A stretch of 64,000 nt of DNA from Lachnospiraceae bacterium (GTDB taxonomy: Bacteria > Bacillota > Clostridia > Lachnospirales > Lachnospiraceae), in assembly GCA_022792535.1 (NCBI GenBank), contig JAAWBG010000057.1, positions 1 to 64,000 on the forward strand. The letters are read 5' to 3'. Below the pieces are notes generated by a model. The model did no database searches and had not been told where the DNA came from. It saw only the letters and a list, made by a program, of their open reading frames with translations. A program made the position numbers and the translations under genes. The first letter of the stretch is position 1, and each line of letters starts with the position of its first letter. This document shows positions 1 through 64,000 of the stretch, in pieces.

Positions 1-165
1 CGTCTGGACCGAGTAGAAGCGCGCCTGGATCAAGTGGAAGCACGTCTGGACCGAGTAGAAGCACGCTTAGATCAAGTGGAAGCACGTCTGGACCGAGTAG
101 AAGCGCGCCTGGATCAAGTGGAAGCGCGTCTGGACCAAGTAGAAGTGCGCTTGGATCAGTTGGAA
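1..165 (+). repeat. 21/42-bp tandem coding repeat
   Basis: About eight 21-bp units are visible, arranged mostly as 42-bp pairs because CGA (Arg) and CAA (Gln) codons alternate at one position of each unit. DNA identity between units is high, with synonymous changes such as gcgcgc against gcacgt. The array runs off the window edge. High nucleotide identity points to recent slippage or unequal crossing-over rather than old divergence. Confidence 0.85.
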
Positions 166-333
166 GAACTTATTCATAAAAATTACGCTTTAGTAGAAGA
201 ATTCTATATCTCACAAAAAGAAGCCAATACAGCGATTAGATCTGAGATACATATTATAAACGGAACTTTAGATATGCATACAGCTCAGATTTCTCTCAAC
301 ACGGCTGCCCTCAAGGAGTACAAGATTTCTTAA
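1..333 (+). CDS. Heptad-repeat coiled-coil protein, 3' end only
   Basis: The reading frame is open to the left window edge, so the start is missing and only the last 110 codons are seen. The visible N-terminal part is a run of seven-residue units alternating between VEARLDR and VEARLDQ. Val and Leu recur in a heptad pattern with charged residues between, which is a textbook two-stranded coiled coil. The repeat decays at QLEELIHKNY, and the last 55 residues are a non-repetitive, probably helical tail ending in KEYKIS. No catalytic motif or membrane segment is visible. Proteins of this shape are often named only as hypothetical or DUF-type coiled-coil proteins, so the function is unknown. A GTG codon at 34 could be called as a start but lies inside the repeat and has no ribosome site. 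Confidence 0.75.
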   Translation, partial: RLDRVEARLDQVEARLDRVEARLDQVEARLDRVEARLDQVEARLDQVEVRLDQLEELIHKNYALVEEFYISQKEANTAIRSEIHIINGTLDMHTAQISLNTAALKEYKIS

Positions 334-460
334 AAACACCCTGGATTTTCGTTTTTGAGGATTTTTAACAAATGTTTGGTTCCTTAATTTTCTAAAAAAC
401 AGAAAAATCTTATCTCTATAGGCAGACAATTATTTCTGCATCCACGCAAAATGGCTGTAC

Positions 461-504
461 AAAAAACAGCAGAATCCCTCCGAACATTCAAAGATTCCGC
501 TGCT
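461..504 (-). terminator. Rho-independent terminator of the hem / Cof phosphatase run
   Basis: Read on the minus strand, the arms AGCAGCGGAATC and GATTCTGCT pair with a two-base bulge and are followed by TTTTTT. It lies about 60 bp past the stop of the Cof-type phosphatase gene. Confidence 0.7.
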
Positions 505-564
505 CTTATTTATCATTTCTTTCTTTTTTGCCATCAAACTCCAGACATTTGAATCATAATCCTC

Positions 565-1356
565 CTAGATCAAGCCATAATGTTTACATCCCTGATAGAT
601 CCCATCCTCTTTTAAAGGAGCTGTCACATATTCTGCAGTATCCTTTGCCTGCTGCATACCATCTCCCATTGCAATGGAATGTGCGGTATATTTCAGCATA
701 TCCAGATCATTGGTGCTGTCGCCGAAAGAATATGTATTTTCATGATCAATTTTGAGAGTTTTACAGATTTCCCGAATTCCAGTAGCCTTGTTAAAGCCCT
801 TAGGCACAATTTCCATAAAATTACCTTCCCGATAGATGATCGTATAATTTTTTCCGATCTCTTTCTCTAATGCCTTTTGATGTTCCTCTTTTTCCAGATA
901 ATTCACACAAAATTTGCTGACCTCCAAAGACGCTTCATTCCCAATTACCGGCAGCATCTTTTTTCTCAATTCTCCCTCCATTTCCACTGAAAAAGGAGAT
1001 TCCCCAGCAAATCTCTGGATATCTAAGTATAGAAAATGCCTTCCTTCCAAAATGTAAGCTGCATTCAGACCGCATAAAAATTCATTCACCCGCTGTATTT
1101 CTTCCAACGGAATCTGGTGGTAAAATTCCACGTTTCCATGGAATTCTCCATAAGTTCCGCATCCTGCCAAAATCCCGTCAAAACCCAAGGGCATTAACGC
1201 CTCATCTGGAATAAAGACTCTGGTTCTCCCACTGCAGATAAACAGATAATGTCCCTGTTCTTTCATCAGTCGAAACGCTTCCTTTGTACTGTCTGGAATC
1301 CACTGTTTATTGTCCCAGATCGTTCCATCAATATCAAAAAACACTGCTTTTTTCAT
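565..1356 (-). CDS. Cof-type HAD-superfamily phosphatase
   Basis: The product has 263 residues. HAD motif I is FDIDGT at about residues 7-12 and motif III/IV is FGDSTNDLDML in the C-terminal half. The spacing and length fit the Cof/YbjI (HAD-IIB) subfamily, cytosolic Mg-dependent phosphatases of sugar phosphates, nucleotides or cofactors such as FMN or PLP. The substrate cannot be read from sequence. The start is the ATG at 1356 with AGAGGAAGG eight bases upstream; a longer frame to 1392 runs into the preceding gene and lacks a ribosome site. It starts 14 bp after the HemC-CobA-HemD stop, so it is probably the last gene of that run and could act on a tetrapyrrole-pathway or flavin compound, which is inference only. 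Confidence 0.85.
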   Translation of the reverse strand: MKKAVFFDIDGTIWDNKQWIPDSTKEAFRLMKEQGHYLFICSGRTRVFIPDEALMPLGFDGILAGCGTYGEFHGNVEFYHQIPLEEIQRVNEFLCGLNAAYILEGRHFLYLDIQRFAGESPFSVEMEGELRKKMLPVIGNEASLEVSKFCVNYLEKEEHQKALEKEIGKNYTIIYREGNFMEIVPKGFNKATGIREICKTLKIDHENTYSFGDSTNDLDMLKYTAHSIAMGDGMQQAKDTAEYVTAPLKEDGIYQGCKHYGLI

Positions 1357-1370
1357 TTTGCCTTCCTCTC

Positions 1371-3722
1371 TTAATCTTCCTGTACTACACATGCCGCTAA
1401 ACTTTCATAAGTGGCATATTCCGCCTCTGAAATATGTTCTACCCCGCTTTTTCTCAAAAATGACGTAGTCTTTGGCCCAATACTGTATATCTTTTTGCAG
1501 GAATCCAAATTTTCTTTGAGACTCGCTGTCAATCGACTGGCAGAAGAAGCGCAGGTAAACAATATTCCATTGTATTCTCCCAAAGATCTCACCTGATCCA
1601 GATCAGGTGCCACAGCACAATTTTCATATATTGGTATCTCCTCAAAATTACAGAAAGCTTCTAAAGCTTCTTTCAAATGACTGTCTGCATTTTGGGCCTT
1701 CAAATACCACACACATTCGGAACCAGTCAAATATTCTTTTAGTTTCTCTGCCAAAGCGTCACTGTGAAATGCATCTGGAATTAAATCGGCATAAATCCCA
1801 TATGACTTTAATAATTCTGCAGTTTTCTCCCCAATGGCGGCAATTTTACATCCCGCTAACCTTCTAAGATCCAGATCGCTTTCCTTCACACTCTGAAAGA
1901 AAGATTCCACACCATTTTTACTGGTAAAAACCAACCAGTCCACCTGCTCAAATTCTTCTACATAAAAGACCCTCTTTTTGCTTTGGATCTTTCCTACCTG
2001 TACTTCATCCACGCAGGCCCCTTGTTGTTCCAGTAATCTGCCAAGTCTGGTATGTTTCTCCCCAATTCTGGGAATCAAATAATGCTTTCCAAATAGGGGA
2101 CGACGTTCAAAGAAATTCAGCTCTTCTCTCAGAGAAACTACTTCTCCCACCACAATCAAAGCTGGAGAGGATAGCTCTGCCTGGGTTACTGCCTCTGCAA
2201 TATGTTCCAAATCCGCCACACAGGTCTGCTGTTCTGGCATTGTGGCATGAGAAATCACTGCTGTCTTTGTATTTGCCGGCATACCGGCCTCTAAAAGCCT
2301 GTCTGCAATTTCCTTTACTTTTCTAAGGCCCATTAAAAATACACAGGTCTCTTTTCCTTTTGCCATAGCTTGAAAGTCAATATCTGACAACTGGTCTCTC
2401 CGGTCATGGGCAGTCACCACATGGAAACCAAGAGAGACTCCCCGGTGTGTAATGGGAATTCCCCCATAAGCCAGCCCTGCCATACAGGAACTGACACCTG
2501 GAACCACCTCAAAGGGCACGCCATGCTTTTTCAAAAACACCCCTTCTTCCCCGCCCCGGCCAAACACATAGACATCACCGCCCTTTAGCCGGACTGTTTT
2601 CTCATACTCCATACTCTTTTTTAACAAAAGCTGATGGATCTCGTCCTGAGTCAAGGTATGATGATGATTTTCTTTTCCGGCATAAATCTTCTCACATCCC
2701 GGCTTTGCTTCCTCTAAAAGTTCCGGGGCTGCCAACCGGTCATAAATGATACAGTCTGCTTCCCGGATTGTCTGCAGACCTTTTACTGTTATTAAGCCAG
2801 GATCTCCTGGCCCGGCTCCTGTCAAAAACACTTTGCCCGCTATCTGCTGTCGGATCCGAAAAGCTGCTTTCTGTGCAAGCTCTGCTGGATCGTTTCCAGA
2901 TACGGACACATATGCCTGCCGGATCCCCTTTTCATCTCCAAACATTGCATCCAGCCGGCAAAGTCCATCTGGCCTTTTTTTCAAAACCGCCCCCACAGGA
3001 GTATGGCAGTTTCCTCCCATTTCCTGTAAAAATCCCCGTTCTGCCTCCGCTGCCAGCACAGTTTCTTCCTCACTGAATGCATTCAGCATATGCAGAAGTT
3101 TCTCTGATCCCTCTGAGATCTCCAAAGCCAGAATTCCCTGCGCAGGCGCCGGAATCATTTCCTCTGTCTCCAAATACTGAGTAATTTTTTCCTGCATATT
3201 CAAACGATGCAGCCCCGCCGCTGCCAACACGATTCCGTCTAATCTCTCTTCCTCCATTTTTCGAAGCCTGGTATCAATATTTCCTCGAATACCTGTTATG
3301 ACAAGATCAGGTCGGAGACGTTTTAACTGATATTCCCGGCGTCGGCTTCCAGTACCAATCACCGCCCCTTTGGGCAGTTCCCACAGAGATTTTTTCTCCC
3401 GCAGTATCAATACATCTCTTGGGTCTTCGCGTTTCCATGCCTTGGCAAACATCAATCCTGGCGCCGGCAGAGCCGGCATGTCTTTCATACTGTGCACACC
3501 AATCTGTATCTCACCAGACAAAAGTTTTTCTTCAATTTCTTTTACAAACACTCCTTTGTCCCCTATTTCATATAATGGCTTATCTAAGACCAAATCACCC
3601 TTTGTCTTAATGATCTGGATCTCAAACACATCTTCTGGATAGGCTCTGGCCAATCTGCTGCACACATATTCTGCCTGAACCAATGCCAGTTTAGATCCCC
3701 TGGTACCTATACGATATTTCAT
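1371..3722 (-). CDS. hemC-cobA-hemD: HemC-CobA-HemD trifunctional fusion (uroporphyrinogen III synthesis and methylation)
   Basis: One 783-residue protein carries three consecutive enzymes. Residues 1-295 are porphobilinogen deaminase: GTGSRRREYQLKRLRPD at about 123-139 and the dipyrromethane cofactor Cys239 in GGNCHTPVGA. Residues 297-540 are SAM uroporphyrinogen III methyltransferase: LTGAGPGDPGL at 300-310, VRLKGGD at 377-383 and FGRGGEE at 387-393, and the VVPGVSS loop. Residues about 545-783 are uroporphyrinogen III synthase. Together they turn porphobilinogen into precorrin-2, the branch point to siroheme and cobalamin, not to haem. In SUMT the usual GDP motif reads GDV here. CobA-HemD fusions are common in Clostridia; HemC on the same chain is less usual. 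The ATG at 3722 has GAGGAG upstream. It follows hemA by 66 bp. The precorrin-2 dehydrogenase and ferrochelatase needed for siroheme are not seen. Confidence 0.95.
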   Translation of the reverse strand: MKYRIGTRGSKLALVQAEYVCSRLARAYPEDVFEIQIIKTKGDLVLDKPLYEIGDKGVFVKEIEEKLLSGEIQIGVHSMKDMPALPAPGLMFAKAWKREDPRDVLILREKKSLWELPKGAVIGTGSRRREYQLKRLRPDLVITGIRGNIDTRLRKMEEERLDGIVLAAAGLHRLNMQEKITQYLETEEMIPAPAQGILALEISEGSEKLLHMLNAFSEEETVLAAEAERGFLQEMGGNCHTPVGAVLKKRPDGLCRLDAMFGDEKGIRQAYVSVSGNDPAELAQKAAFRIRQQIAGKVFLTGAGPGDPGLITVKGLQTIREADCIIYDRLAAPELLEEAKPGCEKIYAGKENHHHTLTQDEIHQLLLKKSMEYEKTVRLKGGDVYVFGRGGEEGVFLKKHGVPFEVVPGVSSCMAGLAYGGIPITHRGVSLGFHVVTAHDRRDQLSDIDFQAMAKGKETCVFLMGLRKVKEIADRLLEAGMPANTKTAVISHATMPEQQTCVADLEHIAEAVTQAELSSPALIVVGEVVSLREELNFFERRPLFGKHYLIPRIGEKHTRLGRLLEQQGACVDEVQVGKIQSKKRVFYVEEFEQVDWLVFTSKNGVESFFQSVKESDLDLRRLAGCKIAAIGEKTAELLKSYGIYADLIPDAFHSDALAEKLKEYLTGSECVWYLKAQNADSHLKEALEAFCNFEEIPIYENCAVAPDLDQVRSLGEYNGILFTCASSASRLTASLKENLDSCKKIYSIGPKTTSFLRKSGVEHISEAEYATYESLAACVVQED

Positions 3723-3788
3723 ATTTCTCTGCTCCTCATACTAGAATTTTGATCCTGCCTATGCCGGTTTAGGCACTTTAAACAGATT

Positions 3789-5015
3789 CTATATCTGAAA
3801 CAATTGTCTCACCATCTGTTTATATTCCTCCTGCTCCTCTTCCGAGTCCAATCGTTTCAATTCCTGAATCGGTTCCCGCAAAAGCCTTTGAAGAGACGCA
3901 TTCAGCACTTTTTTCAGCAGTTTCTGTTCTCTTGTGCTCAGCTCCATCTTTCGATTCAGATATTCATACCCATCCGCCACTATATCACTGCATCGCTGCT
4001 GTAAAGATTCAATGGTAGCATCCATTCTGCTCTGCCGCAGCCAGACCAGGGTCTCCTGCAGCTTTTCTTCTATAACTTTCTCACTTTCTTCCCGCAATCG
4101 TTCCCGTTCCTTTTGATTTTCCGCGGCAATAGTCTGCAGAGTGTCCAAATTAAACAAAGTGATCAAAGAATCTTCTTCCAAGGAAATATCAATGTCTCTA
4201 GGTGCGGCTAAATCTAAAAATGTCATAGGCATCTTTGGAGAAAAATCATTTTTTCGCACAATTAGGTGGGGAGATGAGGTGGCGCTTATCACGATATCAC
4301 AAGTGTCTATCACCTGCCTCCATTCTTCAAAAGGAATTACCATAAGTTCTGGAAACTGCTTCCGCAGCCTTTTTGCATGCGTATAAGTTCTGCTGCAGGC
4401 AGTTACCTGAATATTAGAATATTCATAGAGATATTTCAATGCCAATACTGCTGTCTTTCCACTTCCAATAACTAAAATCTTTTTTCCTGCAATGCCGCAG
4501 GACGCCTCTAGCTTCTGAATTCCAATATAGCTGACAGACAAGGGTTTCTCACTGATCTTCAATTCTGTTTTTATCTGCTTTGCACAGGTCACCGCATCCC
4601 TTACAATTTTATTCAATTCCTTCTTACTGTACCCCATTGTTCTAGAATAGTCCAGCGCTTCTTTTACCTGACCTAGAATCTGATCTTCTCCCAGCACTAA
4701 AGATTCTAACCCCGCTGCAATGCGGAACAAATAGGCCAAGGCCTCCTCACCCCGCCGATTGAGAAGATATTTTTCCAATTCTACATCTGGAAACATCTCT
4801 TTATAAATTTTCTTTATCTTCTCCTGCTGTCCCTCTTCTTCATAGAGATAATAGACTTCACTTCGATTGCATGTGGAAAGCACCATACACTGTTCCACAC
4901 CAGAAGCCTCTGCTTTCTGAAAAAATTCCAGCTTCATGGCATCTGTAAAAGAAGTCCGGTCTCGAACAGCAAGCTGTGCATTCTTATAATTGATCCCCCA
5001 AAAACCAAATTGCAT
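3789..5015 (-). CDS. hemA: Glutamyl-tRNA reductase
   Basis: This enzyme commits glutamyl-tRNA to tetrapyrroles by NADPH-dependent reduction to glutamate-1-semialdehyde. The nucleophilic Cys49 lies in LSTCNRSEVYY, and the Rossmann segment KILVIGSGKTAVLALKYL begins near residue 180. A helical C-terminal dimerisation part follows. At 408 residues it is slightly shorter than typical HemA. The ATG at 5015 has GAAAGGA upstream. It precedes the HemC-CobA-HemD gene on the same strand, giving a C5-pathway operon. A hairpin with a T-run sits between its apparent promoter and its start (5044-5076), so expression may be attenuated. The partner hemL is not in the window and hemB is 57 kb away. Confidence 0.95.
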   Translation of the reverse strand: MQFGFWGINYKNAQLAVRDRTSFTDAMKLEFFQKAEASGVEQCMVLSTCNRSEVYYLYEEEGQQEKIKKIYKEMFPDVELEKYLLNRRGEEALAYLFRIAAGLESLVLGEDQILGQVKEALDYSRTMGYSKKELNKIVRDAVTCAKQIKTELKISEKPLSVSYIGIQKLEASCGIAGKKILVIGSGKTAVLALKYLYEYSNIQVTACSRTYTHAKRLRKQFPELMVIPFEEWRQVIDTCDIVISATSSPHLIVRKNDFSPKMPMTFLDLAAPRDIDISLEEDSLITLFNLDTLQTIAAENQKERERLREESEKVIEEKLQETLVWLRQSRMDATIESLQQRCSDIVADGYEYLNRKMELSTREQKLLKKVLNASLQRLLREPIQELKRLDSEEEQEEYKQMVRQLFQI

Positions 5016-5043
5016 GATTTTATTCCTTTCTCACTGAAACGTA

Positions 5044-5076
5044 CAAAACAAGGGACTGCACATCCGGCAGCCCCTT
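5044..5076 (-). terminator. Hairpin with T-run between yeiH and hemA: terminator or attenuator
   Basis: On the minus strand AAGGGGCTGC pairs with GCAGTCCCTT across a seven-base loop and is followed by GTTTTGT. It lies downstream of yeiH and also just downstream of a promoter-like sequence at 5089-5117, so it could end the upstream transcript or attenuate hemA. Confidence 0.6.
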
Positions 5077-5088
5077 TTATGCCTATTC

Positions 5089-5117
5089 AGCATAACATAT
5101 TTTTAATTTACTGGCAA
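5089..5117 (-). promoter_or_regulatory. Candidate sigma-A promoter for hemA
   Basis: On the minus strand TTGCCA (5117-5112) and TATGCT (5094-5089) are separated by exactly 17 bp, immediately after the yeiH stop codon. Transcription would begin just ahead of the hairpin at 5044-5076. Confidence 0.45.
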
Positions 5118-5121
5118 TTTC

Positions 5122-6171
5122 CTATCCAATATATCCTGCAAAAAGAAATGCAAAGAGATAGGAGGACGCCGCCACACAGGCCCAGGTAACTCCACCCAGG
5201 GCAATGGGCTTCAATCCTTTGGAAAAGACATCCTTAAACTTGATCTTAAACCCTACTCCTGCCAAGGCTGAAGCAAACAGGAATTTACTCACCAATTTCA
5301 GTAAATCGCTTCCCACATCACTGAATACGCCATAAGTATTCAGACCTGCCATTACCACAAACCAGAGAATAAACATCGGGAATGTCTTTTTCACTACTGC
5401 AAAAATACTGTCATTGCTTCCAGCTTCTCCATTTTTCTTGGCATCACGGGCCATAAGTACGGTCCAGACAATTGCCACAAAGATCAGCATGGTAGTACGT
5501 ACCAATTTTACATTCAGAGCACCGCTGAATTCCGGATTCGCAATCATAGCCTGATAAGTTGCCTGAGCGCCAGCTACTGAAGAAGTATCGTTGATAGCAG
5601 TCCCTGCCACAAAAGCAAATTGATTCTCCGTAAATCCGATTGCCGGAGCAATATAAGGATAAGAGAATGCAGAAATGGTATCAAACAGGAAAATTGCTGC
5701 CATACCAAATGCGATCTCAGCATCTGTCGCTTTGATAATGCGGCTTAAAGTTGCAATAGCAGTACCGCCGCAGATACAAGTTCCCCCTCCTACTAACACA
5801 GAGGTATTCTTTGTAACACCTATCTTTTTTCCCACCAGCATTGCTACTGCAAAAGAAAGACAGATATTAAACAAAATCAAAGGCAGAGCCTTTACTCCAG
5901 TTCCCATAATATCAGCAAAACTCAAGGTACCGCCAGTCAAAATAATCCCCCAGTTTAAAAACTGTTTACTGCAGTAAGTTGTGCCTTCCTTAAAGTCTTT
6001 ATCCAATGTAGGAATGATATTACAGATAATCATAGAAACTAACAATGCCACCATAGGTCCGCCCATAACCACGCGCCCGAACAGAGAAGACTGCAAATCT
6101 GTAGATTTTGTCGCCAAAAATCCAATGATCAGGCACAGTAAGATTGCACCATATTTTTTCTTTGATTCCAT
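5122..6171 (-). CDS. yeiH: YeiH-family putative sulfate/sulfite exporter
   Basis: The 349-residue product is a polytopic membrane protein with about ten hydrophobic helices and the family's conserved glycine-rich stretches (VGGGTCICGGTAIATLS near the middle and FVAGTAINDTSSVAGAQ after it). It matches the Cons_hypoth698 / UPF0324 family that includes YeiH. The family is annotated as a sulfate exporter, with weak experimental support. Its place 15 bp behind a sulfite reductase gene, beside a LysR gene resembling YeiE, supports a role with sulfur oxyanions. The start is the ATG at 6171, preceded by TTGGAGGAAGG; the TTG at 6186 is that ribosome site. A hairpin at 5044-5076 follows. Confidence 0.85.
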   Translation of the reverse strand: MESKKKYGAILLCLIIGFLATKSTDLQSSLFGRVVMGGPMVALLVSMIICNIIPTLDKDFKEGTTYCSKQFLNWGIILTGGTLSFADIMGTGVKALPLILFNICLSFAVAMLVGKKIGVTKNTSVLVGGGTCICGGTAIATLSRIIKATDAEIAFGMAAIFLFDTISAFSYPYIAPAIGFTENQFAFVAGTAINDTSSVAGAQATYQAMIANPEFSGALNVKLVRTTMLIFVAIVWTVLMARDAKKNGEAGSNDSIFAVVKKTFPMFILWFVVMAGLNTYGVFSDVGSDLLKLVSKFLFASALAGVGFKIKFKDVFSKGLKPIALGGVTWACVAASSYLFAFLFAGYIG

Positions 6172-6186
6172 TTTTCCTTCCTCCAA

Positions 6187-7137
6187 TTAACAGGTTGCTC
6201 CTCCTACCAAATGCAGCTGTGCGTCCAGAATCTCCTGTTTTCTCTCTAAAATCTCATTTGCAAGAAGCTGTTTTTCCACTTCCTCAAATCCAATTCTTGC
6301 AATGGTATCTGCAAAACGCTCTCCTGTCTTTCCCTGTTCACGGAACAGAAGAATTGCCTTTTCTACCGTATCCAAAAGTTCTTCTTCTGTGGTGAAAATC
6401 TTAGACAATGGCTGTCCATGAGCCACTTTCTTGCCCCATCTTCCGCCTATGTAAATACGATAGCCCGGTGTTCCTTCCTCGATTACATCGAATGGACATT
6501 TCTCTATGCAGCGTCCACAGTTATTGCAGGCTTCTTTATCAATAACAAGCTCCCCATCTTCCATTTTAGCAGCGTCCATAGGGCAGACTTCCTGCACCTG
6601 GCATTTTTTACAGCCATTGCACATATCTTCATCCACATTAGGAATCAGCTGTCCTACAATACCAAGGTCATTCAAGTCTGGTTTTACACAGTTATTTGGG
6701 CAGCCTCCTGTCGCAATCTTAAATTTGTGAGGCAGTCTTACAGTATGATATCCTTTGTAAAAACGTTCATGAATCTTCTCAGACAAATCAAAAGTATCAT
6801 ACAGCCCGTACTGGCAGGTTGTTCCCTTACAGGACACCACCGGACGTACCAGGGAACCAGTACCGCCTGTTTCCAGACCTGCTTTCGCAATATATTCACG
6901 GAAGGGCTCAATATTGTCAAAATGAATACCTCTTACTTCCACAGTAAGACGTGTGGTAAATTCCACATCTCCATTTCCAAATTTCTCTGCCGCCTCAGCA
7001 ATCACCTTTGTCTGTTCTGCTGTGATCTTTCCATTTATTGTGATCACACGTCCATTAAACAAATCGGTTCCTTTGTTGTTCAAAAATCCAAGACCCTTTA
7101 CTCTTTTGATCTCCTCTGGTTTAATTGTGCATCCCAT
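6187..7137 (-). CDS. Siroheme [4Fe-4S] sulfite reductase with ferredoxin domain (AsrC-like)
   Basis: The 316-residue protein has an N-terminal ferredoxin-like nitrite/sulfite reductase half-domain, then siroheme-cluster cysteines C103-x4-C108 and C146-x3-C150 (TGGCPNNCVKPDLNDLG). An inserted two-cluster ferredoxin follows, with cysteines at 173, 176, 179, 185 and 204, 207, 210, 214, and a short helical tail. This architecture is that of AsrC and the small dissimilatory-like reductases that reduce sulfite to sulfide. The first cysteine pair is spaced by four residues rather than the five seen in many sulfite reductases. The start is the ATG at 7137 with AAGGAGAG upstream. It lies 19 bp after the CoA-disulfide reductase gene and 15 bp before yeiH, so the three are one operon. 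No asrA or asrB is present, so the electron donor may be a free ferredoxin. Confidence 0.85.
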   Translation of the reverse strand: MGCTIKPEEIKRVKGLGFLNNKGTDLFNGRVITINGKITAEQTKVIAEAAEKFGNGDVEFTTRLTVEVRGIHFDNIEPFREYIAKAGLETGGTGSLVRPVVSCKGTTCQYGLYDTFDLSEKIHERFYKGYHTVRLPHKFKIATGGCPNNCVKPDLNDLGIVGQLIPNVDEDMCNGCKKCQVQEVCPMDAAKMEDGELVIDKEACNNCGRCIEKCPFDVIEEGTPGYRIYIGGRWGKKVAHGQPLSKIFTTEEELLDTVEKAILLFREQGKTGERFADTIARIGFEEVEKQLLANEILERKQEILDAQLHLVGGATC

Positions 7138-7156
7138 ATCTTTTCTCTCCTTTTCT

Positions 7157-8779
7157 TTATATTTCCACATCATTAAATGTAATGCCGCCTTCTAATACTC
7201 TGGTATTCTTATATCCATAAAATTTCATACGATTCTGAAGCAGGTAGGCTCTCTTTCCTTTGTTGCATACTAAAAGAATCTTATCTTCTGGTTCCAGCCC
7301 TTCGATTGCTCCCTCTACGGTAGTCAGTTCTACATAAGGCGCTCCCTCAATGGAGGGTGCAAGACACGCATCCACTACTTGATATCCTTCCGCTGCTCCT
7401 GCCGCATATTCTGCCGGAGTAAAGGTGTCAAACTTTCCGTTGATCTTATTCATCAGCACGTTCAAGGTATGTACAAAAGGATGAATTGCGGTAGAAAAAG
7501 GCGGTGCGTAAGCCAGATCCAAATCTGCCAGATCTGTCAGCGTTCCCTTTAACATAATTCCAGTCACCGCAATATCCACTACTTTATCCACTGCTCCTTT
7601 GCCTACAGCCTGCAGGCCCAGTAATCTAAGGGAATCTTTATCTGCAATCATCTTAATCACAAAGGTTCCTGCACCTGGAAAATAATGGGCTTTGTCATCC
7701 ACAACTGTGATTACGCTGACGGGATGGAAGCCTTCTTCTGCTGCCTGCGCCTCAGTCAGTCCTGTTCGTCCTACATTGAATTCCGGAAGTCTGCACACTG
7801 CAGTTCCCAATACGCCGCGATAACCCAGATCTGCTCCCATCATATTCTGAGCAATCAGACGTCCGCTGATATTGGCAGTGGAACCCATGGGAGACCATGC
7901 CGGTTTTCCGGTAAGGGCATTATGTACCATGGCGCAATCGCCTGCTGCATAGATATCGGGAAGGTTGGTCTCTCCCTTTTCATTGGTGAGAATTGTTCCT
8001 TTTACCATTTCCAATCCTGTTCCCTCTAAAAATCCTGTGTTGGGACGGATACCTGCGCTCAATACCACAAGGTCAGCCTTGTAAGCTTTCTTGCTGGTCA
8101 ATACCTTTTCTACTTTTCCATCCCCTTCTATTCCTGTTACTGCAACTCCCGTTACCACTGGAATTCCACTTTCCTGCAATTTTCCTTCTACATATTCTGC
8201 CATCTCTGGATCAAATCCCGGAAGGGCATGTTCCGCCATATCCAGCACAAAGGGCCGCACTCCCTGCAGTTTTAAATTCTCAGCGATCTCCAAGCCAATA
8301 TAGCCTGCTCCCACTACTACTGCACGCTTCACATTCCCAGCGTCTACCACTTCACGGATTCGAATGGCGTCTTCCGGCGTTCTCACAAAAAATACATTTT
8401 CCAAATCACACCCTTCAATAGGCGGTTTCACAGGACTTGCCCCTACAGAAATCACCAGTTTGTCATACTCATAGATCTTTTCCTCTCCTGTTTTCAGATC
8501 TTTGGCTGTCACTTCCTTAGCCCCTGGATCAACCTTTACAGCCTCTGTCTCTGTTAGCACGGTCACGCCTGTCAGCTTCGCATACTTTTCCGGCGTATTT
8601 ACAATCAGCTGTTCCCTGTCTTCAATCACATGACCAACATAATAAGGAAGGCCGCAGCCTGCATAAGAAATGTTTTCCCCCTTATTCAGAACGATCACTT
8701 CATTTCCGCGATCCTCCCGCATCAATTTTGCCGCTACTTTCGTTCCTGCGGCAACACCACCTAACACTAATACTTTCAT
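7157..8779 (-). CDS. CoA-disulfide reductase with C-terminal rhodanese domain
   Basis: The 540-residue flavoprotein belongs to the pyridine nucleotide-disulfide oxidoreductases. It has an N-terminal FAD site (VLGGVAAGTKVAAKL), the single redox Cys42 in SYAGCGLPYY, a central NAD(P) site (VVVGAGYIGLEIAENL) and the dimerisation domain. A rhodanese-like domain occupies the last 90 residues with its active-site loop VCNKGKRAY. Such CoADR-RHD proteins reduce CoA disulfides, CoA persulfide or polysulfide and hand sulfane sulfur to the rhodanese Cys. As first gene of the operon with a sulfite reductase, it probably handles reduced sulfur or acts as a persulfide reductase. The start is the ATG at 8779 with ACAGGAGG upstream; the longer frame to 8812 has no ribosome site. 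Confidence 0.9.
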   Translation of the reverse strand: MKVLVLGGVAAGTKVAAKLMREDRGNEVIVLNKGENISYAGCGLPYYVGHVIEDREQLIVNTPEKYAKLTGVTVLTETEAVKVDPGAKEVTAKDLKTGEEKIYEYDKLVISVGASPVKPPIEGCDLENVFFVRTPEDAIRIREVVDAGNVKRAVVVGAGYIGLEIAENLKLQGVRPFVLDMAEHALPGFDPEMAEYVEGKLQESGIPVVTGVAVTGIEGDGKVEKVLTSKKAYKADLVVLSAGIRPNTGFLEGTGLEMVKGTILTNEKGETNLPDIYAAGDCAMVHNALTGKPAWSPMGSTANISGRLIAQNMMGADLGYRGVLGTAVCRLPEFNVGRTGLTEAQAAEEGFHPVSVITVVDDKAHYFPGAGTFVIKMIADKDSLRLLGLQAVGKGAVDKVVDIAVTGIMLKGTLTDLADLDLAYAPPFSTAIHPFVHTLNVLMNKINGKFDTFTPAEYAAGAAEGYQVVDACLAPSIEGAPYVELTTVEGAIEGLEPEDKILLVCNKGKRAYLLQNRMKFYGYKNTRVLEGGITFNDVEI

Positions 8780-8836
8780 ACTTCTACCTCCTGTTTCTAT
8801 TTTTAAGGACATTTCATTCTATTCGTTCCGTCCGAT

Positions 8837-8852
8837 CAGATGTAAAAATCTG
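8837..8852. promoter_or_regulatory. Inverted repeat in the sulfur operon leader
   Basis: CAGAT and ATCTG form a perfect inverted repeat around a six-base spacer, downstream of the presumed promoter of the CoA-disulfide reductase operon. It could be a second LysR contact or a small RNA hairpin. Function is inferred from position only. Confidence 0.3.
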
Positions 8853-8869
8853 ACATTTTTTCTGTTTTT

Positions 8870-8898
8870 ATGATAACACTTGTTAAATTGAAGGTAAA
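8870..8898 (-). promoter_or_regulatory. Candidate promoter of the CoADR / sulfite reductase / yeiH operon
   Basis: On the minus strand TTTACC (8898-8893) and TATCAT (8875-8870) are separated by 17 bp. The palindrome at 8920-8937 lies about 22 bp upstream of the -35, the usual place for a LysR activator site. Confidence 0.45.
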
Positions 8899-8919
8899 AT
8901 AGTAAAATCTAAATCATAC

Positions 8920-8937
8920 TATAGGTATTTTCCTATA
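8920..8937. promoter_or_regulatory. Probable LysR operator in the divergent intergenic region
   Basis: TATAGG and CCTATA form a perfect 6-bp inverted repeat with a six-base spacer, giving the T-N11-A type dyad that LysR proteins bind. It sits between the LysR gene and the divergent sulfur operon, close enough to the LysR start to allow autorepression. Confidence 0.55.
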
Positions 8938-8957
8938 AAGATTTGGAGGGCCCAGTT

Positions 8958-9836
8958 ATGGCAACGTTAAAACAATTAAAAACCTTTCTTGCAGTGGCAG
9001 AATACCGAAAAATGAGCGAAGCAGCCAAACGTCTGTACATCTCTCAGCCCACAGTAAGCCAGATCATTTCCGATCTGGAAGCAGAATATCAGACCCGGCT
9101 TTTTGAACGATTTCCAAAAGAATTAAAAATTACCTCCTCCGGCCTGCAGCTTTTAGACAGCGCCAAGGAAGTCGTTGCCAGCCATGAACATTTAGAACAA
9201 TCTATGAAAAATGTCAATGCCCTGCGGCCTTTACGTATCGGCGCTACCCTTACCATTGGAAATACCATGATGGGAACGCTGATAGAACGTTTGCTGGAAC
9301 TGCACCCAGACATTGACGTCCGTGTTTTTGTGGAAAATACCAAGATCCTGGAACACCGCATGATCCACAATGAACTTGATATTGCTCTGGTAGAGGGTAT
9401 TATCATCCGGCAGGAAATTATCACAGAGCCTGTCATCGAGGACTCCCTCTGCATTATATGCGGAAAAAAACATCCTTTTGCCAAAAAAACTTCCATTACC
9501 ATGGACGATCTTCGGCATCAGCACTTTATTATGAGGGAAAAAGGAAGCGGAACCCGCGCTATTTTTGAAAATATTATGCTGACCCACCACATTCCTTTTG
9601 TGACTATCTGGGAATGCAGCAGCCGTTCTGCCATTGTAGATGCAGTACGCCACAATCTGGGCCTGGGTATTTTATCCCATCGGTGCATCGAGGAATACGT
9701 AGAAAAAGGTGAAATCTTTACCTGTCCTGTAGAACATGTATCCATGAAGCGTTATTTCTACCTATGTTACAACCAGTGCCACTCTCTCACCTCACAGATG
9801 CAGGATTTTATTGATCTGGTAAAACAGCCGGAATGA
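8958..9836 (+). CDS. LysR-family regulator of the sulfur locus (YeiE/CysL-like)
   Basis: The 292-residue protein has an N-terminal winged helix-turn-helix (about residues 1-60, with the recognition part YISQPTVSQIISDLE) and a C-terminal periplasmic-binding-protein-like effector domain. It is transcribed divergently from the CoADR-sulfite reductase-yeiH operon and is followed, 61 bp on, by another siroheme reductase. LysR genes next to yeiH are typically its regulator. The effector may be sulfite or another sulfur compound, by analogy only. The start is the ATG at 8958 with TTGGAGGG eight bases upstream; the TTG at 8943 is part of that ribosome site. A candidate operator lies at 8920-8937. Confidence 0.85.
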   Translation: MATLKQLKTFLAVAEYRKMSEAAKRLYISQPTVSQIISDLEAEYQTRLFERFPKELKITSSGLQLLDSAKEVVASHEHLEQSMKNVNALRPLRIGATLTIGNTMMGTLIERLLELHPDIDVRVFVENTKILEHRMIHNELDIALVEGIIIRQEIITEPVIEDSLCIICGKKHPFAKKTSITMDDLRHQHFIMREKGSGTRAIFENIMLTHHIPFVTIWECSSRSAIVDAVRHNLGLGILSHRCIEEYVEKGEIFTCPVEHVSMKRYFYLCYNQCHSLTSQMQDFIDLVKQPE

Positions 9837-9897
9837 AAATTTTTATTTTGGGAAACAATATCCAGAGATTTATCATGTAGTAAGACAGGAGGTACCC

Positions 9898-11439
9898 ATG
9901 TCAAAAGATCATGCTGCAGAATTTCGGGAAGATCTAAAAGAATTCCATGAAATGACAAAAAAATTTTATCAAAAAGAACTCAATGTGGCCCAGTATAAAA
10001 AATTTTCCGGCGGCTTTGGAAGTTATGCCCAGCGAGGCGGCTCCGCCAGTATGCTCCGTCTGCGTTTTGCCGGCGGAGAAATCCCCAAAGAACAGTTATT
10101 ATTTATCGCAGAAAGTATTGAAAAATATCAAATTTCTCTGGTACATTTCAGCACTTGTCAAAGCGTTCAGCTTCATAACCTGACAGAGGCACAAGTCTGT
10201 GCACTGATCGAAGAGTCCTTCTCCCATGGCATTATCACCAGAGGCGGCGGCGGTGATTATCCAAGAAACGTCATGTGTTCTCCTCTCTCCGGTGTGCAGA
10301 AAGGAGAGTATTTTCATGTTCTGCCCTATGCCAAAGAGGCCGCGGACTATCTGCTTGGTTTTATTCACACCGTAAAACTGCCCCGGAAACTAAAAGTCGG
10401 TTTTTCCAACTGTGCAGAAAATACCACCCATGTTACGTTCCGGGACCTTGGATTCGCAGCCACCCCAAAGGGAACCTTTGATGTATACAGCGCCGGCGGC
10501 CTTGGACGCAATCCTAAAATGGGAGTTCTGGTTGCCTCCGACATAAATCCCTCCAACATCCTTTACTATATTAAGGCAATGGTGGATACCTTCACTGCCT
10601 ATGGAGATTATGAAAACCGCGGCAAGTCACGCACTCGTTTTCTTCAAGACACTCTTGGAACAGAAGGTTACCGCAAAGCATATCTGGAAAAACTTTCTCA
10701 GGTACTTGAATCGGAAGAAGATTTAACGATTCAGACTGTTATTCCAGAAATTACAAAGCAGGGAGATGGACAGACAGTAAAACATCCCCGAGTTCTCTCT
10801 CAAAAACAGGATGGGTTATACACTGTATTTTATCATCCCATCGGCGGCAGCCCTAAACCAGAATTTTTCCGCCGGCTCTATGATATGATTCTTCCCATGG
10901 AGGAGGCAGTGCTGCGGGTTTCCCCCGACGAAAGTCTTTACATTCTCAATCTGACTTCCCAGGAGGCAGAACAAGTTCTTGCCTTGACAGAGGATGGCGC
11001 CCAGACTCTATTTGAAACCTCTGTCTCCTGCATCGGCGCTTCCATCTGTCAGATTGGAGCCAGAGATTCCCAGAGTCTCCTAAGAGCCTGTATTGACCGG
11101 GTCCGCCAGGAAAATCTTCCGGATTATGTGCTGCCCAAGATCCACATTTCCGGCTGCCCCTCCTCCTGTTCCGGCCATCAGATCGCCGCCCTTGGTTTCC
11201 GCGGCGGCGTCAAACAAACTCCGGAAGGTCCCAAACCTGCATTTGCTGTATTTGAGCTGGGCTGCCCCTATCAGGGAGAAGAATCCTTCGCCACAGAATT
11301 AGGGGTCATGTTAGAATCCGATATCCCAGAATTTCTTGCAGTGCTTGGAAAAGAAATTGCCTCCCGCAAAATGACTTATGAAACATTTATAAAAAAACAC
11401 CACGATGATTTTCTAACAATTGCGGGGGATTATTTGTAA
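9898..11439 (+). CDS. Ferredoxin-dependent nitrite/sulfite reductase (siroheme, two-repeat type)
   Basis: The 513-residue protein has the duplicated ferredoxin-like half-domains and siroheme domains of assimilatory nitrite/sulfite reductases. The siroheme-[4Fe-4S] ligands are C378-x5-C384 and C420-x3-C424 (ISGCPSSCSGHQIA) in the second half. The first half carries the parallel RNVMCSPLSG segment. Full length is as expected. It would take six electrons from ferredoxin to make sulfide or ammonia; the sequence alone does not separate the two substrates. Position beside LysR and the sulfur operon favours sulfite. The ATG at 9898 follows GACAGGAGG. It is a second siroheme enzyme in the same locus as the AsrC-like reductase. 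Confidence 0.9.
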   Translation: MSKDHAAEFREDLKEFHEMTKKFYQKELNVAQYKKFSGGFGSYAQRGGSASMLRLRFAGGEIPKEQLLFIAESIEKYQISLVHFSTCQSVQLHNLTEAQVCALIEESFSHGIITRGGGGDYPRNVMCSPLSGVQKGEYFHVLPYAKEAADYLLGFIHTVKLPRKLKVGFSNCAENTTHVTFRDLGFAATPKGTFDVYSAGGLGRNPKMGVLVASDINPSNILYYIKAMVDTFTAYGDYENRGKSRTRFLQDTLGTEGYRKAYLEKLSQVLESEEDLTIQTVIPEITKQGDGQTVKHPRVLSQKQDGLYTVFYHPIGGSPKPEFFRRLYDMILPMEEAVLRVSPDESLYILNLTSQEAEQVLALTEDGAQTLFETSVSCIGASICQIGARDSQSLLRACIDRVRQENLPDYVLPKIHISGCPSSCSGHQIAALGFRGGVKQTPEGPKPAFAVFELGCPYQGEESFATELGVMLESDIPEFLAVLGKEIASRKMTYETFIKKHHDDFLTIAGDYL

Positions 11440-11486
11440 AATGATAAAAGACTAACCTACTCATATATTCACTTATTCAGAAGGTC

Positions 11487-11638
11487 TTGCCGCTGAAGCG
11501 GCAAAAACAGAATGGGGCTGTTGCAAAATATGACAATTCTACAAGATATGGCTATAACAGCAATCATGTTTGCACATTATCTTGTAGGAATCTGCCATTT
11601 TGCAACAGCCCCATCTTGTTCGCATTGCAGAGCAATGC
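11487..11638. repeat. Palindrome cluster containing hairpin repeat, copy 1 (11513-11613)
   Basis: The core, 11513-11613, is a 101-bp near-palindrome. Outer arms TGGGGCTGTTGCAAAAT and ATTTTGCAACAGCCCCA are perfect, and inner arms CTACAAGATA and TATCTTGTAG also pair. Shorter hairpins flank it: GCCGCT/AGCGGC at 11488-11502 and GCATTGC/GCAATGC at 11622-11638. It lies between convergent genes and could stop transcription from both, though T-runs are weak. Related copies are at 14855-14951 and 42168-42264. Confidence 0.85.
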
Positions 11639-11709
11639 AAATCTTCTAAATGAATCTATGCGTTGTAATTTATGTCAGTGCAATACTCCCTTTTCCAACT
11701 CTCGTTCCA

Positions 11710-13395
11710 TCAGGAACTCTCATATTTTTTCAAGTTCTGCTCATAAAATACTTCTTTTCCTACCGGCCTTCCATAATAAAATCCCTGAATATAATCTGGA
11801 CGGAGTTCCCGAAGTTTCACTAACTCTTCCTCTGTCTCAATTCCCTCAAAACAAACTCCCATTCCTATACTGTGAGCCATATCCACAATGTGGCCGATCA
11901 ATGTATAATCAAACTCATCTGCCACTGCCTTAGAAGTAAAACTCCGGTCCAGCTTCAGAAGATTGACCCGAAGATTTTTCAGGTAGGCAAGGGAAGAATA
12001 GCCTGTCCCAAAATCATCCAGCGCAATTTTTACCTGATTCTCATTCAGCACATCCAAAAGCCGCTGCACCGAATCGTCATAGGAGATCATTCCACTCTCT
12101 GTAAATTCAAACAATACCGTACCTGGATTGATTCCCAGTTCACGAATAGACGTCATAATTCCACTTACTACATCAGATTTGCAGATCTGAATAAAGGAAA
12201 GATTGATGTTGATTCTAAAATTTGGTATCAGCCGCTGCCATTCCATACTCTGACTCATAGCGGTCTGATATACCCATTCCCCTACCGGAATAATCAATCC
12301 GCTCTCTTCTAATACTGGGATAAAAATCCCTGGTGAAATCATTCCATATTCATCACAGAAAAACCGCAATAAAGCCTCTGCTCCTATTACCTGCTCTGTC
12401 TTTGCAGATATGATGGGCTGATAGTAAACCTCAAACCCCTGGAATCCATGATTGACTGCATAACGCAGTTTCTCCTGAATATCCAGGCTCTTCATATAAT
12501 TCTTATAATCCTCTTCTTCAAAAACATAGGAACAGTTTTTTCCATTCCGCTTTGCCATGCTCAGCGCAAACTCAGAATAATTGCACACTTGTCCAAAATC
12601 CAGATTCTCATAGGAAAAGCCCACCACACCAGAAGAAATAGTATAAAAATTCTGATATCCCTGCTCTTTTCGATGTTCCTCAATCAAAATACGGACTTGA
12701 TGGTATTTTTTCCTAGCTTCCTGGGCATTTTCTTCTGGCAGAAGTACCAAAAATTCATCCCCGTTCACCTTATAACAACGATTCTCCTCACTGACTTGTT
12801 CAATACAATGAGCAATCATTTTCAAAACACTGTCTCCCATTTCCATACCATACCGCTCGTTGACTTCTTTAAAATTGTCCACGCCGATCCGAAGCAGTGT
12901 TCCCCTTTTCTTTTTTCCATCCTTTCGGACTTTTTCATAATCAATCTGCAGCTGTCGTTCTGCAAAAAGCCCCGTCACATTGTCTGCCTTTCGTTTGCTG
13001 CCAATCTCTGTGATCCTGCCTACTAAGATTCGGCTGTCGTCCACCGTATCCTGAATCACCACGCCTCGACAGCTTATCCACACAATCTTCCCTTCCCGGT
13101 CTACCCAGCGGTACTCTAAATCATGTTCCGTCTTGCTGCCGCACTTTAATTCTTCTAAATCTTCTGTCAGAGTCAAAAAATCTTCTGGATAAATAATCTG
13201 TTCCAAAACTTTTCCGGCATTGGAAAAATATGATCCTGGCAAATCAAACTTTTCCAACGCCCGAACAGAAATACTATAGTCATCTTTATCCAAATCCAGT
13301 AAAAACAGATAATCGTCGGTACATCTGCCAAACACTTCCATGATGTACTCAAATTCTTCTTTCCCCACCAGATTAAACACACTCTTTTGTTCCAT
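11710..13395 (-). CDS. PAS-GGDEF-EAL protein, probable c-di-GMP phosphodiesterase
   Basis: The 561-residue protein has no clear membrane helix. A PAS-like sensor region fills about residues 1-150, where HDLEYRWVDREGKIVWI is typical of PAS/PAC. A GGDEF domain follows, but its signature reads VNGDEF, so the first glycine is replaced and cyclase activity is doubtful. The C-terminal EAL domain keeps AEALLRF and DDFGTGYSSL, so phosphodiesterase activity is likely, with the degenerate GGDEF perhaps sensing GTP. It would lower c-di-GMP and favour motility over attachment. The ATG at 13395 follows GGGGAAGAAG. It is monocistronic and ends facing the hairpin element at 11.5 kb. Confidence 0.9.
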   Translation of the reverse strand: MEQKSVFNLVGKEEFEYIMEVFGRCTDDYLFLLDLDKDDYSISVRALEKFDLPGSYFSNAGKVLEQIIYPEDFLTLTEDLEELKCGSKTEHDLEYRWVDREGKIVWISCRGVVIQDTVDDSRILVGRITEIGSKRKADNVTGLFAERQLQIDYEKVRKDGKKKRGTLLRIGVDNFKEVNERYGMEMGDSVLKMIAHCIEQVSEENRCYKVNGDEFLVLLPEENAQEARKKYHQVRILIEEHRKEQGYQNFYTISSGVVGFSYENLDFGQVCNYSEFALSMAKRNGKNCSYVFEEEDYKNYMKSLDIQEKLRYAVNHGFQGFEVYYQPIISAKTEQVIGAEALLRFFCDEYGMISPGIFIPVLEESGLIIPVGEWVYQTAMSQSMEWQRLIPNFRININLSFIQICKSDVVSGIMTSIRELGINPGTVLFEFTESGMISYDDSVQRLLDVLNENQVKIALDDFGTGYSSLAYLKNLRVNLLKLDRSFTSKAVADEFDYTLIGHIVDMAHSIGMGVCFEGIETEEELVKLRELRPDYIQGFYYGRPVGKEVFYEQNLKKYESS

Positions 13396-13435
13396 TCTTC
13401 TTCCCCAGCTATCCTCTCCTGATTAATGTGTTTTT

Positions 13436-13463
13436 ATTGTATCATTTTCCATTTATTTTTCAA
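13436..13463 (-). promoter_or_regulatory. Candidate promoter of the GGDEF-EAL gene
   Basis: On the minus strand TTGAAA (13463-13458) and TACAAT (13441-13436) are 16 bp apart, about 40 bp ahead of the start codon. Confidence 0.5.
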
Positions 13464-13567
13464 CCGGATAGCCGGAGAATTTTCCTTTTTTCTTGAAAAG
13501 AAGCCTCTATCCAGGACTTTTCTCCTATGGTACAACGCCCTTTTCACTGGGCAAAACCTAACTATTT

Positions 13568-14695
13568 TTATTGCAGCCTGGCTGTAAAATCTGCCATTGT
13601 TTCTGATATTTTAATCTGTTGCGGACAAACTGCCTCACAGCTTCTGCACCCTACGCAGGCAGAAGGATGTTTTTCCTTTGGCACCGCCCGTAAAGCCATG
13701 GGAGCAATAAAGCCTCCTCCTGTAAAACTGTGTTCGTTGTAGAGTTCCAGCAGGGAAGGAATATCAAGCTCTTTAGGACAATGCCCTACACAATAACGAC
13801 AGGCAGTGCAGGGCAGTCTTTTGTTCAGCATTCCTTCTGCAACTGCAAGAAGTCCTTTCATTTCCTGCTGATCTAATGGTTCTTCTGTCTCAAAGGTTCT
13901 AATATTTTCTTTCATCTGTTCCATATTTGACATGCCTGAAAGAGTTACCACCACTTCCGGGATAGACTGCAGGAATCGGAACGCCCATGAGGGGATGCTT
14001 TCCTCTGGCCGCAGCTCTTTCAGTTTCCCTTCCGCCTCCTCGGAAAGTTTTGCAAGTTTTCCCCCTCGCAGAGGTTCCATCACCCACACTGGAATCTTAT
14101 ATTCTTTTAACAATTCCACTTTTCCCTCTGCGTTCTGGAAGGACCAGTCAAGATAATTCAACTGAATCTGACAGAATTCCATATCCTCTCCATAGGCCTC
14201 CAAAAAACGCCTCATGACTTCTATGCTTCCATGGGCAGAAAAACCAAGATGGCGGATACGACCTTTTTTCTTCTGCTCCATAAGATAGGGATAGATTCCA
14301 TAACTTTCGTCTAAATATGCATCAATATTCATCTCACAGACATTGTGGAACAGATAAAAATCAAAATAATCCACCTGGCACTTTTCCAATTGTTTCTCAA
14401 AAATTTCTTTCACCTTCCCCATGTTAGAAAGATCATATCCCGGAAATTTCGTGGCAAGATAGAAGCTCTCCCGCGGATACGGATGCAATATCTTTCCCAT
14501 CACCAACTCGGAATTGCCGCTGTGATATCCCCAGGCAGTATCATAATAATTGACGCCCTGTTCCATGGCATAGGCAACCATCTCTTCTGCAGCCTTCTCA
14601 TCAATCTGACTTTCATTCCCATCTAACACCGGAAGCCGCATTGCTCCCATTCCAAGGGCAGATAATTTTAAATCCTGAAATTCTCTGTAAACCAT
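13568..14695 (-). CDS. Aldo/keto reductase with C-terminal 2x[4Fe-4S] ferredoxin domain
   Basis: The 375-residue protein is an aldo/keto reductase barrel (residues 1 to about 270) with catalytic Tyr in NYYDTAWGYH and the HLGFSAHG strand. The C-terminal 100 residues hold cysteines in CTACRYCVGHCP and CVGCRSCEAVCP, enough for two [4Fe-4S] clusters. This fused type is common in anaerobes and probably couples ferredoxin to carbonyl reduction. The substrate is unknown. The ATG at 14695 follows GGAGGAG. It stands alone between two hairpin-bounded neighbours and has its own promoter candidate at 14753-14781. Confidence 0.9.
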   Translation of the reverse strand: MVYREFQDLKLSALGMGAMRLPVLDGNESQIDEKAAEEMVAYAMEQGVNYYDTAWGYHSGNSELVMGKILHPYPRESFYLATKFPGYDLSNMGKVKEIFEKQLEKCQVDYFDFYLFHNVCEMNIDAYLDESYGIYPYLMEQKKKGRIRHLGFSAHGSIEVMRRFLEAYGEDMEFCQIQLNYLDWSFQNAEGKVELLKEYKIPVWVMEPLRGGKLAKLSEEAEGKLKELRPEESIPSWAFRFLQSIPEVVVTLSGMSNMEQMKENIRTFETEEPLDQQEMKGLLAVAEGMLNKRLPCTACRYCVGHCPKELDIPSLLELYNEHSFTGGGFIAPMALRAVPKEKHPSACVGCRSCEAVCPQQIKISETMADFTARLQ

Positions 14696-14752
14696 CTTTC
14701 ACTCCTCCTTTTCAATTTCTCAAAAATTAGACTTTTCTTTCTATTTATTACA

Positions 14753-14781
14753 ACTATAAAACAAACTTCCAGATCTTGCAA
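14753..14781 (-). promoter_or_regulatory. Candidate promoter of the aldo/keto reductase gene
   Basis: On the minus strand TTGCAA (14781-14776) and TATAGT (14758-14753) are separated by 17 bp. Confidence 0.5.
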
Positions 14782-14854
14782 ATGCTTTTCTTGGATACCT
14801 GTTGATACGATTTAGGCATAAGCAGCCTTTAACAACACCAACTGCATTTAAAAA

Positions 14855-14951
14855 AGGCTGCCGCAAAATACGACGATTTCACAAGATATGCTTACAACAA
14901 CAGCAATGTCTGTACACTATCTCGTAGAAATCTGTCCTTTTGCGACAGCCT
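14855..14951. repeat. Hairpin repeat family, copy 2
   Basis: A 97-bp near-palindrome related to the element at 11513-11613. Outer arms AGGCTGCCGCAAAA and TTTTGCGACAGCCT pair with one mismatch, and the inner parts ACAAGATAT and CTATCTCGT mirror copy 1. It begins 12 bp past the gltD stop on the minus strand, where a terminator is expected. Confidence 0.85.
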
Positions 14952-14963
14952 CTGCTCCTTAAT

Positions 14964-16454
14964 CTATGCTCCTAAATTGGTATATCCCATCAGGCTCTCA
15001 TCCACCTCCCTGGCAGCCTCCCTGCCTTCCCGGATGGCCCAGACCACAAGGGACTGTCCACGGTGCATATCCCCAGCGGTAAACACGTGTTTTACATTGG
15101 TTTCATATTGGTTCTGCTCTGTTTTTACGTTGTTTCTCTCATTCAGGACAACTCCAAATGCATCTGCTGCATATTTTTCTGCTCCTAAAAATCCTGCTGC
15201 AATCAGCACCAGATCCGCCTCTAATTTTTGTTCGGAACCGGCCGCCTCCGCCATAACCATACGCCCTGTTTTTTCATCTTTTCTGCTCTCTAATTTCACT
15301 GTGATCAGACCAGAAAGCCTTCCATTTTTATCTTTTAAAAATTCTTTGACAGTCGTCTGATAGATACGCGGGTCCTGGCCGAACACTGCAATAGCTTCTT
15401 CCTGGCCATAATCTGTCTTACAGATCTTAGGCCACTGAGGCCAGGGATTATCCTCTGCCCTTTGGTCCGGAGCTTTGGGCATCATCTCCAGCTGTACCAC
15501 AGAAGCGGCTCCCTGGCGAACAGCAGTTCCCACACAGTCGTTTCCCGTATCGCCGCCGCCGATGATTACCACCTTTTTTCCCTTTGTAGAAATATATTTC
15601 TTATCTTTTAAATCGGAATCTAAAAGACTCTTTGTGGCAGCCCCAAGAAAATCCACCGCAAAATAGATTCCCTGGGCGTCCCTGCCCGGCGCTTTAATAT
15701 CCCGTGGATTTTTGGCGCCGCAGGCTAAGATCACCCTGTCATACTCCTTCAATAACTTAGCTGCTTTAAGATCTTTTCCCACATTGACGCCCGTGACAAA
15801 TTCCACTCCTTCGGCTTTCATAACATTAATCTTTCGATCAATCACATGTTTTTCCAATTTCATATTAGGGATTCCATACATCAAAAGGCCGCCGACGCGA
15901 TCGTCTCTCTCATATACGGTCACCTGATGACCCCGCTTATTCAACTGGTCTGCCGCTGCAAGTCCCGCCGGACCAGAACCAATTACCGCCACCTTCTTTC
16001 CTGTGCGGACTTTAGGCGGCCTTTCTTTGACAAAACCCTGTTCATAGGCATTTTCAATTATGCCATATTCATTTTCTTTCACAGACACCGGATCTCCATA
16101 GTGGCCGCAGGTACAGGCCGCCTCGCAGAGAGCCGGACAGACGCGGGAAGTAAACTCTGGAAAATTATTGGTCTTTGTCAGACGATGATAAGCCTGCTCC
16201 CAATTCCCCGTATAGATTAGATCGTTCCACTCCGGCACCAGATTGTGCAGCGGGCACCCGGAAGTCATGCCCATAATCTCCATTCCCGACTGGCAGAATG
16301 GAACACCGCAGGCCATACAGCGGGCACCTTGTCTCTGCTGTTCTTCCTGGCTTAGAGGGGTATGAAACTCCTGAAAGTTCCCGATACGCTCTTTGGGAGC
16401 CGCCGCCTCTGCTGTTTGTCTGTTATAATCCATAAATCCTGTTGGTTTCCCCAT
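14964..16454 (-). CDS. gltD: Glutamate synthase small subunit
   Basis: The 496-residue protein carries an N-terminal cysteine-rich region for two [4Fe-4S] clusters (CMACGVPFCQ and CPALCEAACTCG), an FAD site (VAVIGSGPAGLAAADQL) and an NADPH site (VVIIGGGDTGNDCVGTA). It passes electrons from NAD(P)H through FAD to the large subunit, which makes two glutamates from glutamine and 2-oxoglutarate. Length and motifs are complete. The ATG at 16454 follows AGGAGGGA, and it sits 14 bp after gltB, so gltBD is one operon. A palindromic element (14855-14951) follows the stop codon. Confidence 0.95.
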   Translation of the reverse strand: MGKPTGFMDYNRQTAEAAAPKERIGNFQEFHTPLSQEEQQRQGARCMACGVPFCQSGMEIMGMTSGCPLHNLVPEWNDLIYTGNWEQAYHRLTKTNNFPEFTSRVCPALCEAACTCGHYGDPVSVKENEYGIIENAYEQGFVKERPPKVRTGKKVAVIGSGPAGLAAADQLNKRGHQVTVYERDDRVGGLLMYGIPNMKLEKHVIDRKINVMKAEGVEFVTGVNVGKDLKAAKLLKEYDRVILACGAKNPRDIKAPGRDAQGIYFAVDFLGAATKSLLDSDLKDKKYISTKGKKVVIIGGGDTGNDCVGTAVRQGAASVVQLEMMPKAPDQRAEDNPWPQWPKICKTDYGQEEAIAVFGQDPRIYQTTVKEFLKDKNGRLSGLITVKLESRKDEKTGRMVMAEAAGSEQKLEADLVLIAAGFLGAEKYAADAFGVVLNERNNVKTEQNQYETNVKHVFTAGDMHRGQSLVVWAIREGREAAREVDESLMGYTNLGA

Positions 16455-16468
16455 TTTTGCGTCCCTCC

Positions 16469-19400
16469 TTAATGTTTCATATTGGCATAAAATGCCTCAA
16501 TCTGCGCTTGCTCTGAGCTTAAGCCCTTCTCTTCCATCTGCACAATTGCCATCATCATCCGGTGATAATCATAAGGTACGATCTTTTTAAACTTCGGCAG
16601 ATAATCACTGAAATGATCCAATATTTCTTTTCCCTTTTTGGAATTGGTCAGGGCTACGTGTTCTTTGATCATATCTTTTAGCTCCATCACGTCATATTTG
16701 GATGTGATTTCTTCGGAAAATACCATCTCTTTGTTGATTCTGGTATACAGATCGTTATCTTCGTCCAGCACATAGGCAATTCCTCCGCTCATGCCTGCCG
16801 CAAAGTTTTTCCCTGTTTTTCCTAAAACTACGACCCGGCCTCCTGTCATGTACTCGCAGCCATGATCGCCTACGCCTTCTACCACTGCAACTGCCCCGGA
16901 ATTACGCACACAGAACCGTTCTCCTGCCACACCGTTGATAAATGCCTTTCCGTTTGTGGCTCCATAAAGGGCCACATTTCCAATGATAATATTTTCATCC
17001 TGCTTATATTTTGCTCCGGCAGGAGGATAGACCACCAATTTTCCGCCGGACAGCCCTTTTCCAAAATAATCGTTGCTGTCTCCCGTCAATTCCAGCGTAA
17101 GTCCTTTGGGAATAAAGGCTCCAAAGCTCTGGCCTCCCGCTCCGCTGCATTTTACTAAAAAGGTATCTTCTTCTAAGGTATCGTCAAACCGCTTTGTAAT
17201 CTCTGAACCGAAAATCGTGCCAAAAGAACGGTCCGTATTGGCCACTTCCAGGTCAATACTGCGTTTCTGCCCGCCTTCCAATGCAAATTTTAACTGTTTC
17301 ATCAAAACCTTTTCATCTTTGGTCTTTTCTAATTCAAAATCATAAACTTGCTTGGGATCAAAAATCACCTTTGACTTAGGCCCTGCAAAAGGATTTTCCA
17401 AAATGCCGGACAGATCTAATTCCTTTTCCCGCTCAGTCAGATCTTCCCGTACTTTTAAAAGATCACTGCGTCCCACCAGTTCATCTACTTTGCGGACTCC
17501 TAACCGAGCCATATATTCCCGCAGTTCTTCCGCAATGAAACGCATGAGGTTGATCACATATTCTGGTTTTCCTGCAAAACGTTTTCGAAGCTCTGGATTC
17601 TGAGTGGCAATTCCGGCAGGACAGGTATCCAGATTGCAGACACGCATCATCACGCACCCCATAGTCACCAGCGGCGCAGTGGCAAATCCAAATTCTTCCG
17701 CCCCCAGCATAGCGGCAATGGCCACGTCCCGGCCTGTCATCAGCTTTCCATCTGTCTCAATCCGCACTTTATTGCGCAGTCCATTCAAAATCAAGGTCTG
17801 GTGGGTTTCTGAAAGTCCCAATTCCCAGGGAAGCCCTGCATTGTGAATGGAACTGCTGGGAGCCGCCCCGGTTCCTCCGTCGTATCCAGAGATCAAAACC
17901 ACCTGGGCCCCGGCCTTGGCAACGCCTGCCGCAACAGTGCCGACGCCTGCCTCTGACACTAATTTCACCGTAATTCTTGCATCTTTGTTGGCATTTTTCA
18001 AATCATAGATCAACTGCTCCAAATCTTCAATAGAATAGATGTCATGGTGGGGCGGCGGCGAGATCAGAGACACCCCTGGGGTGGAGAGCCTTGTACGGGC
18101 AATCCAGGGATACACCTTCTGTCCCGGCAGATGTCCTCCCTCTCCCGGTTTCGCTCCCTGGGCCATCTTGATCTGAATCTCTTTGGCGCTGACCAGATAC
18201 CGGCTGGTAACGCCAAACCGTCCGGAAGCCACTTGTTTGATGGCGGAACAGCGGTTCTTTCCATCCACTCCTGTCACCAGACGTTCCGGGCTCTCCCCGC
18301 CTTCCCCGCTGTTGGACTTGCCATGCAGACGATTCATGGCAATGGCTAAGGTTTCGTGAGCTTCCTGAGAAATAGAACCATAGGACATAGCGCCGGTCTT
18401 AAATCTAGTCACAATAGAGTCCACACTTTCCACTTCTTCTATGGGCACTGGTTTCTTTGCATAATGAAAATCCATCATCCCCCGGATATTTGCATCTTTT
18501 TCCTGAGCATCCGCCGCAGCAGTATACTGTTTGAACAATTCATAATCTCCCCGTTTCGTAGATTCCTGCAATAGATGAATGGTCAGGGGATTATACAAAT
18601 GACTGTCTGCGCCGCTGCGCATCTTGTGGCGTCCCCGGCTCTCTAAAGTCAGATCTGTTTCCAATCCCAGAGGATCATAGGCGCTGGAATGCAGGGCGTT
18701 CACATCTTCCTCAATGTCTTTTAACGTGATTCCGCCAATTCTGCTGACAGTATCCGTAAAATATTTATGAATCACGTCTGAGCTGATTCCGATAGCCTCA
18801 AAAATTTTTGCCCCCTGGTATGACTGAATCGTAGAGATTCCCATCTTTGCCGCAATTTTTACAATGCCATGAAGGATGGCATGATTGTAATCTGCAACTG
18901 CCGCATAATAATCCTTGTCCAGCATATGTTCGTCAATCAGTTGTTTTACCGTATCCTGGGCCAGATAGGGATTGATGGCGCAGGCCCCATAACCTAAAAG
19001 AGTGGCAAAATGATGCACTTCCCTAGGCTCCCCAGATTCCAAAATCACTGCAAGGGCAGTACGCTTTTTTGTCTTGATCAAATGCTGCTGCAGGGCCGAC
19101 ACTGCCAGCAGGGAAGGAATGGGCACATGATTCTCATCCACGCCCCGGTCAGACAAGATCAGAATATTGGCCCCGTCCCGATAGGCCCGGTCTGCTTCCA
19201 CAAACAACCGGTCAATGGCTTTTTCCAAACTGGTGTTCTTATAGTAGATAATGGGAATCTCCACCACCTGATAACCTTTCACTTTCATGGCTTTGATCTT
19301 CATCATATCTGTGTTGGTCAAGATCGGATTATTTACTTTTAATACCTGACAGTTGACCGGCTTTTCTTCTAACAGGTTGCCATCTTCTCCAATGTAGACT

Positions 19401-21010
19401 GTAGTGCTGGTCACCACTTCCTCCCGAATGGAATCAATGGGCGGGTTGGTTACCTGGGCAAATTTCTGCTTAAAATAATTAAATAAGGGCTGATGATCCC
19501 CGGCTAAAGCTGCAAGAGGCGTATCAATTCCCATAGCCGCTGTTCCCTCGCTGCCGTTTTTGGCCATAGGCAGGATCGCCTCTTTCAGAGATTCGTAAGT
19601 ATAACCAAAGGTTTTCTGCATTCTCTGACGCTCTTTTTTCTCATATTCCGGCACTCTTTGATTGGGAATTTTCAAATCCTCCAGATTGATCAGATTCCGG
19701 TCCAGCCATTCTCCATAAGGCCGGCGTCCTGCATATTTCTCTTTTAGCTCCTCATCGTCAATCACTCTGCCCTGTACCGTATCCACCAAGAGCATTTTTC
19801 CGGGACGAAGACGTTCTTTCACCAGAATTTTAGTGGGATCTATCTCCAACACGCCCACTTCCGAAGACAAAATCAGATTGTCATCCTCCGTAATATAGTA
19901 CCGGGAGGGCCGCAGGCCATTCCGATCCAAAACCGCCCCTAAAATATCTCCATCACTGAATACAATAGAAGCCGGTCCATCCCAGGGCTCCATCATGGTT
20001 GCATAATACTGGTAAAAATCTTTTTTCTTCTGGCTCATGAGAGGATTGTTATCCCAGGGCTCTGGTATGGTGATCATCACCGCTAAAGGCAGATCCATGC
20101 CGCTCATCACCAGAAATTCCAGCGTATTGTCCAGCATGGCAGAATCAGAACCTTCTGCATTTACCACCGGAAGCACCTTCTGCAGTTCTCCTTTTAGATA
20201 CTCGGATTCCATGGTTTCCTCTCTGGCCAGCATTTTGTCAGCATTTCCAAGGATGGTATTGATCTCTCCGTTATGTACGATAAAACGATTGGGGTGGGCC
20301 CGCTCCCAGCTTGGATTGGTGTTGGTGGAAAACCTGGAATGAACTGTTGCAATGGCCGATTCATAGTCAGGATCCTGCAGATCGCCAAAAAACTGCCCTA
20401 ACTGTTCTACCAGAAACATTCCTTTGTATACAATCGTCCGGCTGGACAGGGAAACCACATAAGTATCATCATTGGACTGTTCAAAAACCCTTCTTGCCAC
20501 ATATAATTTTCGGTCAAAATCCAGCCCCTGTTCCACTCCTTTGGGACGCTTTACAAACCCTTGCATAATATAAGGCATACAGTTCACTGCCTTCTGTCCC
20601 AGTTTGCCAGGATCAATAGGTACTTCCCGCCATCCCAAAAATTCCATGCCTTCTTTTTTCAAAATCACTTCAAACATCTTTTTGGCCTGGTTGCGCTTTA
20701 ATTCATCCTGGGAAAAGAAAAACATGCCAATTCCATAATCTCTCTCTTCTCCAATGGAAATACCTGCCGCCTTAGCTGCCTTTTGAAAAAATTTATGAGA
20801 AATCTGCAGAAGGATTCCCACACCGTCTCCTGTCTTGCCCTCTGCATCTTTTCCTGCTCTGTGTTTCAGATTCTCCACGATCTTCAAAGCATTTTCTACC
20901 GTCTGGTGGGTTTTCACTCCCTTAATATTTACCACTGCGCCGATTCCGCAGTTGTCATGTTCAAATTTGGGATCATACATTCCCATTGGCACTCTTTTTG
21001 TCTCCTGCAT
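16469..21010 (-). CDS. gltB: Glutamate synthase large subunit
   Basis: At 1513 residues this is a full-length large subunit. The N-terminal class II amidotransferase has its nucleophilic Cys in HDNCGIGAVV, so a short propeptide is removed. A central domain, an FMN-binding barrel with the [3Fe-4S] ligands in CVMMRVCNLDTCPAG, and the C-terminal beta-helix domain follow. It produces ammonia from glutamine and channels it to 2-oxoglutarate. The start is set at the ATG at 21010, with GGGAGGATG eight bases upstream; the ATG at 21052 has no good ribosome site. It is first gene of gltBD, with a strong promoter candidate at 21140-21168. Confidence 0.95.
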   Translation of the reverse strand: MQETKRVPMGMYDPKFEHDNCGIGAVVNIKGVKTHQTVENALKIVENLKHRAGKDAEGKTGDGVGILLQISHKFFQKAAKAAGISIGEERDYGIGMFFFSQDELKRNQAKKMFEVILKKEGMEFLGWREVPIDPGKLGQKAVNCMPYIMQGFVKRPKGVEQGLDFDRKLYVARRVFEQSNDDTYVVSLSSRTIVYKGMFLVEQLGQFFGDLQDPDYESAIATVHSRFSTNTNPSWERAHPNRFIVHNGEINTILGNADKMLAREETMESEYLKGELQKVLPVVNAEGSDSAMLDNTLEFLVMSGMDLPLAVMITIPEPWDNNPLMSQKKKDFYQYYATMMEPWDGPASIVFSDGDILGAVLDRNGLRPSRYYITEDDNLILSSEVGVLEIDPTKILVKERLRPGKMLLVDTVQGRVIDDEELKEKYAGRRPYGEWLDRNLINLEDLKIPNQRVPEYEKKERQRMQKTFGYTYESLKEAILPMAKNGSEGTAAMGIDTPLAALAGDHQPLFNYFKQKFAQVTNPPIDSIREEVVTSTTVYIGEDGNLLEEKPVNCQVLKVNNPILTNTDMMKIKAMKVKGYQVVEIPIIYYKNTSLEKAIDRLFVEADRAYRDGANILILSDRGVDENHVPIPSLLAVSALQQHLIKTKKRTALAVILESGEPREVHHFATLLGYGACAINPYLAQDTVKQLIDEHMLDKDYYAAVADYNHAILHGIVKIAAKMGISTIQSYQGAKIFEAIGISSDVIHKYFTDTVSRIGGITLKDIEEDVNALHSSAYDPLGLETDLTLESRGRHKMRSGADSHLYNPLTIHLLQESTKRGDYELFKQYTAAADAQEKDANIRGMMDFHYAKKPVPIEEVESVDSIVTRFKTGAMSYGSISQEAHETLAIAMNRLHGKSNSGEGGESPERLVTGVDGKNRCSAIKQVASGRFGVTSRYLVSAKEIQIKMAQGAKPGEGGHLPGQKVYPWIARTRLSTPGVSLISPPPHHDIYSIEDLEQLIYDLKNANKDARITVKLVSEAGVGTVAAGVAKAGAQVVLISGYDGGTGAAPSSSIHNAGLPWELGLSETHQTLILNGLRNKVRIETDGKLMTGRDVAIAAMLGAEEFGFATAPLVTMGCVMMRVCNLDTCPAGIATQNPELRKRFAGKPEYVINLMRFIAEELREYMARLGVRKVDELVGRSDLLKVREDLTEREKELDLSGILENPFAGPKSKVIFDPKQVYDFELEKTKDEKVLMKQLKFALEGGQKRSIDLEVANTDRSFGTIFGSEITKRFDDTLEEDTFLVKCSGAGGQSFGAFIPKGLTLELTGDSNDYFGKGLSGGKLVVYPPAGAKYKQDENIIIGNVALYGATNGKAFINGVAGERFCVRNSGAVAVVEGVGDHGCEYMTGGRVVVLGKTGKNFAAGMSGGIAYVLDEDNDLYTRINKEMVFSEEITSKYDVMELKDMIKEHVALTNSKKGKEILDHFSDYLPKFKKIVPYDYHRMMMAIVQMEEKGLSSEQAQIEAFYANMKH

Positions 21011-21139
21011 TCTCTCATCCTCCCTGCCGCATTCTTTCTCATTCTCTTTCATTTATCCTCTGACAACCCCTTTCTGCTATTTCCTGATCTTCCCTAACCC
21101 TACGGGCGCTTTACCATACTAAATTGTTACGCTAAAATT

Positions 21140-21168
21140 AATATACACCCTTTTTCTTCTCTTGTAAA
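21140..21168 (-). promoter_or_regulatory. Candidate sigma-A promoter of gltBD
   Basis: On the minus strand TTTACA (21168-21163) and TATATT (21145-21140) lie 17 bp apart. The leader to the gltB start would be about 120 bases. Confidence 0.6.
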
Positions 21169-21477
21169 CCTCTTTTTTCTTCTATATCGTCTGATAATTA
21201 GATTGTTTATTATTTTTTTTATTATATTCTGATAATATAAGGTTATTTTCTTATAATTTTAGAGATATACATACAATCTTACTATGTTTATTCTATGATT
21301 TTCCTTTTTTATTTTTGATTTCCAGTACAGAATGAGCATGATTTTTTGAATTGTTTCAGAATTGTGTGGAACAATTTGGACGCTATGAATACCGAAGGTT
21401 TCATCTTTCGGCACATTTTTGCAGCATACCGTAAAAGATTCTAAGAAATTTTTCTTTTTCCACTATCTGGTCCATGT
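21169..21477. other. AT-rich divergent region with a dyad at 21222-21240
   Basis: No gene is seen. TTATATT and AATATAA form a 7-bp dyad with five bases between, about 55 bp upstream of the gltBD promoter. The word TCTGATAAT occurs twice (about 21189 and 21228), once within the dyad. A regulator of gltBD could bind here, but none is identified. Confidence 0.35.
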
Positions 21478-21483
21478 TATAAT
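21478..21483 (+). promoter_or_regulatory. Extended -10 promoter candidate of the DMT transporter
   Basis: TATAAT is preceded by TGT, giving an extended -10. No clear -35 is seen. The start codon lies about 50 bp downstream. Confidence 0.45.
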
Positions 21484-21534
21484 GAATCCAGGAAGAATAA
21501 ATTTTATTATCTTAAATATTTAAGGAGAAACACA

Positions 21535-22572
21535 TTGAAAACCAGAAAAGCAATTATACTGGCCTTTTTGGCAGCGATATTCTACGCTGTCAACGTGCCT
21601 CTGTCAAAACTCTTACTCCAATCTGTGGAACCAACCATGATGGCGGCTCTTCTATACCTTGGAGCTGGACTCGGCATTGGGATCTTATCTTTTTTCCGCC
21701 GAAATCATCAAAAACAGTCTGAAAAGCTGTCTCAAAAAGATCTGCCATTTGTCCTGGGAATGATTGTTCTTGACATGGCGGCGCCCATCTTTTTGATGTT
21801 CGGCATTACTTATAGCTCTTCTGCCAGCGCGTCTTTGCTTGGCAATTTTGAGATTGCAGCAACCACTGTCATTGCACTTTTTGTATTTCAGGAAACGGTG
21901 TCAAAACGTTTGTGGACTGCCATTGGACTGATCAGCTTGTCCAGCATGCTCCTGTCTTTGGATGGAGCGGAAAGTCTGACCTTCTCCTACGGTTCTCTCT
22001 TTGTTCTTGCGGCCGCTGTGTGCTGGGGATTTGAAAACAATTGTACCAGAAATATCTCTTCTAAAAATACTTATGAAATCGTCACCCTGAAAGGAATCTT
22101 CTCTGGCCTTGGCTCTTTTGTCATCGCGTTGGTCCGCAGAGAACAGATCCCATCGCCCGGCTGTTTTACAGCAGCTTTGCTCCTTGGATTTTTTGCATAT
22201 GGTCTCAGCATTTTCCTATATATCCGGGCCCAAAATACTTTAGGCGCAGCCAAAACAAGCGCTTACTATGCAGCCGCCCCCTTTATAGGCGCATTCTTTT
22301 CCTTTGTACTTCTGCAGGAGCAATTATCTGAAATGTATTTTGCAGCGCTGGTCATTATGGCTGCAGGTACTGCACTTGTGATTACCGATACGATAATCCG
22401 CAGTCATGCCCACCAGCATCAACACACTTTCACCCACACCCACGACGGGGTTCCCCACGCCCATACAATTGTACATATCCATGAACATAATCACTATGTA
22501 TCGAAAGACAGCCATGGACACCGCCATGCCAAAGCAGAGTTAGAACAGGAATCTGGAGCAATACATAATTGA
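21535..22572 (+). CDS. EamA/DMT-family transporter with His-rich cytosolic tail
   Basis: The 345-residue protein has ten hydrophobic helices in two EamA repeats, the pattern of the drug/metabolite transporter superfamily of small-molecule exporters. After the last helix, at about residue 290, a 50-residue tail carries about 18 histidines in HxH patterns (for example HQHQHTFTHTH and HGHRH). His-rich loops of this kind are typical of Zn, Ni or Co carriers, so the tail may bind or sense metal; this is inference. The start is a TTG at 21535 with TAAGGAG seven bases upstream; no nearer ATG exists. An imperfect hairpin at 22574-22600 follows the stop. Confidence 0.85.
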   Translation: MKTRKAIILAFLAAIFYAVNVPLSKLLLQSVEPTMMAALLYLGAGLGIGILSFFRRNHQKQSEKLSQKDLPFVLGMIVLDMAAPIFLMFGITYSSSASASLLGNFEIAATTVIALFVFQETVSKRLWTAIGLISLSSMLLSLDGAESLTFSYGSLFVLAAAVCWGFENNCTRNISSKNTYEIVTLKGIFSGLGSFVIALVRREQIPSPGCFTAALLLGFFAYGLSIFLYIRAQNTLGAAKTSAYYAAAPFIGAFFSFVLLQEQLSEMYFAALVIMAAGTALVITDTIIRSHAHQHQHTFTHTHDGVPHAHTIVHIHEHNHYVSKDSHGHRHAKAELEQESGAIHN

Positions 22573-22573
22573 C

Positions 22574-22600
22574 GGCCCACCTGATCTTAACAGGAAGGCC
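22574..22600. terminator. Imperfect hairpin after the DMT transporter
   Basis: GGCC-CA-CCTG and CAGG-AA-GGCC pair with a symmetric mismatch around a seven-base loop, right after the stop codon. There is no T-run, so termination is doubtful. Confidence 0.3.
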
Positions 22601-22664
22601 CTCATTGGCAGAGCAGCTTCTCGCGGTTTATTCGGTTTATTAAGATTTTTCTCTCATAAGACGG

Positions 22665-22690
22665 CAGAAAAACAGGCCCCGAAGGGCCTG
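22665..22690 (-). terminator. Rho-independent terminator of the flagellin gene
   Basis: On the minus strand CAGGCCC, loop TTCG and GGGCCTG are followed by TTTTTC. It lies 24 bp past the flagellin stop codon. Confidence 0.85.
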
Positions 22691-22713
22691 CTTTCCATTC
22701 ATATAAAATATGA

Positions 22714-24654
22714 TTACTGAAGCAGTGACAATACTCCCTGTGTAGACTGGTTTGCCTGTGCCAGCATAGACTGACCTGCCTGTGCAAGAATATTGTTTTT
22801 GCTGTATTCCACCATCTCGGAAGCCATATCGGTATCACGGATACGGGATTCTGCCGCTGTGGTATTTTCAACAACGTTATCCAGGTTCGCAATGGTGTGC
22901 TCTAATCTGTTCTGAACTGCGCCAAGAGCGGAACGCTGTGCAGATACTTTCGCAATAGCGTCTGCAATGGCATCAATTGCATAAGTTGCAGAATTTCCAC
23001 TGTCATCTGATACATTCAAACCTTTCACGCCAAGTCCTGCCGCATCCATAGCGTCAATGTCAACGGTAATCTTGTTGGTCATATCTGCGTCTGATCCCAC
23101 GTGAAGATTGAAGGATAAGGATTCTTTTACTTCAACAGTACCCTGTGTGATTGTGAACTTTCCATCTCCGTCGTTTGTTACTGTAGCTGCAACGTCTGTT
23201 CCAATACTGGAAGCTTTCTGCAATTCATCTGTGATCATGGAATATGCCTGTTTTGCACTGATCACTTTTTCATTGCTTTCTGGCAATGCGATATCGCCAA
23301 TAACGGTTTTAGCTCCTCCACCATTTACATCAACTGTGTCGCCATCATGGATTTTTGCTAATATGGCGTCCTTTGTCAGCTTAAAAGCCGCTTCATCCAC
23401 ATCTGCTTCATCTGCAATTGTATAGGTGATTGCATCTACGCCAGTTCCCACTTTTACGGTATCGCCAGCAGCTAAAGCATCAATTGCATCATAAATATCT
23501 TTCGCACTTGCCGGATCAGCTGCTGTCGCCTTTGTGGTAACGCCGCCAATAGTAACGCTGTCGCCTGTAGAGAAAACTGCACCTGTAGTGCCCCCTGTGT
23601 TTGCCCCAGCCTTAGCAAGTGTTTCTGAGTCTTTATTTTTCAACTGAGCAGAGCTTATCTCTCCTTTTTCCAAAGAAGCTACGATGATTGTTGAAGTAGT
23701 AATTGCTGTATCTGCTGGATTAGCAGACGCTTTGTCTGTAACATCTGTATGGAATTTACTACTTGTAACTTGTTTTCCATCAGCCAATGCAGAATCAATT
23801 ACTTTTTGCAGGTCACCTACCGTATATTCATCATTAGCTGTATTTGTAGCGGCAGCTACCTTATATACTTTTTCTCCAATCTTGACTTCATCACCAGTCG
23901 CCCAATTGATATCACTGGCAGCAATTTTATCCGTTAAAGTATAAGTATTTCCACCAAATGTTACACTGTCGCCTGCATTTAAAGTAGTTGTTTTAAAAAG
24001 TGCATCTGTAGCCACTTTATACCCATCTGTAGAAGTATTCAATTCTCCAGCTTCCAGATGATTTTCAGATGTTCCGATGGTATACTCTTTTCCGCCGATT
24101 GTAACCTTGTCGCCATTTTCCAAGGCTTTTTCCAGTTCAAAGGTAGAAGTTCCGCCGCCTTTGTCTGCAAGCGTTCCCTTAATGCCTGCATCATGTGCTG
24201 CAACCGTCTGGGTTTTTGTAGCGCCGCCCTTATCGCCTTTCAGCAGATAAATCTCATTGAATTTTGTGGTCTCAGCCACACGGTCAATTTCTGTAGTCAG
24301 CTGATCAATCTCTGCCTGGATTGCATCACGATCGGATTCAGAGTTTGTTCCATTGGCAGCCTGTGTCGCCAGTTCATTCATACGCTGCAGCATGGAATGT
24401 ACTTCTGTCAAAGCGCCTTCTGCAGTCTGCACTGCGGAAACTCCGTCTTCTGCATTGGTGGAAGCACGATCTAATCCGCGGATCTGTTTTCTCATTTTTT
24501 CTGAAATTGTCAGACCTGCCGCATCGTCTGCCGCACGGTTAATCCGATAACCAGAAGATAATTTTTCAGATGATTTTGCCTGAGCGCCTGTGGTGATTCC
24601 TAACATTCTGTTAGAGTTCATTGCTGTTAAGTTGTGTTGTACTACCATTGCCAT
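22714..24654 (-). CDS. hag: Flagellin with long repeat-rich variable domain
   Basis: The 646-residue product is the filament subunit. The N-terminal D0/D1 (VVQHNLTAMNSNRMLG to about residue 160, with LSSGYRINRAADDAAGL) and the C-terminal D1/D0 (NRLEHTIANLDNVVENT, ending in QSTQGVLSLLQ) are intact. The middle of about 360 residues holds at least six variants of a GDxVxIGGxxYTI-like motif (GDKVTIGGKEYTI, GDSVTFGGNTYTL, GDEVKIGEKVYKV and others), so the surface domain is itself repetitive. It is about twice as long as minimal Firmicute flagellins. The start is the ATG at 24654, with AAGGAGG upstream; the frame continues another 81 codons without a ribosome site. The leader carries a CsrA-type hairpin. 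No other flagellar structural gene is nearby. Confidence 0.95.
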   Translation of the reverse strand: MAMVVQHNLTAMNSNRMLGITTGAQAKSSEKLSSGYRINRAADDAAGLTISEKMRKQIRGLDRASTNAEDGVSAVQTAEGALTEVHSMLQRMNELATQAANGTNSESDRDAIQAEIDQLTTEIDRVAETTKFNEIYLLKGDKGGATKTQTVAAHDAGIKGTLADKGGGTSTFELEKALENGDKVTIGGKEYTIGTSENHLEAGELNTSTDGYKVATDALFKTTTLNAGDSVTFGGNTYTLTDKIAASDINWATGDEVKIGEKVYKVAAATNTANDEYTVGDLQKVIDSALADGKQVTSSKFHTDVTDKASANPADTAITTSTIIVASLEKGEISSAQLKNKDSETLAKAGANTGGTTGAVFSTGDSVTIGGVTTKATAADPASAKDIYDAIDALAAGDTVKVGTGVDAITYTIADEADVDEAAFKLTKDAILAKIHDGDTVDVNGGGAKTVIGDIALPESNEKVISAKQAYSMITDELQKASSIGTDVAATVTNDGDGKFTITQGTVEVKESLSFNLHVGSDADMTNKITVDIDAMDAAGLGVKGLNVSDDSGNSATYAIDAIADAIAKVSAQRSALGAVQNRLEHTIANLDNVVENTTAAESRIRDTDMASEMVEYSKNNILAQAGQSMLAQANQSTQGVLSLLQ

Positions 24655-24661
24655 AATTTTT

Positions 24662-24696
24662 CCTCCTTGTTTTTGAATGCCGCAAATCCGTTTGCG
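24662..24696 (-). promoter_or_regulatory. CsrA-type binding sites in the flagellin leader
   Basis: On the minus strand CGCAAA-CGGA-TTTGCG (24696-24681) forms a 6-bp hairpin with GGA in its loop, the preferred CsrA target. A second AAGGA occurs in the Shine-Dalgarno AAGGAGG (24668-24662). One upstream loop site plus one overlapping the ribosome site is the arrangement known for hag mRNA in Bacillus subtilis. The csrA gene is directly upstream. Confidence 0.7.
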
Positions 24697-24751
24697 TGCA
24701 TATGTGCTGCAATATAATAAGCAGAATTTCAAACTCCTCTGCGTTATTACC

Positions 24752-25048
24752 TTACTTCTCCTGTGCTGCCTGTTCCTCTCGGCGGGCTTTCTTCCGCTCT
24801 GCCATAAGAATTGCACGTATCTTCTCTTTTGCCTCCGGCGAAAGTTCCCTGTCTTTGTAGTGTCTGACCTCATTGCCTGGATCTGCCGCCATTCCATAAC
24901 GCTCCAAAGCCTGGCTTCGGACTATGTTATAAGACTTTGGCGCATCCACCAGAATCCGCAGATTATGAGAGCTGCCCCCAGTAAATACGACCTTGATGTC
25001 ATTGCCGATCAAAACATATTCTCCTGGCTTTACCGATAATTTAAGCAT
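24752..25048 (-). CDS. csrA: CsrA RNA-binding regulator with charged C-terminal extension
   Basis: The 98-residue protein has the CsrA fold signature in its first 50 residues (MLKLSVKPGEYVLIGNDIKV, then LRILVDAPKSYNIVRSQALE), including the conserved Arg near the end of the core. CsrA dimers bind GGA-loop hairpins and block translation; in Firmicutes the main target is flagellin mRNA, with FliW as antagonist. The usual length is 60-75 residues. Here an extra 35-residue Lys/Arg/Glu-rich tail follows. The ATG at 25048 has AGGAGG six bases upstream, preferred over the GTG at 25051. It precedes flagellin by 97 bp on the same strand. No fliW is found in the window. Confidence 0.85.
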   Translation of the reverse strand: MLKLSVKPGEYVLIGNDIKVVFTGGSSHNLRILVDAPKSYNIVRSQALERYGMAADPGNEVRHYKDRELSPEAKEKIRAILMAERKKARREEQAAQEK

Positions 25049-25106
25049 CACAAACCTCCTGTTCTTCTTTCCGGAATCCCCGTACCGCCCTTTTGTAAAA
25101 ATCTGG

Positions 25107-25112
25107 TATAAT
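25107..25112 (+). promoter_or_regulatory. Extended -10 promoter candidate of the recombinase
   Basis: TATAAT preceded by TGG forms an extended -10 without a clear -35. It lies 70 bp outside the left inverted site, so inversion of the bracketed segment would separate the recombinase from it. Confidence 0.45.
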
Positions 25113-25182
25113 AAAAATCTGTTACTGTAAAAATTTTCCAGATCCTAAGCTTTGCAAAAGGAAAGATTGATTAAAACTTTTA

Positions 25183-25207
25183 CAACATTTCTTACAAAAA
25201 TGTTGCA
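25183..25207. repeat. Left inverted palindromic site of the recombinase element
   Basis: CAACATTT and AAATGTTG flank the seven-base spacer CTTACAA, followed by CA. The same 25 bases occur in reverse complement at 25889-25913. Eight-base arms around a seven-base asymmetric spacer fit a tyrosine recombinase core site. It is located 26 bp upstream of the recombinase start codon. Confidence 0.8.
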
Positions 25208-25232
25208 GAACAGTGATACGGAGGAACGAAAC

Positions 25233-25811
25233 ATGGGAACTACGCAACCGATTCGGGAAAAAGACGAACTAAAGAAATTTTTGAATTATTATCAGGATCT
25301 TCATCCAAACCTTAGAAATTACACATTGACGGTATTCGGCCTGAATACCGCGCTTCGCATCAGCGATATTTTGAATCTAAATTGGGAAGACGTGTATGAT
25401 TTCAAGCAAAATTGTTTTCGGGAACATTTATTTATCCGAGAAGGAAAGACAGGAAAACAGAATATTATTGCGCTGAATCAGCATCTGACAGAAACGTTAG
25501 CGCTTTATATGAAAACACGCGCGCCTCTTCCTCAAGACTATATTTTTACGAAAACCACCGATTACACCACGCCATTAAGCCGCTCTCAGGCATTCCGCAT
25601 TATGAAACGGGCAGCGGAAGAGACGCTGCATCAGTCTCACATCAGCTGCCATTCTCTTCGCAAGACCTTTGGCTATCATGCCTGGAAACAAGGGGTTCCC
25701 CCTGCCCTTCTCATGGATATTTTCAATCATTCTTCTTACCGCGTAACAAAAAAGTATCTTGGAATTGATCAAGATGAACGAGATTCTATTTTTATGAGAA
25801 TTGACTTTTAA
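25233..25811 (+). CDS. Minimal tyrosine recombinase / integrase
   Basis: The 192-residue protein is essentially a bare catalytic domain. The full active-site set is visible: Arg in NTALRISDIL, Lys in GKTGKQNI, His and Arg in HSLRKTFGYH, a second His in FNHSSYRVT and the nucleophilic Tyr in KKYLGID. It lacks the larger SAM-like core-binding domain of XerC/D or phage integrases, having only about 35 residues before the first strand. The ATG at 25233 follows a strong CGGAGG; a TTG at 25152 would force translation through the inverted site and is less likely. Identical 25-bp palindromes in inverted orientation bracket it (25183-25207 and 25889-25913). It is divergent from csrA-flagellin. Possible roles are an inversion switch or a small mobile element. 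Confidence 0.85.
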   Translation: MGTTQPIREKDELKKFLNYYQDLHPNLRNYTLTVFGLNTALRISDILNLNWEDVYDFKQNCFREHLFIREGKTGKQNIIALNQHLTETLALYMKTRAPLPQDYIFTKTTDYTTPLSRSQAFRIMKRAAEETLHQSHISCHSLRKTFGYHAWKQGVPPALLMDIFNHSSYRVTKKYLGIDQDERDSIFMRIDF

Positions 25812-25883
25812 AAAGTTTTTAAAAAACATGAAAAAAAGTCTAAAGTTTTTTAGACTGATTCCGATATAGAAAGTGTAACAAAT

Positions 25884-25920
25884 AAAAATGCAACATTTTT
25901 GTAAGAAATGTTGCATTTTT
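25884..25920. repeat. Right inverted palindromic site, also a possible terminator
   Basis: Fifteen-base perfect arms (25884-25898 and 25906-25920) flank the spacer TTGTAAG. The inner 25 bases are the exact reverse complement of the left site. On the plus strand the arm ends in TTTTT, so it could also end recombinase transcription. Confidence 0.8.
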
Positions 25921-26038
25921 GTTATTAATTTTGCTGTGAATTTTTTATTATTCTATCTATTTTTAAATTATCTCCAAAACAAATTTGGTTATTCCCGTAT
26001 CAGCGACATATTCCTTTTGCACGAGTGCGCATATTATT

Positions 26039-26078
26039 TTCTCTTATAGGAAATCCGAAGGAATTTCCTATAAGAGAA
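26039..26078. repeat. CTTATAGGAA palindrome family, copy A
   Basis: Sixteen-base perfect arms (starting TTCTCTTATAGG) surround CCGAAGGA. The motif GTGCGCATATTATTTT lies directly upstream, as in copies B, C and D near 53.8-55.0 kb. The 325-bp gap between the recombinase and HAD genes holds this, the right inverted site and a terminator; nothing else is recognised. Confidence 0.85.
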
Positions 26079-26080
26079 GA

Positions 26081-26115
26081 AAAAAGGCAGATGATTCCCT
26101 CACCTGCCTTTTTTC
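26081..26115 (-). terminator. Terminator of the purA-HAD operon
   Basis: AAAAAGGCAG and CTGCCTTTTTT pair around a 13-base loop, with T-runs in both directions. It sits 22 bp past the HAD stop and is probably bidirectional. Confidence 0.8.
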
Positions 26116-26136
26116 TTTCACATTAATGATTCCTAA

Positions 26137-26742
26137 TTAACATTTCACTCCTAAACTCCGCAATTCTTCCTCTGCCTGAGACTTAGTGTGAAAATGTATC
26201 GTCGCCATTCCTAACTCATTTGCTGCAATAATATTCCTGCGGTTATCGTCTAGAAATACACATTCCGTAGGATCTAACTGATATTTTTTTAACAATGCCT
26301 GATAGATCTCTGGCTCTGGCTTGGTAGCCTGGACTTCATAAGAAAAAATCGCTCCGTCCACCTTTTCCACAAAGGAAAGCTCATGAATACTCTGAGAATA
26401 CAGCCTCCTTGGATAATTAGAGAGCAAGTAAATCTGATACCCCGCTTTCTTAAGGCTTTCAATCCAGGAAAGCGTATAATCATAACGCACGATACTGTTT
26501 CCCAGATTATTCCAGAAACGCATCATTTCTCCCTCACAGCCTGGCGCCTTTTCCAAAAATCCCTGTAGTATTTCTTCATCTGACATTTTACTACGGTCAA
26601 ATTCATTCCACAGCTCAGACCGTACCGTGGCATCGGCCACTTTTTCATAGATTTCCGGGGTAAGCTCCAATGAATTCAAAAAACCCTGCCAATTAAAATC
26701 TACCAGCACTTTTCCCACATCAAATACTATATTTTTTATCAT
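26137..26742 (-). CDS. HAD-superfamily (HAD-IA) phosphatase
   Basis: The 201-residue protein has motif I VFDVGKVLVDF, motif II LLSNYP, motif III Lys in KPEPEIYQ and motif IV FLDDNRRN. The first motif reads DVG rather than DxD, as in YihX-like and epoxide-hydrolase N-domain-like HAD proteins, so it may still be a phosphatase but with altered acid/base. The substrate is unknown. The start is the ATG at 26742 preceded by AATAGGAAG. It lies 10 bp past the purA stop and is in the same transcript; the frame to 26796 overlaps purA and is not used. Confidence 0.85.
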   Translation of the reverse strand: MIKNIVFDVGKVLVDFNWQGFLNSLELTPEIYEKVADATVRSELWNEFDRSKMSDEEILQGFLEKAPGCEGEMMRFWNNLGNSIVRYDYTLSWIESLKKAGYQIYLLSNYPRRLYSQSIHELSFVEKVDGAIFSYEVQATKPEPEIYQALLKKYQLDPTECVFLDDNRRNIIAANELGMATIHFHTKSQAEEELRSLGVKC

Positions 26743-26752
26743 GTTTGTCTTC

Positions 26753-28036
26753 CTATTTTCCATTTCGATAAATGATATCATCCCTGCCTGGTCCATTGGA
26801 AATCATGGTAATTGGAAATCCAATCTTTTCTTCCACAAATTCAATATACTTTCTGCAGTTGTCCGGCAGTTCTTCATATTTACGGATACCGCGAATGTCG
26901 CATTTCCATCCTGGAAGTACTTCCAGAACTGGCTTTGCCTTCTCTAATTTTACGGTAGCCGGAAATTCTGTGGTAACTTCTCCGTCAATCTCATACCCAG
27001 TACATACTGGAATCTCATCTAAGTATCCAAGCACATCCAGCACGGTAAAGGCCACATCTGTAGTTCCCTGAATGCGGCATCCATATTTGCTCGCCACCAC
27101 GTCAAACCATCCCATACGTCTGGGTCTGCCAGTGGTCGCTCCGTATTCTCCTCCATCTCCGCCTCTGCGTCTCAGCTCATCCGCCTCTTCTCCGAAGATC
27201 TCGCTGACAAAGGCTCCTGCTCCTACTGCAGAAGAATATGCCTTACATACCGTAATGATTTTCTTGATTTCATAGGGGGGAACTCCTGCTCCAATCGCCC
27301 CGTAAGCCGCCAATGTGGAAGAAGAGGTCACCATAGGATAGATTCCATGATCTGGATCTTTCAGGGAGCCTAACTGTCCTTCCAGCAAAATATTTTTCCC
27401 TGCTTTTATGGCCTCCCACAGATATGCAGAGGTATCCCGCACATAAGGTTCTACCATTTCCCGATACTCCTTCAGTTCTTTCTGCAGGTCCTCCGGCTTC
27501 AGCAATGGTTTATGATACAAATGTTCCAACAATATATTTTTTGTCTCGCAGATACGTTCTGTTTTCTCTTTTAACGCTTCTTCGTCAAACAGCTCGCTGA
27601 CCTGGAAACCGATTTTTGCATATTTATCGGAATAAAAAGGAGCAATTCCTGATTTGGTAGAACCAAAAGATTTTCCACCCAACCGTTCCTCCTCATACTG
27701 ATCAAACAAAATATGATAGGACATAACGATCTGGGCCCGATCTGATACCAAAATCTTAGGTTTCGGCACCCCCCGGTCTACGATAGACTGAACCTCCTCA
27801 AAGAGAACTGGAATATTCAAAGCCACTCCATTTCCAATAATGCTGGTGGTATGATCATAAAACACTCCGCTTGGAAGGGTGTGAAGTGCAAACTTGCCAT
27901 AATCATTGACTATGGTATGGCCAGCGTTTGCCCCGCCCTGGAAACGCACAATAATATCTGCTTCCCGCGCCATCATATCGGTGATCTTTCCTTTTCCTTC
28001 ATCTCCCCAGTTCGCTCCCACAATTGCATTTACCAT
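26753..28036 (-). CDS. purA: Adenylosuccinate synthetase
   Basis: The 427-residue enzyme condenses IMP and aspartate with GTP in the first step from IMP to AMP. The P-loop GDEGKGK is at residues 11-17 with catalytic Asp12, and His40 lies in GANAGHTIV. GTTDVAFTVLD and the Arg-rich TGRPRRMGW segment are present. Length is standard. The ATG at 28036 follows AAGGAGGAG. Promoter candidate TTTACT-N17-TATACT lies at 28125-28153. The operon continues into the HAD phosphatase. Confidence 0.97.
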   Translation of the reverse strand: MVNAIVGANWGDEGKGKITDMMAREADIIVRFQGGANAGHTIVNDYGKFALHTLPSGVFYDHTTSIIGNGVALNIPVLFEEVQSIVDRGVPKPKILVSDRAQIVMSYHILFDQYEEERLGGKSFGSTKSGIAPFYSDKYAKIGFQVSELFDEEALKEKTERICETKNILLEHLYHKPLLKPEDLQKELKEYREMVEPYVRDTSAYLWEAIKAGKNILLEGQLGSLKDPDHGIYPMVTSSSTLAAYGAIGAGVPPYEIKKIITVCKAYSSAVGAGAFVSEIFGEEADELRRRGGDGGEYGATTGRPRRMGWFDVVASKYGCRIQGTTDVAFTVLDVLGYLDEIPVCTGYEIDGEVTTEFPATVKLEKAKPVLEVLPGWKCDIRGIRKYEELPDNCRKYIEFVEEKIGFPITMISNGPGRDDIIYRNGK

Positions 28037-28124
28037 GAAAAGCTCCTCCTTTATATTCTCTGTAAATGATTTTTCTGTTACGTTACGTCATGTCAAATCA
28101 AAAGGCCTGACATCACCATGTTCT

Positions 28125-28153
28125 AGTATAAGCGATTTTCTTCTATAAGTAAA
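28125..28153 (-). promoter_or_regulatory. Candidate promoter of purA
   Basis: On the minus strand TTTACT (28153-28148) and TATACT (28130-28125) are 17 bp apart. The dyad ATAAGTA/TACTTAT (28176-28190) lies just upstream and overlaps the end of the LysR gene. Confidence 0.5.
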
Positions 28154-28186
28154 ATCAATGTTTATTATAATTGTCATAAGTAATAC

Positions 28187-29077
28187 TTATATATTTTCTA
28201 TCATTTTCAGCAGCTTTCCCGCTGCTGCAGAAACTGGAATCCGCTGGTCTGTCACCACGCAAAATTCTCTTTTCGGTATTTTCTGGTCAAATTCCAGCAG
28301 AAACAACTCTTCTTTTTCCAAAAATTCTTCTGTAAAATCTCGGACCACACTGGCAATCCCCAGTCCCTTTCGTGCAAACTGAATCAGCATATTGCTGTTC
28401 GCCAATTCAAATTCCGGCCGGAGCACCACATTATTTTTTTCTAAAAAATCATCCACATAATTGCGGGTGGAGGTATTTTTTTCCAAACATAAGATAGGAA
28501 GAGATTCTAACTGATGATAGCTTAAAATCTGTCCCTTTAAATATTGAAACTTCTTTCCTGCCACAAAGACGTCTTCCACCTTGCGCACTCTTTTCATCTC
28601 CCAGCCATGCCGAAGCTGTATGGGAGTACTCACTACGCCGAAATCAATCTGTCCATCCTGAAGATGTCTTAAAGTCTCCGGGGTAGGCGCATTGGTCACT
28701 GCCACTTTGATCCCTGGATAACTCTCATGAAACTGCTCCAATACTTCTAAGAGATAAAACTGCAGGGTCATGTCACTGGCCCCAATTCGAATCTCTCCAT
28801 TTTCCAGATCCAGCATCTCTTTGAACTTTCGTTCTCCCTGACAGATATACTCATAGCCCCGCTGCACAAAGGAATACATCATCTCCCCTTCCGGGGTAAA
28901 CCGGACTCCCTTGGAAGTTCGGACGAACAAAGGACTTCCCAACGCCTCCTCCAAATGTCTGAGGGCCTGGCTCACTGCCGGCTGAGAGACAGAAAGTTCT
29001 TCGGCTGCCAGCGTAATATTTTTTAATTTTCCTACATAATAAAAGATTTTATAATATTCTAAATTAATATCTAACAT
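28187..29077 (-). CDS. LysR-family transcriptional regulator
   Basis: The 296-residue protein has an N-terminal winged helix-turn-helix (ITLAAEELSVSQPAVSQALR) and a LysR substrate-binding domain. The ligand is not predictable. The start is the ATG at 29077 with GAGGCAGAG upstream; a frame extending to 29134 has no ribosome site. It lies upstream of purA on the same strand, separated by a promoter, and is divergent from the TRIC-channel gene, which could be its target. An AT-rich dyad (28176-28190) overlaps its stop region. Confidence 0.85.
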   Translation of the reverse strand: MLDINLEYYKIFYYVGKLKNITLAAEELSVSQPAVSQALRHLEEALGSPLFVRTSKGVRFTPEGEMMYSFVQRGYEYICQGERKFKEMLDLENGEIRIGASDMTLQFYLLEVLEQFHESYPGIKVAVTNAPTPETLRHLQDGQIDFGVVSTPIQLRHGWEMKRVRKVEDVFVAGKKFQYLKGQILSYHQLESLPILCLEKNTSTRNYVDDFLEKNNVVLRPEFELANSNMLIQFARKGLGIASVVRDFTEEFLEKEELFLLEFDQKIPKREFCVVTDQRIPVSAAAGKLLKMIENI

Positions 29078-29205
29078 AATCTCTGCCTCTATTGGAACAA
29101 TACTTTCAAAATCAACTGGCGGAATTATAATCAAATTATTTCAGATCAAGTGTATCACACTTTCCCCTCCCCTGCACCGGATTTTCCAAAATTTTTATTT
29201 TCCCA

Positions 29206-29234
29206 TTGTATTTTTAATATTTCTTCTGTATAAT
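29206..29234 (+). promoter_or_regulatory. Strong promoter candidate upstream of the TRIC-type gene
   Basis: TTGTAT and a perfect TATAAT are separated by 17 bp. The predicted transcript starts almost directly on the hairpin at 29244-29270 and has a leader of about 100 bases. Confidence 0.6.
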
Positions 29235-29243
29235 AGGCGGTGT

Positions 29244-29270
29244 CGGTAATCTGATTACCGGCTTCTTTTT
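29244..29270 (+). terminator. Start-proximal hairpin with T-run (possible attenuator)
   Basis: CGGTAATC and GATTACCG form an 8-bp stem with a tight loop, followed by GCTTCTTTTT. It sits about 10 bases after the predicted transcription start, so most transcripts might stop here unless read-through is allowed. Confidence 0.55.
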
Positions 29271-29337
29271 CGCTTATGAGAAATTTATAATTATTTTATC
29301 CTAGCTAAGATATCGAGAAGAAAACAGGAGAATTACT

Positions 29338-29988
29338 ATGTCTTACTCTGAACTTTTTATCTTCCTTCTGGAAATCATTGGGACCATCGCTTTTGCCTCC
29401 TCTGGGGCTATGATGGGCATTCGAAAAAATATGGACATTTTTGGAATCAACGTACTGGGAATCACCACCGCTGTAGGCGGCGGATGCATCCGGGATCTTC
29501 TTCTGGGCATTCACCCTCCCAAAATGTTCCAGAACTTTTCTTATGTGGGAACTGCCATTGCAACTTCCTGCCTGCTGTTTCTTCTGTGCTATCTGAAACA
29601 GGAAATATTAGAGAGCGCTTTTCTGGAGTATTATGAACGTCTTATGAGTACATTGGACGCGGTAGGACTTGGCATTTTTACAGTTATGGGAATCCGCACT
29701 GCTATGGAATTGGAGCAAGGACATGAACAGAACTTATTTCTTCTGATTTTTGTAGGTGTAGTCACTGGAATTGGAGGCGGTATGCTGCGGGATATTATGG
29801 CCGGAACTACCCCTTTTGTCTTTGTCAAACACGTATATGCCTGCGCGGCCCTGCTGGGAGCCTTTCTCTACATTTTTCTGCTCCAATACTTACCGGAAAT
29901 TGCCGCTATGCTGATCAGTTCCACCACTGTTGTAGTGATTCGAATTCTGGCGGCTCACTATCGTTGGAATCTGCCCCGCATTCCATAA
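29338..29988 (+). CDS. TRIC/UPF0126 trimeric intracellular cation channel family protein
   Basis: The 216-residue membrane protein has seven hydrophobic helices with two copies of the family repeat. First copy: GTIAFASSGAM and TAVGGGCIRDLLLG; second copy: LDAVGLGIFTVMG and GIGGGMLRDIMAG. Members such as YicG/YadS are bacterial TRIC homologues conducting K+ or Na+, and some are annotated as glycine transporters. It is a complete gene with the ATG at 29338 after CAGGAG. MATE follows 40 bp downstream and may be co-transcribed. A promoter and a start-proximal hairpin precede it. Confidence 0.85.
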   Translation: MSYSELFIFLLEIIGTIAFASSGAMMGIRKNMDIFGINVLGITTAVGGGCIRDLLLGIHPPKMFQNFSYVGTAIATSCLLFLLCYLKQEILESAFLEYYERLMSTLDAVGLGIFTVMGIRTAMELEQGHEQNLFLLIFVGVVTGIGGGMLRDIMAGTTPFVFVKHVYACAALLGAFLYIFLLQYLPEIAAMLISSTTVVVIRILAAHYRWNLPRIP

Positions 29989-30028
29989 TCTCTGTCTCTG
30001 GACAGAGGACTTGAAAGGAGATTTTATT

Positions 30029-31387
30029 ATGGCAAAAGATATGACACAGGGAAATCCATGGAAAATCATTATTTTCTTTTCCATTCCCGTTTTGTTGGGA
30101 AATTTATTTCAACAATTTTATAACATGGCGGATGCTGTGATTGTGGGACAGTTTCTAGGAGAAGACGCCCTTGCGGCTGTGGGCTCCACTGGTTCCATTA
30201 TGTTTCTGGTTCTGGGATTCGCCATGGGGATTGCTCAGGGATTCGGAGTTCTCATCTCCCACGCTTTTGGAGCAAAGGATGATGACCGCCTGAAACACTA
30301 TGTTGCAGTCTCTCTCATTTTAGGACTTGTGGTCTCTCTGGCCATCACTGCATTTACCATCACAGAGTCCAGAAATCTATTATTGTTTATGAAAACACCG
30401 GAAAATATCCTGGACATGGCCAATCATTATATCACCATTATTTATGCCGGCATCCTGGCAACCATGGCTTTCAACATCACCGCCTCCATCTTAAGAGGTG
30501 TGGGAGACAGTAAAACGCCTTTATATTTTCTGGTACTGGCCTCTATCTTGAATATTCTTTTAGACTTATTCTTTATCGTGGTTCTTCACTCTGGACCGGA
30601 GGGGGCCGCCTATGCAACGGTAATCGCCCAGGGACTTTCTGCGCTGTTGTGTTTTATCTATATGTTTACAAAATTTGATCTGCTGAAACTGCGGAAAAAA
30701 GATTTTTACTGGGATTGGAAAAGCGCCTGGGATCTGTTGTCCATCGGCATTCCTATGTCCATCAACTATTCTGTCACTGCTGTAGGCGTTATGCTTCTGC
30801 AGGGGGCTGTCAATGTCTTTGGTTCTAGTGTGGTGGCCTCTTTCACCGCCGCTTCTAAAGTGGAAGCCCTTGCCACCCAGACTATGCCTACCTTAGGAAC
30901 CACCATGTCCACCTACTGCGGACAAAACCTAGGTGCAGGAAAATACGACCGCATTTTTGACGGCATGAGAAAGGCGTTTCTGATCGTCATCGCCATCTCT
31001 CTGTTTGGCGTTATCATCACTGCCGGATTGGGAAAATACATTGTATGCCTGTTTTTGAAAAATCCCTCTCCTACAGTGCTGTCCTATGCAACGGCTTACT
31101 TAAATACTATTTCCTGGTTTTTGATTCCTCTTGCCATGATCTTTTTGTACCGCAGCGCGCTGCAGGGCTTAGACCAGACTCTCGTTCCTGTCATGAGCGG
31201 TATTTTAGAATTGATCTGCCGGTTTTTGATCGTTGCACTTTGTTTAGAGCCCTTCGGTTATGCAGCGGTATGTTATACCAGCCCAGCCGCCTGGGTGGGA
31301 GCCGGTATTCCTCTGCTGATCACTTATCTATTATGGAAACGGAAAATGGAACGAAAATTTCCACTGCAAAGCAAAACCCCTTCCTAA
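30029..31387 (+). CDS. MATE-family efflux transporter
   Basis: The 452-residue protein has twelve hydrophobic helices and the MATE N-terminal pattern (IPVLLGNLFQQFYNMADAVIVGQFLG). It should export cationic drugs or metabolites against Na+ or H+, with the substrate unknown. The start is the ATG at 30029 with AAAGGAG eight bases upstream; the ATG at 30011 lacks one. It lies 40 bp behind the TRIC-type gene. The stop codon lies in the loop of the terminator hairpin at 31374-31399. Confidence 0.92.
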   Translation: MAKDMTQGNPWKIIIFFSIPVLLGNLFQQFYNMADAVIVGQFLGEDALAAVGSTGSIMFLVLGFAMGIAQGFGVLISHAFGAKDDDRLKHYVAVSLILGLVVSLAITAFTITESRNLLLFMKTPENILDMANHYITIIYAGILATMAFNITASILRGVGDSKTPLYFLVLASILNILLDLFFIVVLHSGPEGAAYATVIAQGLSALLCFIYMFTKFDLLKLRKKDFYWDWKSAWDLLSIGIPMSINYSVTAVGVMLLQGAVNVFGSSVVASFTAASKVEALATQTMPTLGTTMSTYCGQNLGAGKYDRIFDGMRKAFLIVIAISLFGVIITAGLGKYIVCLFLKNPSPTVLSYATAYLNTISWFLIPLAMIFLYRSALQGLDQTLVPVMSGILELICRFLIVALCLEPFGYAAVCYTSPAAWVGAGIPLLITYLLWKRKMERKFPLQSKTPS

Positions 31388-31399
31388 TGGAAGGGGTTT
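31374..31399. terminator. Bidirectional terminator with the MATE stop codon in its loop
   Basis: AAACCCCTTCC and GGAAGGGGTTT form an 11-bp perfect stem around TAAT, whose TAA is the MATE stop. T-runs on both strands and convergent neighbours suit a shared terminator for MATE and the chemoreceptor gene. Confidence 0.85.
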
Positions 31400-31409
31400 C
31401 GTACATGGT

Positions 31410-33122
31410 CTATACTTTTTTAAATCTCTCTACTTCACTGCGAAGTTCTCTTGAAATACTCTGATTGTTCTCCGCCTCCTGCTGAATATGGGCCATAGCC
31501 TCTACCAGGCTGCCTGCGCTCTCTGCTGCATTGGTAACGCCCTTCGCACTTTCATCCACAGTGACAGAAATATTGTTGATTCCTGTATTGATCCGTTCCA
31601 TGATCTCTTCTGCCTCAGAAGTTCTGTCTGCAAATTCTGTTACCATCTCATTAACACTTTCTGCATCTTTCTGATAGAAATTGGCAACTTCCACAAATCC
31701 GTCATAATCTTTCAAAACATTCTCATCAATAAATTTCAGCATATCTTCTGCATTCTGCGCCAATTTCTCTACCGCAGAGGTTACCAAATGACTGATATCC
31801 TGAATATTATTTGCAGTATCTCTGCTGTTATCTGCCAAGACACGAATCTCGTCTGCCACCACTGCAAATCCTTTTCCTGCATCTCCTGCACGGGCAGCCT
31901 CAATAGATGCGTTTAATGCCAGCAGATTGGTCTGACTGGTAATATCCAGAATATCTCCTGTCAATTCATTGATTCGTTCTACACTCCGGCTCTCTGACAC
32001 TGCCTCTTCCAAGGTACTTCGGATGGCTACCAGCATCTTATTGACCGCTGTCTTGTTCTCCACAGTACTCTTTCTCACATCCTGGGCCCGGTCTTTGATC
32101 TTTTCTACCAGATCAGCTCCGTTTTCTGCCCGGTCTGCCATAGATTTTACTTTTTCATAAATACCATTACTTCCATCTGCGATCTGCTCTAAAGTGGCAG
32201 ATACCTCTTCCATACTAGCTGCAAGCTGCTCCATGGAAGCTGATACATTCGTTACGTTCTCATTGGATGAATTCACCCGGCTGTTGATATGATCCACGGA
32301 ATCTAACATCTGCTGAGAATGCTCTCTCAGTTTCTGCATTACAGACTGAAGCTGATCCATAAATCCATTGACACCGCTTACAAGTTGTCCCACTTCGTCC
32401 TCTGTGCTTACTTCAATACGTTCGGTTAGGTCGCCTTCATTTTTCTGAAGCTTTTCTACAATTTCATTTAAGTGTCCGCTGGCGTTTTTAGCCGGAGCTG
32501 CAACGGTTTTAATAACGATCCACATAACACCTGCAGCCAGCACTAAAAATACCAGAATTGCCGCCATATTAAAAGTATGGGTTCCTGATATTTTTATGTC
32601 AATTTTATCTGAAACATACTGTACCTTATTTTCTAAGGATTCGCTGTAAGCAATTTTGCTCTCCTCTAAATCTGAGATCAACTGCTCTCTTTCTCCCAAC
32701 AGCCCAGGCAGTTCCTCTATCTCGCCTGATACTGCCGCAGCTGCAATCTGCATTCCCAGACTCAGAAAATCTTCCATCTGTTCCTGATAAGTTCCATAAC
32801 TATTGATCAAACCTTTGTCTTTGGATTTCTGACACAATTTATTCACGGTATCCATTTTTTCCTGGATAGCTGCCACCTTTTTTTCCAGCGCTTCTATCCC
32901 AACTGCCTGAATGTCCTCAATATCTTCATAAAGCCATAATTCCTGCACCTGAGCAGACAATTCCCCCTGCTGCTTCTCTAATTCCAGATACGTATCCGTG
33001 ATCTCTTTGCTCCTTCTCCCAATCTCTGATAATGCCGCCACATTTGCCAGGCCGAACAAAATAAAGATTATAGATAAGAGCCCGATCATCATTATTATCT
33101 TGGTTCCTATACGCTTTTTCAC
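31410..33122 (-). CDS. Methyl-accepting chemotaxis protein
   Basis: The 570-residue receptor has a short cytosolic start, a transmembrane helix at about 8-28, an extracellular four-helix-type sensor to about 185, a second helix, HAMP, and a long methyl-accepting signalling domain. The hairpin tip [28 protein letters not shown] is split here only for brevity: [13 protein letters not shown] then [12 protein letters not shown]. The ligand is unknown. The start is a GTG at 33122 with GGAGGAGG six bases upstream; the TTG at 33152 is ahead of that site. It lies 55 bp past degV and may end the signalling run from 37.7 kb. It implies a functional chemotaxis system elsewhere, as does the flagellin at 23 kb. 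Confidence 0.92.
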
Positions 33123-33177
33123 TCTCTTCCTCCTCCTTTGTGAGTCAATCAACGCCCAGTTACTTTACACACCTGTA

Positions 33178-34047
33178 TTATAGTGCAAGCTTTTTTGCGC
33201 AGGCCAGCGCCAAAGAACCCGGTCCTATATGGCATGCTACACTTAAAGACAATGGATCTACCATAGAAATCTCTGACTTCGGAAAGGCCTCCTGTACTTG
33301 CTGCTGAAATTCCAAAGCTGTCTCTCTATCCTTTGTATAGGCAATATAAAGATGCATATTCTCTCCCGATTCATCTTCAAAACGTTTTGCAAAATCATTT
33401 TTGACCGCTTCTATCATAATATTTTTTGCCTGTTTTATGGTTCGTGCTTTTGCAAAAGCATCTAATTTCTCCCCTTGAATCTGCAGAACTGGTTTCAATT
33501 TCAGCAAAGTTCCAAGAGCAGCCGCTGCAGGTGTGATTCTTCCGCCTTTTTTCAGATAATGCAGCGTATCTACCATAATATAGATACTGGAATCATATTT
33601 TGTTTCTTCTAGATAATCTTTAATCTCTTTTGCACCTTTTTTGGCTTTCACCAATTCTATAGCATCTAATACCGACTGTTTCTGGGTTACGGAAATCCGC
33701 TGGTTATTTACTACCTGAACTTTCTCTTCATAATCCTGCGCCATTGCCATAGCAGTCTCGCAGGAACTGCTCAATCCGCTGGACATGGGAATATAAACGA
33801 TCTCATCGTATTCTCTCAATAGATCATCCCACAATTCCGTAACGGAGCCAACCGCCGGCATAGAGGTAGAAATCTCCGCATTCTCCTCTAATTTTTCATA
33901 AAATTCTTCCTGTGTCAGATCAATATCTTCAAAATACGTCTCCTCATTGATAAAAAAGGGCATAGGAAGTACATTAATACCATATTCCTTTGCTTGTTCC
34001 TGGGTAATCCCGCTGTTACTGTCTGTTACAACTGCAATCTTTCCCAC
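33178..34047 (-). CDS. DegV-family fatty-acid-binding protein
   Basis: The 289-residue protein begins with the family motif VVTDSNSGITQEQAKEYG, has the STSMPAVG segment, the PMSSGLSSSCETA loop and the LHYLKKGGRI motif. DegV/FakB proteins bind fatty acids; FakB-type members present them to the kinase FakA for phospholipid synthesis. No fakA is nearby. It is cytosolic and complete, with the ATG at 34047 after AGGAGGAC. The gap of 68 bp after the Hpt gene suggests it could share its transcript, without clear functional link. Confidence 0.9.
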   Translation of the reverse strand: MGKIAVVTDSNSGITQEQAKEYGINVLPMPFFINEETYFEDIDLTQEEFYEKLEENAEISTSMPAVGSVTELWDDLLREYDEIVYIPMSSGLSSSCETAMAMAQDYEEKVQVVNNQRISVTQKQSVLDAIELVKAKKGAKEIKDYLEETKYDSSIYIMVDTLHYLKKGGRITPAAAALGTLLKLKPVLQIQGEKLDAFAKARTIKQAKNIMIEAVKNDFAKRFEDESGENMHLYIAYTKDRETALEFQQQVQEAFPKSEISMVDPLSLSVACHIGPGSLALACAKKLAL

Positions 34048-34115
34048 CTGAGTAAGTCCTCCTTTGGCTATTTTCTATTACATTTTATTCTGGTAAAATC
34101 CTGGCGCCTACTCTT

Positions 34116-34472
34116 CTACCCAATTTTCTGAAGAATCTCCATTATCTGTGTATATGCCTCCTGAAGCGCTGCCATATCTGCCTCCATTCCCTCATAATCC
34201 TGTCTGCGGAGTCTCTCAACCACCAGGCTGTCAGCGTCCATCAATTTCTCCATGCCAAGATTGCCGGCTACTCCCTTCAGCGTATGGGCAAAATGAAAGG
34301 CTTCTTCATATTTATTTTCACCCAAGGCTTTTTCCAATCCTGCAAAATTAGTATCTGCCTTAAATTTAATTAATAGTCGTTCTAACAACATTTCATTGTT
34401 CATGAGACGTTCTAACGCCCCTTCTACATTCATACCTGCTGCACTTAATTGTTCTTTTATTTCCTGATTCAT
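34116..34472 (-). CDS. Histidine-containing phosphotransfer (Hpt) protein
   Basis: The 118-residue protein is a single Hpt four-helix domain with the phospho-accepting His63 in FAHTLKGVAGNLG. It would relay phosphate between a hybrid kinase and response regulators. No kinase is present in the window. The ATG overlaps the upstream response-regulator stop by four bases (ATGA), so the two are translationally coupled and probably act together. Confidence 0.9.
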   Translation of the reverse strand: MNQEIKEQLSAAGMNVEGALERLMNNEMLLERLLIKFKADTNFAGLEKALGENKYEEAFHFAHTLKGVAGNLGMEKLMDADSLVVERLRRQDYEGMEADMAALQEAYTQIMEILQKIG

Positions 34473-35572
34473 ACTGGTTCCTTCCTTTCCTCTGTATCGA
34501 TTGTCTCAATTTCCTTTCTGGACATACGGAAACATTCCATAATTTTAGGTGAAAATATTCCGCAGTCTCCGCCTAGGATCATATAATATGCCTCTTCTTT
34601 TGAATAAGAACGTTTGTATATACGTTCATTGACCAGTGCATGGTAGGCGTCCACCACTGATACAATCTGGGCAGAAATCGGTATCTCATCTCCTTTCAGC
34701 CCTTCTGGATATCCTTTTCCATCATAACGTTCATGGTGGTAACGGCAAATTTCCATACTTTTTTTATGGTAATCCAATGTCTGGATATCTTTCATCATTT
34801 TCATGATCTCACATCCTTTGGTGGTGTGAGATTTCATATACTCATTCTCTTCTTTCGTAAGCTTTGCCGGCTTGAAGAGCACATGATCTGAGATCAAAAG
34901 TTTCCCAATATCGCGTAAGGATGACAGTTCTGCAATAGCTTCTACATCCTCATCCGTCAATTTATATTCTGGATAATGGGCCTGTACTTTCCTGCCGATA
35001 ATCCTGCTGATCTCTCTTACCGTCTGTGTATTATCCTCAAATTCCGGATAATAATGTTCCAGAATATTACACACAATGTCAATCATTTTCTGACTGGACT
35101 TTTTCAGTTTTTCCGCCTGAAGCTTCATCACCGTATACTGTTTTCGCAAAAGTTGATTCTGCTCCTGTACCTTTTCTTCCATATGATTCTTATGCTGGTA
35201 CAATAAAATATTATTATCTACACGTTTTCTGATCACATCCCGATCAAAAGGCTTCCGTATCATGTCAGAAGCTCCCATTCCGATACATTTCTTCTCCGTC
35301 TCGATAGATTGCTCTGCAGTGACTACCAGCACTGGAATCTGATTCATCCAGCCTTTCTGTTTCATCACTTCCAGTACTTTGCCTCCGTCCTCGTCAGACA
35401 AATGCCAGTCTAACAGTACAATGGCTATTTCATCAAGCTCCTGTTCTAATATCTGTAAAGCGCTTTTGGTGCCTGCCGCTTCCAGTATCTGATAATCTTT
35501 ACGAAAAATCTCTGCCAAGATCATACGGTTGCTTTCCATATCATCTACGACTAATATTTTATGACGATTCAT
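34469..35572 (-). CDS. Response regulator with degenerate HD-GYP-like output domain
   Basis: The 367-residue protein has a receiver domain (residues 1-120) with phospho-acceptor Asp55 in VLLDWHLSDEDGG and Lys107 in RKPFD. A coiled-coil linker (130-165) and an HD-GYP-type domain follow. The GYP part is well kept (HHERYDGKGYPEGLKGDEIP). The metal-binding HD pair, normally LHDIGK, reads LRDIGK (Arg220-Asp221), and the earlier helix lacks the usual His (NTQTVREIS). It may therefore bind but not hydrolyse c-di-GMP. The ATG at 35572 follows AGGAGCAGG. It sits 12 bp after the FapA-like gene and overlaps hpt. Confidence 0.88.
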   Translation of the reverse strand: MNRHKILVVDDMESNRMILAEIFRKDYQILEAAGTKSALQILEQELDEIAIVLLDWHLSDEDGGKVLEVMKQKGWMNQIPVLVVTAEQSIETEKKCIGMGASDMIRKPFDRDVIRKRVDNNILLYQHKNHMEEKVQEQNQLLRKQYTVMKLQAEKLKKSSQKMIDIVCNILEHYYPEFEDNTQTVREISRIIGRKVQAHYPEYKLTDEDVEAIAELSSLRDIGKLLISDHVLFKPAKLTKEENEYMKSHTTKGCEIMKMMKDIQTLDYHKKSMEICRYHHERYDGKGYPEGLKGDEIPISAQIVSVVDAYHALVNERIYKRSYSKEEAYYMILGGDCGIFSPKIMECFRMSRKEIETIDTEERKEPV

Positions 35573-35584
35573 ACCTGCTCCTCC

Positions 35585-37705
35585 TTAATTCCGAAATACG
35601 CTTATTTCTTTGTGAGATAAACGCACTGTGACATTTTTAACAGAATTGGCTGAAGTCCACTGCATTCCATTCATCTGCACCACAGTTCCGGCATTCAGAG
35701 TACCATATACCATCAATTTCGCTTCATTCGCCTTACTTCTCTTGTCCTCCAGTTCTCTTGTCTTCTCCACCTGCTGCTCCATCTGTTTTCGCTTGATATA
35801 AGTTGCCTGCTCCACTTTCAGATACAGATCCATCTCATTCCGCACTTCCGGCGGATACTGTTTCTGGAGTTTTTTATAAGCTTCCTCAAATATGACTAAT
35901 TCTGACTGAAGCTTTTTCAGTTTTATTTCCTCTTCTTCCTCTTTCTCAATCATAGCCTTGCTGACACCAAGAAAAATATTGGTCATCAGGCCTGCCCGGT
36001 TTCCGATGTGATGAGCTTTCACTCCGTTTACCGCCGCTGTATTTCCTCCGATGATGGCTCCTTTATTTCCAGAAATAACAATCTCTTTCCCTGCAACCAT
36101 ATTGCTGTTCATCACATAATTTGCATAGATTCCTTCATTGGCTGTCAACGAAGCTCCTTCAAAAAACTTTCCGTGAATATCGCTGCCGGACTCTATCACT
36201 GCCAGGCCGCCGCCAGACACGCCATTCTTAATGACAACCCGCTTTCCACTCTGTAAATGTGCAGATTCTACATTTCCTTCCACAATCAATTCGTCCTTGG
36301 CCTGAATCACCACGCCGCTTCCCACATTTCCTCTGACCCAAATACTTCCGTTAAATCGAAGATTTCCTGTGGATATAGTCACCTCATTCACCACCAAAAG
36401 GGGTTGAATCGTGATTTCATTATTTTTCAATTCAATCTTGCCGGATTCCCGCGCAATATAGGTTTTCTTATCCTGAGAAAGAAGAAATCCTCTCCCTTTC
36501 AACATACGTTTTTCCTGTCCGCCCTGGGCTGGAAGTTCCGTACCTTCCACTGTTCTTCCTCCGATTCCCGGCTGGGCTTCATGATACACTGCAATCACCT
36601 GTCCGGCTTTTACCTGTTCAAAATATACCGTATTTTGGTAATCAATGGACCCATCTTTTCGTATAGCCGGAATCTGAGGAATACCTGTTCGGAAGAAAAA
36701 TTCATAATATCCATCTCTTCCTCGTTCTGGCCGCACGCCTTCCGCTGCCAAAAAACGGCTGGTTCCCTGTTCAGCCTCTTTCAGATACTTCTCTATATTA
36801 TCCTGCCGGATTCCAAATACAACATTCTCTTTCGCCAGCAGACGCATAATCTCATTCTTACTTTTGGACGCTCCCTTTTCTAAGGTAACGTATACCTCCA
36901 TTTTGTCCTGACTGACTGTCACCACACATTCTGACGCCTCTTTCGCCTGCTTTTCCAGCATTTCCATCTGGAGGTCTTCTATTCTGGGCTGATCGTCTGC
37001 CTGCTCCCTTAACTTCAGCCTCATCTGCTGCATCTCTCTGGCAGAATACATCAGACTTTGATAAGCAGACACATCCAGTCCTTCTTCCAATCCCAAACGA
37101 ATCTCCCGCATTTGCTGCCAGCGGTACAATTCCTTGGCATAAATTGACACATTCACACGACGTTCCAATCCCAGACGAATCTCCCGCATCTGCTGCCATC
37201 CAAAATGGATTTTAGCATAAATTGATACGTCCAACCCTTCTTCCAATCCCAGCCGGATTTCTCTCAGGGACTCCCCCAGAAATTCCTTGATCAAATAAGG
37301 CGTGAGATCCGCCTTATGTTCCAGTCCCAGTCGAATTTCTTCTAACTGATCTGGTTCATACCCTTCTTCAATATAAGAAAAAATATCCACATGTCTCTGT
37401 TTTGCCTTGCGGATTTGACGCAGATAGCCTGCTTCTAACTCCTGGTGTCTAGACAAATCTATTCCCTCTTTTAATCCTTTGCGGATCTGGCGCATTCGGT
37501 CATAGGAGATCTCCGGCTTGGCATAAACTGCTACGTCCAGCCCCCGTTCCAGTCCTTTTTTTATCTCATCCATCTGAAACCAATCATAATTCACCGAAGT
37601 ATACCAAGACACATCCAGTCCTTTTTCCAAGCCCTGCCGGATTTCTTCCATCTGTCCTTTGTCAAATCCCATCGATTCATATTTTCTGATCAGTTGACTG
37701 TTCAC
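35585..37705 (-). CDS. FapA/DUF342-family protein with N-terminal 25-residue repeats
   Basis: The 706-residue cytosolic protein begins with about eight tandem 25-residue repeats covering residues 10-225. Each follows the pattern MREIRLGLEEGLDVSIYAK with an aromatic or WQQ lead. The middle and C-terminal parts match DUF342/FapA: the N-lobe around GVRPERGRDGYYEFFF, then a beta-helix with GNLRFNGSIWVRGNV and NKGAIIGGNTAAVNG, and a Glu/Lys-rich coiled coil near the end. FapA proteins are linked to cell-surface or motility regulation, without a firm biochemical role. The GTG at 37705 is the best start, with AGAGGA upstream. It leads the operon with a response regulator and Hpt, so the repeat region may be a protein-docking scaffold. 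Confidence 0.85.
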   Translation of the reverse strand: MNSQLIRKYESMGFDKGQMEEIRQGLEKGLDVSWYTSVNYDWFQMDEIKKGLERGLDVAVYAKPEISYDRMRQIRKGLKEGIDLSRHQELEAGYLRQIRKAKQRHVDIFSYIEEGYEPDQLEEIRLGLEHKADLTPYLIKEFLGESLREIRLGLEEGLDVSIYAKIHFGWQQMREIRLGLERRVNVSIYAKELYRWQQMREIRLGLEEGLDVSAYQSLMYSAREMQQMRLKLREQADDQPRIEDLQMEMLEKQAKEASECVVTVSQDKMEVYVTLEKGASKSKNEIMRLLAKENVVFGIRQDNIEKYLKEAEQGTSRFLAAEGVRPERGRDGYYEFFFRTGIPQIPAIRKDGSIDYQNTVYFEQVKAGQVIAVYHEAQPGIGGRTVEGTELPAQGGQEKRMLKGRGFLLSQDKKTYIARESGKIELKNNEITIQPLLVVNEVTISTGNLRFNGSIWVRGNVGSGVVIQAKDELIVEGNVESAHLQSGKRVVIKNGVSGGGLAVIESGSDIHGKFFEGASLTANEGIYANYVMNSNMVAGKEIVISGNKGAIIGGNTAAVNGVKAHHIGNRAGLMTNIFLGVSKAMIEKEEEEEIKLKKLQSELVIFEEAYKKLQKQYPPEVRNEMDLYLKVEQATYIKRKQMEQQVEKTRELEDKRSKANEAKLMVYGTLNAGTVVQMNGMQWTSANSVKNVTVRLSHKEISVFRN

Positions 37706-37847
37706 TTGTTCCTCTTCTCCTCTATCATTTTATTTCCTATCTTTTAATTTTATGGTATAATCGCCAGACTGTCAATAAACAAATCTACCGTATAGAAAAA
37801 GAATTCTCATTACAAGGCCAAAACTCTCATGTAATTTCCTATTATGG

Positions 37848-37889
37848 CAAAAACAGGAACTGTAAAAGCTTTCGGCCTCTACAGTCCCT
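37848..37889 (-). terminator. Terminator of groESL
   Basis: On the minus strand AGGGACTGTA and TACAGTTCCT pair with one G-T, followed by GTTTTTG. It lies 67 bp past the groL stop. Confidence 0.75.
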
Positions 37890-37955
37890 ATCTTTTCTAA
37901 TAGTCTTATTTTCCTATTCTGCCAGATCGCAGATTTTTATATTCTTATCGGGGAA

Positions 37956-39629
<1,674 letters not shown>

Positions 39630-39652
39630 TTATACTTTCAGTCTGCCAGATT

Positions 39653-39952
<300 letters not shown>

Positions 39953-39997
39953 TTATTGAGTGATCTTTTCTATTCTATGTTTTATCTTTTTGGGTTA

Positions 39998-40024
39998 TTA
40001 GCACTCATTTATATCGAGTGCTAA
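39998..40024. promoter_or_regulatory. CIRCE operator (HrcA site)
   Basis: TTAGCACTC and GAGTGCTAA form a perfect 9-bp inverted repeat with a nine-base spacer, the canonical CIRCE element. It predicts HrcA repression of groESL with release on heat shock. hrcA itself is not in the window. Confidence 0.97.
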
Positions 40025-40038
40025 TTACTTATGTACCT

Positions 40039-40067
40039 AATTTAGCACTCTGCTTTTTCTTTGTCAA
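40039..40067 (-). promoter_or_regulatory. Sigma-A promoter of groESL
   Basis: On the minus strand a perfect TTGACA (40067-40062) and TAAATT (40044-40039) are separated by 17 bp. Transcription would start just ahead of CIRCE, so HrcA would block initiation or early elongation. Confidence 0.75.
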
Positions 40068-40118
40068 TATACATTTTCATATTTTATAAAAAGTTTAGAT
40101 TTTAAATTACCAGTTCAG

Positions 40119-40280
40119 CCAGACATAATGACAATAACTGTGACATGCTCGCATGGCTAAAGTTATTGTTATCTATGTCTGGAATGAGCGCCTCTTTATA
40201 AGCAAAGTTAGCACGTGAGGTATGCTCTGCCATACCTCGCTTGCGGGAAAGCACCGAAGGCGCCTTTGCAAATGGCGCGC
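40119..40280. repeat. Palindrome-rich segment between groESL and the C_GCAxxG gene
   Basis: No gene is seen. A large hairpin spans 40119-40182: outer arms CCAGACATA and TATGTCTGG, next arms ACAATAACT and AGTTATTGT, and a central CATGC/GCATG hairpin. A second hairpin, GAGGTATG and CATACCTC, lies at about 40217-40238. A GC-rich inverted segment with GGCGCC and GGCGCGCC follows to about 40280. No T-run is found, so it looks more like an inserted palindromic element than a terminator. Confidence 0.6.
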
Positions 40281-40328
40281 CTGAACTAGTATCCTTCCTG
40301 CTTGCGAATGCCGCATCTGAATCTGCTC

Positions 40329-40796
40329 CTACAGTGGATGCTCCTGAATATATTCTTCCATAATCGCCGCCGCCATTCCCACTAATTTTGCGCAGGGACG
40401 CTTTTTGTAGTATCCTTCTGTCCGCTGCTCTGGAACAGGTTCCTCTCTTTTCTGATTTAATCCCAGCAATTCCCGGCAGACAATGGAACCATTTTCTGCT
40501 TCAAATGCTTTTGCCAATTTCTGGACTCTCTCATAATGTTCTTTCTTTCCCTGAAAATCCTCTGGTTCCTCATAACCATATAAGATTCCGGCTGTCAAAA
40601 ACATTCCGCTGACCGTTCCGCAGACTTCCCGCAGCCGGCCCATTCCTCCGCCGAAAGAGGAGCTGAGCCTTGCCGCTGTCTTTTCATCTATCCCATGCAG
40701 ATCTGAAAAGGCCAGAAATACTGCCTGGGTACAATTATATCCTTTTAGAAAATTTTCTTCTGCAATTTTTCCATATTTGCTGTTTTCGCAATCCAT
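40329..40796 (-). CDS. C_GCAxxG_C_C family redox-type protein
   Basis: The 155-residue protein has the four spaced cysteine motifs that name the family: GYNCTQAVF, the glycine-rich FGGGMG with EVCGTVSG, the SIVCRELLG segment and RPCAKLVG. Members are small cytosolic proteins in anaerobes, often next to redox or metal genes, with no proven activity; disulfide or metal chemistry is likely. It starts at the ATG at 40796 with GAAAGGAA upstream and lies 22 bp past trmD, in the place where rplS often follows trmD. It may be the last gene of the rpsP operon. Confidence 0.85.
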   Translation of the reverse strand: MDCENSKYGKIAEENFLKGYNCTQAVFLAFSDLHGIDEKTAARLSSSFGGGMGRLREVCGTVSGMFLTAGILYGYEEPEDFQGKKEHYERVQKLAKAFEAENGSIVCRELLGLNQKREEPVPEQRTEGYYKKRPCAKLVGMAAAIMEEYIQEHPL

Positions 40797-40818
40797 CTAT
40801 ATTTCCTTTCTTCTATCG

Positions 40819-41541
40819 TCAAATCTCATTCAGCCATTTCCATTCTCTCTCTGTCAATTCTGCCTTCTCCAAAAGATCCGGCCGCCGCTCCTTTGTGAGA
40901 AGGATAGACTGCTGTCTGCGCCAGGTTTCAATATTTTTGTGATGTCCTGACAGCAAAACAAAGGGGACCTTTTTTCCATTCCATTCTTCCGGCCTGGAAT
41001 ATTGAGGATACTCCAATAGGTTCCCTTCAAAAGACTCCTTCATTCCAGACTCCTCATTCCCCAAAACTCCCGGCACCATACGGGAAACAGCGTCAACCAC
41101 CACCATAGCCGGCAGTTCTCCTCCTGTCAGCACATAATCCCCAATGGATATATGATCGGTTACAATCTCTTCCAACACCCGCTCATCAATCCCCTCATAG
41201 TGGCCGCACAACAGAACAATATCTTCTTCTTTTGCCAGATCTTTGGCTGTTTTCTGAGTAAATCTTGTTCCCTGAGGCGTCATATAGATACAGCGCGGCT
41301 TTTTTCCAATCCGTTCCACCACAGACTGCCACGCATCATAAACCGGCTGTGCCTGCATCAGCATTCCTGCCCCTCCGCCATAAGGATAATCGTCTACTTT
41401 TCCATATTTATTGACTGCATAATCACGAATATTAACTGCTTCTATCTGGAGCAGTCCCGCCTCAGAAGCTCTGCCGATGATACTGGTATTCAAACCATTC
41501 ATGACCATTTCCGGAAATAATGTCAATATATAAAAATTCAT
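40819..41541 (-). CDS. trmD: tRNA (guanine37-N1)-methyltransferase
   Basis: The 240-residue SPOUT enzyme methylates G37 of tRNAs reading CNN codons, preventing frameshifts. The N-terminal [10 protein letters not shown], the SAM-site knot [11 protein letters not shown] and [16 protein letters not shown] are all present. It starts 10 bp after rimM, within the usual rpsP-khpA-rimM-trmD order. Length is standard. Confidence 0.97.
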
Positions 41542-41551
41542 AAAGCTCCTC

Positions 41552-42100
41552 TTAACTTTCTTCCAACAGCCCTGGCATCAGGTGTACCTGCATTTTTTTG
41601 GAATCCATATCTACCTTAAGAATACACTCCTTAATTGCAGGGAGCAGAACCTCCCCCTTCTTGTCAGTCACTTTCGAGCGGTAGGGAGAGTCTTCTTCTA
41701 CCTGTACCACATACACATCATTGGCCCCTGTCTGCAAAACATCTCGGACCACGCCCAGTACCTGCTGATCCTCTGTTTCCACTTCCACACCAATCAAATC
41801 TGCAATAAAATACTCGTCTTTTCCACATTTCACCGCCTGCTCTCTGGTGATCAGAAGACTTTTTCCCTTATACTTTTCTATCTCATTTATATGATCAATA
41901 CCTCTGAATTTTAAGATTACCAAGTTTTTAAAAAATTTCACCTGGCCGATTTCCAGTTCCATCTTTTCTTTTCCGGTATCCAGAAATACTTTTTTCAGTT
42001 TTTTAAAACGCATCGGGTCGTCTGTTGTGGGAAACACTTTTACCTCGCCGCGCACCCCATGGGTTGTGGTAATCACTCCCACCTGAAGTAAATCTTCCAT
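41552..42100 (-). CDS. rimM: 16S rRNA processing protein RimM
   Basis: The 182-residue protein begins [20 protein letters not shown] and contains the PRC-barrel region ([12 protein letters not shown]). It binds S19 and aids 30S head maturation. The start is the ATG at 42100 with GAAAGGAAA upstream. The frame stays open to 42250, but that extension is read through the palindromic element at 42168-42264 and has no ribosome site, so it is not coding. The gap of 174 bp to khpA is much longer than the other gaps in this operon. Confidence 0.95.
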
Positions 42101-42167
42101 AGTTTTCCTTTCTGCTTTCCTAATCTCGTCTGTCCCTGGCTTTTGCCTTAATGGAATCAGATGAAAA

Positions 42168-42264
42168 GAGGCTGCTGCAAAATGAATTTTCCTTATAACG
42201 TATCGTACCGATATTGTTTCTATCACAACCATACGTTGTAGAATCATCATTTTGCAACAACCCC
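42168..42264. repeat. Hairpin repeat family, copy 3, inside the ribosomal operon
   Basis: A 97-bp near-palindrome with outer arms GAGGCTGCTGCAAAATGA and CATTTTGCAACAACCCC. Read on the minus strand it aligns with the copy at 11513-11613 (GGGGTTGTTGCAAAAT, then ATTCTACAA and GTATGG). It separates khpA from rimM, so it either is transcribed as a large RNA hairpin or partly ends transcription there. Confidence 0.8.
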
Positions 42265-42274
42265 TTCCAGGATC

Positions 42275-42505
42275 CTACTGCATAATATCTACAATAACTT
42301 TCTTGTCGCTTTTCGCTGCTGCTGCTTTTACAACGGCACGGATCGCCTTTGCAATGCGTCCCTGCTTTCCGATTACCTTTCCCATATCTGCCTGGGCAAC
42401 ACGTAATTCTATCACAATGGATTTTTCGTTCTCAGTCTCTGTAACTGCAACTTCTTCAGGATAATCCACAAGTGCTTTCGCAATTACTTCTACTAATTCT
42501 TTCAT
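42275..42505 (-). CDS. khpA: KH-domain RNA-binding protein KhpA
   Basis: The 76-residue protein is a single KH domain with the GxxG loop in VIGKQGRIAKAIRAVV. KhpA pairs with KhpB/Jag to bind many RNAs and affects cell division and envelope growth in Firmicutes. It lies 18 bp after rpsP. The ATG at 42505 follows GTGAGGTGA. Confidence 0.95.
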   Translation of the reverse strand: MKELVEVIAKALVDYPEEVAVTETENEKSIVIELRVAQADMGKVIGKQGRIAKAIRAVVKAAAAKSDKKVIVDIMQ

Positions 42506-42523
42506 TACGTCACCTCACGAAGA

Positions 42524-42766
42524 TTATTTTTCGATACCGGCTGCCTTAAAGATCTTTCCTACTACTTCTGTAGGCTGAGCACCATTTGCCAGCCATTTTT
42601 TGGCTAACTCTTCATTTACATGAAATTCACTTGGATCTTTGGTTGGATCGTAAGTTCCAATTTCTTCAATAAATCTGCCGTCTCTTGGAGATCTGGCATC
42701 AGCTACAACGATTCTATAGAAAGGAGCTTTTTTCTGTCCCATTCTCTTCAATCTAATCTTTACCAC
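42524..42766 (-). CDS. rpsP: 30S ribosomal protein S16
   Basis: The 80-residue protein begins [20 protein letters not shown], the S16 signature, and carries [10 protein letters not shown] near the end. It is a structural protein of the 30S body. It follows ffh by 93 bp and has a strong AGGAGGTGAGA ribosome site before the ATG at 42766. Confidence 0.98.
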
Positions 42767-42859
42767 TACGTCTCACCTCCTGATTCTTATCATTTTTATT
42801 CTATATTGGTAATCAAAACGAGGATATTCTTCGTTCTGTTACTCACTTTTATAAAACTT

Positions 42860-44218
42860 CTAAAATCCAAAGGGCATCTTAAATCCGCCGCCTCTTCGTT
42901 TTCCCTTGCCGCCCATTAGAGCCGGCATCTGCTTCATCATCTTCCTGCTCTGTTCAAACTGCTTCACCAGGCGGTTTACCTCGCTGATATCCACTCCCGC
43001 TCCCTGGGCAATTCTGCGCTTGCGGCTGACATTCAAAATAGAAGGGTTAGACCTCTCTTTGGGAGTCATGGAATATATAATTCCTTCGATTCTGGCCATC
43101 TTTTTCTCATCCATGGCGTTCTCTATCTCTGCAATCTGAGCGCCGCCGATTCCAGGCATCATGCCAAGCAGGCTGGAAATGCCTCCCATTTTCTTCATCT
43201 GGTTCATGGACTCTAAATAGTCGTCAAAACCAAATTCTGCCTTTTTCATCTTCTGTTCCAGTTCTCTGGCCTTATCTTCATCAATGGTTTCCTGGGCTTT
43301 TTCAATTAACGTCAGCACATCTCCCATGCCCAGAATACGATTGGCCATACGATCTGGATAAAACTGTTCCAAATCGGAGAGCTTCTCTCCCATACCTACG
43401 TATAAGAGGGGCTTGCCTGTCACTGCCCGGATAGACAAAGCGGCTCCGCCTCTGGTATCGCCATCTAATTTTGTCAGGATCACACCGTCAATTCCAATCT
43501 TTTCATCAAAGGTGGAAGCCACATTCACTGCATCTTGTCCTGTCATGGCGTCTACCACCAGAATCGTCTGAAATACTTCTACCTGTTCTTTGATCTCTTG
43601 GAGTTCCTGCATCATCTCTTCATCTACATGAAGGCGTCCTGCGGTATCTAAAATCACCACATTGCAGCCTTTGGACTTGGCATGTTCTATGGCTGCCTTT
43701 GCAATATTGGCCGGCTTGTGGCTGTCTCCCATGGAAAATACTTCCACACCCTGCTTTTCTCCGTTGATCTGAAGCTGTTGGATGGCTGCAGGCCGATAAA
43801 CGTCGCAGGCTGCCAGTAAAGGTTTCCTGCCCTTCTGCTTCAGCTTTCCAGCAATCTTTGCAGTGGTAGTGGTTTTACCTGCACCCTGGAGGCCCGCCAT
43901 CATAATCACGGTAATCTCACCGCCTGGTTTTAACCCTATCTCTGTGGTCTCGGAACCCATCAAAGACACTAGCTCTTCATTTACAATTTTTATCACCATC
44001 TGCCCAGGATTCAGTCCGTTCATTACATCCTGTCCCACTGCCCGTTCCTGCACAGATTTCACAAACTGCTTCACTACCTTAAAGTTAACATCTGCTTCCA
44101 GCAGGGCAAGTTTGACTTCCTTTAAGGCCCTTTTCACATCTTCTTCCGTCAAAAGTCCTTTGCTTCGCAAAGATTTGAATACATTCTGTAGTTTTTCGGA
44201 TAAGCTGTCAAATGCCAT
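42860..44218 (-). CDS. ffh: Signal recognition particle protein Ffh
   Basis: The 452-residue GTPase has the N domain, the G domain with GLQGAGKTTTTAKIAG, DTAGRLHVDEE and TKLDGDTRGG, and the methionine-rich M domain that binds SRP RNA and signal peptides. It delivers nascent membrane proteins to FtsY. It begins two bases after the ylxM stop (44220), the classical ylxM-ffh pair. Standard length. Confidence 0.98.
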   Translation of the reverse strand: MAFDSLSEKLQNVFKSLRSKGLLTEEDVKRALKEVKLALLEADVNFKVVKQFVKSVQERAVGQDVMNGLNPGQMVIKIVNEELVSLMGSETTEIGLKPGGEITVIMMAGLQGAGKTTTTAKIAGKLKQKGRKPLLAACDVYRPAAIQQLQINGEKQGVEVFSMGDSHKPANIAKAAIEHAKSKGCNVVILDTAGRLHVDEEMMQELQEIKEQVEVFQTILVVDAMTGQDAVNVASTFDEKIGIDGVILTKLDGDTRGGAALSIRAVTGKPLLYVGMGEKLSDLEQFYPDRMANRILGMGDVLTLIEKAQETIDEDKARELEQKMKKAEFGFDDYLESMNQMKKMGGISSLLGMMPGIGGAQIAEIENAMDEKKMARIEGIIYSMTPKERSNPSILNVSRKRRIAQGAGVDISEVNRLVKQFEQSRKMMKQMPALMGGKGKRRGGGFKMPFGF

Positions 44219-44219
44219 C

Positions 44220-44564
44220 TTATAACTCCTCTAATATCTCATTGGAAATAGCTTCGATCTCTGCCATTACCACTGTCTCTTTCTGATCCTGATAATTCCG
44301 GCTGAGGTTCTGGATTCTGGTAACTTTTTCCTTCGTGTTGAGAAAACGTTCCAGAAGATGCAGCTTCTCTTCATATCCCTCTAAAGTTCTGTCACAGCGT
44401 CTGATCAGATCGTGTACGCCCTGGCGGCTGATTCCCTCTTCTTTTGCGATCTCGCTTAAAGACAGATCATCCAGCACAAAATCTTCATAAATACTTCTCT
44501 GATGCTCTGTGAGCAGTTCTCCATAAAAATCATAGAGATAGGTCTGCATTACTTTCTTCTCCAT
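44220..44564 (-). CDS. ylxM: YlxM, SRP-associated helix-turn-helix protein
   Basis: The 114-codon gene encodes a short sigma-70-region-4-like helix-turn-helix protein ([17 protein letters not shown], then [23 protein letters not shown]). YlxM modulates SRP GTPase or RNA assembly in Firmicutes. The start is the ATG at 44564 with AAGGTG seven bases upstream; an upstream in-frame ATG at 44585 lies within the promoter. It is the first gene of ylxM-ffh-rpsP-khpA-rimM-trmD. Confidence 0.9.
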
Positions 44565-44580
44565 TTCAATCACCTTGAGT

Positions 44581-44609
44581 ATCATACTATAAAAAAAGCA
44601 AGGTGTCAA
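44581..44609 (-). promoter_or_regulatory. Promoter of ylxM-ffh, with its -35 inside the ilvA terminator
   Basis: On the minus strand a perfect TTGACA (44609-44604) and TATGAT (44586-44581) are 17 bp apart. TTGACA is in the downstream arm of the terminator hairpin, so promoter and terminator share bases. The leader would be only about 10-12 bases. Confidence 0.75.
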
Positions 44610-44630
44610 GTATTTTTTCTTGACACCTTG
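44591..44630. terminator. Bidirectional-looking terminator of ilvA
   Basis: CAAGGTGTCAAG (44599-44610) and CTTGACACCTTG (44619-44630) form a 12-bp perfect stem around an eight-base loop. On the minus strand seven T residues follow. Confidence 0.9.
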
Positions 44631-44651
44631 TTTTTCCTAAGCTGTTAGTCT

Positions 44652-45863
44652 TTACAGGTTCGTCCGCACCGATTTAGGCTGATATCCTTTCTGTTCTAAG
44701 GCTTCCATAATCTGATTTTTATGTTCTGTGCCAAAGGCTTCCATGGTGATACGCAGTTCCACTGCCGCATTCCGGTTGGTGGATACAAACTGATTATGCT
44801 CTAACTTAATCACATTTCCCTGCTCTTTTGCAATGGTGTCTGCCACCTTGCACAGCTCTCCCGGCTTGTCCGGCAGAAGGACAGATACTGTAAAGATCCG
44901 GTCACGGAAGATCAAGCCCTGCTGCACCACCGAAGACATGGTGATCACATCCATATTGCCGCCGCTCAGAATAGAAACCACCCGCTTATTTTCCACATTC
45001 AGATGACGCAGTGCAGCCACTGTCAATAACCCGGAATTTTCCACTACCATCTTGTGATTCTCTACCATATCCAAAAACGCCACGATCAATTCATCATCCT
45101 TTACGGTAAGGATCTCATCCAAATTTTCCCGCACATAGGGAAAAATCTTTTCTCCCGGCGTCTTGACTGCTGTTCCATCTGCAATGGTGCTGACCTTTGG
45201 CAGAGTCAGCACTTTTCCTGCCTCTATGGAGGCCTGCATGCAGTTTGCCTCGGCAGGTTCCACGCCGATCACTTTAATCTTGGGATTCAACAATTTTGCC
45301 AGCACCGACACGCCGGCCGCAAGACCGCCGCCGCCAATAGGAACCAGAATATATTCCACCAATGGAAGTTCTTTAAAAATCTCCATGGCAATGGTTCCCT
45401 GTCCGGTGGCCACCGCCAGATCATCAAAGGGATGGATAAAGGTATAACCGTGTTCCTCCGCCAGTTCATAGGCTTTTTGACAGGCCTCGTCATACACGTC
45501 TCCATAAAGGATTACCTCCGCGCCATACCCTTTGGTTCGATTTACCTTGATCAGAGGGGTGGTGGTAGGCATTACAATGGTGGCTTTTACCCCAAAACAT
45601 TTGGCCGCATAAGCCACCCCCTGGGCATGATTTCCTGCTGAAGCAGTAATCAGCCCTTTTTTCCGTTCTTCTTCTGTCAAAGTACTGATCTTATAATAGG
45701 AACCACGTACCTTATAGGCTCCCGTAAACTGCATATTTTCTGGTTTCAGATATACTTTGTTTCCTGTCTGCTCGCTTAAAAAATCACTGTACACCAGCTT
45801 TGTCTCTAATGTCACCTCTTTTACAATCTTACTTGCCTCTTCAAATCTTTCCAATGTCAACAT
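44652..45863 (-). CDS. ilvA: Threonine ammonia-lyase with C-terminal ACT domain
   Basis: The 403-residue PLP enzyme deaminates threonine to 2-oxobutyrate. PLP-Lys lies in FTGAYKVRGSYYKI, the phosphate loop is SAGNHAQGVAYAA, and GGGGLAAGVSVLA is present. A single ACT domain fills the last 80 residues (VSVLLPDKPGELCKVADT). The length matches the shorter TdcB/IlvA-type enzymes with one ACT domain, not the two-ACT biosynthetic form. The ATG follows GGAGCG at 45863. It is inserted between ftsY, 12 bp upstream, and ylxM, and is closed by a strong terminator. The role (isoleucine synthesis or threonine breakdown) is open. Confidence 0.93.
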   Translation of the reverse strand: MLTLERFEEASKIVKEVTLETKLVYSDFLSEQTGNKVYLKPENMQFTGAYKVRGSYYKISTLTEEERKKGLITASAGNHAQGVAYAAKCFGVKATIVMPTTTPLIKVNRTKGYGAEVILYGDVYDEACQKAYELAEEHGYTFIHPFDDLAVATGQGTIAMEIFKELPLVEYILVPIGGGGLAAGVSVLAKLLNPKIKVIGVEPAEANCMQASIEAGKVLTLPKVSTIADGTAVKTPGEKIFPYVRENLDEILTVKDDELIVAFLDMVENHKMVVENSGLLTVAALRHLNVENKRVVSILSGGNMDVITMSSVVQQGLIFRDRIFTVSVLLPDKPGELCKVADTIAKEQGNVIKLEHNQFVSTNRNAAVELRITMEAFGTEHKNQIMEALEQKGYQPKSVRTNL

Positions 45864-45875
45864 TTTTTCACGCTC

Positions 45876-46874
45876 CTATTCTTCGGCGTCTTCTTCACTT
45901 GTCTGCGCTTCTATTTCTTCCTGGGCTTCCTCTGGTTCTTCATTTTTGGTAAACAGCGCATTTACAAACTGCTGAGAATCAAATTTCTGGAGATCCTCAA
46001 TGGTCTCTCCCACTCCAATATATTTTACCGGAATGCCAAGCTCTGACTGAATCGCCACTGCAATTCCGCCCTTAGCAGTTCCATCCATTTTCGTCAAGAT
46101 AATTCCTGTAATCTCGGCCACTTCAGAAAATTGTTTCGCCTGGGCTAAAGCATTCTGTCCGGTGGTTCCGTCCAACACCACCAAAGTCTCCCGAAATGCT
46201 TCCGGATATTCTTTTTCTAAGATTCGATGGATCTTTTTGAGTTCTTCCATCAGATTTTTCTTATTATGCAGACGTCCAGCAGTGTCGCATAACAGCACGT
46301 CTGCATTTCTGGCCTTTGCAGCCGCAACAGCGTCGTAGACTACTGCCCCAGGGTCCGCTCCTTCCTGTCCTCCAATCATATCCACGCCGGCCCGGCCAGC
46401 CCATTCGCTGAGCTGTTCTCCTGCTGCAGCCCGGAAAGTATCTGCCGCTGCAAGCACCACTTTTTTCCCTTGATCCTTTAACTTGCCTGCCAGCTTTCCC
46501 ACAGAAGTGGTTTTCCCCACTCCGTTGACGCCTATTACAAGCACCACGGACTTTTCTTCTTCAAAACGATAGGCTGTCTCTCCCACATCCATCTGTTCTT
46601 GAATACTGGCAATCAGCAACTCTTTACATTGAACCGGCTCTTTGATATGCTGTTCCTTTACCTTTTCTTTCAGATTTTCGATGATCTCTGTGGTGGCATG
46701 AACTCCTAAATCTCCCATAATGAGAATCTCTTCGATTTCTTCATAAAAGTCATCGTCAATTTTAGAAAATCCGCTGAAAATAGAATCAATTCCTGACACA
46801 ATATTATCTCTGGTCTTTGTCAGCCCCTGTACTAACCGGCTGAAAAACCCTTTCTTTTCCTTTTCTTCTTTTCC
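45876..46874 (-). CDS. ftsY: Signal recognition particle receptor FtsY
   Basis: The 332-residue GTPase has the NG domain with [28 protein letters not shown] and [10 protein letters not shown]. It is the membrane-side partner of Ffh. The N-terminal acidic region common in other bacteria is almost absent; instead the C-terminus ends in about 20 mostly acidic residues, which is unusual. The start is the ATG at 46874 with AAAGGAG upstream. It follows smc by 52 bp. Confidence 0.96.
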
Positions 46875-46926
46875 CATTGGTATGCTCCTTTCCTGATCCG
46901 CTGTCAAACTCTTTTTCTTTTCTCCG

Positions 46927-49900
46927 CTAATTGCTCAGACCGTCTTCGATTAAATTTACGGATACCAGAGTGGAGACGCCTTTCTCCTGCATGGTGATTC
47001 CATAAAGACGGTCTGCCGCCGCCATAGTTCCCCTTCTGTGGGTGATTACAATAAACTGAGTGTGTTTCGTCAATTTATGTAAATATTTTGCAAATCTTCC
47101 CACATTGGAATCATCCAGAGCCGCTTCGATCTCGTCTAAGAGACAGAAGGGCGAGGGCTTTAGATTCTGAATGGCAAACAACAGAGAAATTGCCGTCAAT
47201 GACTTCTCTCCGCCGGATAACTGCATCATATTCTGCAGTTTCTTTCCTGGAGGCTGCGCGATAATACGGATTCCGCATTCTAAAATATCCTCTTCTTCCA
47301 CCAGTTCCAAAGTTCCTTTTCCTCCGCCGAACAATTCCTTGAATACTTTGTCAAATTCCCGCTGAATCTGAGCAAATTTTTCCATAAACTGTTTCCGCAT
47401 ACCAGTATCCAGTTCTTCAATAATATCCAAAAGCGTCTTCTCTGCCTCCACCAGATCCTCATGCTGTGTCTTTAAAAAGATGTAGCGTTCCGACAGACTT
47501 CGATAATCCTCAATCGCATTTACATTGACGTCTCCCAGTTTTCGGATCTCCTCTTTGATCTTGATAATCTGTTTTTTCATCTCTCCCGTATCTTTCAATT
47601 CTTCCTGGCGCAGTTCCAGGGCGCTGTGAAAGGTCAATTCATATTCTTCCCACATATAATTGGTCTGATGCTCCAAAGACTCGTTCAATTTTTCTTTCTG
47701 GCTGTTCAGACGATACTGTTCCTTATCCAGATCGTTCCTGCGTTTTGACAGCTCTTCCTGCTTCTGGAAAAATCCTTTGTATCTCACAGACATTTCTTCT
47801 CTCTGTCTCTGTCCTTCTGCAATCTGCTGTTCCAACTCACCTTGAGCTTTCCCGGATTCCTCTATATTGGTCTGAATCTCAATGATCTCCTTTTGTTTTT
47901 TTCGGATATCTTCTTGAGAGTGACTTTTTTCCTCCTTGGTCGTTCTCAGATCTTCCTCTAACTTCTGAATTTCCATCTGAATACGGGCGATATTCTCTTG
48001 AGCAAATTCTGCCTTCTGCTGAACATTTGCTTCCTCTAGCTGTACTTTAGAAACATTGTCCTGGCTCTCTTTTGCCAGTCTATTCTGGGTATCAAGAATC
48101 TGCTGAAACTCTCTGGTCTCTTCCTGAATCTCCCGTTCTCTTCGATCTGCCGCCTGTATTTCCTCTTGAATCTGCCCCCGGTTCTCACTGATCTCTGACA
48201 GCTGGCCTTCCATCTCCTGGCTTTCTCTCTGAAGCGCCGCAAATTGATCCTCATTTTCCTTTTTCTGCTCTTTCGCCCGTTCCAGATTCATCTCCTCTGT
48301 GTTCTGTTTCAGAACTGCCTGATTCCATTCTTCCTGAACTTGCTGTATCTCTTCTTTCAACAATTCTCTTGCTGTATTGATCTCTTCCAGGCGGTTTTTG
48401 TGGGCTTCTAATGTTTCTTTGCGCTTTTTTGTCTCTTTCTGCAGATCCTCAATCTCCCGTTTTCTTCCCAGCAGATTGCTGGTATTGCGGAAGGCTCCTC
48501 CTGTCATAGAACCTCCAGGATTTAGAGATTCTCCCTCTAGCGTGACAATTCTAAGGCTGTACTGATACTTTCTTGCAAGGGCAATGGCATGATCAATGGT
48601 ATCCACCACATAGGTTCTGCCCAGTAAATATGTCTTCAGTCCCTGAAATTGGCTGTCCGCTCTCACCAGTTCGCTGCCAATCCCAATCACTCCCGGCTCT
48701 TTTAACGCCCCCTGGTTCACTGAAATTCCCTTTTTTCCTACGCTGGTCAATGGCAGAAAGGTAGCCCTTCCAAAACGATTCTGTTTCAGATATCCAATCA
48801 TTTTCTTGGCGGTGGCTTCATCGCTGGTTACAATATTTTGAATACTGCCTCCTAAAGCTGTCTCAATGGCTGTCTCATACTGCTTATCTACCTGAATCAG
48901 ATCTGCCACCACGCCTAAAAGCCCTGGTTCTTCCTCTTTCTTCTCCATAACCCGGCGGATGGAATTGCCATATCCATCGTACCGCTCTGCAATATTGATC
49001 AAGGATTCTAACCGGGAACGCTCTCTGTGATAAGAGGCAGTATCCTGTTCTATCTTCTGTAGGGTTTCTCCCCGTTTCCTCTGCCACTCCTGGTTCTTTT
49101 CTTCTAACTTTTTCCTTTCTTCTTCCAGCCCCCGGCACTTTTCTCGAGCTTCCTGATAGTTCTGCTGGCACTCTGCCACCAAAAACTCCAGTTCTTCCTC
49201 TTCTCCCTTCTGTTCCAGCATCCGTTTGCTCAGCTGAGCTTTTCGAATGTTGATCTGTTCTTTCATGGTATCGTAGCGCTGCTGTCTCGCCTTAGTGGAA
49301 GCTTTTTGATTCAAGAGTTCCATCATCTCACTTTTTCCGTCCTCCATCCTTCGGCTGCAGCGGGCAATTTCCTCCTGAATCTCCTGATACCTGGCCATCA
49401 CCTGGCTTTTCTGTTCTTCCATGGACTTAATCTGATCGTCCAATTGCAGCTTTTCTTTCTCAAAAGCTGCTTTCTGTTTCATCTTCTCTCTACAATCCTG
49501 TTCAATTTCTTCCTGTCTTGACTGAAAATGTTCTTCACTCTGCCATGCACCGTGAATCTGCTCCTGTAAAACATTGATCTGCCCTTCTAGCTTTCCTTTC
49601 CACACCGTAGTGCTTCCCAGCTTCTCCCGCAGCTCTGACAAGTGTTCTTCTGCCTGCTGCATATCTTGTTCCATCTGTGCGTATTCCGTTTTAACAGATT
49701 CATAAGAGCAGTCTGTCTCTTTCAATTCCTGATCTACAATCTCGATCTTTTCCCTCAGAGTCTTCAATTGCTCTTCACTTTGTTCCATGTCTAAGAGAAA
49801 TAAGTTCACATCATAAGTTTTCAGCTCTTCCCGTTTTTTCAAATAAATTCTGGCTTTCTCTGCCTGACGCTCCAAGGGACCCACCTGTTTTTCCAACTCG

Positions 49901-50487
49901 GATAAAATATCATTGACGCGCACCAGGTTCTGCCGTTCATCCTCTAACTTTTTCTGAGCTGTCGATTTTCTTCGTTTAAACTTTACGATTCCGGCCGCCT
50001 CGTCAAAAAGCTCCCGCCGCTCTTCTGGTTTCCCGCTTAAGATCCGTTCAATCTGTCCCTGTCCGATAATGGAATATCCTTCTTTTCCAATTCCCGTGTC
50101 ATAAAACAGTTCATTGACGTCTTTCAGCCTGCAGGCAGTTCCGTTGATCAGATATTCACTTTCCCCAGAACGATACACCCGCCTTGCCACTGTCACCTCA
50201 TTGTAATCTACATTGAGCTGGCGGTCTCCGTTATCCAGCGTAATTGCCACGTAGGCGTAACTCAAAGGTTTCCGATTCTCAGTACCAGAAAAAATAACGT
50301 CCTGCATACTGGCCCCCCGAAGCTGCTTCACACGCTGCTCTCCCAACACCCAGCGCACTGCATCCGCCACATTGCTTTTTCCGCTTCCATTGGGTCCCAC
50401 AATTCCAGTGATCCCATTGTGAAATTCAAATAAGATTTTATTAGCAAAAGACTTGAATCCATGGACTTCTATACTCTTTAAATACAT
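46927..50487 (-). CDS. smc: Chromosome segregation protein SMC
   Basis: The 1186-residue ATPase has the Walker A GPNGSGKSNVADAVRW, long coiled coils either side of a hinge at about 510-680 (GGSMTGGAFRNTSNLLG at its end), the C-signature QLSGGEKSLTAIS and Walker B CLLDEIEAALDDSN. It compacts and segregates the chromosome with ScpA and ScpB. It is full length. The start codon directly abuts the rnc stop, so rnc-smc-ftsY are translationally linked. Confidence 0.98.
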   Translation of the reverse strand: MYLKSIEVHGFKSFANKILFEFHNGITGIVGPNGSGKSNVADAVRWVLGEQRVKQLRGASMQDVIFSGTENRKPLSYAYVAITLDNGDRQLNVDYNEVTVARRVYRSGESEYLINGTACRLKDVNELFYDTGIGKEGYSIIGQGQIERILSGKPEERRELFDEAAGIVKFKRRKSTAQKKLEDERQNLVRVNDILSELEKQVGPLERQAEKARIYLKKREELKTYDVNLFLLDMEQSEEQLKTLREKIEIVDQELKETDCSYESVKTEYAQMEQDMQQAEEHLSELREKLGSTTVWKGKLEGQINVLQEQIHGAWQSEEHFQSRQEEIEQDCREKMKQKAAFEKEKLQLDDQIKSMEEQKSQVMARYQEIQEEIARCSRRMEDGKSEMMELLNQKASTKARQQRYDTMKEQINIRKAQLSKRMLEQKGEEEELEFLVAECQQNYQEAREKCRGLEEERKKLEEKNQEWQRKRGETLQKIEQDTASYHRERSRLESLINIAERYDGYGNSIRRVMEKKEEEPGLLGVVADLIQVDKQYETAIETALGGSIQNIVTSDEATAKKMIGYLKQNRFGRATFLPLTSVGKKGISVNQGALKEPGVIGIGSELVRADSQFQGLKTYLLGRTYVVDTIDHAIALARKYQYSLRIVTLEGESLNPGGSMTGGAFRNTSNLLGRKREIEDLQKETKKRKETLEAHKNRLEEINTARELLKEEIQQVQEEWNQAVLKQNTEEMNLERAKEQKKENEDQFAALQRESQEMEGQLSEISENRGQIQEEIQAADRREREIQEETREFQQILDTQNRLAKESQDNVSKVQLEEANVQQKAEFAQENIARIQMEIQKLEEDLRTTKEEKSHSQEDIRKKQKEIIEIQTNIEESGKAQGELEQQIAEGQRQREEMSVRYKGFFQKQEELSKRRNDLDKEQYRLNSQKEKLNESLEHQTNYMWEEYELTFHSALELRQEELKDTGEMKKQIIKIKEEIRKLGDVNVNAIEDYRSLSERYIFLKTQHEDLVEAEKTLLDIIEELDTGMRKQFMEKFAQIQREFDKVFKELFGGGKGTLELVEEEDILECGIRIIAQPPGKKLQNMMQLSGGEKSLTAISLLFAIQNLKPSPFCLLDEIEAALDDSNVGRFAKYLHKLTKHTQFIVITHRRGTMAAADRLYGITMQEKGVSTLVSVNLIEDGLSN

Positions 50488-51195
50488 CTATTCCTCCGTC
50501 ATATCCCATTTTTTCTGTTTTTTCAACTGAAGCAGCGTATCATATGCCGCTTCCTGTTCTGCGCTTTTTTTCGTTCTTCCGCAGCCTTGTCCATAAACCG
50601 TATCTCCAATCCTAGCTTCCACAATAAACTTTTTATCGTGATCCGGGCCTTCCTCTCGAAGTAAATGATAACTTAATTCTTCCGCATAATTTCCCTGTAC
50701 CACTTCCTGCAGGATAGTCTTGCTATCATAAAAGAGTTTTTTATGCTCAATATCATTCAGCACAAAGCGATGTATAAACTCTTTTGCATTAGCAAAACCA
50801 CCATCTAAATAAATTGCTCCGATCACCGCCTCTAAAGCATCTGACAAAATAGATTTCCGCTCTCTCCCGCCAGTCTGGGCCTCTCCTTTTCCCAGCAGCA
50901 GATATTTCCCCAAATGCAGTTCTCTGGTACAAAAGGCCAATGTAGATTCACATACAATACTTGCCCGCGTTCTGGTCAGTTCTCCTTCTGGATATTCTGG
51001 ATACCTGTGAAAAAGAAATTCACTGGTGGCGATTTCTAACACCGCATCTCCCAAAAACTCTAACCGTTCATTATCCGCCTGTTTTCCCAGATGGCGTTCA
51101 TTGGCATAGGAACTATGGGTCAATGCCTGTACCAGCAATCTGCTGTCCTGAAACTGATACCCAATGGTCTCTTCAAATTCTCTCTGAAATTTCAT
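50488..51195 (-). CDS. rnc: Ribonuclease III
   Basis: The 235-residue enzyme has the catalytic signature NERLEFLGDAVLEI, the acidic second half SDALEAVIGAIYLDGG, and a C-terminal double-stranded RNA-binding domain (GRTKKSAEQEAAYDTLL). It processes rRNA precursors and structured mRNAs. The start is the ATG at 51195 with GAAAGGCAG upstream; the open frame to 51300 covers a hairpin and is not coding. Its substrates might include the palindromic elements of this region, as speculation. Confidence 0.97.
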   Translation of the reverse strand: MKFQREFEETIGYQFQDSRLLVQALTHSSYANERHLGKQADNERLEFLGDAVLEIATSEFLFHRYPEYPEGELTRTRASIVCESTLAFCTRELHLGKYLLLGKGEAQTGGRERKSILSDALEAVIGAIYLDGGFANAKEFIHRFVLNDIEHKKLFYDSKTILQEVVQGNYAEELSYHLLREEGPDHDKKFIVEARIGDTVYGQGCGRTKKSAEQEAAYDTLLQLKKQKKWDMTEE

Positions 51196-51238
51196 TTTAT
51201 TCTGCCTTTCTTTTACACACGAATCTTTATAACCAAAT

Positions 51239-51273
51239 GCAACCACTTCCCAGCAAAATGTGAAAGTGGTTGC
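51239..51273. other. Hairpin between acpP and rnc
   Basis: GCAACCACTT and AAGTGGTTGC form a 10-bp perfect stem with a 15-base loop, 43 bp upstream of the rnc start. There is no T-run. Because RNase III often cuts its own leader, this could be an autoregulatory site. Confidence 0.5.
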
Positions 51274-51308
51274 CTGAATACATCCATTTATGATATACAA
51301 TAAGACTT

Positions 51309-51542
51309 TTATCCATTTGAGGCGTTTTTAATCTGCTCTACTGCATCTCCAACTGTAACGATTTTTTCAGCCTCTTCATTGGCAATCTCCATGTCAAATT
51401 CTTCTTCCAATCCCATAATGATCTGAAAAATATCCAGTGAATCTGCCCCCAGATCATCTACAAATGTGGTATCCATTGTAATCTCTTCCACATCCACATT
51501 TAATACTTCTGCAATTACCTTTTTTACCTTTTCAAATTCCAT
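51309..51542 (-). CDS. acpP: Acyl carrier protein
   Basis: The 77-residue acidic protein has the phosphopantetheine Ser36 in [12 protein letters not shown]. It carries acyl chains in fatty-acid synthesis. The start is the ATG at 51542 with TGGAGG six bases upstream. It lies between plsX and rnc, as in many Firmicutes. Confidence 0.97.
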
Positions 51543-51577
51543 AATTTCCTCCATTCTATGCACTCTTTGGCACCAAT

Positions 51578-52600
51578 CTACTCTGTTTCTATTGGAGATG
51601 TTCCAATGTTTTTTCTGATTTTCTCATTGATCTCCTGTTCTTTGAACGTAACACACTGAATAATGGAATTGGTCACTTCCTTTGCTGTAGCGCTTCCATG
51701 AGTCTTGACCACCAGGCCCTTTAATCCTAATAAAGGGGCTCCGCCATATTCACTGGCGTCAAAATCCTTCAATGTCTTCTTCAAAGCCGGCTTAACCAGT
51801 AATCCGCCAATTTTACTCTTCAGGCTTCCCATCATGCCTTGTTTGATCACGCTGACCAATGTTTTGCTCAATCCTTCATAGAGTTTCAAAATAACATTTC
51901 CTACAAAGGCCTCGCACACAATCACGTCCGCCTCGCCATTGGGAATATCTCTTGCCTCAATGCTTCCTGTAAAATTGATATCCGGACAATTTTTCAACAG
52001 TGGAAAGGTCTCTTTTACCAGTGCATTTCCCTTCTCTTCCTCTGCTCCAATATTGACAATCGCAACTTTGGGATTCTGAATGCCAAGAACATTCTCCATA
52101 TAGATAGAACCCATCTTTGCAAACTGCACCAAATGCGTAGACCTTGCATCTACATTTGCACCGCAGTCAATCAGCAAAGATACTCCTTTTTTCGTAGGAA
52201 TCAATGGCGCCAGGGGTGGACGTTCGATTCCTTTGATCCTTCCTACAATAACTTGTCCCCCTACCAGTATGGCTCCAGAACTTCCAGCTGATATAAAGGC
52301 GTCTGCCTTTCCTTCTTTTACCATATTCATTCCCACGACGATGGATGACTGTTTCTTCCTTCGAATTGCCATAACCGGAGGTTCTGCGGTCTCAATTACC
52401 TCTTGGGCATGAATGATCTCAATCCGGGAACTCTGATAGGAATATTTCTCCAGTTCTTTTCTGACTACATCCTGATGGCCTACCAGATACACTTTGATAT
52501 CCTGCCTCATTGTAACAGCATTCACTGCCCCCTTCACAATCTCTCCAGGCGCATAATCCCCACCCATGGCATCCACTGCTACTTTTATCACTTCCTGCAT
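51578..52600 (-). CDS. plsX: Phosphate acyltransferase PlsX
   Basis: The 340-residue enzyme converts acyl-ACP to acyl-phosphate for PlsY in phospholipid synthesis. [31 protein letters not shown] and the ALIPTKKG and LIDCGANVD segments are typical. The ATG at 52600 follows AAGGAGGAAG. It precedes acpP by 35 bp. Upstream lies the cloverleaf-like palindrome at 52745-52873, then DUF624 instead of the usual rpmF. Confidence 0.97.
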
Positions 52601-52744
52601 GAAACTTCCTCCTTGTGGTCCATATAAACAGGAATTATTTTCCTGCTTACCGAATGCCTATTTAAGAATATACTATAAGTAATGAGAGAAATCAATATAA
52701 AATGTCCCTGAGTTTCTGCATTTTTATGTCTTTCTATAATCTTA

Positions 52745-52873
52745 ATGCCAAAAGGTCTTGCTGCCTTTGGCAGCATAGACATCTGGCACAAAAAGTGTTT
52801 GGAAAGCCAGCTTTCCACGACACTTTTATGTGCAAAGTGTTCCCATCACAAAGTGATGGGAACCTTTTGGCAT
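52745..52873. other. Cloverleaf-like nested palindrome
   Basis: A 12-bp perfect closing stem, ATGCCAAAAGGT with ACCTTTTGGCAT (52745-52756 and 52862-52873), encloses three hairpins. They are GCTGCC/GGCAGC (52760-52774), a long arm from GCACA to TGTGC with GGAAAG/CTTTCC at its tip (about 52786-52832), and TTCCCATCAC/GTGATGGGAA (52840-52862). No open reading frame, tRNA signature or T-run is present. The rest of the 307-bp gap between plsX and DUF624 shows nothing recognised. Confidence 0.75.
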
Positions 52874-52907
52874 AATATAGCTGCAAAACAGAGAAATTCA
52901 AACCCTC

Positions 52908-53561
52908 TCACTCCAGGTTGTTTTCTCTGTACTTTTCATCTTCTGCCTTCCGATCTTCCTCACTCATATACTTGCGGAAAATCCGCTCCAGAATAAAACT
53001 CTGTATCCAGACATAGACAGCCGGAAGAATAAAAATAAGAAAAGGAACCATATACATGACCAGTCCGCATGTTAAAGCAATCAGGAGCATCAGAGCCGTC
53101 ATCGGCAGATGCAGAATCACCATCAATATGGCGTTTTTCATAGATTGCTTTTTCGTATTCTCAAACCGGGCCATATAGGGAAATAAATAAGAAATCCAGG
53201 AGAACCATACCCCGGATCCCACCACAAACAAAACAGAAAATACAGCAAAAATATTTTCAGTCCGGCCATAATCATTCATTACATACAGGTCAAAGCCCAG
53301 CACTCCCCCTATCACCAATGCAATCAGCCACACTACCACTGTCTGTTTAAAATTATCCCGGAAGGCGGCAATATAATCCCGAAACAAATATCCCCTGTCA
53401 TGCCGCAGCACTTTATGTACCGTATAATACGTTGCTGTCATGGCTGTTCCAATGGTAAAAACCGGAATACAGCTTACGAGAAACAAAAGACTCAGACAAA
53501 TACAATCTGTAAATTTGGATAAGGATCTCATAATTCCACTGTCTAAATTAAAAAGTCTCAT
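52908..53561 (-). CDS. DUF624 (YesL-like) membrane protein
   Basis: The 217-residue protein has five to six hydrophobic helices, starts MRLFNLDSGIMRSLSKFTDC and contains the family stretch GTAMTATYYTVHKVLR and AAFRDNFKQTVVVWLI. DUF624/YesL proteins usually accompany ABC sugar transporters and glycan utilisation genes, with unknown function. None is near here, so it looks displaced. It lies between plsX and rpmF, flanked on both sides by palindromic DNA, which suggests an insertion into the old rpmF-plsX junction. Confidence 0.85.
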   Translation of the reverse strand: MRLFNLDSGIMRSLSKFTDCICLSLLFLVSCIPVFTIGTAMTATYYTVHKVLRHDRGYLFRDYIAAFRDNFKQTVVVWLIALVIGGVLGFDLYVMNDYGRTENIFAVFSVLFVVGSGVWFSWISYLFPYMARFENTKKQSMKNAILMVILHLPMTALMLLIALTCGLVMYMVPFLIFILPAVYVWIQSFILERIFRKYMSEEDRKAEDEKYRENNLE

Positions 53562-53657
53562 AGGTTCACTTCCTTTTTCTGATATTTGTTATACTATCCG
53601 TTCTATTTAAAATAACTGCTTCCTTTCCTTATTTTTACCGATTCTATATGAAATGTC

Positions 53658-54020
53658 AAGAACAAAGCGGACAGGTCCGTTTCAACTCCCTGAATCCCTC
53701 ACTCATGAGGGGGCCTGGACACTTTGCTGCGCCGAGCACAATTGCGAAGCAATATTTTTCCTCTTGTGCGAGTGCGCATATTATTTTTATCTTATAGGAA
53801 TATACTTTCACGCTTTAACGGGACAAGGTCTTTCCTATAAGAGAACAAAGTGGGCAGGCCCACTTCATCTCCCCTAACCCCTCACTCATGAGGGGGCCTG
53901 GACACTTTGCGCGCCGAGCACAATTGCGAAGCAATCTTTTACCTCTTGTGCGAGTGCGCATATTATTTTTATCTTATAGGAATATACTTTCACACGTTAG
54001 CGGGACAAGGTCTTTCCTAT
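53658..54020. repeat. 182-bp structured tandem duplication (CTTATAGGAA family, copies B and C)
   Basis: Two units, 53658-53838 and 53839-54020, repeat with a 182-bp offset. Each has in order a hairpin (AAGCGGAC/GTCCGTTT in unit 1, AAGTGGGC/GCCCACTT in unit 2), CCCTCA/TGAGGG around CTCA, ATTGC-GAA-GCAAT, GTGCGCATATTATTTTT, and the arms CTTATAGGAA and TTCCTATAAG around a loop of about 30 bases. The first stem differs at paired positions, keeping complementarity. No coding region is convincing. This fills the 517-bp gap between DUF624 and rpmF with the rpmF terminator. Confidence 0.85.
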
Positions 54021-54037
54021 AAGATAAAATAAAAAGA

Positions 54038-54066
54038 AAGAGCCTCTCCTTTTGGGAAAAGCTCTT
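54038..54066 (-). terminator. Terminator of rpmF
   Basis: On the minus strand AAGAGCTTTTCC and GGAGAGGCTCTT pair (with G-U) around a five-base loop, followed by TCTTTTTATTTT. It lies 12 bp past the rpmF stop and separates rpmF from DUF624 and plsX. Confidence 0.8.
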
Positions 54067-54078
54067 CCTTCGACCTCA

Positions 54079-54258
54079 TTAATCCTGAGGAATAATCTCT
54101 TTTTTGTTATAGCTTCCACAGCTCTTACATACTCTGTGGGGCATCATCAGTTCGCCGCATTTGCTGCATTTTACCAAAGTTGGAGCTGTCATCTTCCAGT
54201 TTGCTCTTCTTCTGTCTCTTCTCCCTTTGGATGATTTATTTTTTGGACATATAGACAT
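54079..54258 (-). CDS. rpmF: 50S ribosomal protein L32
   Basis: The 59-residue protein begins MSICPKNKSSKGRRDRRRAN and has a zinc-ribbon CSKCG followed by CKSCG. The ATG at 54258 has TTAAGGAGGTG upstream; a GTG two codons earlier is unlikely. It is two bases behind the DUF177 gene, the usual pairing. Confidence 0.97.
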   Translation of the reverse strand: MSICPKNKSSKGRRDRRRANWKMTAPTLVKCSKCGELMMPHRVCKSCGSYNKKEIIPQD

Positions 54259-54260
54259 GG

Positions 54261-54782
54261 TCACACCTCCTTAAATTTGTTAAAAATATCCTGGATTGCC
54301 GCCATTCTTGGATCCGGTTCTGTTTTCTGGCACTGACATTCTGTCTGATTCAGATTGGCGCCGCATCGCTTGCAGATACCTTTACAATCTTCCCTGCACA
54401 GAACCTTCATTGGCCAACTCACCAAAATTTCTCCAAAAATAAGTTGATCTACATCCAGATTTGTTCCTGTTATATAGTCTAACCCATCCATGCTGATCTC
54501 TTCTCTGCTTCCGGTAAGGTCTATCTCCTTATCCACCGCAATAGAAAAATCCCTGTCCACTTCTTCCAGACATCTGTCACACGGAATCGCAATTGTAACC
54601 TCGGTTTCCCCCTGAATAAGCAGGCGCTTATTGTTCTCATTGGTAAACTTCATTACAAAAGGTGCTTTCTCTATGATGGGAAACTGCCCAAGCTTTGAAT
54701 CAAAGGACGATAATTCAATTTCCACCTGTTTTGACATTTCCTTATTCTCACAGGAAATTATCTCCGATAATTCTATTCTCAT
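54261..54782 (-). CDS. yceD: DUF177 / YceD-family protein
   Basis: The 173-residue protein carries CDRCLEEV in the middle and a Cys-rich C-terminus (CREDCKGICKRCG and CQCQ) that may bind zinc. YceD/DUF177 genes almost always precede rpmF and have been linked to 23S rRNA accumulation or ribosome assembly. The ATG at 54782 follows AGGAGAG. Confidence 0.92.
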   Translation of the reverse strand: MRIELSEIISCENKEMSKQVEIELSSFDSKLGQFPIIEKAPFVMKFTNENNKRLLIQGETEVTIAIPCDRCLEEVDRDFSIAVDKEIDLTGSREEISMDGLDYITGTNLDVDQLIFGEILVSWPMKVLCREDCKGICKRCGANLNQTECQCQKTEPDPRMAAIQDIFNKFKEV

Positions 54783-54877
54783 GACACTCTCCTATCCACA
54801 CTTGGTATATTATACCTAGAAAATTCCAGTTTGTCAATCATTTTTTGTTTGAGTTTCCCCATTTAAAAACTGTAAAT

Positions 54878-54915
54878 AAAAAATGCAACATTTGTATTGA
54901 AATGTTGCATTTTTT
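54878..54915. repeat. Third palindrome related to the recombinase sites
   Basis: Sixteen-base perfect arms surround GTATTG. The inner arms CAACATTT and AAATGTTG are identical to those of the sites at 25183 and 25889; the spacer is six bases rather than seven. T-runs flank it. It lies between yceD and ackA, with another CTTATAGGAA palindrome 116 bp further on, the same order as at 25.9-26.1 kb. Confidence 0.75.
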
Positions 54916-55030
54916 TGTTAGTTTTTCTAAATTCTAAAATAATATTCATTTTTTAGATTTCTTAAGAACAAAGTGTACCCGGCACAATTGCAAAGCAAGA
55001 TTTTCCTCTTGTGCGGGCGCGCATATTATT

Positions 55031-55070
55031 TTCTCTTATAGGAAATCCGAAGGAATTTCCTATAAGACAA
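55031..55070. repeat. CTTATAGGAA palindrome family, copy D
   Basis: The same arms and CCGAAGGA loop as copy A, with one mismatch (AAGACAA). The preceding segment 54965-55030 is related to the tandem units at 53.7-54.0 kb (GAACAAAGTG, GGCACAATTGC, CCTCTTGTGCGGGCGCGCATATTATTTT). Confidence 0.85.
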
Positions 55071-55074
55071 GAAA

Positions 55075-55150
55075 GAATCCTGCTTCGCAGGATTCTCCGC
55101 CTGCGGCGGACCGCTCCCGCGGTTCATTTCCTTCCCGCCGCGGTGCGATC
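55075..55150. other. GC-rich palindromic spacer
   Basis: GAATCCTG/CAGGATTC with loop CTTCG, then CCGCCTGCGGCGG, CCGC/GCGG and CGCCGCGG. It joins copies D and E. No gene is seen. Confidence 0.6.
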
Positions 55151-55158
55151 ATTCTATT

Positions 55159-55198
55159 TTCTCTTATAGGAAATCCGAAGGAATTTCCTATAAGAGAA
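55159..55198. repeat. CTTATAGGAA palindrome family, copy E
   Basis: Perfect 16-base arms around CCGAAGGA, identical to copy A. It abuts the T-run of the ackA terminator. Confidence 0.85.
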
Positions 55199-55240
55199 AA
55201 AACGGTCCAAATACCAGGCGCAAACCTGCTATTTGAACCG
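55195..55240 (-). terminator. Terminator of ackA
   Basis: On the minus strand CGGTTCAAATA and TATTTGGACCG pair with one G-T, with an inner CAGG/CCTG, followed by TTTTTTCTC. It begins 20 bp past the ackA stop. Confidence 0.85.
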
Positions 55241-55260
55241 CTGATTCCTTCAAATCATGC

Positions 55261-56454
55261 CTATCCATTTACCAATGCCACAGTTTCACGGGCAATTGCC
55301 AGCTCCTCATTGGTGGGCAGACAGATCACCGTGACTTTAGAATCTGGCGTAGAGATGATCTTCTCTTCTCCCCGTACCAGGTTGGCCTCTTCATCCAATT
55401 CAATTCCAAGATACCCCAGATAATCACAAATCCCCTTTCTAGTATTGGGTCCGTTCTCTCCAACGCCTGCCGTAAAGCAGATTACATCTACGCCGTTCAT
55501 GGCTGCAGTGTAAGCGCCCACATATTTTGCCACCCGGTAATTGTAAGTATCCAAGGCACGGATTCCAGCTGGATCATCTTTGGCAGCCGCCGCTTCCAGA
55601 TCCCGGAAATCACTGGAAATATGGGACAGCCCTTGAACACCGGACTTTTTATTGAGAACAGACAGTACTCCTTCCAGATCCAGCCCCTCTTTTTTCGCCA
55701 GATATTCCATAGCTCCCGGATCAATATCCCCAGACCGTGTTCCCATAATCAAGCCTTCTAAGGGTGTGAGACCCATAGAAGTATCAATAGATTGTCCGTT
55801 CTGCACTGCGCAAATGGAAGCTCCATTTCCCAGATGACAGACTATGGTTTTCAATTCTTCGTATGGTCTGCCCAGCATCTCTGCCGCACGTTTGGACACA
55901 TAGCTGTGGGACGTTCCATGAAATCCATATCTTCTGACTTTGTATTTCTCATAGTAATCATAATCAATTCCATACAGATAAGCTTTCTCTGGCATCGTCT
56001 GATGAAAAGCAGTGTCAAATACACCCACCATGGGCACATGGGGCATCAATTCCTGACAGGCCCGAACTCCAATCAAATTTGCTGGATTGTGCAGCGGCGC
56101 AAGATCATTGCATTCTTCTACTGCCTTCAAAACTTCTTCATCCAAAATCGTAGAACATGCAAATTTTTCTCCTCCGTGAACCATTCTGTGCCCTACTGCT
56201 CCAATCTCATCAAGGCTCTTTAAAGCTCCGGTATTTGGATTTATCAAGGCATCTAATACCATCTGGATCGCCTGTTTGTGGGTAGGCATATCTGCCTCTG
56301 TGATCTCCTTTTCTCCGCCGGCTTTCTGATATACTAATCTTCCATCCAAACCGATTCTCTCACACAGTCCCTTCGCCAGCACTTCCTCTGTATCAGAATT
56401 GATCACTTGATATTTCAGAGAAGAACTGCCGCAATTGATTACCAATACATTCAT
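55261..56454 (-). CDS. ackA: Acetate kinase
   Basis: The 397-residue enzyme makes ATP and acetate from acetyl phosphate, the main ATP-yielding end step in fermenting Clostridia. VLVINCGSSSLKYQ, GHRMVHGGEKF, FHGTSHSYVSKRA, CHLGNGASICA and CFTAGVGENGP are all present. It is complete. pta is not adjacent. It stands as a single gene upstream of yceD-rpmF, separated by 478 bp filled with palindromes. Confidence 0.98.
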   Translation of the reverse strand: MNVLVINCGSSSLKYQVINSDTEEVLAKGLCERIGLDGRLVYQKAGGEKEITEADMPTHKQAIQMVLDALINPNTGALKSLDEIGAVGHRMVHGGEKFACSTILDEEVLKAVEECNDLAPLHNPANLIGVRACQELMPHVPMVGVFDTAFHQTMPEKAYLYGIDYDYYEKYKVRRYGFHGTSHSYVSKRAAEMLGRPYEELKTIVCHLGNGASICAVQNGQSIDTSMGLTPLEGLIMGTRSGDIDPGAMEYLAKKEGLDLEGVLSVLNKKSGVQGLSHISSDFRDLEAAAAKDDPAGIRALDTYNYRVAKYVGAYTAAMNGVDVICFTAGVGENGPNTRKGICDYLGYLGIELDEEANLVRGEEKIISTPDSKVTVICLPTNEELAIARETVALVNG

Positions 56455-56574
56455 ATTTTTCCCTCTTCTTTCTCTCTACTTTTCCTACTTTCATTTTCTG
56501 GTGTTTCCCACTTTTACTTTTATATTAAGATATCTTTTATTATAGACTAATCTGATTTTGGATACAAGGGAAAT

Positions 56575-57375
56575 CTAAAAACTCCCGTCTCCCCATCGGT
56601 ACACGCCATACTGCTCATTTTCTCCAATTTTCTCATAGCCCAAATTCTCTAAGGCTGCATCTGCTGCGTCAGTCCGATAGTAGACTAAATAATTGCAGTT
56701 TTCCTTTTTGGCATATTTTAAAAGACCCTGAAAGTCAATGGCTGGGTTATTGATATATTCAAAAATCTTTCTGGTGTTTTTATTAGAAAACCTGCCCTCT
56801 TTGATTCCATCTCTTCCATAGGGCATCTGTATCGTCGCGTCATACTGGCGGATATAAGACACTAAATCATTGACGGCAATAGTCTTCTTCTCACTGATCC
56901 CATTTTTCTGCGCATCTTCATGGATCATCTGGCACACATCTACGGCACTCTGAGGAAGTTTATAGGGATTGTCCACTTTACTAAAATTCAGAGGGTCCAC
57001 CAGCCTTCCTGTCAATATGACAGCCGCTGCCATACAGACAGCGAAACAATTTCTTTTCCACTTAACATCTATTTGTTTTAATCCAAGTGTAAAAGCGTAG
57101 GCAATGATCAGAGGAAATGGCAGAATCCAAAACATCCTCCAATACACCTCTGCCCCGATACAGTAATCCATAATAATCTTTGCTGTAACTGGGAAAAAGA
57201 AAATTCCCCAGAAAAACAGAGAATATAAGGACAACAGATAACTGCTTTCTTTTTCTCTTTTTGTCTTACTGAACATCCCTAAAAAAAGTACTGCCGCAAA
57301 ATACATTCCCAAATGCATTCCAGGGCCGCAAAACTGCAGATACATTTCCCATGCTTTTCTTATGATCTCTCTCAT
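56575..57375 (-). CDS. Membrane protein, DUF6077-like C-terminal half
   Basis: The 266-residue protein has five hydrophobic helices, then a soluble tail from about residue 130 (VDPLNFSKVDNPYKLPQSAV, later IRQYDATIQMPYGRDG). The EVYWRMFWILPFPLIIAYAF helix resembles the second half of large DUF6077-type membrane proteins. It is in the same reading frame as the upstream gene, 24 bp after its stop, with its own ribosome site GGGAGAG ahead of the ATG at 57375. It is either a genuine two-gene arrangement or an old nonsense split. Function unknown; sugar-transfer or polysaccharide export roles are guesses. Confidence 0.7.
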   Translation of the reverse strand: MREIIRKAWEMYLQFCGPGMHLGMYFAAVLFLGMFSKTKREKESSYLLSLYSLFFWGIFFFPVTAKIIMDYCIGAEVYWRMFWILPFPLIIAYAFTLGLKQIDVKWKRNCFAVCMAAAVILTGRLVDPLNFSKVDNPYKLPQSAVDVCQMIHEDAQKNGISEKKTIAVNDLVSYIRQYDATIQMPYGRDGIKEGRFSNKNTRKIFEYINNPAIDFQGLLKYAKKENCNYLVYYRTDAADAALENLGYEKIGENEQYGVYRWGDGSF

Positions 57376-57399
57376 GGTTTCTCTCCCTTTTTCTATTTA

Positions 57400-58434
57400 T
57401 CATCGCAGGAGTACATAAATTCCTGCACATACCACATTGGGAATGCAGCATAAAATGGTATAGATAAATGATTTCAAATCCCTGTTTTTCATTAAATTTA
57501 CAATTCCAAAGATTCCCGTCATAACCGCGCCAAGCATGATCCCCATAGAAGAAACCATACAGCAGGCGCACATCAGAAAGAACAGCAGCCACCAATCTGC
57601 CTTTCTCCCCTGTTCTGAACAAAAATGCAGCATCATATAACAGATCATCGGCGCCAATATCCCACAGAAAACCGCTTTTCCCTGCCAGATACGCACAATG
57701 GTAAATATCCCCTGGGTATATACGGTATATCCTGAAAACAAGGTTATTATAATAAGAAAAAACAAAAAATACTCTGCATATTTCGGCTGGTCTTGAAATA
57801 GTTTTCTTCCGATCATTGCATACACAATATATGCAGTCAGAATCAAAATAGCCGCCAAAACCACATGAGCTACAATGGCAGCATGTACGCCGCTTATTTT
57901 ACTTAAAAAAGCTGTAAAAGAGAAAAAGGGAGACAATACATACCGAGAAGGCAGTTTTCCGTAAACTGCCCCCGTATAAGGATTCACAGAAAAAATCGTA
58001 TCCGTAGCCACTCCGGTGGTGGCGGCTCCCACATAAAAAGCATCGTCATCATCTATGTGCATATATCTGAGATAGACGCCGGCCTGGAGCAAAATAAGCA
58101 TGATATTTCCCCACCCCAAAAAGGAAAGCTGTCTCCCAGAACAGAAAGCTCTTTTCAACATGGGAAAGATTCTGCGCCGGTTTAAAACCAGGGCAAGCAC
58201 GATCAGTCCAAGAATTATTCCTCCATATATGACACATAAAAGTCTCAAGCTCTTTCTCTGAAAAATAAGAGGCAGCGCAACAATCTCAAAAAGTCCCCAT
58301 AAAATGATCCACCCTGCAATCCAGCTCAGAGACATCTGTCTTCTTTCTTCTGGTAAACATCCAGTATACAGCATCCCAACCATCCAGGGAACTATCATCA
58401 TCAGAACAAAAAGAAATAATATATTCGCCAACAT
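57400..58434 (-). CDS. DUF6077-like polytopic membrane protein, N-terminal half
   Basis: The 344-residue protein has about ten hydrophobic helices and an acidic loop IDDDDAFYVGAATTG followed by NPYTGAVYG and LPSRYVLSPFFS. This pattern occurs in DUF6077 proteins of Lachnospiraceae, which resemble membrane glycosyltransferase-like architectures with a conserved acidic loop; no activity is known. It ends at TGA immediately followed by an in-frame TAA. The ATG at 58434 follows TAGGAG. Together with the next gene it would give a protein of about 610 residues. Confidence 0.7.
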   Translation of the reverse strand: MLANILFLFVLMMIVPWMVGMLYTGCLPEERRQMSLSWIAGWIILWGLFEIVALPLIFQRKSLRLLCVIYGGIILGLIVLALVLNRRRIFPMLKRAFCSGRQLSFLGWGNIMLILLQAGVYLRYMHIDDDDAFYVGAATTGVATDTIFSVNPYTGAVYGKLPSRYVLSPFFSFTAFLSKISGVHAAIVAHVVLAAILILTAYIVYAMIGRKLFQDQPKYAEYFLFFLIIITLFSGYTVYTQGIFTIVRIWQGKAVFCGILAPMICYMMLHFCSEQGRKADWWLLFFLMCACCMVSSMGIMLGAVMTGIFGIVNLMKNRDLKSFIYTILCCIPNVVCAGIYVLLR

Positions 58435-58645
58435 TCAAAGTCTCCTGTCTATTCTATTCTGTCTGTCCGACAATTGAATAAATTTATTTTTTATGATACT
58501 CAATAATTCAGGACTTGTCAACATATGGAAATTTTCGTAAAATTGCAAAATGCAGCAACTCCATTTAAAACACAATTGATAATATTTCCGGAACATCATA
58601 TAATCTATGTATGACATAACATACGGAAAACAAGAGGAACTTATT

Positions 58646-59938
58646 ATGAAAGTTATTGGAATTATTGCAGAATACAATCCATTTCACAACGGACATGCTT
58701 ATCAGATCGAAACCTTAAAGAGAAAAGTTCAGGCGGATTATGTGGTCATTGCCATGAGCGGGAATTTTGTACAGCGCGGAGCTGCGGCTGTGATGGACAA
58801 ATTCAGCCGGGCACAGATGGCTCTTTGCTGCGGCGCAGATCTGGTATTGGAACTGCCAGTACTTTACGCAACAGCCAGCGGAGAAACTTTTGCCAGAGGC
58901 GGCGTCTCTTTGCTGCACCATACCGGCCTGGTCACTCATCTAGGATTCGGCGCAGAAAGCCATGACCTGGATTCCCTGCAGAAAATTGCCGCTGTCCTAA
59001 AAGAAGAACCAGAACCTTTTCAGAATGTATTACAGCAGGAATTGAAAAAAGGCTTTTCTTTTCCGGCTGCCCGTTTCTCTGCCCTAAAAGCATGTTTCAA
59101 ACTTCAGCGCCCCAACTCCTGTGCTGATCTGGAACAAGTACTTTCCGCTCCCAACAATATTCTGGCCCTGGAATATCTGAAAGCTCTGTCTTATTACGCC
59201 TCCCCTATGATTCCCTGTCTGCTTCCCCGTCAGGGACAATCATACCATGATTCTACGCCAGGACAAACCTTTTCTTCTGCCTCCTCTATCCGCACTTCCA
59301 TCCAGGAAGCATTTTTCGAAACTTTAGAATCTTTCCGCTATTCTTCCTCTTATTCAAAAATCACAAAAAGTATTCTTCCCACTCTCGCAGCATCTATGCC
59401 CCAAAATGCATTATCTATCCTTATGGACTACCCTCATCCATTTTTGTCAGAGCAGGATTTTTCCTCTCTGCTTCACTACCAATTGCTGACAATGCCTGCC
59501 GAGGCCCTGGCATCCTGCGCAGACTGTTCCTCAGATCTTGCAGACCGCATAAAAAAGGAACTGGACCATTTCTGCTCCTGGAACAGTTTCTGCCTTCATC
59601 TTAAAACAAAAAACATCACATATACACATCTCAGTCGTATGTTTCTACACATCCTCCTTAGTATTACGAAAGAGGATTACTATCTTGCCCCGGAGCCTTC
59701 TTACTTGCGGGTACTAGGCTTTCGCAGGGAGGCTGCTCCTCTGCTCACCGCCCTAAAAGCTCACAGCAGTCTCCCTCTGGTCACAAGCCCTGCCCGCGCC
59801 ATGGACACCCTTTCAGAACCAGCGCGCCGACTGTTGGCTCTGGATCTGAAATCCTCTGATCTGTATCGGATCGGACTGACCAAAAAAGGCGACTGCAGTC
59901 TGTCTAATGATTACCAGCAGCCTGTTCTTTGTCTGTAA
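58646..59938 (+). CDS. tmcAL: tRNA(Met) cytidine acetate ligase
   Basis: The 430-residue protein has the nucleotidyltransferase HxGH motif in AEYNPFHNGHAYQI, then SGNFVQRGAAAV and DLVLELPVLYA. TmcAL (YlbM) activates acetate with ATP to acetylate C34 of elongator tRNA-Met. The start is the ATG at 58646 with AAGAGGAAC upstream; the frame continues to 58607 without one. It is the only plus-strand gene here, with the DUF6077-like pair divergent on its left. Confidence 0.93.
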   Translation: MKVIGIIAEYNPFHNGHAYQIETLKRKVQADYVVIAMSGNFVQRGAAAVMDKFSRAQMALCCGADLVLELPVLYATASGETFARGGVSLLHHTGLVTHLGFGAESHDLDSLQKIAAVLKEEPEPFQNVLQQELKKGFSFPAARFSALKACFKLQRPNSCADLEQVLSAPNNILALEYLKALSYYASPMIPCLLPRQGQSYHDSTPGQTFSSASSIRTSIQEAFFETLESFRYSSSYSKITKSILPTLAASMPQNALSILMDYPHPFLSEQDFSSLLHYQLLTMPAEALASCADCSSDLADRIKKELDHFCSWNSFCLHLKTKNITYTHLSRMFLHILLSITKEDYYLAPEPSYLRVLGFRREAAPLLTALKAHSSLPLVTSPARAMDTLSEPARRLLALDLKSSDLYRIGLTKKGDCSLSNDYQQPVLCL

Positions 59939-59994
59939 TCTTTTAAGATCTCCCTCCCTTTGCGCTTAACTTCCTATCCTTCCCTTCCTCTCTC

Positions 59995-61218
59995 CTATAC
60001 TTCCAGAAAACGACGCTTCCTGCTCTCTTTTTCTGTCAGCAGAATCTTCTGATAATTCCGTTCTGCTGCTCCGGCCACTGCAGTGCTCCGATATCGTTCT
60101 GCTGTCTCCCGGGCTCCCTCTGACAGTACCTCATATAATTTCCTATTTTGTAATACCTTTTGTACCGTCTCGGCAAACACTTCTTCCGATTCCTCTACCA
60201 TATAGCCGTTCTGTCCATCCCGCACCACATCGCAGACCCCTGTGGCATTCACTGCAACTACCGGCCGGTAAGAAGCCATGGCTTCCAGCAATACGATCCC
60301 TTGGGTCTCTGACTTAGAAGCAAAGAGAAACAAATCACAGGCACTGTGAAAATCATAAACTGATTCGTTAGATACGGTTCCCAGAAACGCCACGTTTTCT
60401 GAGAGACCTAACTGCTCCGTCAAAGCCAGTAATTCCTGTTTCTGAGGACCGTCTCCCAACACCAGCATCTGAAAATCATCTCCAATTTTCTTTTTCAGCT
60501 CTGCCAGAGCCCCCAGCAGAAATACAAGATTTTTCTCCGCTGAAAGCCTTGCCACCGTACACATCAGGTACGATTTCCCTCTGCCATAAATTTTTCGAAT
60601 CTCTTCCTGATCCCTACATTTTTTGTAGGCAGATTCCGGCAGCCCCGTGGGCATTACTGTGAGATTCGCCTCCCATCCCCGGTCTCCGATCAAAGTCTTC
60701 ACCTGATTGGTAGGGGCAAATACAAGGCTGCACTTTTCTGTAAACCTGCGGATTGTTCCCAGTACAAGCTGCCGCTCAATGAAATCTACCAGTTTTCTCT
60801 CCAGACGCCCTTCTCTCTCTTTCAGCCTCTTGTATGGTTTCCAATAGTGGAGATATTGTTCATATTGAGTATGATAAGTAAATACCACTGGAACGTGATA
60901 TTTTTTCCCCAGATACTGGGCCCGCTGCCCAATCAAAACAGGATGGTGTACATGGATAATATCAAACTCTAACTCCCGAAACCGCTGTTCCATCTGCAGA
61001 TCCACCGGCTTCATCAAAGGCACGTATCCTCCTGCTTTTTTGTGAAAGGCACGATACCGTATCACAAAAGGATCCTCCTCCTGATATCCCTCATATTCCG
61101 GCGCAAAAATATATACCTCATTTCCCCGTTCCCGCAGCCCTTCCGCTAAACGGTCAATGGCAATGGGCACGCCTCCCACCACAGGTCTGTAATTGTTAGT
61201 CATCATCGCTATTCTCAT
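59995..61218 (-). CDS. GT4-family glycosyltransferase (lipid glycosyltransferase-like)
   Basis: The 407-residue protein has the GT-B fold: N-terminal TNNYRPVVGGVPIAIDRLAE with the GG loop, donor-site ARLSAEKNLVFLLGAL and the EX7E motif in SKSETQGIVLLEAMA. The pattern is that of 1,2-diacylglycerol 3-glucosyltransferase and related glycolipid enzymes, which decorate membrane lipids or anchor lipoteichoic acid. Substrate identity is inference. ATG at 61218 after GGGAGA. Confidence 0.88.
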   Translation of the reverse strand: MRIAMMTNNYRPVVGGVPIAIDRLAEGLRERGNEVYIFAPEYEGYQEEDPFVIRYRAFHKKAGGYVPLMKPVDLQMEQRFRELEFDIIHVHHPVLIGQRAQYLGKKYHVPVVFTYHTQYEQYLHYWKPYKRLKEREGRLERKLVDFIERQLVLGTIRRFTEKCSLVFAPTNQVKTLIGDRGWEANLTVMPTGLPESAYKKCRDQEEIRKIYGRGKSYLMCTVARLSAEKNLVFLLGALAELKKKIGDDFQMLVLGDGPQKQELLALTEQLGLSENVAFLGTVSNESVYDFHSACDLFLFASKSETQGIVLLEAMASYRPVVAVNATGVCDVVRDGQNGYMVEESEEVFAETVQKVLQNRKLYEVLSEGARETAERYRSTAVAGAAERNYQKILLTEKESRKRRFLEV

Positions 61219-61283
61219 ATGTCTCCCTCTTTTCTGTTCTTTACCTATTCTTCATCGTCTCTCTTCCTCTGCTGTATCTGTCC

Positions 61284-61799
61284 TTACATCTGACCTAGAA
61301 ATTGAAATACCTGATCGCCAAATAGATATCCAGCCCCCACAAATACAAAATTCCACACACAGATTCCCAAGGCAGAACTAAGAGTATATTTCAAAAAATC
61401 AAATTTTAACACCCCTGCCGGAATGGAGATCAAGGTCCGCACCATGGGAATCAATTTGCTTAAAAAAATTCCTGCACAGCCTTTCTCCCGTATCATCTCA
61501 AAATTCCGGTCGATAGCCGCCTGCTGTTTGGGAAATTTTTTCACATAAGCTTTTAAGAATACATTTCCGCCCATTCTGCCTAAAAAATATAAGATCCAGC
61601 TTCCCACCAATCCCGCTGACACTGAGATCACCATGGTAAAAAGAAAACTCAGCTTTCCATTGGCAGCCCAGATTCCTGCCAGGGGCATAATCACCCCTGC
61701 CGGAAATCCAGGCAGATTCATATACTCTAACAATACAATCACGAAAATCGCAATGGCTCCATAATTTTCAAAATACTGACTTACCGCTTCTATACTCAT
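61284..61799 (-). CDS. DedA-family membrane protein
   Basis: The 171-residue protein has four to five hydrophobic segments and the DedA/SNARE-associated core (EYMNLPGFPAGVIMPLAG, then GSWILYFLGRMGG and FLSKLIPMVRTLISIPAG with the conserved Arg). DedA proteins are implicated in undecaprenyl phosphate or lipid flipping. It lies 65 bp upstream of the glycosyltransferase on the same strand, so a lipid or envelope role shared by both is plausible. The ATG at 61799 follows CAGGAGG. Confidence 0.9.
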   Translation of the reverse strand: MSIEAVSQYFENYGAIAIFVIVLLEYMNLPGFPAGVIMPLAGIWAANGKLSFLFTMVISVSAGLVGSWILYFLGRMGGNVFLKAYVKKFPKQQAAIDRNFEMIREKGCAGIFLSKLIPMVRTLISIPAGVLKFDFLKYTLSSALGICVWNFVFVGAGYLFGDQVFQFLGQM

Positions 61800-62072
61800 T
61801 TCATTTCCTCCTGTCTCTTCTCTTGCTGCCGATCCTCCTTACAATCCTGTCTCTCATGGCTGATCCCGCTTACAATCACTGGCCTCTTTCTTATTCCATC
61901 TACATTTTAACCTTACGATCTTTCTTTTTTCTTGCAAAAAACAAAAGATTTTCTTACGATTTTGCAGTTTTTCCTGCAATTTCTTATTGCTGTGCAGGCA
62001 CAGAATCATTATTGTAAGGTCTTCTATATTTAATATAACGAACGAAATCTAAATTTTGCTTCAAAATCTGCA

Positions 62073-62111
62073 CAAAAAAAAGCCCTTAAGGAAATTTTCC
62101 TTCAAAGACTT
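62073..62111 (-). terminator. Terminator of hemB
   Basis: On the minus strand AAGTCTTTGAAGGAAA pairs with ATTTCCTTAAGGGCTT, with a few mismatches, and is followed by seven T residues. It lies beyond the large hairpin at 62121-62178. Confidence 0.7.
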
Positions 62112-62120
62112 TTTTCTATA

Positions 62121-62178
62121 AGGATTAGAGTGTCAAAAGGGTGCGCCGCACCAAAGGTGCTTTTGACACTCTAATCCT
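62121..62178. other. Long perfect hairpin downstream of hemB
   Basis: Nineteen-base perfect arms, beginning AGGATTAGAGTG and ending CACTCTAATCCT, surround a 20-base loop that holds an inner GGTGC/GCACC hairpin. It is placed between hemB and its T-run terminator. Otherwise the 400-bp gap between dedA and hemB shows only AT-rich DNA. Confidence 0.75.
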
Positions 62179-62198
62179 ACAAGATTTAAAACCGGGAA

Positions 62199-63194
62199 TT
62201 ATCCGATTCTTCCTTCTTCTATACATTTTGCTAATTCTTGTGCAAAATAGGTGATATAGATATCTGTTCCTGCCCGAAAAGCGCTGGCCGCCATCTCGCA
62301 CATCACACTGGTCTCATCAATAAATCCTGCCTTTGCAGTTGTCTTCACCATAGAATATTCTCCGCTGACAGAATAAGCGGCAACCGGGAGATTTGTTCTG
62401 TCTTTTACTTCCCGGATCAGATCTCCATAAGCCATAGCCGGCTTCACCATAAGAATGTCTGCTCCTTCTTCCACATCCAAGGCTGCTTCTTTTAAGGCTT
62501 CTCTTCGATTGTGATAATCCATCTGATAAGATTTCCGATCTCCAAAAGCAGGAGCTGAATCTGCCGCATCCCGGAATGGACCATAAAAAGAAGATGCAAA
62601 TTTCACAGAATAGGACATAATCGGCACTTGAATATATCCTTTTTGGTCTAACATTCTGCGGATCGCCGCCACACGTCCGTCCATCATATCAGAAGGCGCC
62701 ACCATATCCGCTCCGGCCTGAACTTGCGAAAGAGCAGTCTTTGCCAATAATTCTAAGGTCTTATCATTATCTACCTCCTGGCCATGAAGAACTCCGCAAT
62801 GCCCGTGGGATGTATATTCACACATGCATACGTCGCCAATCAGATACAATTCCGGACAGACTTCTTTGGCCCTGCGGAATGCTTTCTGTACAATTCCATC
62901 CTGCGCATAAGCACCGCTTCCCACTTCATCCTTTTGATCTGGAATGCCAAACAGCATAACACTGGTTACGCCAGCGTCACAAAGCTCTGTCAGTTTTTCT
63001 TCCATCCGGTCTACACTGTAGCGATACTGTCCCATCATAGATGAGATCTCCTCTTTGATATTTGTCCCCTCTGTCACAAACATTGGATATACCAAAGATG
63101 ACCGATCCATCCGAGTCTCCCGCACCATTTTGCGCAATACGGAATTTCCACGCAGTCTGCGGGGACGCCTCACCAATTCCAGATTTTTTTCCAT
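62199..63194 (-). CDS. hemB: Porphobilinogen synthase (delta-aminolevulinate dehydratase)
   Basis: The 331-residue enzyme joins two aminolevulinates to porphobilinogen, the substrate of the HemC fusion at 1.4-3.7 kb. The zinc site cysteines are C123, C125 and C133, and Schiff-base lysines are K198 (MSYSVKFASSFYG) and K251 (ILMVKPAMAYGD). It is the zinc-dependent form. The start is the ATG at 63194 with AAGGAAGG upstream; the frame to 63245 overlaps the upstream gene. It lies 20 bp behind the flavodoxin-like gene. Confidence 0.97.
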   Translation of the reverse strand: MEKNLELVRRPRRLRGNSVLRKMVRETRMDRSSLVYPMFVTEGTNIKEEISSMMGQYRYSVDRMEEKLTELCDAGVTSVMLFGIPDQKDEVGSGAYAQDGIVQKAFRRAKEVCPELYLIGDVCMCEYTSHGHCGVLHGQEVDNDKTLELLAKTALSQVQAGADMVAPSDMMDGRVAAIRRMLDQKGYIQVPIMSYSVKFASSFYGPFRDAADSAPAFGDRKSYQMDYHNRREALKEAALDVEEGADILMVKPAMAYGDLIREVKDRTNLPVAAYSVSGEYSMVKTTAKAGFIDETSVMCEMAASAFRAGTDIYITYFAQELAKCIEEGRIG

Positions 63195-63214
63195 TTTTAT
63201 TCCTTCCTTTCTCT

Positions 63215-63823
63215 CTATCCCTCCAGCTCCCGCTGAAACTGCCATCCATATTCAGCCGCCGACCTGCAGAAAAATCTTGAAACATTGATCCCCAGATACA
63301 AGTTCTCCCCGGTTTCTCCTTCCTTTATATGGCCAGCCAGCTCTTCCAACGCTTTTCCCAGATCCTTTTTGGGTCCTTGCCCCATAGGGATTTCTTCCAT
63401 GGACAGCAGCACGCCTCCCGCTCCCAGTCCAATCCCCTGTCCCCAGCAGGACTCCGTCTGCATACACCAGTTTTCCAGGATTTCCAGCACCTCTTTATTC
63501 TGACGCCCGTCATAGGCCCCGCATTCGCTGACTGCATATATTTTTCTGGAATTCCCCCTTCCCTTTAACAGGGATTCCCATTCTTCCAGCAAACCTTCCA
63601 TATGGGCCGGAATTCTATTTTCCTCCACTGGCAGAGCAAACAGCCAGATTTCACAGAACATCATTCTCTGAAACATCTGATCTCTGCCTGGAAAGGAACC
63701 GCTGTAAAAGTGAAATTTTTCACAATCATACTTTTCTGAAAAATATGCTTGCATTTCTTCTAATATCCTCTTTGAAACACTGTTTCCCTGTTCTGGACTG
63801 CCATTAATAAAAGCTATTTTCAT
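63215..63823 (-). CDS. Flavodoxin-like NAD(P)H-dependent FMN reductase family protein
   Basis: The 202-residue protein starts IAFINGSPEQGNSVSKRIL, the phosphate-binding loop of the flavodoxin-like reductases (FMN_red / NADPH quinone oxidoreductase fold), and has the WLFALPVEENRIPAHMEGLL segment. The electron acceptor is unknown. The ATG at 63823 follows GGGAGGG. It is between the partial gene and hemB on the same strand, so it may share its transcript with hemB. Confidence 0.8.
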   Translation of the reverse strand: MKIAFINGSPEQGNSVSKRILEEMQAYFSEKYDCEKFHFYSGSFPGRDQMFQRMMFCEIWLFALPVEENRIPAHMEGLLEEWESLLKGRGNSRKIYAVSECGAYDGRQNKEVLEILENWCMQTESCWGQGIGLGAGGVLLSMEEIPMGQGPKKDLGKALEELAGHIKEGETGENLYLGINVSRFFCRSAAEYGWQFQRELEG

Positions 63824-63844
63824 AAAAATCCCTCCCTTCCCGTT

Positions 63845-64000
63845 TCATTCTGCCGATGTTTCTGTAAAAATCCTTCCTTTTATGATCTGCTCTGTTATTT
63901 CCTTTGGAATAGCATCTCCCAGATAATTCTTTCCTTTTTCTTTCTGCCCCTCATATTCCTGCTGAAGATTCTGCAATGATTCTGCAATCTCTTTTTGAAA
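63845..64000 (-). CDS. Unidentified gene, C-terminal end only
   Basis: The minus-strand frame is open from the right window edge to a TGA at 63847-63845, giving the last 51 residues: Gln/Glu/Lys-rich, ending AIPKEITEQIIKGRIFTETSAE in two pieces (AIPKEITEQIIKG, RIFTETSAE). The gap of 21 bp to the flavodoxin-like gene suggests one operon. No family is recognised. Confidence 0.6.
   Translation of the reverse strand, partial: FQKEIAESLQNLQQEYEGQKEKGKNYLGDAIPKEITEQIIKGRIFTETSAE

Follow-up and report, generated by a model that had tools for sequence, protein, structure and literature searches.

In Escherichia coli, FimB and FimE are short tyrosine invertases of about 200 aa that flip a promoter; their genes lie outside the invertible segment, fimS, which controls fimbriae. 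The Hin/fljBA system of Salmonella is arranged differently, as there the invertible segment carries both the flagellin promoter and the recombinase gene (see also PMC9368917), and Hin is a serine recombinase (PMC3798978, excerpt). For the gut clostridium C. difficile, published work describes a flagellar switch, Cdi4, in which the tyrosine recombinase RecV acts on inverted repeats and makes flagella phase-variable (PMC5903667, PMC7446863, PMC8890394, PMC5386303). That switch sits upstream of the flgB operon, and RecV acts on further switches too, according to PMC5903667. Among the open-access matches listed in our literature search, which turned up the switches of C. difficile, Salmonella and E. 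coli, no paper dealt with inversion of a flagellin promoter in Lachnospiraceae; some of the loci described below may be listed in the supplementary tables of large inverton surveys.

The stretch of DNA analysed here, 64,000 nucleotides from a Lachnospiraceae bacterium and called the window in what follows, contains a 0.7-kb segment next to a csrA-flagellin pair (Table 1). We consider it highly probable, from the comparison of many such loci, that the segment at 25183-25913 is an invertible sigma-28 promoter cassette with its own recombinase, which switches csrA-flagellin. All the features that the initial annotation had listed, a 192-residue recombinase between identical inverted 25-bp sites beside csrA-hag, are present, and the 8-bp arms around an asymmetric 7-bp spacer that it described can be read in both copies of the site (CAACATTT-CTTACAA-AAATGTTG). 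The two copies are 100% complementary over 25 nt, with 681 nt between them, and csrA and hag are divergent from the recombinase gene. The 23-bp core of the site has no copy in the genome beyond these two, with up to 3 mismatches allowed. What the initial annotation did not contain is the likely switching element itself, the predicted sigma-28 promoter at 25841-25867.

Table 1. Features of the predicted cassette and its csrA-flagellin neighbour (positions in the window).
Feature	Position	Strand	Remarks
Flagellin (hag)	22714..24657	-	long flagellin, 647 aa; presumed controlled surface antigen
csrA	24752..25048	-	PF02599, 1.7e-15; first gene of presumed csrA-hag operon
TATAAT	25107..25112	+	possible -10 of recombinase promoter, outside segment; not conserved
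Putative recombination site, csrA-proximal	25183..25207	+	8-7-8 palindrome, exact inverted repeat, conserved at homologous loci
Tyrosine recombinase	25233..25811	+	192 aa, ATG at 25233
Predicted sigma-28 promoter	25841..25867	+	TAAA-N15-TCCGATAT, 11/12 consensus positions
Predicted intrinsic terminator	25881..25923	+	distal site and flanks, T-rich end
Putative recombination site, csrA-distal	25889..25913	-	inverted copy of proximal site

In a profile search the recombinase matches Phage_integrase (PF00589) with E=4.1e-28 and 98.7 bits against a curated cut-off of 27.1, and this is the sole Pfam family reported for it. It spans positions 98-260 of the 263-position XerA model and, judged by this alignment, is the catalytic domain alone, without the N-terminal core-binding domain. 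R42, K72, H140, R143, H166 and Y175, which we take to be the catalytic residues, do not vary among 39 aligned recombinases, a set that includes the protein of the window and extends down to 49% identity; profile score and the R-K-H-x-x-R-H-Y set together place the enzyme in the tyrosine recombinase / phage integrase family. The NCBIfam models for a ‘tyrosine-type DNA invertase’, NF007370 and NF007371 (presumably FimB and FimE), scored 39 and 43.9 bits, against cut-offs of 221 and 222. An AlphaFold2 model with a mean pLDDT of 75.5, poor from about residue 131 onward, compares with XerA, lambda Int and Cre at a TM score of about 0.5-0.6 of the query, its last quarter entering at low confidence. 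At three related loci (L067, L068 and L069) the reading frame of the recombinase is broken in two, with the site and the promoter retained, and there the switch is possibly frozen in one state.

Homologous loci were collected by searches with the recombinase protein. Among 61 genomes, 57 gave hits at E≤0.001, and many weaker hits were ordinary longer recombinases; at E≤1e-20 a search of the genus had matches in 24 of 29 genomes; from a search of named genomes, 80 of 171 confirmed loci were retained. Seventeen entries (L003-L006, L154-L159 and L190-L196) were excluded from the count by name, being context, duplicate or own-genome stretches. The recombinase match was better than 1e-20 at 178 loci, 156 of which remained once identical recombinase DNA had been dropped. 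At 111 of these 156 unique loci csrA or a flagellin gene starts within 3.5 kb of the recombinase, and at 105 of the 111 a sigma-28 match adjoins a palindromic site; the six others (L127, L029, L048, L167, L172 and L178) have csrA or hag without such a promoter-site pair. The remaining 45 loci showed no csrA or hag within 3.5 kb in the sequence examined, a proximity count that may be too low because flanks were often just 1.5 kb long or ended at contig ends. Four loci (L097, L183, L107 and L129) failed the pairing rule for sites, so that 101 of the 105 entered the statistics. By its predicted parts the kit is thus recognisable next to the flagellin genes of many gut-dwelling relatives, in most cases with a target sequence of its own.

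The predicted promoter lies inside the segment, between the stop codon of the recombinase gene and the distal site, and in the orientation of the window it faces away from csrA-hag and straight into the distal site, an arrangement termed OFF. The distal site and its flanks fold into an RNA hairpin with a predicted energy of -20.2 kcal/mol (z -7.0); the proximal site, read toward csrA, gives a weaker hairpin (-10.5) without a T-run. The homologous loci are alike in this respect: the 8 nt that follow the site contain at least five T at 89 of 101 distal sites and, reading csrA-ward, at 6 of 101 proximal ones. A sigma-28 score of at least 10/12 occurs within 75 nt inside the distal site at 85 of 101 loci and in 0.36% of shuffles, and since the loci had been chosen partly for such a promoter, the less biased figure is the 105 of 111 given above, obtained with a looser score. 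At the other site none of the 101 loci reached 10/12. The gap from the -10 element to the start of the site ranges from 14 to 39 bp (median 20, 5th-95th percentile 16-25 bp), the segment between the sites from 125 to 2495 bp (median 753), and across seven orthologues conservation is highest in the promoter and in the distal site. On the strength of the sigma-28 match, the arrangement that characterises an inverton, a promoter between inverted repeats beside the controlled gene, is predicted at 101 loci.

The genome encodes the sigma factor FliA (265 bits, above the curated cut-off) and has five further Flagellin_N matches beyond the hag of the window. For the three of these five other flagellin genes that were examined, the best sigma-28 scores within 400 nt upstream were 11, 10 and 9 of 12. 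With the segment in its present orientation, the csrA-hag pair of the window has no recognisable sigma-28 promoter. None of 97 OFF loci had a csrA-ward match of at least 10 in a fixed stretch that is short (median 56 nt), and in the csrA-hag gap such matches were found at 2 of 95 loci. A sigma-A promoter driving csrA-hag is possible.

From these arrangements we infer that the enzyme acts at the sites, that transcription starts at the promoter and is terminated, and that a strain can switch back and forth; the proposed sequence of events is as follows. Strand exchange by the recombinase, inside the 7-bp spacers of the inverted site pair, would flip the segment. In the OFF state the sigma-28 promoter would fire out of the segment and into a terminator that the distal site forms; after inversion it would, from the coordinates, stand about 180 nt upstream of csrA and be aimed at it, behind the weaker hairpin without T-run, and csrA-flagellin would be expressed (ON). 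A different control loop had been proposed initially, in which inversion severs the recombinase from a promoter at 25107 and thereby limits itself. The TATAAT hexamer on which this was based is indeed there; it was not reported by the promoter scan, however, and is not conserved in six orthologues, so that the self-limiting loop finds no backing in conservation. Nor can such a loop be general, because at 6 of 105 loci (L079, L080, L040, L041, L025 and L052) the recombinase gene is outside the segment, and what stands between the sites is the promoter stretch alone.

The sites were also compared within and between loci. Over 26-28 bp, the paired sites of one locus differ on average by 2.2 positions at the 101 homologous loci. 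As partner sites had been picked as the best match, the control used the identical search, and when the site of another locus was sought in the same window the mean difference was 9.1; the repeats are therefore far beyond chance. The 7-bp spacers were identical within the locus at 78 of 79 loci and in 1.7% of comparisons between loci, the distal sites of the 101 loci having 64 different spacers. Mismatches between paired sites fall almost solely in the arms while the spacer is kept identical, a pattern that strand exchange within the spacer demands. The initial annotation had suggested a search for similar recombinases flanked by such sites, and paired sites are what was found, with the qualification that their spacers are mostly locus-specific and not one common sequence. 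Contig ends were also looked at as a proxy for mixed orientation: of 57 listed by hand, 49 have a site in the sequence examined, in 45 cases within 3 kb and in three within 60 bp.

The repeats might instead be a mere terminator at the distal end and an operator or autoregulatory site at the proximal end, with the recombinase a domesticated regulator or active elsewhere. The strong terminator fold of the distal site is in line with this, palindromes close to promoters can be operators, and one orientation predominates (100 of 105 loci, see below). Neither role, however, needs an asymmetric spacer that is identical within a locus and variable between loci, the presumed catalytic residues are kept in all 39 aligned recombinases, and scattered species carry the whole segment in inverted form, so that we regard this explanation as highly improbable. 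The alternative raised at the outset, a terminator and an operator and nothing more, is thus partly true, the distal site being terminator-like too; the spacer pattern speaks against ‘nothing more’.

A comparison of orientation in related genomes had also been proposed, and both orientations exist: the promoter points away from the nearest csrA or flagellin gene at 100 of 105 loci (OFF) and toward it at five (ON; L082, L107, L110, L152 and L129). Across species, both states expected of an inverton therefore occur in natural genomes. On a quick tree of the 105 recombinases, which is of moderate support (of 102 inner branches, 26 are starred and 38 open), five changes are needed to account for the five ON loci, or at least four when starred branches alone are counted; these loci are scattered singly, as dispersed as shuffled labels. 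The direction of the recombinase relative to the promoter needs two changes, and two changes against five for ON/OFF indicate that the segment flips as one block. L107 (ON) and four OFF loci, L118, L124, L137 and L139, are the closest relatives of opposite state, and in their alignment the segment is collinear between the sites, the csrA-hag flank is reversed, and the switch point is at the site. As the L107 flank opposite csrA has no match in the alignment with these four, just one junction is mapped. The sites of L107, which the automatic procedure mis-paired and so scored as a seventh locus with an outside recombinase, were paired by eye; their spacer, TATAACA, is identical at both ends, and the csrA-side half of the proximal site is degenerate.

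The excess of OFF loci suggests that switching may be rare or biased, and one could go further and assume an inverter that was once active and is now mostly locked, its orientations being inherited and flipped rarely over evolution, without a working phase switch. The closest ON/OFF pair has 78% identity in recombinase DNA (ungapped), so that the inversions observed are between species, and ON is known solely at that level; together with the strong OFF bias and the relatives that keep sites and promoter beside a split recombinase frame, this speaks for locking. Yet every ON locus is isolated among OFF relatives, and identical spacers at 78 of 79 loci, along with catalytic residues present in all 39 proteins, suggest that recombination continues. 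We thus judge a locked inverter to be unlikely. The simplest account of the comparisons is that Lachnospiraceae have an active and self-contained switch for the phase variation of flagellin, with OFF as the common state in assemblies, and the original proposal, that an invertible segment could make flagellin phase-variable, gains strong comparative support from the counts of loci, the spacers and the two orientations.

Several loci deviate from the common plan. At L103 (L103:2286-6371), from one metagenome-assembled genome (MAG), the segment is flanked by two divergent genes for full-length flagellins of 492 and 491 aa that share 79% identity, the promoter faces one of them, and the distal site is without a T-run. 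The locus was scored OFF by its nearest flagellin, though the promoter faces the other. The sequence outside its two sites is 90% identical over 457 bp. Inversion would here select the other flagellin, giving a Hin-like alternator with a tyrosine recombinase. Another genome (G018) has six cassettes, all OFF, with five distinct 7-bp spacers and one 6-bp spacer similar to another.

The presence of several copies in some genomes, and the patchy distribution of the recombinase family (30 of 397 genomes in a family-wide search at E≤1e-40, own genome counted), could be taken to mean that the segment is a small mobile element with the inverted repeats as its ends. We find this hardly credible, as csrA or flagellin is nearby at 111 of 156 loci, the distance from promoter to site is near-constant, and the sites at the six loci mentioned above enclose a promoter stretch without a recombinase.

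Two loci, L043 (genome G022) and L047 (G024), have a like recombinase, site and promoter beside genes for predicted secreted proteins and not csrA-hag. Their sites are of the TGTAACC type, and the sigma-28 matches score 11-12/12. On one side, one locus has an Ig-like Big_2 domain and its counterpart a transglutaminase-like match below threshold; on the opposite side is a polysaccharide deacetylase with choline-binding repeats. In two Acetatifactor MAGs (L129 and L148) promoter and site are more than 1 kb from the recombinase, and the promoter of L129 faces a flagellin gene. The partner site of both was absent from the sequence examined, so the segment may be large. A second csrA-hag locus in the genome of the window has its proximal site on its own contig and the partner, of the same 27-bp sequence, on another (G000:C71:6949-6975 (L194) / G000:C11:1113-1139 (L195)). 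The contig with the partner site also has the paralogous recombinase and a 9/12 sigma-28 match; both pieces are near a common palindromic intergenic repeat, and either the region has been rearranged or its invertible segment is very large.

We also considered whether the promoter in its OFF direction serves a gene beyond the distal site. As a general role this was rejected: at 98 OFF loci, the first open reading frame of at least 100 aa past the distal site is on the strand of the promoter in 35 cases and on the opposite one in 56, while 7 loci have no such frame. At 25 of the 98, such a frame on the same strand starts within 300 bp of the site, so that the OFF direction need not be silent everywhere, and at a minority of loci the promoter could serve the distal gene if termination leaks. 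L103, where that gene is a flagellin, is the clear case.

Lachnospiraceae flagellins are known immune targets in the gut. If they are phase-variable, the flagellin displayed, motility and the host response would differ between cells of one clone, and none of these would be readable from gene presence. Neville 2013 (PMC3720852) reports that for three fliC genes of Roseburia and Eubacterium no promoter was found; promoter inversion might account for flagellin genes such as these where promoter searches failed. Since the sites are short and their spacers private, recombinases and sites could in addition make up a set of orthogonal pairs. Going beyond single loci, we lean somewhat toward the idea that Lachnospiraceae have a modular, privately keyed flagellin repertoire, with several csrA-flagellin cassettes per genome each flipped solely by its own recombinase at its own spacer, so that a clone would be a combinatorial flagellin mixture; rewiring in some species would let the module switch between two flagellins or control secreted proteins of another kind.

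Each of the known switches shares part of this design. With FimB and FimE the cassette has in common a short tyrosine recombinase paired with a predicted promoter flip, but its enzyme matches the corresponding invertase models far below cut-off, its recombinase is usually inside the segment and not outside as at fimS, and its target is flagellin instead of fimbriae. As in Hin/fljBA, a flagellin promoter is predicted on the invertible segment and the recombinase gene is inside, and L103 could alternate two flagellins. Unlike the serine recombinase Hin, however, the enzyme matches the tyrosine family Phage_integrase alone and is not of the Hin type, and in L103 a single promoter could directly serve either flagellin. 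The flagellar switch of C. difficile, as described in the papers cited above, is similar in combining a tyrosine recombinase, inverted repeats and a flagellar target in a gut clostridium. It differs from the Lachnospiraceae cassette, which would flip a sigma-28 promoter onto one flagellin operon, and RecV differs from a recombinase that is usually inside its segment at loci that usually have their own spacer. We conclude that the cassette, as reconstructed here from its sequence, would work like fimS, Hin and the C. difficile flagellar switch, yet is a member of none of these systems.
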